Origin: a virus
Length of the DNA stretch: 31,735 bases
Strand: one strand, 5' to 3'
Virus record (IMG/VR): IMGVR_UViG_3300010334_000176
Coordinates: 1 to 31,735 of that record
The notes beneath the pieces are model-generated. The model searched no databases. It saw only the letters and a program-made list of their open reading frames with translations, and had not been told where the DNA came from. This document shows, piece by piece, positions 1 through 31,735 of this stretch (its first letter is position 1; each line of letters starts with the position of its first letter). Made by a program: the position numbers and the translations under genes.

Positions 1-88
1 AATGACCGAGCCTCCAAGGAGGATTGGAGCCTGCTCGCCGCTTCTGGCGTCAGGAGAACAGTGATCTTAGAAACCGTTGGAGTTACAT
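1..88 (+). other. Upstream edge, probably the 3' end of a preceding gene
   Basis: No complete gene can be supported here. One plus frame is open from the left edge to a TGA at 62-64. Another is open to a TGA at 90-92 that would overlap the next ATG as ATGA, the junction style used throughout this phage, but it also contains a TGA at 3-5. A Shine-Dalgarno-like GGAG at 79-82 serves the gene starting at 89. I cannot say which frame is coding. Confidence 0.3.
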
Positions 89-727
89 ATGAGTTTAATT
101 GCGACAGCAGGAAGCGAATCGACCTTCAAGCCAGTGCCAGAAGGAACCCACCTCGCACGTTGCTACCGGATCGTTGATCTCGGCACACAAGAGTCCACCT
201 ACCTCGGGCAGGTTAAAACCCAGCGCAAGGTGATGATTCAGTTCGAGGTTCACGGCGACGATGAGAATGGGTTTGCCCTGATCACTCGTGCCGGCGAGCC
301 AATGTCTATCTCAAAGAACTACACCCTATCTATCGGTGAGAAGTCTCGCCTGCGGCAGGACCTAGCGTCGTGGCGTGGCAAAGCCTTCACCCCCGAAGAA
401 CTCAAGGGGTTTGAACTCAAGAATCTTTTGGGAGTATGGGGAATGATCAGCGTGATCAAGACACCCGGCGCGGACGGCAAAGAATACTCAAACATCAATG
501 CCATCACCCCGGTTCCCGCGGTCGTGAAGAAGAACGGAATGCCTCAGTACTTCAACGAGCCCAAGATCTTCTCAATCGACTCTCCAGACATGGAGTTGTT
601 TGCGACGTTCTCTGACTACTTACGGGCAAAGATTGAAGGATCGCCGGAGTGGAAGAGTCGCATGAAGCCAATCGCCTACACAGGTGGCGGTGTATCAGAT
701 GATTTTGATGATTCCATCCCCTTCTGA
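89..727 (+). CDS. Phage single-stranded-DNA-binding-like protein (DUF669-type)
   Basis: A 212-aa soluble protein. The start is the ATG at 89, which has GGAG six bases upstream; an in-frame TTG at 77 has no such site. Its N-terminus (LIATAGSESTFKPVPEGTHLARC) resembles phage DUF669-type proteins, which sit in replication/recombination operons. The C-terminus ends in an acidic tail, DDFDDSIPF, very like the DDDIPF tip by which bacterial SSB proteins recruit partners. Together these suggest binding of ssDNA and recruitment of replication or recombination enzymes. It is the first complete gene of a plus-strand operon and joins a nuclease-like gene by a TGATG overlap at 725-729. The general class is fairly secure; the exact activity is inferred. 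Confidence 0.72.
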   Translation: MSLIATAGSESTFKPVPEGTHLARCYRIVDLGTQESTYLGQVKTQRKVMIQFEVHGDDENGFALITRAGEPMSISKNYTLSIGEKSRLRQDLASWRGKAFTPEELKGFELKNLLGVWGMISVIKTPGADGKEYSNINAITPVPAVVKKNGMPQYFNEPKIFSIDSPDMELFATFSDYLRAKIEGSPEWKSRMKPIAYTGGGVSDDFDDSIPF

Positions 728-1164
728 TGCGACCGCTCTACGAGAGTTCTAAGGATCTCTCTAACGAACTTCGCGTTTCCAACATCCTCAAAGAATGCTG
801 GAACGCGGAGTTTGTGAAGCTACCGATGGCCTACTACGTTGACTGGGCTGTCGTTAGGGGATCAGAGATCAAAGCCTTCGCAGAGTTCAAACGTCGTCAC
901 AACCCCAAGGATCGCTACCCTACCTTCATGATTTCATTGAACAAATGGAAGCACGGAAGAGAGATCGGCAAAGAACTTGGGGTGCCGTTCCTGATTATCG
1001 TGGAGTGGGATGACGGCCTCTATTACTGCGACACGGAAGCAGTTGCCCGTACTTACGGGTTCGGCGGAAGGTCAGACCGAGGAGACTCGCAAGACCAAGA
1101 GCCCGTTGTTTTCATCAACACAAAAGCGTTCTATAAAGTGAGAAAAAATGCCAGAGAATCTTAG
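727..1164 (+). CDS. Putative PD-(D/E)XK-type nuclease
   Basis: A 145-aa protein starting at the ATG of a TGATG overlap with the SSB-like gene. The segment YVDWAVVRG followed by AFAEFKRRHN has the spacing of a PD-(D/E)XK core: an Asp at the start of a strand, then Glu-x-Lys on the next. A hydrophobic strand, VPFLIIVEWDDGLYY, follows, as expected for a restriction-endonuclease fold. Neighbours are an SSB-like protein and a Cas4/RecB-like nuclease, so a role in phage DNA processing, recombination or host DNA breakdown is likely. Family membership rests on motif reading only; it could be a resolvase-like or VRR-like enzyme, or an inactive relative. Confidence 0.55.
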   Translation: MRPLYESSKDLSNELRVSNILKECWNAEFVKLPMAYYVDWAVVRGSEIKAFAEFKRRHNPKDRYPTFMISLNKWKHGREIGKELGVPFLIIVEWDDGLYYCDTEAVARTYGFGGRSDRGDSQDQEPVVFINTKAFYKVRKNARES

Positions 1165-1288
1165 AGATTGGGCCGTACTATCGGCATTCGTTATTACTGT
1201 TGCCGCAGCGCTGGCCAATGAACGAGAAATCATGGCGGTCGGTTGCGTGGCAACACTAATCTTAGTCATCATAGGGAAAGGAAAATGA
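1148..1288 (+). CDS. Small membrane protein, 46 aa
   Basis: The ATG at 1148 opens a 46-aa frame overlapping the end of the nuclease-like gene by 17 nt and ending in an ATGA overlap with the following exonuclease gene at 1285. The product has two hydrophobic stretches, roughly residues 8-23 (WAVLSAFVITVAAALA) and 29-42 (MAVGCVATLILVII), separated by NERE and ending GKGK. That is the pattern of a two-helix membrane peptide. Tight coupling on both sides is the main evidence that it is translated. The function is unknown; a membrane anchor or host-membrane modulator are options. Confidence 0.6.
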   Translation: MPENLRDWAVLSAFVITVAAALANEREIMAVGCVATLILVIIGKGK

Positions 1289-2031
1289 TCGTCTCCCAAA
1301 AGAAAACAAGTGAGCACTGGTACACCAGAGACGGTGAGCCGATGTACACAGTCGTAGGAAAGACCGGGGTCCGCCCTACAACGCTGCGTGACGCTCGCAC
1401 GAAGGACCTAGTACCCTCCGTTACAACGATCCTTAACGTGGCCGCCAAACCCGCTTTGATCGCGTGGATGCAGAAGCAAGTACTCATGAGTGCCCTGACC
1501 ATGCAGCGGATCGGTGACGAGCCTGATGCGGCCTATATGGACCGCATCCTTGTTGACTCGCGGGAACTTGCTAAGGCCGCCGCGGATGCAGGCACGGACA
1601 TCCACAACTCAATCGAGGCGTTCTACTCCGGCAACAAGCCATCCCGCCACTTTGAGCACGTCAAGGCGGTCTCTGACGCCCTGCAGGAGGAGTTCGGAGA
1701 TCAGGATTGGGTAGCCGAGAAGTCCTTTGGCCACGAGCTTGGCTTTGGCGGAAAGTGTGATCTCCATTCTTTGGAGGTCGTCGTTGACGTTAAGACCAAG
1801 GAATTCGGTCCTAGCGATGACGTTGACGGGTATGACGAGCACCTGATGCAACTCGCCGCTTACCGGGTAGGTCTGGGAGTGACAGAAGCCAAGTGCGCGA
1901 ACATCTTTGTATCTCGCACCCACCCCGGTTTAGTAGTCATCAAGAACTGGACCGAGGATGAGCTAGTCCGCGGCTGGGAGCAGTTCCAGTGTCTTCTTCG
2001 TTTCTGGCAACTCAAGCACAACTACCGATGA
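1285..2031 (+). CDS. Cas4/RecB-like PD-(D/E)XK exonuclease
   Basis: A 248-aa protein. The start is the ATG in ATGA at 1285, preceded by AAAGGAAA; an upstream alternative start at 1243 lies inside the preceding frame. The motifs of the RecB/Cas4 nuclease family appear in order: a helix with GTDIH (about residue 103), GFGGKCDL with the metal-binding Asp near 159, VVDVKTK giving Asp168-x-Lys170, and the QLAAYR helix (189-194) typical of the family. The likely activity is metal-dependent DNA exonuclease in phage recombination or host DNA degradation, working with the SSB-like protein upstream. The C-terminus overlaps the mini-ORF start by ATGA. No cysteine cluster for the Cas4 iron-sulphur site is evident, so it is closer to the phage/RecB branch. 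Confidence 0.8.
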   Translation: MIVSQKKTSEHWYTRDGEPMYTVVGKTGVRPTTLRDARTKDLVPSVTTILNVAAKPALIAWMQKQVLMSALTMQRIGDEPDAAYMDRILVDSRELAKAAADAGTDIHNSIEAFYSGNKPSRHFEHVKAVSDALQEEFGDQDWVAEKSFGHELGFGGKCDLHSLEVVVDVKTKEFGPSDDVDGYDEHLMQLAAYRVGLGVTEAKCANIFVSRTHPGLVVIKNWTEDELVRGWEQFQCLLRFWQLKHNYR

Positions 2032-2084
2032 AACCATTCCAGACCGCTGACGGTGAAATCTTTACCGATCGGGAAAACAAATGA
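2028..2084 (+). CDS. 18-codon mini-ORF, partial duplicate of the next gene's start
   Basis: This frame starts with an ATG overlapping the exonuclease stop (ATGA, 2028-2031) and ends with a TGA overlapping the next gene's ATG (ATGA, 2081-2084). It encodes MKPFQTADGEIFTDRENK. This aligns with the N-terminus of the following protein, MKPISAFQTSDGNIFPDQES, apart from a three-residue gap. It therefore looks like a tandem duplicate reduced to a stub, kept in frame as a bridge for translational coupling. Whether the peptide itself has a role cannot be told from sequence. Confidence 0.45.
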   Translation: MKPFQTADGEIFTDRENK

Positions 2085-2293
2085 AACCAATCTCCGCATT
2101 TCAAACCTCTGACGGCAACATCTTTCCCGATCAGGAAAGCGCTAGTCGTCATGAGTTCTTCCTCGAAAACAAGGACCTAGTCGAAGACTTCTTGTCGTCA
2201 GAAGAAAACCCCTACAAAGGATCAGCCCACCGCAGCATCGTGCAGGGAAGCATCATGCGCTGGGAACTATGGAGAGCCAAAAATGTTAAGTAA
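2081..2293 (+). CDS. Small hypothetical phage protein, 70 aa
   Basis: A 70-aa acidic protein beginning MKPISAFQTSDGNIF, with a DQESASRHEFFLENKDLVEDFL segment. The pattern of T.DG..F, then an acidic stretch, then A..HE is common in small phage proteins of unknown function that start with a beta-hairpin followed by a helix. It is translationally coupled to the mini-ORF by ATGA and overlaps the next gene by 11 nt. No catalytic motif, signal peptide or membrane segment is visible. Confidence 0.6.
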   Translation: MKPISAFQTSDGNIFPDQESASRHEFFLENKDLVEDFLSSEENPYKGSAHRSIVQGSIMRWELWRAKNVK

Positions 2294-2510
2294 GTCCTAC
2301 CTAACCGACGCAACAATCAAGCAGTTGTACTTCTATACGGACAAGTCCCGTAACCCGAACGGGGTATATGGGTACGTTGACGTTTTGGAGTTTGCTAGGA
2401 TCGTTGAGCAGTACGTCATTGCTCAGAACGAAAAAAAGCCAGTGATCGCACTGGCTAAACCCGCTCCTGCGGGGTCCGGGGGAGGAGAGGTCCCCAAACT
2501 TGTTACATGA
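2283..2510 (+). CDS. Small hypothetical protein, last gene of the plus-strand operon
   Basis: A 75-aa protein that starts at an ATG 11 nt inside the previous gene, preceded by GGAGAG. Residues 1-47 look like a small folded helical domain (SKSYLTDATIKQLYFYTDKS, then VDVLEFARIVEQYVIAQ). The C-terminal third is a Lys/Pro/Ala/Gly-rich tail. The tail codons also carry the minus-strand late terminator (2431-2456). The last eight bases overlap the 3' end of the convergent late gene. The function is unknown. Confidence 0.6.
   Translation: MLSKSYLTDATIKQLYFYTDKSRNPNGVYGYVDVLEFARIVEQYVIAQNEKKPVIALAKPAPAGSGGGEVPKLVT
2431..2456 (-). terminator. Intrinsic terminator of the late operon, inside a plus-strand gene
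   Basis: Read on the minus strand this is an 8-bp perfect stem (AGCCAGTG/CACTGGCT) with a four-base loop, followed immediately by six T residues (the A run at 2431-2436 on the plus strand). That is the classic Rho-independent layout. It lies 47 nt beyond the stop codon of the last late gene (2503) and within the coding sequence of the convergent gene 2283-2510. On the plus strand the hairpin is not followed by a T run, so it should act in one direction only. Confidence 0.85.
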
Positions 2511-4041
2511 CTTGTTGCTTACCGAACATCCGTTCGTTCAAAGCGTCCATGATCTTCTGACGATCTTCCGGGGTTCTCGCGTTGCGATACAACTCCGTCA
2601 GAATCGAGATGGCCATACCGGCCGGGGCGGTCCCTCTAAACATAGACAGGCCGCCCCCCAAAATCTCAGCAGCACCCGTTCCAATCTTGCCAACGTCACC
2701 CTGACGGGCACCCGTTAAAGCCTCTGCACCACCGCCAAAGGTTTGCATACCGCCAAGGGTCTTTGGAATGATCGGGAGCGCACTTAGAACGCGCTGTGCA
2801 GGCTCGGTTACGTTACGGGCAAACATACCCGTCACCGCATCCAATCCGGACCGCACAGGGCCACGCGCAGCCGATGTTGCCGCAGGGGCTGGTAGTACAC
2901 CTTGGCCAATCGTTGGCTCTACCCTGACGCCCGGAGCAGCACCCGGAGGTGGTGTCCCCGCAGACATAGAAGGCATGGGAGCCTCTGCAGGAGGTCCCTG
3001 CAGTAACGCAGCACGTCCGGGTTGGAATGGGTTTGTTCCTGCTGTCAGGCGGGGCTGAGGAGCACCCGTAAGCGGCGCGGCAGGAGGAAGCGCTGACCGA
3101 GGTTGCTGTGGAGGAGGAGGGGGAAGAGGGAGATCCTGCTCTCCGCCGATGATAAGTCTCGCCCGTGGCTCTCGCCGTTCCCCAAGCGTAAGAACGCCAG
3201 AGGTTGGCCTCTCTACAAGAGTCTCGCTAGGGAACGCTGCCTGTGCCGCTAGGGTTCCAGCCCGACGTTCTTGAACTAACCGTTGCGCATCTTTCAGGTC
3301 AACGGCCTGCATCGCAAGTTCAACCGGCAACTGGAAACTGCGAGCGTAAGCGTAGGTCCCACGTCCGCCAGCGGCCATGTTCCCATTCTGAAGTTCGTTC
3401 GGGAACTGTTGATAAAACCTTGTCGCGGTCTGATTAACGGTTGATGGGGTAACCCCTTGTGGAAGTTCTCCGCCGATCACTTCGTTGGCCAGATCCGCCA
3501 CCGTGTTTGGTCCGCGAACTCGGTTTGCTACAGCATCTAAGGCAGCATTGATCCCGCGTCCACCAGCCTCACGCAACACCGCTGCCTGCTGAACAGCACC
3601 GGGAACTGCGCCAGCAATAGCGCCAGCAACCTGAGCATTCAAGCGCATATCTGTTGGCTGTTGCTCTTGTTGCTTGGTCTCAATCGCGCCGATGTCTTTC
3701 TCAAGATCACCCAGAGTATTGGGCCCTTCTTTAGGAGCAGCAGGAGTTTGTTCTCTAACCTCTGGTGGTTGCGCCTTCAATGTGGCCAGTTCACGAGTCA
3801 ACGCACCAAGGTTTGCTTCCTTGCGGCTCTGTTCTTCTGGAGTTGCTGCTGGACGCTCATACTCTTTGATGAACTCATTCTGCAGAATCTGAATCGCCGT
3901 CTCTCCGCGAGGAGGGATTTTAATCGATTTGGGCGCAGCATCCGCAGCACGAAACTGATCCAGCTTTTCTTTGAACTCAGGAGTGCCCTGCTTATCCTGA
4001 TTAGCAAACAACCAATTAGCGAGTTCTTGTTTGTCACTCAT
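2503..4041 (-). CDS. Putative internal virion/ejection protein, 512 aa
   Basis: This is the last gene of the late operon, sharing one base with the previous stop (TAATG at 4041). The N-terminal 140 residues are charged and helical (Glu/Lys/Gln-rich). A hydrophobic Ala/Gly stretch (VAGAIAGAVPGAVQQAA) lies around residue 140-155. The centre is Pro-rich, with a run PLPPPPPQQP near 305. The C-terminus has another Gly/Ala-rich amphipathic segment before EDRQKIMDALNERM. There is no enzyme motif. Position at the end of the late operon, alternating disordered and membrane-seeking segments, and neighbours of the same kind fit an internal protein ejected with the DNA. Function is inferred from context. 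Confidence 0.5.
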   Translation of the reverse strand: MSDKQELANWLFANQDKQGTPEFKEKLDQFRAADAAPKSIKIPPRGETAIQILQNEFIKEYERPAATPEEQSRKEANLGALTRELATLKAQPPEVREQTPAAPKEGPNTLGDLEKDIGAIETKQQEQQPTDMRLNAQVAGAIAGAVPGAVQQAAVLREAGGRGINAALDAVANRVRGPNTVADLANEVIGGELPQGVTPSTVNQTATRFYQQFPNELQNGNMAAGGRGTYAYARSFQLPVELAMQAVDLKDAQRLVQERRAGTLAAQAAFPSETLVERPTSGVLTLGERREPRARLIIGGEQDLPLPPPPPQQPRSALPPAAPLTGAPQPRLTAGTNPFQPGRAALLQGPPAEAPMPSMSAGTPPPGAAPGVRVEPTIGQGVLPAPAATSAARGPVRSGLDAVTGMFARNVTEPAQRVLSALPIIPKTLGGMQTFGGGAEALTGARQGDVGKIGTGAAEILGGGLSMFRGTAPAGMAISILTELYRNARTPEDRQKIMDALNERMFGKQQVM

Positions 4042-5849
4042 TATTTGAGACTCCTCGCAAAGTCTAAAGCAGGGTTTGATGTCTGACGTGGTTGTGCCGA
4101 AGGTTGCTGAGGTTTACGGCCAAGGTAGATGTCGTAAGCACGAGCTAGATCTTGGTCATACTTGGCTGCAAATTTATCGTGGTCTTTGCTGCCAAGGTAG
4201 TCGCGCCACCCTTGACCTTGATTTTGCTTCTTCCATTCGTTGTACTCATTGGCCCGAGCAATCTCAGCCTCACCATGCATCTTCATGATGGCGGCCTTGA
4301 ATCGAGCGGTCTTAGGATCGTCTTCGATGCTCGGTCCAATACTAGAAAGAACTCTAGTTTCGTAATCGGTGATCGTGCCCTGACCCTTGGTCAATGAACG
4401 CAGATTAAACAGATATTCCGCAGCCAAGCCCATCATCACTCTGCGAGCAGATAACTCCTCTGGAGTTCCTCTGAGCGTTGCCACAGCGTCTTGTAGGGCA
4501 GATGCCTTTGCACTCTCGCCGCCAAGGCTTGCACCGCTCTCTAAGAGTTTGATGCCAGCAGACAAGAACCCCGGCTTTGCAGCAGTACCGATCGCGTTAG
4601 GGTACTCAGTTACAAGTTTGGCGTACTGGTCGGCGATGTTGACCTGATTCCTTCCTGCTTTCTTGATCTCAACGATGGTCTCGCGCTCGTCCTTAAGATT
4701 TTGTTTTTTAGCCTCTTCTGCCGCAGCAATGTCAGCCTTGGCTTGCTCAATTGTTTTGGTGGTTGCCACACCCGTAGTTGCCGCAATGTTCGCCTTGTCT
4801 TGTTCTTGACGGCGAGCCTTGGCTATGTCTCTTTCTGCTTCTTCTTGCGCCTTTCTTGCGGCCAACTGCGCAGGTGACAACATACCCCCGCCTGTTGGCG
4901 CTAATGGCGCAACAAAAGGTGACGGGGCGGCTTCCGGAGCAACCGAAGGGCGAGCAACTGCAGTAGGTTGAGGAGGCGCAGTAACAACTCTAGGAGGGGC
5001 AACGGGAGAGGTTGTTACGCCCTCATTGAGCGGAGCAGCAGGCAAAGGGGGCGCTTCTTTAGGTGCGGCAGGCCGCTGGATTCCTCGTAGCTTGTTCTCA
5101 TACGCAATCCGGGCATCGTTGTCACCGGAGGCGGTAATTTGATCAAGTTTTCTTGCTTGGGTTTTGGTTATCTGAAATGGCTCCCCTTTCAACGAAAGGA
5201 AAGGAACAAGAACCGGCGTAGGATCAGGCATATCAAATAGCCTACCCGTTGAACCTTGATAAAGCATCCCATTCTGCGCGATTTTAATGTCATCGCGTAC
5301 ATACTTGTCGTATTTGATTTCGGCGTCAGGTACGTTCCCGCCCTTGAGCAACTCGCTTGCAATAAACTGCTTCTTGGGAATCAATGGCACAGCAGGGGCA
5401 ACCTGAACGCCTTGATCCTCGACGCCCATCGACCTTAACGCTAAATCAGGATCAGGCGCTTCAACGGGAGTTGCGGGCTTTGAAGGAGTTACACCCTCTT
5501 GGTACATCTTCATCGCAGCACGTTGGTTGGCTTGGCCAACACCCATACCGGCAAGCTCAAGTTTCATTCTGGCGAGTTCTTCTTCCCGTGTCTGCTGCGC
5601 CTCTTGCGCCTTGGCTACGTTACCCGCAGCAATCCCCGCGGCCTCACCGAAACCGCCGGTCTTCGTTGGCCCGAGGAACGCCTGCGAGATCGCTAGAAGC
5701 GTCGGATCAAAGAACTGCGGCTGGCTACGCTTCTCAACCGCAGCAATCAGTTGATTGTAGGCATCCTGATAGCGTTGGTTCACTTGTGCGCTCTCCTCGC
5801 CCTCACCGAAGGCGTACAGAGACGAGGGAAGGGCGGTCTTCTCAGCCAT
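4041..5849 (-). CDS. Putative internal virion/ejection protein, 602 aa
   Basis: The ATG at 5849 overlaps the preceding stop (TAATG); an upstream in-frame start would add only four residues from inside the previous gene. The first 115 residues are helical and Gln/Ala-rich (YQDAYNQLIAAVEKRSQPQF; a coiled region with AQEAQQTREEELARMKLELA). The middle contains a small strand-rich segment (GMLYQGSTGRLFDMPDPTP) and a long Pro/Ala linker. A charged coiled coil (ARKAQEEAERDIAKARRQEQ, then EEAKKQNLKDERETIVEIKK) precedes a helical C-terminal domain with FLSAGIKLLESGASLGGESA and ITDYETRVLSSIGPS. No enzymatic site was recognised. Size, helical character and position suggest a DNA-ejection or inner-core protein. 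Confidence 0.5.
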   Translation of the reverse strand: MAEKTALPSSLYAFGEGEESAQVNQRYQDAYNQLIAAVEKRSQPQFFDPTLLAISQAFLGPTKTGGFGEAAGIAAGNVAKAQEAQQTREEELARMKLELAGMGVGQANQRAAMKMYQEGVTPSKPATPVEAPDPDLALRSMGVEDQGVQVAPAVPLIPKKQFIASELLKGGNVPDAEIKYDKYVRDDIKIAQNGMLYQGSTGRLFDMPDPTPVLVPFLSLKGEPFQITKTQARKLDQITASGDNDARIAYENKLRGIQRPAAPKEAPPLPAAPLNEGVTTSPVAPPRVVTAPPQPTAVARPSVAPEAAPSPFVAPLAPTGGGMLSPAQLAARKAQEEAERDIAKARRQEQDKANIAATTGVATTKTIEQAKADIAAAEEAKKQNLKDERETIVEIKKAGRNQVNIADQYAKLVTEYPNAIGTAAKPGFLSAGIKLLESGASLGGESAKASALQDAVATLRGTPEELSARRVMMGLAAEYLFNLRSLTKGQGTITDYETRVLSSIGPSIEDDPKTARFKAAIMKMHGEAEIARANEYNEWKKQNQGQGWRDYLGSKDHDKFAAKYDQDLARAYDIYLGRKPQQPSAQPRQTSNPALDFARSLK

Positions 5850-6877
5850 TAAATACCCCACTCAACATCAACTTTCTTACCAGTCGGATCGTAGTAGTTG
5901 AAAGTCTCTCTATCAAAGTAAAGCGGAGTACCGGCTTGGTTGGTTCCGCCGGTATATTCTGATGGGTCGAGAGTAAATGTGGATTGAGGCCCTCTGATAA
6001 AATTCCAGAGGTTACGAAGATTTGATCCGGTTGCTCCTATTGCCCCGGCCCCCCCGCCTGCCGCAGTAGCACCAACAAGGCTCCCAATACCAATAAGTTG
6101 GTTAAAAGGAGACTGACTGTATTGACCTGAAGTCCCCGGACCAACAGTCGTCTTTGTTGTTGGGACCGGCAATCCAGTCAAGAACTTCAGCGAGTTAATC
6201 GCGTTCGTAATCGGGTAGTCGAGTTTGGCCTGCTCGTATTGCTGCTGCGCAGCGCCTGCTGCGGTCAGTGCGCTCGCGCCCTTCAAGCCTAACTCTTGCT
6301 CTTTACCTGCCAACGTACCCTGCGTCTGAGCCACTGCGTTTTGCAACTGGCCTTGGTTGGTGGCCGCATCAAGAGCGCTCTTGTAAGCGTCTGCAAGCGA
6401 CTTGTTCTGCTGCCCCGTTAGGTTGGCTTGGAAGTCCGCTCCGGTCTGCCCTAGGGCGCTCGCATAGCGTTGGCTTCCTAAATTCCCGGTCCCGACAAAC
6501 GCCCCGCCAAGAGCCGGAAGAACATTGCGCTGAAAGTTCTGGTTGGCTAGCCGTGCCTGCTCATTCGTTACGTTCTGAATGTACGGGTTCATGAACTGCT
6601 GAATGCCAGCAGGATTCATCGCACTCGCGGCTTGGCCAGCGGTGGTCTCCGCGTTCTGAAGACCAGAGGCATACGAACCTGCCGCTGTTGACGTGTCTTT
6701 GTATCCTTGTGTTTGATAAGGATCAAGTGCCGCCAAACCGGTCGCGGCGGTCTTGCCCATCTGCGTGACAGCAGCCTCAGACGCCTTGTTGACAGGATTA
6801 GTAAAGAACGAAGGACCGGTATCGGTTACCGTTGTTGTTACGTTAGGGAGCGGTTGCCCCTCAAATATCGTGCTCAT
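5849..6877 (-). CDS. Putative internal virion (DNA-transfer-like) protein, 342 aa
   Basis: It overlaps the 1198-aa gene by ATGA at 6874-6877. The N-terminal half is Ala/Gln/Asn-rich and helical. It contains a pattern seen in many environmental phages next to tail genes: [20 protein letters not shown], then [20 protein letters not shown], i.e. helix, Gly-rich hinge, helix with an SxR motif. A glycine-rich hydrophobic segment ([20 protein letters not shown]) lies around residue 265-285. Such segments are typical of proteins that leave the capsid with the DNA and insert into the host envelope. The exact role is unproven. Confidence 0.5.
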
Positions 6878-9800
6878 TTTTTACCCCGCAGGTATTCAAG
6901 AGGTGACTTTGCCGGTGGAGGCAGCGACTTCGGGTGCGCCTTCCTTGCTCGTGCTCGAATTGAGTGCATCATTTCGTACAACTTATCCGATCCGGCCTTC
7001 GTTGATCCGTTACCTAACGCCGAGACTACATCCGCCGGGAACACAAACTCGCCATCCGCTAGCATGGCAGGAATATCATCAGACTGTCCATCCCCCGGCC
7101 CCGTTACAGCATCTCCGCGGCGGAAGTCAACCCTCATTTTACCCGAATGAGGCACCAAACTGGTACTACCGATTCCAGTTCTTTGAGCCCCGCCTGCAGC
7201 CATCAGTGCCGCAATCGATCCACCGGTCGCAGCCTTGATCTCAGGTGGATTCAAAAAGTCTGTGTCAAAAATTGACTCAATCGGCTTTTCCTGACCGTAC
7301 CCCCAGAAGGATGTGTCGTTTTCCAAGTCCTTTTCCTTTTTAGGCTTTTCCTGACGAGCCTTCTCATCCATCGCGGTGTTGTACATCTGCTGGACCATTG
7401 CTTGATAAGCAGCCAATGGGCTTAGGTATTTTCCCAGATCTCCAACCTTAAAGGTAGGAATCTTTTCTTCTGCGGCTGCAGGAGTAGACGAGTCTGCCGT
7501 CAGGATAGCTCCGGGGCTACTTGGCGTCCCTGTTCCCGTGCCTGTACCCGTGCCTGTACCTGTTCCAGTACCCGTTCCCGTACCTGTGCCTGTCCCCGTA
7601 CCCGTTCCAGTTCCAGTTCCGGTACCCGTTCCGGTACCAGTGCCAGTCCCCGTTCCCGTTCCGGTTCCTGTGCTGGTTGACCCGGTCGTTCCCGTAGTCC
7701 CTGTGGTCCCAGTTGTCCCGGTTGTTCCTGTAGTCCCAGTAATTCCGGTTGTACCTGTAGTCCCCGTCGTACCGGTAGTTCCGGTTGTGCCCGTTGTTCC
7801 TGTAGTACCTGTCGTTCCTGTCGTTCCAGTAGAGCCCGTAGTTCCAGTCGTTCCTGTAGTTCCAACCTCGCCATTCGGACTTACATTGCTCAAAATCAAC
7901 CGGCCGCTAGTAGTGCCAGTGGTGCCAGTTGTTCCCGTAACCCCTGTTGTGCCTGTCGTTCCGGTTGTTCCAGACGTACCACTATAACCCGATGTTCCAC
8001 CGCCTCCAGTAGCCCCGGGTGTTCCCGCTCCCCCTGTTGCTCCGGGAGTTCCGGTAGACACAGAAGATTCAAGCGTCCCGGTTGTACCTACGGGTTTCGG
8101 AGCGCCAACATTCGCGCCCGGCAAGTTTGACAAGACAAGATTTGCATTTGAACCGGGCAGACCGCCACCGGGAACAGCCCAGTTTGGCCGAGTTAAATCA
8201 GACTCTTTAAGTCCATTGTCCGCTAACGCCTTTGTCCAAGAATCTGCAGGAGAAAACCCGCTATCAATGTATTGAGCGGCACTAGTTTCTACCTGTTTTT
8301 GATATTTTGGAAGTTGAGAATTTGTTGAGGAATCGTTTATGTTGAGGCTTGGAGATGTTATTGCGTAATTGACGCCATTGATCTGAATTGTTGTAAACGG
8401 AACATTTTTATTTTCTTCATCAACTGTTAAAAAACGGTACCCGTCAGGCAACTCGCTTGCATAGCTAGATGAAGAGGTCGGTCCGGCAATTGCATACGCT
8501 TGCGTCAAAGTATTTCGCAAAGCCGAACCGGGGATTATTTCACCTGTAACGGGATCAATTTGTTCTGTTCCGGGTATTGGATCACCAGTCTTAGATTTCC
8601 AAGATCTGTCAAGATCATCATCTTTTAGGCCTCTTGCAACCGCGTTGACTACATTACCTTCAGAATCAACTACGTTTCCGCCGAATCCAGTTGTTGCACC
8701 GCCAGTGATCGCGGTTCCGCCTCCTGACGAAGCGTCCGTTCTTGTTCCAGTGTCTAGCGCGGCAACTTGAGTCCCGCTTCCACCTATTTGTCCAACGCCT
8801 TGGGAAGCCGCTAAAATTGCGTCTGCTCCAGCATCGCCAGTTGTTGTAGCTTGAGAAGTGCCGCTCGTAGCGGTCGCCCCTTGTCCTTCAACAATTGGAG
8901 CCTTGACCGCTCCCGGCGCAACATTGTTGACCGTTGATCCGAGCGCGGTTGCAGCATTCAAGATAGCCGCAGGATTTCCAGAGGTGAGCGCGTTAACAAG
9001 CGCTAGACCCTTTCCTGCCATGACCGTGTCTGGGCTTCCGGCGAGTTGACCGGCGGCCTGCAACGCAAGGGCGTAGTTCGGGGCGTTCGATGTGAGGTTT
9101 GCAACAAGAGCCGCGCCCTTCGCAATGTCACCAAGCTTGAACCCACCGATGTCGGTGTTGGCAAGACCCGCGGAAATTGGTGACTGAGCGATCGCGCTGA
9201 GAGCCCCGGCGACGTTGCCGCTCTTGATAGCGTTTGCAATCGACAGTTCATTTGCCAAACCAGAGAACCCGCCAAGCGTAGCAAGGTTAGCTAACCCGCC
9301 AATCACGTTCCCGCTGTCAATTGCTTTGTAGGCGTTGTAGGCTGCCGCCACCGGAGCCAGAGGGGTCATCGCAAGGAACGAAGACAGAACTGGGGCCAAC
9401 CCGCTCGCTCGCGGATTGAACTCTGTTTGAAACCCTGTTGGGGTCAAATTGTAAAAATACGTCCCCTTATCAGGAATGTCGTAAGCGCCAAGCCGGTACG
9501 GGTTGATCTCTGCGCCGGTATTCTTGTTGGTGTAAACGTAGTTCTTGGAATTTGGGTCATCTACCCATGTTGCGGTCTGGCTTCCGCCGCTCTGGTCACT
9601 ACCATAGGTCATGTAACCGGGTTTGCCCTCGGTCACAACTATGTCGCTGAGACTAGTAATTCCGTTATTAAACAGCCCTTGTGCTAGCGCACGAGTTTGA
9701 GGGTTGTCTGATCCAAGTTGACCAACTAAAGAATTTAATATAGTCGCACTGTCTTGGGTCGGCGTTGCGGTTACCGTTGGATTCAACGATTGCTGAGTGG

Positions 9801-10470
9801 CAACATCTGGGACATACACCTCACCCTCGCCACCCGGCGCTGCCACATATTGACCGCCAGATTGGGTTACAGGTTGAGGAACACTTGTTGCTGTGAACGC
9901 ATTAACGGCCTGCGAGATATCCGGTGCCGCTGGCTGCGCTACCGGTTGCGCCGCAGGCAAGGCACCCGCCGTATTTGCCCCGGACAACGTATTGTTGATC
10001 TGGTTTTGAATGGCCTGAGCCTGCGCGGCGGAAGCTGCGGCTTTTTGTTCTGGCGTTAAATCCGAAGGAGCCTGAGAAAAACTTGCAGAATTTGGCGCAG
10101 TAAACGCTGCCGGAGCCGTCAGCGAGTAACCTGATGGAAGACCAGCCGATCCGTTGGTTTGGTAATACCCAGTCGGAGTTTGCCAAACTTGCATGGTCGA
10201 CCCATTCGGGCCATATACTGTGACCATTGACGAACCTGCGGCACTCCAAGGAGTTGCAGGAGTAGAAACCGCTGCAGGAGCAGAAACTGTCGGTGGTGGA
10301 GTAACCGCCGCTGGCGGGTTGTACCCAGCAATTTTGAACTGCTCATTCGGAAAAATCTGCTGAAGACCAGAAATCAACCCGACTTCATCTAACCCGGACG
10401 GATCAATGCCTTGGCTCCGAAGAGCGTTTTGAGCTATCTCATAACCAACGGTATTGTAGTAATTGGCCAT
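6874..10470 (-). CDS. Giant repeat-containing virion protein, 1198 aa
   Basis: This is the largest gene in the window. The N-terminal 60 residues look like a small helical domain ([20 protein letters not shown]), followed by Pro/Ala/Gln-rich linkers. Residues about 355-510 are a hydrophobic Ala/Gly/Leu region with three imperfect repeats around an SGN core ([33 protein letters not shown]). Residues about 831-982 hold Gly-Thr-Thr and Gly-Thr tandem repeats. The last 120 residues carry a compact motif common near the C-termini of phage virion proteins ([19 protein letters not shown], then [20 protein letters not shown]) and a basic tail. It probably spans the tail/internal core and contacts the membrane during ejection. 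It is not a classical tape measure: there is no coiled-coil repeat. Frame integrity across the repeats is good. Confidence 0.6.
7525..7671 (-). repeat. Gly-Thr dipeptide minisatellite (6-nt period)
   Basis: 147 nt encode Thr followed by about 24 consecutive Gly-Thr dipeptides (residues 934-982 of the 1198-aa protein). The period is 6 nt, but codons vary (GGT/GGA/GGC/GGG with ACA/ACG/ACC), so the amino-acid repeat is preserved while the DNA is degenerate. That points to selection on the protein or an old expansion rather than a fresh slippage product. Confidence 0.9.
7681..7863 (-). repeat. Gly-Thr-Thr tandem repeat (9-nt period), long block
   Basis: 183 nt encode about 20 triplets of Gly-Thr-Thr with two substitutions (Gly-Ser-Thr and Gly-Ile-Thr), residues 870-930 of the 1198-aa protein. 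The block runs straight into the Gly-Thr dipeptide block after a Ser-Thr-Ser junction. Codon choice varies between units. Confidence 0.9.
7909..7980 (-). repeat. Gly-Thr-Thr tandem repeat, short block
   Basis: 72 nt encode eight triplets, six Gly-Thr-Thr plus one Gly-Thr-Ser and one Gly-Val-Thr (residues 831-854 of the 1198-aa protein). It is separated from the long block by a 15-residue spacer containing [12 protein letters not shown]. That spacer resembles a segment further N-terminal ([12 protein letters not shown]), so the spacer-plus-repeat unit may itself have been duplicated. Confidence 0.85.
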
Positions 10471-10471
10471 G

Positions 10472-10720
10472 TCAACCAGTTGCCGGGTTTACTGATCCCA
10501 ACAAGGCCGCAGCCCAGTCGTACCAGTTGTCAAAGTTGTCTGTGCTCGGAATAGCTTCGTTGGTGAACACATCAATCGCCTTGATGCCGTTGCCCCAAGT
10601 CTTCCAGTCCGTTGTCGCAGTCGGGATCTCTAACTGCTGCGCCGCATACTGCTCACACATCAAAGCAGCCCAAGACTCAAACGTATGGTATCGCGGGTCG
10701 TAAACAAGCGGTTGAGCCAT
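10472..10720 (-). CDS. Small conserved virion-region protein, 82 aa
   Basis: An 82-aa acidic, Trp-rich protein ([18 protein letters not shown], then [16 protein letters not shown] and [13 protein letters not shown]). It is coupled upstream to the nozzle-like gene by TAATG (10720) and lies 1 nt before the 1198-aa gene. It has no membrane segment. The function is unknown; its fixed place between tail-structure genes suggests a small structural or assembly protein. Confidence 0.6.
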
Positions 10721-13194
10721 TAGTACGGCCTCACATCGCCAATTGCAGCACTCAGCAGTAGTTTACCAAGTTGATAGTTCCCGCCCACTGTGTTAGACCT
10801 GAAACGCAACCGGATCTCTCTGCGCTGCTCTCTCATATCTATTTTGCCGGTGCTTGGCCCGAACACATACGGATCCGAATCAACGTCCTGACTCTGAGCA
10901 AACGGTCGCCCAGTAATAACTAACGTCATCTCTCCGTCTTGAATAAAGTCAGGCTCCACCCGCTCCAATCTCAACCAACGATTTTCTCCGACCATAGAGG
11001 CTTCAGGAGGGCCACCAGCCACCCATCCGAGATCGCTAGTCTCAAAGTACGAATCAATCGCCGATACGTTTTGACCGGCGATCGCATCCACTCCAACCTC
11101 GTGCTGCCACATTGAAATCAAATTTGCAGGAGTGCTGAACGTCAGATCTTGCGTCCCCGTACCCGAAGCCGCCACCGACAATGTAATGGTTTGAACGTAG
11201 ATCGCAGTAACCGGGATAGAAAACCCCGCCCCGGTCCCGCCAAGGTTTGTATTGGATGCGCTTAGGGTGTTTCCAATGACATATCCAGCACCGCGCAAGG
11301 TGATAGTCACAGAGGTCACCGCGCCACCGCTAACCACAACCGTCGCCGTAGCGTTGGCTCCACTTCCGCCGGTCAACGGTACGTTGTTGTAGGTTCCGTT
11401 GGTGTACCCAGAACCAGCCGTAATCGAACCCAACGTCTGGATAGCACTTGATGTGATTGCACTGACTGTTGTCCCCGAAACAATATTTGTTCCAGACACA
11501 ACTTGAGTAACCCTAACCTGAGTGTTAAACGTAGCTAGATTGATGTACTTGCTGGCGCTTGTCGTTGACATTGACTGCGTAAACACAGTTGTGATTGCCG
11601 TTGCGTCCCATCCAGCAGCCACAGGATGAGCAAATACTTGCGAGAAGTACCCAGCGGACCTTCTTGCGCCGAGAGCCTCGCCAGCGTCGTACCAGACCCC
11701 CTCACGTACGTTGTAAATGATGGCATCCGTGCACTCGGTCGCATCGCCGCGAGGGTAAAACCACCAGATCTCGCCGTAACGCGGAACCTTCGTAACCCAC
11801 ACCTTTTGGCGCTGGTTGTAGTTCAGGTTGTCAAAGAAATAGTTCTGGTTGAAATTGTTCGGGATCTCTTTGACCGTGCCGTTGTACAGCAAGAATCGGT
11901 CAACACCGCACCAGTAATAAACTCCATCGTACTCAATCGCCGATTGGCTCGATAGGATTGATGATTGGCTGCTGATGATGTCGTAACGCCAGTATTGAAC
12001 CGGAGTTCCCGTGCCGCCGATGTACGACACCCGAACTAAACTATCAAGACTCCAAAACAACCCAGAAGGCGCGTTTGATCCACCTCGAACTGGAAGCCCT
12101 TGGACTATTTTGCCAGTCGCTACGTTGACCTCATTAGCGTCCGTTGAGACCCAATCCTGCGCGTTACCCGCGGCGCAGTTTTTAATCAACCCGTTGTTGC
12201 CGTAAACAAAAACGTATGGGTGCAGAGTAACCACCCCACCAGAAACAGATACGTTGTTGTTGAACGTTAGCGTGGATACACCGCTAGTCGTAGCCGCCGC
12301 CGACAACGTCACCTTCTGGTAGTTACCAATCGTAAACACCAAACCGGTCGTTGTCCCAGCCGTCGTTACGATTGCACCACCACCAGACGTAGCCGATAAC
12401 GTAAACGTCGTCGAATAGTTTGTGGCGATTATGTAGTACGTCGTGCCAGACGTAATCCCCGTCGCAGTCCCTGTGTTCGTCCCGCTGACCGTTACTGACT
12501 GGCCAATAAACAACCCAGAAGTGCTCGTACAAGAACACTGCCCAGCGACTCCGGTCACGGCTACGCTAGCAAGATTGCCATTTGCTAGAACCGTTGAAGA
12601 GACTGTAGTTCCTGAGGGAATGCCAGTTCCAGTTACAGACTGACCAGCACCAATCAACACATTTGTTGTTGGTATCGTAACGTCAACCGTCCCGTTAAGG
12701 TAAGAATTAGCAGTAGAGAAAGTTCCAATCTGGGACAAACTCGTACCGTTGATGTCTCCAATCAAGACCGGCGTGTTTGTGATCGCATCAATCTGACCAA
12801 GGTTCTGCCCCGGATGAGCAAGAATTGATCCAACACCAGACCCGCCAACGTCGTAGAACCCGTCAAACTGCCACAAATTTAAATTGCTAGCCGTAAAGTT
12901 GTTCAGGGTGTAGTTGGTGACCCCAGCGCCAGCGCCATTATTATCAACAGACAACGCTTGCAGGCCGTTGTTGTAACCGCTGAAGATCTGGTTGAATCCG
13001 TTGTTCGGATTGACCCAAACCCCTCTCGATGGGCCACTCAACTGGTCCGACATCACTGCATATCCGCCAACCTTCCTCGGCCGGCCACGCTGGAACCTTA
13101 CCCACTTACCAGCGGTGTAAAAGTTCATGTCAAAGACCGTGCCGTCCCTCTGGACCCCGGCTTTAGTATCTGCCTGAAAAACCTTAGCGGTCAT
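10720..13194 (-). CDS. Large tail nozzle/tubular-B-like virion protein, 824 aa
   Basis: The N-terminus (KAGVQRDGTVFDMNFYTAGK, then VRFQRGRPRKVGGYAV) matches the opening of large short-tail nozzle or stabilisation proteins of environmental podoviruses: an RDG motif, then a KVRFR..P.K.GGY pattern. The centre (WSLDSLVRVSYIGG, DGVYYWCGVDRFLLYNG, EIWWFYPRGDATECTDAIIY) has the Trp/Tyr-rich strands of a beta-propeller-like body. Two Gly/Thr/Ser-rich beta modules interrupt this body at residues about 165-320 and 545-695. The C-terminus (DLGWVAGGPPEASM, RVEPDFIQDGEMTLVITGRP, MREQRREIRLRFRSNTVGGN) is a conserved closing domain. Neighbouring adaptor genes support a tail-tube role. Whether it is P22 gp10-like or T7 gp12-like cannot be settled here. 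Confidence 0.65.
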   Translation of the reverse strand: MTAKVFQADTKAGVQRDGTVFDMNFYTAGKWVRFQRGRPRKVGGYAVMSDQLSGPSRGVWVNPNNGFNQIFSGYNNGLQALSVDNNGAGAGVTNYTLNNFTASNLNLWQFDGFYDVGGSGVGSILAHPGQNLGQIDAITNTPVLIGDINGTSLSQIGTFSTANSYLNGTVDVTIPTTNVLIGAGQSVTGTGIPSGTTVSSTVLANGNLASVAVTGVAGQCSCTSTSGLFIGQSVTVSGTNTGTATGITSGTTYYIIATNYSTTFTLSATSGGGAIVTTAGTTTGLVFTIGNYQKVTLSAAATTSGVSTLTFNNNVSVSGGVVTLHPYVFVYGNNGLIKNCAAGNAQDWVSTDANEVNVATGKIVQGLPVRGGSNAPSGLFWSLDSLVRVSYIGGTGTPVQYWRYDIISSQSSILSSQSAIEYDGVYYWCGVDRFLLYNGTVKEIPNNFNQNYFFDNLNYNQRQKVWVTKVPRYGEIWWFYPRGDATECTDAIIYNVREGVWYDAGEALGARRSAGYFSQVFAHPVAAGWDATAITTVFTQSMSTTSASKYINLATFNTQVRVTQVVSGTNIVSGTTVSAITSSAIQTLGSITAGSGYTNGTYNNVPLTGGSGANATATVVVSGGAVTSVTITLRGAGYVIGNTLSASNTNLGGTGAGFSIPVTAIYVQTITLSVAASGTGTQDLTFSTPANLISMWQHEVGVDAIAGQNVSAIDSYFETSDLGWVAGGPPEASMVGENRWLRLERVEPDFIQDGEMTLVITGRPFAQSQDVDSDPYVFGPSTGKIDMREQRREIRLRFRSNTVGGNYQLGKLLLSAAIGDVRPY

Positions 13195-14414
13195 TAAAAA
13201 GTACCGCTTTGAATACCATTTGCATCAAGCCAGAACTTCTGCGTTCCAAGAATTGATATTCCGAATACACCAGATGAAGGCCTGAAAACTCCTGTCGTAC
13301 CTTCAGAGGAGAAACTCAAGGAAGGCGCTCCAGACGATCCGTTGGCTAACGCAAGGGTGCTAGCCCCAGCGGCAATCGTTGATGCGTTGTAGAGGTTAAC
13401 AGAGTCACACAAAAGGATAACTTGCTGCCCAGCAGGAACCACCGCCGTCGCTCCACCAGAAACTCCGGTCTGGAACGTAATCGTGTACGCCCCTGTTGTC
13501 TGGTTGGTGATGTAGTAAACCTGAATTGTCTGCGGCAGGTTTACCACTACGTTACCCGTCAAGGTCCCGGTGTACTTCTGAATGACGTTGGCCGCTTCCG
13601 CTGAAGTCAACGTATAAGGCGACCCAGCAAACGTGACAGCCTTAGTCAACTGCGTGAAGTTGAACTGCGTGCTCTTTCCCAAACCAACCGAGTAAAACGC
13701 CGTGCCAGAACTTGAGATCAAGCACGAGTCCGCTGGCTGCATATCTAGCGAAGACGAACCGTTGATCAAGTTCCCGCCGCTTGGCGTTACAGCAAGCGTT
13801 CCCGTACCGCCGTTGCGGACCAAGAAAAACCAGTCATTGCCAAGAGTGGATGCGGATGTCAGAGTCAGCGTTCCAGACCCACCCGTCCAGACGTAAGTGT
13901 TGGCACGATCGGCCGCCAACGCGGTGTAGTTTGACGAGAACGTCGTTACCGGCTGGGACTGATTTAGCGTATTGCCAATCGCCGTCAGGCCATACCCGGC
14001 AAGCGTCGCTGCGTTGGAGTTGGTTGTCGTCGCACCGAATGCTATGACGCCCCACGTCCCCGTTGTGGTGGCGTTGGACGTGATGAATATGTACTGCGCA
14101 CTTCCTCCAGACGAAGGAATCGAAACAATCGTGCTGGCCCCGCCAAAGGACTTGACCGTCAGCGTTACGCCGCCGGTGTTATAGATCAGCGCATCTTGAC
14201 CTACCGACGCCTGATTGGCCGGCGGCATCCACAACTCATAGGCCGTGCTCGTCGTGCTGACCTGCATCACCCTCGCGGCAACGTAGTCCGTATCATTACC
14301 GTTGAGTGGCCACTGAAGTTGAATAGTCCCAGTCGTAGACGTTATTGCGTAGGACGTGTACGCAACGTCTGTGGGCTGGATGACGTTCCCGGTGAACGGA
14401 CTGTTATAACTCAT
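13194..14414 (-). CDS. Beta-rich virion structural protein, 406 aa
   Basis: It starts SYNSPFTGNVIQPTDVAYTS and contains WMPPANQASVGQDALIYN, then GYGLTAIGNTLNQSQPV and a C-terminal SLSFSSEGTTGVFRPSSGVF module. This layout recurs in environmental phages beside adaptor and nozzle genes. Composition is Ser/Thr/Gly/Ala-rich with alternating strands, as in fibres or spike bodies. The C-terminal 'GVFRPSSGVFGISILG' type segment is typical of tail-fibre ends. It overlaps the adaptor gene by ATGA (14411-14414) and the nozzle-like gene by TAATG (13194). It is probably a tail or capsid-vertex fibre; the receptor is unknown. Confidence 0.6.
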   Translation of the reverse strand: MSYNSPFTGNVIQPTDVAYTSYAITSTTGTIQLQWPLNGNDTDYVAARVMQVSTTSTAYELWMPPANQASVGQDALIYNTGGVTLTVKSFGGASTIVSIPSSGGSAQYIFITSNATTTGTWGVIAFGATTTNSNAATLAGYGLTAIGNTLNQSQPVTTFSSNYTALAADRANTYVWTGGSGTLTLTSASTLGNDWFFLVRNGGTGTLAVTPSGGNLINGSSSLDMQPADSCLISSSGTAFYSVGLGKSTQFNFTQLTKAVTFAGSPYTLTSAEAANVIQKYTGTLTGNVVVNLPQTIQVYYITNQTTGAYTITFQTGVSGGATAVVPAGQQVILLCDSVNLYNASTIAAGASTLALANGSSGAPSLSFSSEGTTGVFRPSSGVFGISILGTQKFWLDANGIQSGTF

Positions 14415-15046
14415 GAGTCATTTACCACGGTTTGACGGTCACCGACGCGGGTCAGGTCTTCCTGCTTGAGAAGGGCGATCGACTTGTCGTACATCGACTG
14501 CCACACCGGGATTCTCTCATCGTTCTTGAGGAACGGCATAGCCTGCAGCAAAGACCCATACAGCAAGGCTTGGGGCGCGTACTGAGTGAACCAATTGGAT
14601 TGATTGGCCGAATCTAACGGTTGATTGCGCTCGTAGTACAACACCTGAAACGAGTAGTTGGTCGCAGGAGTAGGAGCCACCAACCAATGGGTGTAGTCGT
14701 AGTCGCAGTAGAACGCAGGCACGCCGGTCTTGGTATCGTCTGGCCAATACTCACGGACGTACTCATACTTGCGCAAGAACACCGGGATACGCTCGCCACC
14801 CGTAGTAACGTTGAACGATACGGTCTTGCGCCACCGTGCAGGCTTGTCCAAAATTGGATTGTTGGCCGTCATAGTTCCATCGGCCACCGTCAGATTGCCA
14901 AGGAACTTGATCTCCGAGGCAATGACTTGTTCCGCAAACATGATGAACTGCGGAATCTTTTCTAAGGTCGCAGTGTCGTTGCGCTCAAGGTAGGTCGCAA
15001 TGTCGTCAACTAGTGACGAATACGTCATAACGCTAGCAACTGTCAT
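14411..15046 (-). CDS. Head-tail adaptor (tail tubular A/SU10-adaptor-like)
   Basis: A 211-aa helical protein. Its opening YSSLVDDIATYLERND, IPQFIMFAEQVIASEIKFLG, and the later segments KTGVPAFYCDYDYTHWLVAP and NWFTQYAPQALLYGSLLQAM follow the plan of phage adaptor proteins that sit under the portal: an N-terminal helical bundle, a strand-rich middle, and a helical end ending in a QSMYDKSIALLKQED-type helix. It is coupled to the holin gene (ATGA at 15043-15046) and to the fibre-like gene. Its place next to the nozzle-like protein fits a ring between portal and tail. Confidence 0.65.
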   Translation of the reverse strand: MTVASVMTYSSLVDDIATYLERNDTATLEKIPQFIMFAEQVIASEIKFLGNLTVADGTMTANNPILDKPARWRKTVSFNVTTGGERIPVFLRKYEYVREYWPDDTKTGVPAFYCDYDYTHWLVAPTPATNYSFQVLYYERNQPLDSANQSNWFTQYAPQALLYGSLLQAMPFLKNDERIPVWQSMYDKSIALLKQEDLTRVGDRQTVVNDS

Positions 15047-15480
15047 TTTGCTGCGACCCCTTTGCTCTTTTCAAAACTGCGCATTCCGCCGAACCCAAGG
15101 AGACCAGAGAGCAAAACCATCAATTGGTCCGTCTGCAGGTCAGGTGGCGGCTGAAGTCCCTTTGGAATTATATCGACGCCCTGAAGAAAAGACCACAGCC
15201 ATTGCATCAACGGATACCCAAGAAATTGGTAAGCCAGACCAAGAACCCCAACCCAGCCCACAGCAGGACGCCAGCCACTGACAAATAGGCTAGATGAACC
15301 GGCTTCAATCTTGTTGATCTCAACCTGAGCAAGGTCTGTGGCTTGGTCGATCTTCTTCTCTTCCAAGTCCAGTTTGCGGTCTTCCAACGCCATTTGAAGG
15401 CGTTCTTTGTCCGTCGTAATGAGGTCGCCCGCAACTTTGCCAACGCCCTCAATGATGCTCCCTATACCAATCAGGTCCAT
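15043..15480 (-). CDS. Holin of the 3-TM family
   Basis: 145 aa, starting at the ATG of a TAATG overlap with the endolysin stop; an earlier in-frame start would lie inside the endolysin gene. An N-terminal amphipathic region (LIGIGSIIEGVGKVAGDLI) and a charged coiled segment (DKERLQMALEDRKLDLEEKK) precede the family signature FVSGWRPAVGWVGVLGLAYQ, with two or three hydrophobic spans, then LLSGLLGFGGMRSFEKSKG. This matches the three-TM holin family found with GTA and phage endolysins. It should form lesions in the inner membrane that release the endolysin. Confidence 0.85.
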   Translation of the reverse strand: MDLIGIGSIIEGVGKVAGDLITTDKERLQMALEDRKLDLEEKKIDQATDLAQVEINKIEAGSSSLFVSGWRPAVGWVGVLGLAYQFLGYPLMQWLWSFLQGVDIIPKGLQPPPDLQTDQLMVLLSGLLGFGGMRSFEKSKGVAAK

Positions 15481-15989
15481 TACTTTAACCCCGCCAGAGT
15501 GCGATTGATCCAACCTAATAAGAACTTAGATTGGCCTCGGTCTTTATTGCAGATCTGCGCATACCGGCTAATTTTGGCAATGGCATAGGCTGGCAAGAAT
15601 TTCTCAGCAGTACAAATGTTCAACCGTTCAACGGTTTTTGGTCCGATTGCACCGTCTGGGGTGACGCCAACGATGAGTTGGGCAAGTTTGATTGCGACGC
15701 TGGTGCCTGTGTTGACGCCGAAGTTGAAGATGGTTTCTGCGATAGCTTGGTCCTTAATTTCGTCACCTCGGACACGATCCCAAAAATTAACTTTATAGAA
15801 TTCGCGGACCAAAGGCGTAGCTGACCCAAAGTCTTTACGGTCAATGTACTGCCATCCTGTCCAGTCTGGGTTTGGTTTTCTTGCGATTCCTGCATACGTC
15901 TGCCCTCCCCGGTCCCCCGGAACATCGGTCAATTGGTAGCCACCCTCGTCGTGGATCATCTTCTCAAAGGCGGGAGTAAAGTCAGCCAT
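15480..15989 (-). CDS. Endolysin, GH108-type muramidase with peptidoglycan-binding C-terminus
   Basis: 169 aa. The N-terminus carries FEKMIHDEGGYQLTDVPGDR and GGQTYAGIA: the E-G-G-Y motif (Glu15 as likely catalytic acid) and the DRGG.T..GI signature of glycosyl hydrolase family 108 lysozymes. Residues 65-105 continue the catalytic domain (EFYKVNFWDRVRGDEI, FNFGVNTGTSVAIKLAQ). A C-terminal segment with GVTPDGAIGPKTVERLN is the peptidoglycan-binding type-3 fold. There is no signal peptide, so release should need the adjacent holin. It overlaps the small membrane gene upstream by 8 nt. Confidence 0.9.
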   Translation of the reverse strand: MADFTPAFEKMIHDEGGYQLTDVPGDRGGQTYAGIARKPNPDWTGWQYIDRKDFGSATPLVREFYKVNFWDRVRGDEIKDQAIAETIFNFGVNTGTSVAIKLAQLIVGVTPDGAIGPKTVERLNICTAEKFLPAYAIAKISRYAQICNKDRGQSKFLLGWINRTLAGLK

Positions 15990-16137
15990 TCTTTGCCTTG
16001 TTTATCTGTTCCCACGCGGCTTTCATTTTCTCTTCCAACACCGCTACGCGCAGGTCAAGTTTGGACAACACCACAATAAGAGTGATGATTGCCAACAGAA
16101 CCGGCCACGCTTTGAAGAAAAGGTCAATTACTTCCAT
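15982..16137 (-). CDS. Small membrane protein with cytoplasmic/periplasmic helix, 51 aa
   Basis: The ATG at 16137 shares a base with the preceding stop (TGATG). The frame ends at a TGA 8 nt inside the endolysin gene. The product begins MEVIDLFFKAWPVLLAIITL, giving one hydrophobic helix (about residues 6-25). A charged helical stretch follows (LDLRVAVLEEKMKAAWEQIN). The layout is that of a small lysis accessory or inner-membrane spanin-like peptide. No lipoprotein partner is seen in the window. Confidence 0.6.
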   Translation of the reverse strand: MEVIDLFFKAWPVLLAIITLIVVLSKLDLRVAVLEEKMKAAWEQINKAKNG

Positions 16138-16400
16138 CACTTAGCTTTTTGACGTTCTTCCATCAACTTGACTCGAACCTGCAGGTCATGGATGTCCCGG
16201 TAGATGTCTTCCTTCATGACGTGCCGGCGTTCAGCGCTGATCGGACTGTCCGTAGGCACACCTTCCTTGGTAATCAACGCCGGCATTGATCCTTCAATCT
16301 TGGTCAAGCGAGTTGAAAACTCAGAAACCTGACCAAGCAACCACGCCAGAGATGCAACAATGATCGGGATAACCGCCTTGAGAATGTCGCCCCAATTCAT
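16137..16400 (-). CDS. Membrane-anchored coiled-coil protein, 87 aa (lysis cassette)
   Basis: The start is the ATG at 16400, with AAGGT seven bases upstream; a TTG just before it would add one residue. Residues 1-22 form a hydrophobic helix (ILKAVIPIIVASLAWLLGQV). The rest is hydrophilic, with a conserved-looking core ITKEGVPTDSPISAERRHVM and a terminal coiled coil (DIYRDIHDLQVRVKLMEERQ). Single N-terminal TM plus coiled coil beside the endolysin suggests a lysis accessory such as an i-spanin-like or holin-regulating protein. The role is inferred. Confidence 0.65.
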   Translation of the reverse strand: MNWGDILKAVIPIIVASLAWLLGQVSEFSTRLTKIEGSMPALITKEGVPTDSPISAERRHVMKEDIYRDIHDLQVRVKLMEERQKAK

Positions 16401-16588
16401 CAATGCACCTTCATGATCATCGTCAGGAGCAACATAATAATGGCACCCCCGCCGGTGATCAGGATCTGCTCTAGGCGCTTGATACGGGCATGGACTCCAC
16501 GCATTTCACGTTCAATGCCCTCGTACCTCACGGCACAGATATCAACGTGGGCATCAATCTTGTGATCAACATCCGACAGGGTAAACAT
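16400..16588 (-). CDS. Small C-terminal-TM protein, 62 aa (lysis cassette)
   Basis: The ATG at 16588 lies one base after the preceding stop. A TTG nine bases earlier is in frame but has poorer ribosome-site spacing. The N-terminal 40 residues are charged and helical (TLSDVDHKIDAHVDICAVRY, REMRGVHARIKRLEQ). The C-terminus is one hydrophobic helix (ILITGGGAIIMLLLTMIM). It is reversed in topology relative to the next gene, with which it shares a TGATG overlap. The two may form a membrane pair. The function is unknown. Confidence 0.55.
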   Translation of the reverse strand: MFTLSDVDHKIDAHVDICAVRYEGIEREMRGVHARIKRLEQILITGGGAIIMLLLTMIMKVH

Positions 16589-16589
16589 C

Positions 16590-16763
16590 TCAATCAAAGC
16601 CTCTCAAGGTTTTTGCCAATCGAGCACGTTGGCCAAGTTTGCCGGGTGCCTTGGCAGCCTTGTTCAGGGCCTTGGCTGGGATATTCTTGCCCATCGGTAC
16701 ATGAAGGGATTCCCGAAGTGCTCCGGGTTTCTTAATTGCGTTTTGAATCCATTTCTCAGCCAT
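16590..16763 (-). CDS. Small basic protein, 57 aa
   Basis: The ATG at 16763 has a strong AAGGAG seven bases upstream. The product, AEKWIQNAIKKPGALRESLH then PMGKNIPAKALNKAAKAPGK and LGQRARLAKTL, is rich in Lys/Ala and strongly basic, with an IPAKALNKAAK-type helix. Similar short basic proteins occur in many phage structural regions and may bind nucleic acid or package with the virion. It sits between the CxxCxxCC gene and the lysis cassette. Confidence 0.65.
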   Translation of the reverse strand: MAEKWIQNAIKKPGALRESLHVPMGKNIPAKALNKAAKAPGKLGQRARLAKTLRGFD

Positions 16764-16778
16764 GACTACTCCTTGTGT

Positions 16779-17426
16779 TCACAAATTGGCGGCTACAAAT
16801 TCTTTTGAGCCAATTTTTGTTGCCTTCCCGTCCAATACATATTGAATGTTCTTGCCCTTGTTGAGCGCCCACTCGACCATCCAAGATAGCATCTGGGTGC
16901 TCAGTGTTTTGCCACATTCCGTAACATCAAAATACTCAAACCCTTTTTGTTTGCGCTCCGTAACTATTGCGTTGCAAAGGTCTGGGCGCATCCACATGGG
17001 CAAATCATCTGATGCAAGCCAGTGGCATTTGTAAGTTGTACACGGATTAACCGGCCTGTTTTCGTAAATGGTGCAGTTCTTTTGAAGATAAAAGCAAGAC
17101 TTGCCCTGCCCAAATGAATGCCCGTAACTATCTGCTGACATCCATGTACAGCATTGATTGCAGTCATCACACTTGCGTTCAGTCTTTGCCTCAACTTCCG
17201 AAATAATTGCCGTTGAAGTTTCTCGGTTAATACTCAGTTTGCCAAAACACAAAATGTTGTAGTCGTTTCCGTTTTTGTCTTTTTCGCTGGTTACCCCGGT
17301 CATTATGTTCAGGGTTTTGAACAGGTATTCTTTTTTGTCGTTCTCAAACACGCGCCAAACGTGTTCTTCAGAACCACGCCCCGGTTGCCCACGGCTCTTA
17401 TTGAACCGGATGCTGTATTTGTTCAA
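16779..17426 (-). CDS. CxxCxxCC (YkgJ-like) putative metal/Fe-S-binding protein
   Basis: 215 aa. The start is a TTG at 17426 overlapping the upstream TGA (TTGA) with GGAGG just before it. The N-terminal YSIRFNKSRGQPGRGSEEHV motif belongs to the family, so the next downstream Met would cut into the domain. Residues 1-75 are a strand-rich module typical of cyanophage homologues. Then comes the zinc/iron-chelating CxxCxxCC signature: Cys86, 89, 92, 93, with further Cys at 111, 118, 129 and 134 in the order C..L, C.IY..RP..PC and KCHW. The family is thought to bind metal or an Fe-S cluster. The gene is coupled directly to a 2OG-Fe(II) oxygenase, suggesting a joint modification function. Confidence 0.75.
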   Translation of the reverse strand: MNKYSIRFNKSRGQPGRGSEEHVWRVFENDKKEYLFKTLNIMTGVTSEKDKNGNDYNILCFGKLSINRETSTAIISEVEAKTERKCDDCNQCCTWMSADSYGHSFGQGKSCFYLQKNCTIYENRPVNPCTTYKCHWLASDDLPMWMRPDLCNAIVTERKQKGFEYFDVTECGKTLSTQMLSWMVEWALNKGKNIQYVLDGKATKIGSKEFVAANL

Positions 17427-18118
17427 ATGACCTCCACAACGGACTCATTGGAACAAACAGGCTGCGCTCCGTAACGCACCCCGATAGTAAAGTGAATGAA
17501 CCGTATGGGTTCGTCTGAGCCATGTCGCGTAAACGAATGCGGCAACCAAGAGTTGGTGAACATCAGCATTCCCGGCTTTGGCTCAAAGTTCACCATATTA
17601 CTGGCTGGCGTTATGTTTCTTAGGTCGTTTTCAGGAAGGTTGATTTGAACCTTGCCTATGCGTGGGTCATGCAGCACCGGACGGGAGCCGTTTTCTGGCG
17701 TATCAATAAAGTAAAACCCAATCAACTGTGCGCCGTTGGCATGAACGTGCTGGTCCATCCCAGAGTGCTTGTAATGCTCTTGGCACCAAAACTCATGGAA
17801 TGTGGTGTTCATTCCATAGGTTGCGTACCCTTGGTCACGGAGAATCTGCCAAGAAGTTTCCCCAATGAACGTCATTAGTTCAGATACCCGTTGGTCTTCA
17901 AACAAATTGTCCGTCATCCAAACCGGATAAAGTTCGTGCGTTTCTGTTTTTACTTCTTTTTTTGCAGCAAGTGCATCAAGACAAGCTGGTTTTACCTTTG
18001 TAAGAAACTCTGGCTTTTGAATTGTGTAAACAACTGTTGGGAAATAGGCCTCCGCTTTTATTTGACCAAATTCTGGTTTTTCAACGTCAACCACTTCCGG
18101 TGAGGTAATCGTACACAT
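17423..18118 (-). CDS. 2OG-Fe(II) oxygenase-like protein
   Basis: 231 aa. The second half has the double-stranded beta-helix pattern of 2-oxoglutarate/Fe(II) dioxygenases of the type-5 phage family. It contains MDQHVHANGAQLIGFYFIDT (His124/His126 as metal-site candidates), then NFEPKPGMLMFTNSWLPHSF (His194 as distal iron ligand) and EPIRFIHFTIGV (Arg206 as likely 2OG carboxylate contact). The first 110 residues hold PTVVYTIQKPEF, similar to cyanophage homologues. Such enzymes hydroxylate proteins, nucleobases or small molecules; the substrate is unknown. It directly follows fibre genes (TAATG at 18118). The region is AT-richer than the rest of the window, which suggests separate acquisition. 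Confidence 0.78.
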   Translation of the reverse strand: MCTITSPEVVDVEKPEFGQIKAEAYFPTVVYTIQKPEFLTKVKPACLDALAAKKEVKTETHELYPVWMTDNLFEDQRVSELMTFIGETSWQILRDQGYATYGMNTTFHEFWCQEHYKHSGMDQHVHANGAQLIGFYFIDTPENGSRPVLHDPRIGKVQINLPENDLRNITPASNMVNFEPKPGMLMFTNSWLPHSFTRHGSDEPIRFIHFTIGVRYGAQPVCSNESVVEVI

Positions 18119-18639
18119 TATTGGCCTACCTCAACCCACGAAGATGTATAAAAATCTAATTGGTATTGTTTGCCATCTTCCGGTTTTATTGGCCTATCAA
18201 CCCAAGAGTTTGATGCACCATGCCAAATTACTTCTCGGTCAGTTGGCCTTGGTATTGGCGGTTCGTATTGAATAGTCTCTTCATTAAACGTCCATGCCGC
18301 AAAATTGTCTCTCTGCCGTAAAGAAGCCCACCATGCCTTGTAATCATCAATGGCTTTTTGGTGAAATTCCAATTCTTGCGCTTTTTGTCGCTCCCGTTTT
18401 TGTTCTTGCTCTTCTGCAGTCAATTCTCTAATTTGAAATATATCTGTCCATACCCCGTTAATATTGTCATACACAACGTGAGGTTCTTCAAAGGCTTGAT
18501 TCCATTCAAGTGTAGGGTGCTCCACTCGAACAAAAGGTTCCCATCCTTCTGGAACCAAACCAAATGCTTGAATAAGATTATCTTCAAAAGCAGGATGGTT
18601 AATTGGTTGACCGTTTTTAACTTGGATATACAGGTTCAT
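18118..18639 (-). CDS. Hypothetical tail-fibre-associated protein, 173 aa
   Basis: The start is the ATG in ATGA at 18639, overlapping the stop of the Gly-rich adhesin. The order is MNLYIQVKNGQPINHPAFED, then an EGWEPFVRVEHPTL strand pair, NGVWTDIFQIREL, a charged helix (TAEEQEQKRERQKAQELEFH), and a C-terminal part with PPIPRPTDREVIWHG and QYQLDFYTSSWVEV. This pattern (N-terminal NG.P..HPA.E.N, central W.D......T.EE, C-terminal W.G....W) is common in aquatic phages beside fibres and resembles tail-fibre assembly proteins. It may be a chaperone for the adhesin just upstream. The function is not proven. Confidence 0.55.
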   Translation of the reverse strand: MNLYIQVKNGQPINHPAFEDNLIQAFGLVPEGWEPFVRVEHPTLEWNQAFEEPHVVYDNINGVWTDIFQIRELTAEEQEQKRERQKAQELEFHQKAIDDYKAWWASLRQRDNFAAWTFNEETIQYEPPIPRPTDREVIWHGASNSWVDRPIKPEDGKQYQLDFYTSSWVEVGQ

Positions 18640-19460
18640 GGTGCGCCCACGCAAGTTGATGGGAATTTACGGGTCGTGCCGGGCCATACAATCCTTAATG
18701 CAGGACCTCCGGGGCTTCCGCCAACTCCGTTGCCTGTGCCTGCTCCGCCTCCTCCGTAAACTCCACCAGCATTGGTAACTCCATTGGTTCCGCCAGACCC
18801 GCCATAACCCCCTGCCGCACCGCTGCAACCTTCTCCGTAAAGACCAACTCCGCCCCCTCCTTGCGCCGCATTCCCGCCACCGCCACCGCCACGACCTCCC
18901 GCAGTGGCGGGAGCGCCACAACATATTGGACCGGCACAAGGACAACAAAAATACACATGCCAATAACCAGCACCTCCTTGATACGAACTTGAGTACCCTC
19001 CTGCTCCACCCCCCCCAGACCGGTCGCAAGAAGAATAGGCGGAGTTTCCGCCGGGCGAGGTGATTTGGCCGACAACGCACCCTAAGCTAGTCCCCCCATA
19101 TAAACTCCGCGCACTAACTACAACCAATCCGGGGGTAGAAACTGTATTACATATAAAAGAAGACCTAGTAGAAGTGCAATTAGAAGTAGCCGAAAGGGTA
19201 ACGCAATAACCTTTGCCGGGAATTACAGAAATGTTATTTCTCCAACCTAGCGCCCCTCCCCCACCTCCAGACCCATATTGTTTTCCTTTAGATGTTCCTT
19301 GGCAAGTCGTTCCCCCGGAAGAAACAATAACAGCAGAAACAGAAGTAACTCCAGCCGGGGCTACCCAAGTATAATTACCAATTGCTGTATAACTAGCAGA
19401 ACCCGCCCCGGTACCAAAACTCCGTTGGTTCTGAAAGACTGCTTGTTGTACGCCACTCAT
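18636..19460 (-). CDS. Glycine/cysteine-rich tail adhesin, 274 aa
   Basis: The start is the ATG in ATGA at 19460; the longer frame begins inside the preceding gene. The N-terminal part is beta-rich (GNYTWVAPAGVTSVSAVIVS, typical of phage fibre tips). From about residue 65 on it is dominated by glycine runs (GSGGGGGALGW, GGRGGGGGGNAAQGGGGVGL, GGVYGGGGAGTGNG), like the polyglycine-II sandwich of distal adhesins. Unusually it also carries many cysteines, including YFCCPCAGPICCGAP near residue 180. The C-terminus is ALRIVWPGTTRKFPS. It is probably the receptor-binding tip. A 2OG oxygenase and a CxxCxxCC protein are encoded just downstream. Confidence 0.65.
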   Translation of the reverse strand: MSGVQQAVFQNQRSFGTGAGSASYTAIGNYTWVAPAGVTSVSAVIVSSGGTTCQGTSKGKQYGSGGGGGALGWRNNISVIPGKGYCVTLSATSNCTSTRSSFICNTVSTPGLVVVSARSLYGGTSLGCVVGQITSPGGNSAYSSCDRSGGGGAGGYSSSYQGGAGYWHVYFCCPCAGPICCGAPATAGGRGGGGGGNAAQGGGGVGLYGEGCSGAAGGYGGSGGTNGVTNAGGVYGGGGAGTGNGVGGSPGGPALRIVWPGTTRKFPSTCVGAP

Positions 19461-20227
19461 GTCAATCCACTTCCTGAAATCATCCAAATGCCCGAAGATG
19501 AAAGTCCGGATACTTTGATGGCCGTTGCTGAACCGTATTGAGCCAAAGTCCGAGTGCCAGTTGTACCAGCACTTGATAGATACATTGTGTCCGTAGTGAT
19601 TGCTATGCTAATTGAAGTTGCCGACAAGTTAATAAAAGTAATTGCCGTTCCAATTGGGTATGCAACCGAGGTGGCAGCGGGGATTGTATAGGTCGCTGCG
19701 CCAGCACCGGAAGCGTGGTAGATGTGTTTACCAGCATCAGCCAACACCATTGTGTAACTGCCGGTCTGCGCGTTCTGTGGGATATTGCGGAACCCAACGG
19801 AATCCGTACCATCAGCAGTACAGTTACTCAAGTTGCCAGACGTTGGCGTACCAAGAACCGGGGTTGTTAGGTTTGGCGAAGTCGAAAGAACAACGCTGCC
19901 CGACCCCGTAGAACTTGTGACCCCGGTGCCACCGTTGGCAACCGGAAGGGCAGTGCCAGACAACGTAACCGCAAGCGTTCCGCTGCTTGTAATTGGGCTT
20001 CCAGAAACAGACAAAAATGAAGGCACCGTCATCGCAACTGAACTAACCGTTCCTGTCGCTGCGCTTGAAGAAAGTAGCGTCACTACGCCTGAACTGTTCT
20101 TGGCGTATAGCTTCATGTCGGCAATATTGATTGCCAACTCACCGTTAACTAAATTTCCAGAAGTCGGAACAGCAGAGGCCGTCGTGCTGTAGTACAGCGA
20201 GATTGGGGTGTAATTAGTCTGTGCCAT
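19457..20227 (-). CDS. Tail fibre protein, 256 aa
   Basis: The start is the ATG at 20227, eight bases after the previous stop; a longer frame would run into the previous gene. The N-terminus (YTPISLYYSTTASAVPTSGN, then LVNGELAINIADMKLYAKNS) is the common attachment-type start of phage fibres. It is followed by NGGTGVTSSTGSGSVVLSTS and GTPTSGNLSNCTADG, and a C-terminal beta domain ending IKVSGLSSSGIWMISGSGLT that recurs in many phage tail fibres. It ends by ATGA overlap with the Gly-rich adhesin. It is likely a fibre or fibre-stem component of the second fibre block. Confidence 0.75.
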   Translation of the reverse strand: MAQTNYTPISLYYSTTASAVPTSGNLVNGELAINIADMKLYAKNSSGVVTLLSSSAATGTVSSVAMTVPSFLSVSGSPITSSGTLAVTLSGTALPVANGGTGVTSSTGSGSVVLSTSPNLTTPVLGTPTSGNLSNCTADGTDSVGFRNIPQNAQTGSYTMVLADAGKHIYHASGAGAATYTIPAATSVAYPIGTAITFINLSATSISIAITTDTMYLSSAGTTGTRTLAQYGSATAIKVSGLSSSGIWMISGSGLT

Positions 20228-20235
20228 GATTTGCC

Positions 20236-21423
20236 TTAGAATGTGCCGCCGGTGACGCCATACGCAGTCCCGGTCCCGCCTCGATTGGTTGCAACAATCA
20301 CACCATTCCATGTCGCAGATGTGATGGATCCGGGGTAGTCAAATGTATTTGTTGACCAAGATACGTTACTAGGTGATTGATCGTGCCGGTCCCATGTCCC
20401 TGCGGCCGTTCCATTTGCAATCAACACAACCGTGGTATACCCGCCAGACGGAACAGAAACAACCAACGTGCTTGAATTGTTGTTAACTGTAATCGCGCCA
20501 GAACTCTGATTGTTGTTAAACGAAAATATCGTCCCCAACGGCAGCGTCGTTGCATCCGGCAACTTGATGATTTGTCCGCCAGAACCTGAAACCAAATAGA
20601 CCGGCGTAGACGCTACAGTCAACGTAATCAAGGTTCCCGACGCTGCTACGGTTGTAAACCCGTTGAAGTAACCATTGGCCGTAATATTGTTGTTGGCGTC
20701 CCTCAACGTTACCGAGTTGGCCCCGCTTGATGCCGTAACCCCGGTTCCTCCGTTGGCCACCGCCAAAGTTCCTGCCAGCGCTACAGCACCAGCGGTTGGG
20801 GTGTTTGGGGTCAACCCAGTAGTACCGCCGCTAAAGGTTGAAACCCCTGTGCTTGCCCCTGCAGCCCAAACAGCAGTTCCGCCGCTAACCGTCAAAACAT
20901 AACCGTTAGTGCCAATCCCTAACCTTGTTGCGCTATTTGCGCCGTTGCCAACGATCAGATCGCCCGTAGAAGTAATCGGGGACAGGGCATTAAACGCCGC
21001 TCCTGCGGTTGTTTGGCCAGTTCCGCCGTTGGCTACGTTCAGCGTCCCCGCAAGCGTTACAGCGCCCGCGGTGGCCGTTGCAGGGGTTAATCCAGTCGTC
21101 CCGCCACTTAGTGTCGTAACCCCACTGGCAACACTTCCATTGCTCGCAGACGTGATCTGTCCCTGTGCATTGACCGTAATATTGGCCAACGTGTAACTGC
21201 CGGCCGTTACCGCTGTAGTGGCTAAGGAAATAGTACCGGTTGTCGTTATCGGGCCGCCCGTCAATCCGGTTCCGGTCGATACTGATGAGACACCACCAGC
21301 GGTGGCACCAATAGCACCAGAGGTCGTCCTAACGGTCTGTCCGTTCTGGACAATTGGTACAACCTCGCTACCAGTAAGAGCACCGGCTGCAGGTAAATTT
21401 GTTATCGTGACTTGTGCTGACAT
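20236..21423 (-). CDS. Tail fibre protein with NGGTG repeats, 395 aa
   Basis: It starts at the TAATG overlap with the zinc-ribbon-like gene. The N-terminal TITNLPAAGALTGSEVVPIV is a fibre-attachment motif shared by many phages. Then follow GTVS-type repeats, two NGGTGQTT/NGGTGVTA-type motifs, and a 122-aa module (residues about 253-374) shared with the 473-aa fibre. The C-terminus is NRGGTGTAYGVTGGTF. Beta-strand-rich Ser/Thr/Gly composition fits a trimeric fibre. Confidence 0.75.
   Translation of the reverse strand: MSAQVTITNLPAAGALTGSEVVPIVQNGQTVRTTSGAIGATAGGVSSVSTGTGLTGGPITTTGTISLATTAVTAGSYTLANITVNAQGQITSASNGSVASGVTTLSGGTTGLTPATATAGAVTLAGTLNVANGGTGQTTAGAAFNALSPITSTGDLIVGNGANSATRLGIGTNGYVLTVSGGTAVWAAGASTGVSTFSGGTTGLTPNTPTAGAVALAGTLAVANGGTGVTASSGANSVTLRDANNNITANGYFNGFTTVAASGTLITLTVASTPVYLVSGSGGQIIKLPDATTLPLGTIFSFNNNQSSGAITVNNNSSTLVVSVPSGGYTTVVLIANGTAAGTWDRHDQSPSNVSWSTNTFDYPGSITSATWNGVIVATNRGGTGTAYGVTGGTF
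20302..20667 (-). repeat. Fibre module copy 2, 366 bp (122 aa)
   Basis: This stretch and 27290-27655 encode matching 122-residue modules (from FNGFT to SATWNG) with no insertion or deletion and 17 amino-acid differences by eye. Differences are spread out, as expected of an old duplication or repeated exchange rather than an assembly artefact. Confidence 0.85.
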
Positions 21424-21776
21424 TACTCTTGGCTCGGTGGGCTGGGAGCGATCGTATCCAAATTGCCGTTATTCGTAGGCACTTGCGAGTTGCCCTCCAA
21501 CGAAATCTGGAACTGATTGCTACCCTCGGTCAATAGGTAATCATCGTTTGCGGCCACGCTCACGTCAGGACGCGGGAACCTGATTGTAATTCGCTCCGTC
21601 TTTCTTGCTGGTAACCGATACGGGTCAAACTGATCAGCACACCCGGTATCGCAAACCTGCAGGCCCGGAAAGTTTGGATCCGGCCGCAACACAGAGTGAG
21701 GATATTTGAGACGGCACCGATCGCAGATTGCGATTGCAATGTCAGAATACCCACGAGTGTCAAGGAAGCGTGGCAT
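21423..21776 (-). CDS. Zinc-ribbon-like small virion-region protein, 117 aa
   Basis: 117 aa beginning MPRFLDTRGYSDIAIAICDR. Cysteines at 18, 21, 42 and 46 (CDRC, then CDTGC) look like a small zinc ribbon. LPARKTERITIRFPRPD follows, then a polar C-terminal tail. Proteins with this layout are found beside tail-adaptor genes of environmental phages. It adjoins the adaptor gene (21777) and overlaps the fibre gene by TAATG. The function is unknown; it may be a structural or assembly protein. Confidence 0.6.
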   Translation of the reverse strand: MPRFLDTRGYSDIAIAICDRCRLKYPHSVLRPDPNFPGLQVCDTGCADQFDPYRLPARKTERITIRFPRPDVSVAANDDYLLTEGSNQFQISLEGNSQVPTNNGNLDTIAPSPPSQE

Positions 21777-22835
21777 TTACTTAGAATACACCGAAATGTT
21801 TGGTGCAAAATATATTGGACTTTTATCTCTTTCCTCAGATTCAGCCAATGCTAAATATTTTTCAGCTTGGTTTTCTAAATACTGAATTCGATCCATGCCA
21901 ACACCGGGAAGTTCTAACGCCATCCGGTGAGCCAGCATCATCACAGTTGCCTCGTACCACCTCTGTGGCACTTCCAACTCATTGGTCAGCGCACCAACGT
22001 CGTCAATCTGACGCGAGTACCAAACCGTCATCTGCACAAACGGATCGTTTGGCACCGGCCACAGGTACATCTTGGACTGCGGGATTGTGCGGTTAAACCA
22101 AAACTGGAACGGCTGATTGGCCGTGAAGTTCTTATTCGGCAGGTTGGTGTAGTCATCCCGGTTCAACCGGGCCATCGTGATCTCGGTCGAGTTATTCCCA
22201 AAGAACAACTCCCGCAAACTCAGGGTTCCTGAGATTGCCCGGATGCGATAGTACGGAACTGTGTATCCCGGATCGATGTCGTACCAGAGCCATTCATTGT
22301 CCACCCAGACGGTTGAACCCGGAGCGGCGATCGTGGTCCATGTACTACCGTCAGAGGAGCACTCAAATACCACGTTGAACGTGCCAGAAACGCCCGGCAG
22401 GACGCCGATAGACCCAATATAGACCGGATTTGTTGATCCATAATTAACGGAGATGTTCCCACCCGGAGACGACTGCGTACAGATTGTGTCGATGTTGCCA
22501 TCAAAGGCATTCTCAACTGTTCCACCGGCGCTGGAGGAGTAAGAGCCAGACGGTCTGGACATCTTCCTGTACAGCGCTTGCAATACGTCGTTTCCGCCAA
22601 CAGGAAGGTCGTAGATGTACTGGTCGGCTTTCAGGCCGTACACTTTTTTGCTTATTGCCCAATACTGAATCCCAATATTGATGAGGTTGGACAAAAGGAA
22701 GAACAGCGACTCACGGGCAGACGTTAGTTGCTCCGAGGTCAGTTCCTCCGCAAGTTTACCGGCCCGACGTGCGCCGTGGTCGATCAACTGCTGAACATTG
22801 ATAACCGTGGTGCCGACTGTTCCGCTATACGCCAT
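21777..22835 (-). CDS. gp4-like tail adaptor with a discoidin-like insertion, 352 aa
   Basis: Residues 1-90 (QQLIDHGARRAGKLAEELTS, then SLFFLLSNLINIGIQYWAIS) and residues 215-352 (RLNRDDYTNLPNKNF, SKMYLWPVPNDPFVQMTVWY, VPQRWYEATVMMLAHRMALE) follow the helical plan of P22 gp4-type tail accessory/adaptor proteins. Between them, residues about 95-215 form a beta domain (ENAFDGNIDTICTQSSPGGN, FECSSDGSTWTTIAAPG, YYRIRAISGTLSLRELFFG) that reads as an F5/8-type C (discoidin) carbohydrate-binding fold. The domain could project from the neck and bind glycans. The frame is intact across it. Confidence 0.7.
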   Translation of the reverse strand: MAYSGTVGTTVINVQQLIDHGARRAGKLAEELTSEQLTSARESLFFLLSNLINIGIQYWAISKKVYGLKADQYIYDLPVGGNDVLQALYRKMSRPSGSYSSSAGGTVENAFDGNIDTICTQSSPGGNISVNYGSTNPVYIGSIGVLPGVSGTFNVVFECSSDGSTWTTIAAPGSTVWVDNEWLWYDIDPGYTVPYYRIRAISGTLSLRELFFGNNSTEITMARLNRDDYTNLPNKNFTANQPFQFWFNRTIPQSKMYLWPVPNDPFVQMTVWYSRQIDDVGALTNELEVPQRWYEATVMMLAHRMALELPGVGMDRIQYLENQAEKYLALAESEERDKSPIYFAPNISVYSK

Positions 22836-22838
22836 AGA

Positions 22839-23084
22839 TCACCAACCCGGACAGTTCCAACGCTTCATCGAGGCCCTAGACCGACTTCCCTTCTCGCTCT
22901 TTTCTGCTACCGGACCCATTCTGGCGCAAAACGAATCACGTCTTGCCCCTCCTTGGGGTTGCGGTGCCTTGAGATGAGATCCGGTCTCGCTATTGTACTT
23001 TGCTCTGCCCTTTGCCGTAAGCCCTGCGCCCTTGCTAACAGGCAATTTTTCACCGCGACCAATTGCTAGTGATGGGTTCTTCAT
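22839..23084 (-). CDS. Small basic protein with SFCARM...RWNC motif, 81 aa
   Basis: The start is the ATG at 23084, with AGGTGG before it; a GTG nine bases earlier lies inside the previous stop region. The sequence contains KGAGLTAKGRAKYNSETGSH, then RRDSFCARMGPVAEKSEKG and SMKRWNCPGW. It is a recognisable small phage family (similar to Pfam DUF6321 as I recall it), basic and probably nucleic-acid- or virion-associated. It is the third of three consecutive small basic genes. Confidence 0.65.
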   Translation of the reverse strand: MKNPSLAIGRGEKLPVSKGAGLTAKGRAKYNSETGSHLKAPQPQGGARRDSFCARMGPVAEKSEKGSRSRASMKRWNCPGW

Positions 23085-23086
23085 AT

Positions 23087-23347
23087 CTACCACCTAAACT
23101 TTGAAGTTTTTTCCGCAATCTTTTTGGGCTGGGCTACAAACTGTTTGCCTTGCGATTTGCCAGCCCTCTTTGCTTTAGTCGTTGCCGCATACTCCGCAGG
23201 ACTCAAAGAACCGATTGCTTTCTCAGGCAAGTACCGCTCGCCAGTGTCAGACGACCGTTTCCCGCTCTTCGTCCTCCACTTTTGATCACCCCAAGCCTTC
23301 AGGCTTTCCTGTGGATCTGTCATCTCAATCTCGGTATCCGCCGCCAT
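23087..23347 (-). CDS. Small basic protein, 86 aa
   Basis: 86 aa with ESLKAWGDQKWRTKSGKRSS, then GERYLPEKAIGSLSPAEYAA and a Lys-rich end (TKAKRAGKSQGKQFVAQPKK). This pattern (W..QKW....K, GERYLP..A...L...EYAAT) is found in phage and some giant-virus small proteins of unknown function. It overlaps the preceding gene by 23 nt. The strong basic charge suggests nucleic-acid binding or packaging in the virion. Confidence 0.6.
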   Translation of the reverse strand: MAADTEIEMTDPQESLKAWGDQKWRTKSGKRSSDTGERYLPEKAIGSLSPAEYAATTKAKRAGKSQGKQFVAQPKKIAEKTSKFRW

Positions 23348-23639
23348 TTTCTTTGTACCGCTTAGCTAGCAGTTGCGCTTTTCTTGCGCTCCATTCGCCA
23401 GCACCCGTTCCTTGAACAGCGGAACCCTTGATGTGATCAAACAAACGCTTTCTCATCTCAGGCTTGGTGTAGTTGCCTGCTTCGTTTACGCTTGATCCGC
23501 CTTCTTTGAACTTCTTGTCTTTATCAGCCGAGGCAAAGTCCTTTCCAACCGACGTAGGAATTCCCACCTGTTTTGCAAATTTTGGATTGTGAGCCACAGC
23601 CTCCATCAGGCGGTGCTGGGCTGGGGATTTAGACGGCAT
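23325..23639 (-). CDS. Small basic two-part protein, 104 aa
   Basis: 104 aa made of two conserved-looking parts: residues 1-43 (MPSKSPAQHRLMEAVAHNPK, then GIPTSVGKDFASADKDKKF) and residues 50-104 (EAGNYTKPEMRKRLFDHIKG, then WSARKAQLLAKRYKENGGGY). Each part occurs alone or joined in other phages, so this looks like a domain fusion. It overlaps its neighbours by 11 and 23 nt. The function is unknown. Confidence 0.6.
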   Translation of the reverse strand: MPSKSPAQHRLMEAVAHNPKFAKQVGIPTSVGKDFASADKDKKFKEGGSSVNEAGNYTKPEMRKRLFDHIKGSAVQGTGAGEWSARKAQLLAKRYKENGGGYRD

Positions 23640-24057
23640 TTAGATTTGGCCAAGTGATGTTAAACGGGTCGGCTTGCTTGGTGATGTCCCGCAACTCTTG
23701 GCGGTACATTGCCCACAGTATCCTGTCCACGGGAGAGTCTGACAACTGAGTCCAGTCGCAATTCTTGAGCATCTGATTGCGTTGATTGCGAACAACTGCC
23801 CATTGCGTGTCTACGCGAGACTGAAGTTCCTCAACCGTCAGCGGTTCAACCTCAACCAGACAACACATACCGTCATAAAGATGCGGGGCAACAGACACAA
23901 GTTTCTCGGTCGCATGGTCGTAGGGCTTCCATACCGAAATGACGTAGTAGCCAGCTTCAGCAATCCAATCTAGCGTTGGTCCACGGTCACCAAACGAAGT
24001 GTTGGGGAACCACTCTGTGTGGTCTTTGATGATGAGTTCTGAGTTAGCAAGTTGCAT
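23629..24057 (-). CDS. Phage tail assembly chaperone-like protein
   Basis: 142 aa. The C-terminal part is characteristic of the Phage_tail_APC family: VDTQWAVVRNQRNQMLKNCD, then WTQLSDSPVDRILWAMYRQE and LRDITKQADPFNITWPN. The N-terminal part (SFGDRGPTLDWIAEAGYYVI, then VEVEPLTVEELQSRVD) is the usual variable lead. It lies just after the LamG fibre gene, as chaperones commonly follow the fibre they help fold. It starts two bases after the fibre stop. Confidence 0.75.
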   Translation of the reverse strand: MQLANSELIIKDHTEWFPNTSFGDRGPTLDWIAEAGYYVISVWKPYDHATEKLVSVAPHLYDGMCCLVEVEPLTVEELQSRVDTQWAVVRNQRNQMLKNCDWTQLSDSPVDRILWAMYRQELRDITKQADPFNITWPNLNAV

Positions 24058-24059
24058 GG

Positions 24060-26039
24060 TTACCTCGTTGGGAACGCGGCTGTTGGCGTTGTGATTGTAC
24101 GGGCAAGTTTGGTAATGCGAACGTCTTGCAGATACCCGTTCAAAGGAGTCGACCCAATTCGATCCGCACCAATATACAAAATGTTTGTTTGGTTAAAGTT
24201 GTCCGTCACTGCGCCGCCGCTGGTCGCCTCAACCGATCCGTTCAAATAAACCTTCAGGTTCCCCGTGGCGCTACCAGATCGAACGACCGCAAAATAGTAC
24301 CAAGTACTTGCGGCCAATGAGGTTGTACCCGTCAGATTTGACGCGGTGTAGCTAAACTGAAGTTTATTTAAAACTGTGACGTTTACGGACCATCCAGTTG
24401 TTGCCGTTCCTTTGCTTACAATTCCGTAAATAACACCGTTTGCAGATAGGTAAAGCCAACCTTCAATTGTAAAATCACCGGTACCAAGTTGCAGTTGCGG
24501 GCTATCAATTGCCGTCAGCCAGTCGCCAGTGCCGTCGTATTTCATGCTTGTTGGCGACCACTTGTACTGAGTGGTTGACGCTTGAGCGTCGCCAACCGTT
24601 ATCACATTGTTCTGCACCGCAGCGTCGTAGATTCCTGCGTTGGTGAAGTTAAGCAGCAAACTGGTGTTAGTGATTGCTGATAACGGTGCGGTTGGAACGG
24701 TGATTGTTGTTCCAGAATACAACCCAGTACCTTTTACAATTCTAAAATTAGAACCATAGCCATTAAAATAATTTCCCGCAGTGGTTCTACCACGACGAAA
24801 CAAATTTGCCGCGCTAAATTCTAATGTTCCTGAATCTGTTACGCTAAACCCTCGGACTCCATTGTAAAATCCTTGAACCGTTGTTCCTGTTCTAGAAAGT
24901 GCTATATAAGCCCAAGTATTGTTAATTGTTGACCCAAATGCCCTAAGAGCTGTTCCGTCGTAATAAGATATGTTTGCAGTTGTACCGTCAAGTTGAATGG
25001 ACCGATCACTAGCAGCATCAGGTGCCGCCCATATAGTTTGATTATTTGATGTTGCCGTAATAAATATAAAAAATTCAACAGTAAAGTCGCCAGAAAGAGT
25101 TAGTGCAGCATTTGTTGGCAAAGACAAATAATCACTTGAACCATTAAAATATGCACTTCCACCATACGACGCAGTGGTGTACGAAGCGGAGGGTGAGAAC
25201 GGTTGAAAGGCTTGAATTTTTATAGTATTGGTTGCACTAATTGTAAAAGCATTGGTACTGTTGTCTATTAAACGATTGTTTTGGCAAGTAAGAATTGCCG
25301 TGTTAGTAATTGCTGTTAAGGGAGAGGTTGGAGGCGTAAATGTTGAGGAATATAAAGCTGTTCCTTTTAGAATCCTAAAATTTGAAATATAAACATTGTT
25401 ACAAGCACCGGTGTTCAGAGCAGTAACGCTACCTATAGTTGTTGCCCATGATGAATTTGTGTTTCCCGTTGCGGAACTGGTTCCGGTATTTTGGCTAACC
25501 CCATTTAACCAAATTGTAAAAGTGCTACCGCTTCTAGTGACCGCAATATGATTCCAAGAATTTGTCAAACCACCTGAGGTTAAACCTATTACGCCTGTAC
25601 CACCGCTGTTAAACTCAAAATAAATACTGTTTGTTGTAGCGAAAACAAAATCCCAACCAATATTGTTTGCCAATGCTGGTGCGCCGTCAAAGAAAGCAAT
25701 TGCTCTAACATTAGAAGCCGATTGAGGAGGTGCAAATACAAAAAACTCTATTGTAAAATTTCCTGACGATATGTCAGTTGCAGTTGAATAAGATATTGAT
25801 ATTTTTGATGCGTCAAAATAATTACTCCATTGCCCAGAAGTCCAATACGGAGTTACAGAACCCTGCGTCGGGGTTCCGTTGCGGGTAATGGTGAAGTTGT
25901 TAGTGCTGGAATCTAAGAACGTGTTGTTCTGTTGCCCGTTGGTGGTCGTTGTTTCCAGCAACAACGGAACGTATGGGAAATACTGGTCTGTAGTAGCAGC
26001 GGCAGCGGCAACCCGTTTTGTTTTAGATGCGGCAAACAT
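24060..26039 (-). CDS. LamG/concanavalin-like triple-repeat tail adhesin, 659 aa
   Basis: There are three LamG-type jelly-roll modules at residues about 90-225, 300-440 and 505-655. Repeat markers are NFTIEFFVF / DFTVEFFIF / DFTIEGWLY near each start and FRILKGTALYSS / FRIVKGTGLYSG / VRITKLARTI near each end. Each has the W...A..R.G....Y.NG pattern of laminin-G/concanavalin lectin-like folds. Such proteins are frequent in marine phages and likely bind surface glycans. The AT-rich first two thirds contrast with the third module and flanks, suggesting mosaic acquisition. It overlaps the neighbouring fibre gene by TAATG at 26039. Confidence 0.8.
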   Translation of the reverse strand: MFAASKTKRVAAAAATTDQYFPYVPLLLETTTTNGQQNNTFLDSSTNNFTITRNGTPTQGSVTPYWTSGQWSNYFDASKISISYSTATDISSGNFTIEFFVFAPPQSASNVRAIAFFDGAPALANNIGWDFVFATTNSIYFEFNSGGTGVIGLTSGGLTNSWNHIAVTRSGSTFTIWLNGVSQNTGTSSATGNTNSSWATTIGSVTALNTGACNNVYISNFRILKGTALYSSTFTPPTSPLTAITNTAILTCQNNRLIDNSTNAFTISATNTIKIQAFQPFSPSASYTTASYGGSAYFNGSSDYLSLPTNAALTLSGDFTVEFFIFITATSNNQTIWAAPDAASDRSIQLDGTTANISYYDGTALRAFGSTINNTWAYIALSRTGTTVQGFYNGVRGFSVTDSGTLEFSAANLFRRGRTTAGNYFNGYGSNFRIVKGTGLYSGTTITVPTAPLSAITNTSLLLNFTNAGIYDAAVQNNVITVGDAQASTTQYKWSPTSMKYDGTGDWLTAIDSPQLQLGTGDFTIEGWLYLSANGVIYGIVSKGTATTGWSVNVTVLNKLQFSYTASNLTGTTSLAASTWYYFAVVRSGSATGNLKVYLNGSVEATSGGAVTDNFNQTNILYIGADRIGSTPLNGYLQDVRITKLARTITTPTAAFPTR

Positions 26040-26842
26040 TAGTAGTTCTGCCCCACAGTGACGCCGTACCAGTTGGTTCCGTCAGAGAAGAACGAATAGA
26101 TGTCCTTCTTGCTTGCGGTGCTCGTAATCGTTGGCGCGGTTGCCGAAGGCCAAGATACAGTAGACCAAGTGACTGTACGGCCTCCCGTAGCGTCTTGAGA
26201 CAGGATAATAATGAATGACTTCCCAGCCACCGCAGTAGGCATCGTAATCGTCGCGTTACCCGTCAGCGTCAAGTTTTGAACCGTGCCGTTTGCCAAACTT
26301 ACCGTAATGGCTGTGCTGGTGTTTGCTGAATACAGAGTTTCAACGTAGTTTGTAACCGTTGGGTTGGTAACAGACGGGTTTGTACCAAACACCAAAGAAC
26401 CAGTCCCGGTCTCATCCGTAACCGCAGTCGCTAAGTTGGCGCTGGTCGGAGTTCCAAGAAACGTCAGAATGCCCGTTCCAGTTGTGGTTGTAGAAGGTGC
26501 AACCCCCGCGCCACCACCAATCACAATTGCACTTGCAGCCAATGCTGCGCTAGACGCCAAGGTTCCGGTAGCTGAGTAATAAAGTACCCCCCCAGATGTC
26601 CCAGATGTCAGATTTGTGCCCCCGTTAGCAACAGGGAGAACGCCCGTAACGCCAGTCGTAAGCGGCAACCCTGTGCCGTTTGTCAGCACAATGGCTGAAG
26701 GCGTTCCTAAATCTCCCCCGCTAATAAGCAGCGTTCCGGTTGCATCAGGCAACGTAATAGTGGGCGTTCCGGCGGTTGCAGCAGACTGTAGCGTCTGTGT
26801 ACCGGCACCGCTTGCGTTGCCTTGGATTTTGATATTTGCCAT
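26039..26842 (-). CDS. Tail fibre protein, 267 aa
   Basis: The order is a short N-terminal region (MANIKIQGNASGAGTQTLQS), NGGTNLTSGTSGGVLYYSAT, and a segment SSAALAASAIVIGGGAGVAP also present in the 473-aa fibre. Next comes a FLGTPTSANLATAVTDETGT linker, and a C-terminal beta domain (TLTGNATITMPTAVAGKSFI ... IYSFFSDGTNWYGVTVGQNY) found at the end of many aquatic phage fibres. It adjoins the 473-aa fibre stop without spacing. It is probably part of the same fibre complex. Confidence 0.75.
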   Translation of the reverse strand: MANIKIQGNASGAGTQTLQSAATAGTPTITLPDATGTLLISGGDLGTPSAIVLTNGTGLPLTTGVTGVLPVANGGTNLTSGTSGGVLYYSATGTLASSAALAASAIVIGGGAGVAPSTTTTGTGILTFLGTPTSANLATAVTDETGTGSLVFGTNPSVTNPTVTNYVETLYSANTSTAITVSLANGTVQNLTLTGNATITMPTAVAGKSFIIILSQDATGGRTVTWSTVSWPSATAPTITSTASKKDIYSFFSDGTNWYGVTVGQNY

Positions 26843-28264
26843 TTAAGTTCTCAAAATTGACCAAGTCTGTCCGGTTGGTACGGTTACTGCATATCCTGTA
26901 GCAACAGTTACCGGACTAACACTTAGCCCGTTTGTATTGCTGGTCAGCGTGTAGTTCTGGCTGATAACAATCTGCGACTCAAGAATCGGTCCGCTGCTAC
27001 CTCCACCAGTATATATTGGGATATTGAGTGTGTTGCCTACAAACGTAGCAGCGCCGCTTGAGCCAGTTGTGGTCAGCGTAATCGGTGCTTGATAGTCTGT
27101 CCCAGCAACCGCAATTGACAACGCGCCAGTGCTGGTAGTTGACTTGACGATCCCAGTCGAGAGAGAACTTGTACCCGCCGAATAATCCGTGCCAGCCGTC
27201 GCAGCAGTAATTGCGCTAGTGCCGTTCCCTTTAAGAACCCCAGTAAGCGTCGTTGCTCCAGTGCCGCCCCTGCTTACCGTTATAGTTGCGCCGTTCCAAG
27301 TAGCCGAGGTAATTGAACCGGGGTAATCAAGCGTGTTCGTTGACCAAGATACGTTAGCCGGTGTTTGGTCGTGCCTATCCCAACTACCAGCAGATGTTCC
27401 ATTTGCAGTCAGAACTACAGTGGTATATCCACCCGAAGGCACCGACACTACTAATGTAGCCGATGCGTTATTAACAGTTATTGCACCGCTAGACTGATTG
27501 TTGTTGAAAGAAAATATTGCGCCTAATGGCAACGTCGTCGCGTTAGGCAACTGAACAATTTGACCGCCAGACCCAGTAATAAGATAAACCGGGGTTGATG
27601 CCGCAGTCAGCGTAATTGTGGTGCCAGACGCAGCAACACTTGTAAATCCGTTAAACGTGGCGTTGGTTGATATGTTGCTGTTTGCGTCTTTGACAACAAT
27701 ACCGCTTGCCGCGTTAGTCGTTACCCCAAGCGCCGTTACAACTCCGGTGCCCGTTGTAATCGTCGAAGGGGCAGCACCAACACCTCCGCCAACAACAAGA
27801 GCATTTGATGCAAGCGCCGCGCTCGATGCCCAAGTGCTAGACGAAGAAAAGTAAACAACCCCGCCAGAAGTCCCAGCAACGGATAGGGCTAAAGTTCCAC
27901 TTGTGGTTACTGGATTGCCAGAAACTGAAATTAATCCACCAGTAAATGACTGGTCAACTGACGTTACAGTTCCGCCGCTGCTAGTAACGGTTGCCCACGA
28001 GGTGGTTGTTCCGTTAGTGGTAAGGTACTTTCCGGAGTTCCCGGTCTGAGAAGGAAGCAACGCATTGATTGCTGCCGTCGCCGTAGTCTGCCCCGTACCA
28101 CCGTTGGCAATGTTGAGTACGCCTGCAAGCGTAATCGTTCCAGAGGTCGTTACCGGACCTCCGGATGTGGTTATTCCGGTAGTACCCCCAGAGACATCAA
28201 CTGACGTTACCGTGCCCGAACCAGTACCCCCAGAGAACGGTTCCGTGAGCAGGACAACTGACAT
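26843..28264 (-). CDS. Tail fibre protein with GTVTSVD/NGGTGQTT repeats, 473 aa
   Basis: It opens with repeats GTVTSVDVSGGTTGITTSGG, NIANGGTGQTTATAAINAL, and a further SGGTVTSVDQSFTGGLISVS. Then follow the SSAALASNALVVGGGVGAAP segment shared with the 267-aa fibre, and a 122-aa module (DNA 27290-27655) shared with the 395-aa fibre. Next are RGGTGATTLTGVLKGNGTSA and a C-terminal part ending ATGYAVTVPTGQTWSILRT. It is a typical modular trimeric fibre with no enzymatic motif. It overlaps the coiled-coil gene by TAATG at 28264. Confidence 0.8.
   Translation of the reverse strand: MSVVLLTEPFSGGTGSGTVTSVDVSGGTTGITTSGGPVTTSGTITLAGVLNIANGGTGQTTATAAINALLPSQTGNSGKYLTTNGTTTSWATVTSSGGTVTSVDQSFTGGLISVSGNPVTTSGTLALSVAGTSGGVVYFSSSSTWASSAALASNALVVGGGVGAAPSTITTGTGVVTALGVTTNAASGIVVKDANSNISTNATFNGFTSVAASGTTITLTAASTPVYLITGSGGQIVQLPNATTLPLGAIFSFNNNQSSGAITVNNASATLVVSVPSGGYTTVVLTANGTSAGSWDRHDQTPANVSWSTNTLDYPGSITSATWNGATITVSRGGTGATTLTGVLKGNGTSAITAATAGTDYSAGTSSLSTGIVKSTTSTGALSIAVAGTDYQAPITLTTTGSSGAATFVGNTLNIPIYTGGGSSGPILESQIVISQNYTLTSNTNGLSVSPVTVATGYAVTVPTGQTWSILRT
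27290..27655 (-). repeat. Fibre module copy 1, 366 bp (122 aa)
   Basis: This is the partner of the module at 20302-20667, with equal length and no gaps. Both run from FNGFT through PVYL(I/V).GSGGQI, PLG.IFSFNNNQSSGAITV and SVPSGGYTTVVL to SITSATWNG. Confidence 0.85.
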
Positions 28265-28812
28265 TACAACCCTTCAACGAAGGCTTTTGTTTTTGCCAAT
28301 AATGCTGCTTTGATGTCTGCTACTTCCGCTTGTAGTGCTTCTGTTGCCGCTTGCGCCTTTGCTAGATTGTCAGATTGTGTTTTTGCGGCATCAGTTGCCG
28401 CTTTTGCTTCTTTCTCTGCTTTCTTAGCGTCAGAAAGAGCCGCGGTCACTTGAGATGACAGCGCGTTTGCATTGTCTTTAACCGCCGCAGCTTGCATAGC
28501 AATCTCTTGCGCTTGGGCCTGCGCATCCGAAACAATCCCTGCTGCAGAAATCTGTGCATCACTTACAATCTGCGCGGCCTGAGCGTTTGCAGCATCAAGC
28601 GCTGCCTTTGCTTCGTCATTTTGCTTAAACAAACTTTCGCGTAAAGCAAGAATGTCAGAAACAGGCGCAACAGCCTCAACGTACTTCTTGTTCTCTTCAG
28701 TTGCCGCTTGCAGTTCTTTCAGTTTGGTCGCGTAAACGTCCGGATTGGCAATAACTGACAGAAAATCAAGCAGTTGGTTCTGTGAACTGCCGTCAATGTT
28801 GTACGAAATCAC
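28264..28812 (-). CDS. Alanine-rich coiled-coil protein, 182 aa
   Basis: It starts MISYNIDGSSQNQLLDFLSV, followed by about 150 residues of heptad-like Ala/Gln/Lys/Glu helix (LDAANAQAAQIVSDAQISAA, GIVSDAQAQAQEIAMQAAAV, KKAEKEAKAATDAAKTQSDN). The short repeat IVSDAQISAAG / IVSDAQAQAQE shows internal duplication. It overlaps the 109-aa gene by ATGA (28809-28812) and the first fibre by TAATG. It is likely an elongated virion component or scaffold for fibre attachment. No function is assigned. Confidence 0.65.
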   Translation of the reverse strand: MISYNIDGSSQNQLLDFLSVIANPDVYATKLKELQAATEENKKYVEAVAPVSDILALRESLFKQNDEAKAALDAANAQAAQIVSDAQISAAGIVSDAQAQAQEIAMQAAAVKDNANALSSQVTAALSDAKKAEKEAKAATDAAKTQSDNLAKAQAATEALQAEVADIKAALLAKTKAFVEGL

Positions 28813-29138
28813 GAGACACCTCCACCGCTCTGAATAACAGTAAACAACGCAGACCCAGTCCCGCTATTTGATTTAATGCGAATACCACGAACCGGATACG
28901 AAATGTTTGAGTCTTTTGACGCGGTTTGTGAAGTCAACGAAGGATGGTCTGTCCAGTTCCCAGATGACGGCGTGTACCCACTGGCAAACACATCATCAAA
29001 CGTGTACTGAACCGTGTAGTTGATTGTACCAGTGACGACTACGCTCAACGCAATGTTCGTTGGCGCAGTGTAGGTATCGGTTGGGTAAACAGGCGACGTT
29101 GTTGTCACGTTGTTCACAGTCGTTACAAAAGGGCGCAT
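28809..29138 (-). CDS. Beta-rich virion-region protein, 109 aa
   Basis: A 109-aa protein with strands TAPTNIALSVVVTGTINYTV, QYTFDDVFASGYTPSSGNW and YPVRGIRIKSNSGTGSALFT. The layout recurs in environmental phages next to capsid and fibre genes and may be a small decoration or fibre-base protein. The ATG at 29138 has GGAGAG upstream, and a terminator-like hairpin lies just before that site. Confidence 0.6.
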   Translation of the reverse strand: MRPFVTTVNNVTTTSPVYPTDTYTAPTNIALSVVVTGTINYTVQYTFDDVFASGYTPSSGNWTDHPSLTSQTASKDSNISYPVRGIRIKSNSGTGSALFTVIQSGGGVS

Positions 29139-29154
29139 CTAACTCTCCAATGAA

Positions 29155-29176
29155 GACAGGGGCCGAAGCCCCCGTC
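29155..29176 (-). terminator. Terminator-like hairpin with UUCG loop
   Basis: On the minus strand the stem GACGGGGGC/GCCCCTGTC (9 bp, one G-U pair) closes a TTCG tetraloop. It begins two bases after the stop of the KGG-repeat gene. The following bases (TTCATTGG) are only weakly T-rich, and the next ribosome-binding site begins within a few bases. It may be a partial terminator or an RNA-stability/processing hairpin that limits expression downstream. Confidence 0.65.
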
Positions 29177-29178
29177 CA

Positions 29179-30171
29179 TTACCGTTTAGGCCTCATGAAG
29201 TCAGCTTGTGGACCGTACTTTTCGTTACTGTCCTTCATCGCTGCTTTCATCAATGGTGCATACTCAGCATTATTGAAAACCTGCAGCTTTGCGTTGTTAG
29301 GCGCAACCCTGCCACCTTTTTTGTAGGTGCCGGCAAGCATATCAATTGACACTGGCGAAGGCATTGGCTTGCGCCCTTGCTTCATCTGCTCCGGACCGCC
29401 GTCGTTTTGAACGCGGCCGCCCTCAGCAAACTTTTTTGCAGCACCGCCCTTACGGTATCCACCGTTGTTGGCTTTCATAACGCCACCAGTAGCAAAGCCA
29501 CCAGCATTAACCTTCTTCACTTCGCCGGTCTTGGCGGGTGAGTTGTCAGGCCTTGCCGAATGCATCTGAGTTGTGTCATACGATCCAGACGTAGTCTCGG
29601 ACACAATTGCACCACCAGTGGCGCACTTCATCATCCGACCACCCTTCTTGAAGCCGCCAGCATTGCCGTTACGAACACCGCCAGTCTTGGCAGGTGCGTT
29701 GTCAGCTTTACCGGTATCAACAATCGTCGTCGCAGGCGAACCAGAAATTGACTCAGAGGGAATCGCGCCGCCGGTGGCGCATTTCATCGTCCCACCCTTT
29801 TTCAACTTCAACTTGGTGCCCTTGCCACCCATATGCTCTTGCATATCGTGCTGCTTGAACGCCTTCTTGATCATGGCCTTGTCTTGCATTACATCAGACT
29901 TGCCACCTTCCTTCATGCCCATCATCGAGGCTGCGCGGCCTACAGGGGCCGACTGAGCGGCACCCATAGCCTTCATTGCCCGGCGACGTGCGGCGAGCGC
30001 TGGCATCCCCGGAGAGGCGGCCGGAGCCATTCCACCACGAGCAGGTCCAACAGAGCCCATAGGCATTCCGCCCATTTGCATTTTCTTCTCTACCTTGCCG
30101 CCTTTCTTCAACTTCAACTCAACGGATGGCTCTGTGGTCTCCATCTTGACCATTGGCTTAAACTGACCCAT
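29179..30171 (-). CDS. KGG-repeat basic virion-region protein, 330 aa
   Basis: A Gly/Lys/Met-rich low-complexity protein with many KKGG, EGG or TGG turns (LKLKKGGKVEKKMQMGG, KLKLKKGGTMKCATGG, GGFKKGGRMMKCATGG, KFAEGGRV). A tandem repeat of about 50 residues lies at 129-178 and 181-230, each beginning MKCATGGAI, with DN(A/S)PAKTG inside and ending NAGGF..GG. The C-terminus is different (NAEYAPLMKAAMKDSNEKYG). Similar KGG proteins are common in uncultured aquatic phages close to the capsid gene. A scaffold, DNA-binding or inner-capsid role is plausible. It starts with AAAGGAGG upstream of the ATG at 30171. Confidence 0.65.
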   Translation of the reverse strand: MGQFKPMVKMETTEPSVELKLKKGGKVEKKMQMGGMPMGSVGPARGGMAPAASPGMPALAARRRAMKAMGAAQSAPVGRAASMMGMKEGGKSDVMQDKAMIKKAFKQHDMQEHMGGKGTKLKLKKGGTMKCATGGAIPSESISGSPATTIVDTGKADNAPAKTGGVRNGNAGGFKKGGRMMKCATGGAIVSETTSGSYDTTQMHSARPDNSPAKTGEVKKVNAGGFATGGVMKANNGGYRKGGAAKKFAEGGRVQNDGGPEQMKQGRKPMPSPVSIDMLAGTYKKGGRVAPNNAKLQVFNNAEYAPLMKAAMKDSNEKYGPQADFMRPKR

Positions 30172-30182
30172 TTCAGCCTCCT

Positions 30183-31166
30183 TTAGGCTTGCGTGACGCC
30201 AAGAGCGCCAACTCGGGTTGCATTGGGACCGACTGCAATACCGGGCAACAAAATTCCCATCACGGTGCGAACGATACCGTCCGAAGCCGTTGCAGGAACG
30301 TAGGTGCCGCGGACATCACCAGTGGTCGTTGTAGCCGTTGCAGTGTCTGCCGCGACAAACGTACCGGCATCCTGAGCCAACGTGCTGTTGGACTTGACGC
30401 TGGCAATGTAGGCCACGTTGAACACCCGAACCGGCAGGCCAAGGATGTCAGTCGTTCCGATCGCAATCGTCGCACCCAAGGCACCAGAGATGGTTGCAGA
30501 CGAAATCTGGAAAAAGGCTTTCTTGCCTTTGACCGTAGTCGACTGAACCGTACCAGTTGCAATGACTTCGCTCATTGCCTGACCGTAGTAGTCATAGCCA
30601 GAGATCGTCACGTTCCGGTTGGTTAGCGTGCCAGTGCCAGACACGATGCTGACTGCGCGTGGCAGATCAAGTTGCAACACAGTCGTGCCGTCATTGCGAA
30701 CAACCGACTTCACCGAAGTACCGGCAGTCAATGCAATCGAAGACGACGTGGTTTGCGCAGCCGCAATGTTGTTTGCAACCAGTGCCTGCGGGATCACATC
30801 CCAAACGTAGATACGTCCGAGAGGGCCAACCCCAAGATCCATGGGCGAAGGATTATCAAACGCAATATTGCCATGCAACGTCAGAGCCGTTGTGTTGGCA
30901 ATGTTGATTGCTTGGTTAAGCGTGTACGTTCCCGTACTACCAGTGCCCGTACCAAATGCGGTGATGTAGGTTCCGTCCGTGACAGAAGATCCGTCAACGT
31001 ACATTCCAACAACAATCGGTGCGCCTTGGTTAAGGGCGGTGATGTTCAGGGTTGAAGACGAAACACCACCAGTTCCACCGGTAGCGGTCGTGGTGTACGG
31101 ACGAATACCCGTACCAATATAAGTCTGTGCTGGACCTAAAAAAAGGTCATCTGAAAACTGAGGCAT
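30183..31166 (-). CDS. Capsid-decoration-like virion protein with inserted beta module, 327 aa
   Basis: The ATG at 31166 has AAGGAG six bases upstream; an earlier in-frame start gives nine extra residues without a good site. It begins MPQFSDDLFLGPAQTYIGTG. Residues about 30-105 are a Gly/Thr-rich beta module (GAPIVVGMYVDGSSVTDGTY, GTGSTGTYTLNQA). Then comes the body PSPMDLGVGPLGRIYVWDVI and a C-terminal domain ending DGIVRTVMGILLPGIAVGP. Position directly downstream of the major capsid gene, and this conserved ending, suggest a head protein such as a decoration protein. The inserted module is of a type also seen in other phage virion proteins. Confidence 0.6.
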   Translation of the reverse strand: MPQFSDDLFLGPAQTYIGTGIRPYTTTATGGTGGVSSSTLNITALNQGAPIVVGMYVDGSSVTDGTYITAFGTGTGSTGTYTLNQAINIANTTALTLHGNIAFDNPSPMDLGVGPLGRIYVWDVIPQALVANNIAAAQTTSSSIALTAGTSVKSVVRNDGTTVLQLDLPRAVSIVSGTGTLTNRNVTISGYDYYGQAMSEVIATGTVQSTTVKGKKAFFQISSATISGALGATIAIGTTDILGLPVRVFNVAYIASVKSNSTLAQDAGTFVAADTATATTTTGDVRGTYVPATASDGIVRTVMGILLPGIAVGPNATRVGALGVTQA

Positions 31167-31193
31167 GGTCTGCTCCTTGAAAAGTTTGACCAA

Positions 31194-31231
31194 CCAATAA
31201 AGAAAGGGGACCAGCCTTTAGACTGATCCCC
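31194..31231 (-). terminator. Intrinsic terminator after the major capsid gene
   Basis: On the minus strand GGGGATCAG pairs with CTGGTCCCC (9 bp with one G-U), with an eight-base loop, followed by TTTCTTTATTGG. It lies 9 nt after the capsid stop codon and 27 nt before the start of the next gene. There is little room for a promoter behind it, so downstream late genes probably depend on read-through. Confidence 0.8.
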
Positions 31232-31240
31232 GCTTTGGCG

Positions 31241-31735
31241 TCAGACGCCCGGAGTTCCAAAAAGAGCCCTTGGATCGGTCCAGCCCACCTGATAACGCTC
31301 GGTTGCCTTGTAGCGCATTGAGTCGGTCTCGAAATCACCTTCCATGGTCTTTTCAAGTTTGCGACGCATCAGCAACTTCAGGCCCTCAGGCGCATCAGTC
31401 TGAACCCACCATGCGGTCTGGTTTGTCAAACGCGACAGAACAGCAGCACCCTCATCCAACAAGCCAATCGACTTGACGGGGTTGATGTCGTTGTTAGCCG
31501 TGCCTGCACGCAGAACCGACTTCAGCAGAACTTCCGCTTGGAACACGTTGCCCGGTGCAACCACCAGTTGACGTGGAACCAAACGAATCTTCTTGCCGTT
31601 GTTGTCCACCGACTGACGGATCTGGATGAGCATCTGCTCAAGCGAGGTCTGCGACAGGTTTGCTGCGGTAGCCAACTGGTTAGAGAACGAACCGTTAACA
31701 ATCGGGTGAGCGGTGTTGATGAGGCTTACGCCGTC
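31241..31735 (-). CDS. Major capsid protein, Mu gpT-like (3' part, cut by the window edge)
   Basis: The last 164 residues are present; the frame is open to the right edge. Visible motifs are GVSLINTAHPIVNGSFSNQ, then SLEQMLIQIRQSVDNNGKKI, RLVPRQLVVAPGNVFQAEVL, LRAGTANNDINPV, AWWVQTDAPEGLKLLMRRK and a C-terminal GDFETDSMRYKATERYQVG followed by DPRALFGTPG. This order is characteristic of gpT-like/HK97-fold major head subunits, including the aromatic/Arg-rich RYKA.ERY..GW.D.R strand near the end. It assembles the capsid shell. It is followed by a strong terminator, matching the need for high expression. The true start lies outside the window. Confidence 0.85.
   Translation of the reverse strand, partial: DGVSLINTAHPIVNGSFSNQLATAANLSQTSLEQMLIQIRQSVDNNGKKIRLVPRQLVVAPGNVFQAEVLLKSVLRAGTANNDINPVKSIGLLDEGAAVLSRLTNQTAWWVQTDAPEGLKLLMRRKLEKTMEGDFETDSMRYKATERYQVGWTDPRALFGTPGV

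Follow-up and report, generated by a model that had tools for sequence, protein, structure and literature searches.

To our knowledge, no substrate is known for the 2OG oxygenases of cyanophages and pelagiphages. These enzymes (phrog_81/PF13759) are of the same family as the oxygenase described here and likewise lie behind Gly-rich tail proteins, sometimes two or three in tandem, but were found without the 77-aa partner protein that the relatives of the phage analysed here have almost invariably. In the parts of the Pam3 report drawn on here, a Gly-rich tail fibre (gp24/gp25) is built with a separate chaperone, to which the 173-aa protein of our locus can be likened (PMC9608196). Like the adhesin described here, this fibre and the gp38 adhesins of S16/T2 have a Gly-rich distal receptor-binding domain; the excerpts of the two reports used here describe no associated oxygenase, and adhesins of the present type differ in being Cys-rich (PMC9608196, PMC12892980). 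A third comparison is with FliB, the flagellin lysine methyltransferase, whose CX4CX3CC motif binds a 4Fe-4S cluster and was likened by its authors to PF03692, making it a Cys-cluster protein that serves the modification of a surface filament protein (PMC8598068). The Cys-motif domain of our locus differs from FliB in its size (about 138 aa), its CxxCxxCC spacing, the lack of any demonstrated SAM-binding part and its link to a 2OG oxygenase. We therefore use FliB as an analogy, in that Cys clusters can serve surface-filament modification, and not as a family to which the domain would belong.

The window analysed here is the whole of a 31,735-base virus record, whose structural, lysis and tail genes mark it as that of a tailed phage. 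Four genes on its minus strand run without a break from 19460 to 16779 and overlap at ATGA, TAATG and TTGA junctions, just as the first-pass annotation had described them. In the order of transcription they encode the following, the last gene being divided into its two domains:

18636-19460, minus strand: Gly/Cys-rich tail adhesin, 274 aa, with a C-terminal RIVWPGTTRKFPST motif, recognised by composition, its 13 Cys and phrog_4474 (E 6e-29)
18118-18639, minus strand: 173-aa protein encoded between adhesin and oxygenase, position conserved; putative adhesin assembly chaperone
17423-18118, minus strand: 2OG-Fe(II) oxygenase, 231 aa, PF13759 (37.7 bits) and phrog_81, with H124, H126, D151, H194 and R206 conserved
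17196-17426, minus strand: N-terminal domain of the fusion, a 77-aa all-beta (predicted) partner protein, encoded on its own after the oxygenase in relatives
16779-17195, minus strand: C-terminal CxxCxxCC domain of the fusion, eight conserved Cys, phrog_9155 (E 4e-26)

The gene for the Cys-motif protein as a whole (17426-16779, minus strand) encodes 215 aa from a TTG start, which is supported by its first residues, MNKYSIRFNK, aligning with the N-termini of related proteins. Just upstream of the fibre genes the window also encodes a small protein (21423-21776) with four Cys arranged as CxxC...CxxxC, for which no family match was obtained.

The adhesin is as Gly-rich and as unusually Cys-rich as had been noticed from the sequence at the outset, with 27% Gly and 13 Cys in 274 aa, or 47 Cys per 1000 residues. 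This Cys richness is no fluke of the window, since the median over 105 related adhesins is 22 Cys per 1000 residues versus 8 for the remaining ORFs in these loci (P 2e-34, a value that is indicative only, the ORFs being mechanically called and some of the sequences related). Judged against this set of other ORFs from the same loci, Cys richness may be a property of the adhesin type and not of the gene cassette. The C-terminal 20 residues are kept in several of the loci L006-L013. The window adhesin gave no match to PF21722 (Gly_rich_2) even at E 1, staying below the cut-off, and its positional equivalents in L064, L082, L043 and L125 passed the cut-off; the equivalents in the L188 group carry collagen-like GNPGNAG repeats. 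As queries in cultured phages, the adhesin, its N-terminus and its 173-aa neighbour returned zero matches.

A protein was counted as Gly-rich if any 120-aa window reached 30% Gly or more, and was sought within 4.5 kb upstream of the small gene that encodes the 77-aa partner elsewhere. Of the 97 non-redundant loci that extend far enough upstream, 87 had one, versus 13 of 66 downstream controls. Nine of the 97 had no upstream Gly-rich ORF even when the threshold was lowered to 25%. In 72 of 112 relatives the 173-aa protein likewise stands between the adhesin and the oxygenase. It has no Pfam match of its own in a Pfam scan, and the equivalent place in the L188 phage is held by a Phage_tail_APC protein (E 3e-15). 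Because the Gly-rich fibre of Pam3 with its separate chaperone offers a precedent (PMC9608196), we read the 173-aa protein, by analogy, as probably the assembly chaperone of the adhesin.

The 2OG oxygenase call was confirmed by PF13759 (2OG-FeII_Oxy_5; E 2.7e-9, 37.7 bits versus a cut-off of 27), although the score for TIGR02466 fell short of its cut-off (43.2 versus 62.5 bits). The nearest solved structures are 3bvc and 2rg4, both of which have the aligned H, H, D and H. Among 68 relatives H124, H126 and H194 are present in all 68, D151 in 66 with E in the other two, and R or K at position 206 in 65. Replacement of the iron ligands had been named as a sign of an inactive enzyme; in the window protein the putative iron-ligand and 2OG-binding positions (HxH, D, H and R/K, here H124, H126, D151, H194 and R206) are all intact.

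The last gene had been taken for a YkgJ-like protein, but it is not simply that: the CxxCxxCC motif is confined to residues 78-215, residues 1-77 form an unrelated, phage-only domain, and PF03692 gave no significant match. We regard the 215-aa gene as a fusion of two genes since the 77-aa domain and the 138-residue CxxCxxCC domain are separate neighbouring genes in other phages. In L002-L004, L006-L018 and the Manatee Spring phage MW202545 the former has its own gene, about 80 aa long, next after that of the oxygenase; the latter lies just behind the small gene in L116, L186 and L188-L190. The fusion itself was found in a single phage population, made up of the window and contig L001, which are 100% identical over 10,469 bases.

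Scans of IMG/VR recovered at least 560 oxygenase relatives and at least 584 small-gene relatives. The small gene directly follows a 2OG gene in 116 of 127 non-redundant copies, with a 4-nt overlap in 88. In the other direction, 118 of 135 oxygenase genes have the small gene directly behind them; because either gene could serve as the seed for a locus, the two counts are not independent. Ten of the remaining 11 small genes have an oxygenase 0.6-4.3 kb away and the last lies on a short contig with 3 kb of upstream sequence. All 77 loci that were newly added by seeding with the small gene contain an oxygenase. Thus the two-gene unit predicted by the first-pass annotation is conserved across phages, but it consists of the oxygenase and the 77-aa protein, not of the oxygenase and the CxxCxxCC protein. 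L151, L156, L160, L164 and L166 carry a second oxygenase, of the PKHD/YbiX type (PF13640), between the 2OG gene and the partner gene (e.g. L151:5417-6001), as seen by sequence in L151 and L164 and by the same spacing in L156, L160 and L166.

The small protein belongs to no Pfam or PHROG family, and a search of 84,980 bacterial and archaeal species genomes gave pattern matches but no relatives; it defines an undescribed protein family. For structure prediction the two domains of the fusion were folded apart. The AlphaFold2 model of the 77-aa protein is confident (pLDDT 91.6) and all-beta. Its predicted fold had no convincing match in the PDB (the best being VIA, Z 2.1) and in BFVD matched small viral predicted domains and no others. 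Among these is part of B2ZYE1 (E 1e-4), a protein of Ralstonia phage phiRSL1 named APS kinase, a likeness between predicted models hinting that the domain may be joined to other enzymes too.

In the phage set, the CxxCxxCC domain has eight invariant cysteines (C9, C12, C15, C16, C34, C41, C52 and C57), comprising the motif and four further Cys. PF03692 did not match the window protein at E 1e-3 in the genome search or at E 1 in the Pfam scan. A distant relationship is nevertheless likely from sequence, because the relative in L115 borders the cut-off of 23 (23.9 bits in the genome search, 21.1 in hmmscan); membership is not claimed. The structure model has a pLDDT of 67 overall, is poor in the Cys half and gave weak PDB matches, the best with Z 4.8 over the C-terminal half. 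As the conserved partner of the oxygenase the domain was ruled out, being adjacent in one of the 77 loci that the small-gene seed newly added; it is a rare add-on to the oxygenase-partner pair. It does however lie beside or near PF13759 oxygenases in several unrelated phages, namely L116, the L188 group, L024 (the marine single-cell virus AG-345-E08) and L028, and it does so in S-SRM01. A link between the domain and the Cys content of the adhesin was looked for and rejected (24.9 versus 21.9 Cys per 1000).

The coupling of the oxygenase to a Gly-rich adhesin proved strong and extends to cultured marine phages. The pelagiphages HTVC023P and HTVC033P encode several Gly_rich_2 proteins followed by oxygenases, in S-ShM2 three oxygenases close a Gly-rich fibre region and in Syn30 a weak Gly_rich_2 match directly precedes one oxygenase. 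These cyanophages and pelagiphages with a Gly-rich tail protein and an oxygenase yielded no 77-aa partner gene. The support that had been sought from T4-like cyanophages for a unit of 2OG oxygenase and CxxCxxCC protein fails as stated, as no such unit was seen in S-ShM2, S-CAM1, Syn30 or S-IOM18. The CxxCxxCC gene lies within the gp45/gp44 replication cluster of S-ShM2 and S-CAM1, tens of kb from any 2OG gene found, and about 3 kb from one in Syn30; no such 2OG gene was found in S-IOM18. Genes annotated as ferrochelatase adjoin the 2OG or CxxCxxCC genes of HTVC023P (gp67, L225:10302-10922) and S-ShM2 (L020:5574-6119), an annotation that looks doubtful; they had no Pfam match at E 0.01.

We propose that the locus is an adhesin-maturation cassette in which the Gly-rich adhesin is modified by the 2OG oxygenase and its 77-aa partner while the tail is being assembled, a reading that we favour tentatively and rate a little short of an even chance. 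The order of the genes points to the adhesin as the candidate substrate. The adhesin would be made, folded with its 173-aa neighbour, probably a chaperone, and oxidised by the oxygenase before joining the tail. The 77-aa beta-domain protein would be an obligate partner in this step, as a substrate-presenting or activating subunit. The likeliest chemistry would be hydroxylation of Pro or Asn residues within the Gly-rich lattice of the adhesin, since Lys is scarce there. The fused CxxCxxCC domain of this phage, a putative metal or Fe-S domain, would probably supply electrons or iron or make a second modification. That the oxygenase and the CxxCxxCC protein might modify the neighbouring fibre or adhesin had been suggested from the window alone; the linkage of oxygenase and adhesin partly supports that idea, but the conserved partner of the oxygenase is the 77-aa protein. 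No report of hydroxylation of a phage adhesin was found in the literature searched. The recurrence of the oxygenase-partner unit in more than 100 other virus contigs suggests that phages may chemically modify the protein with which they grip bacteria. If the adhesin is hydroxylated, phage host range would gain a layer of post-translational chemistry. Through its near-invariant link to a small phage-only protein and to a Gly/Cys-rich adhesin, this oxygenase has a concrete candidate substrate. A bolder version, which we consider doubtful, is that the 77-aa domain acts as an adaptor bringing interchangeable enzymes (2OG oxygenases as neighbours, the CxxCxxCC domain by fusion) to the Cys-/Gly-rich adhesin in a dedicated modification system.

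Alternatively the oxygenase could be an auxiliary metabolic or host-modifying gene acting on a host small molecule, glycan or lipid, for example in decoration of LPS or capsule, its place in the tail region reflecting the accumulation of accessory genes there. PHROGs files phrog_81 as moron/AMG, the CxxCxxCC and 2OG genes of L024 and S-SRM01 sit among glycosyltransferase-like, sulfotransferase and sugar epimerase genes, and in a jumbo-phage survey a cyanophage cluster with 2OG enzymes was suggested to decorate the capsule or to make a secondary metabolite (PMC7824862). We give this a minority chance; against it, the tight order of adhesin, chaperone-like gene, oxygenase and partner repeats at many independent loci. 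It is also possible, though unlikely, that the oxygenase and its partner form a functional unit with an unrelated job and are kept near the adhesin by the exchange of tail-fibre cassettes; fibre regions are hypervariable, so neighbouring genes can be passengers, and the partner gene with a 2OG gene (126/127) comes closer to universal than the adhesin with the pair (87/97). However, linkage to a Gly-rich tail protein repeats in the cyanophages and pelagiphages that yielded no partner gene. The oxygenase of the L188 group has moved upstream of the adhesin with the partner still downstream, all within a few kb. That the CxxCxxCC protein serves to supply the oxygenase with iron or redox power and is not a modifying enzyme is improbable: its eight conserved Cys, its fusion here to the partner of the oxygenase and its overlap in L024 with a DUF6445 gene that lies two genes away from a PF13759 oxygenase would fit such a role, but most oxygenase-partner pairs do without it and in some cyanophages it lies far from any 2OG gene.

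Certain repetitive, Cys-rich or clustered genes were encountered at related loci. Directly downstream of the cassette in L189 (5738-10749) are two long ORFs with SGYSGISGYSG-type repeats, apparently repetitive tail proteins. In S-CAM1 (L213/L217, about 182-184 kb) a 299-aa ORF adjoining Gly_rich_2 matches has 84 Cys per 1000 residues, which is extreme for a phage protein. The marine virus AG-345-E08 (L024:4124-7812) clusters a PF13759 oxygenase, a glycosyltransferase-like gene, DUF6445, the CxxCxxCC gene and a PF13640 oxygenase in what looks like a surface-modification island.
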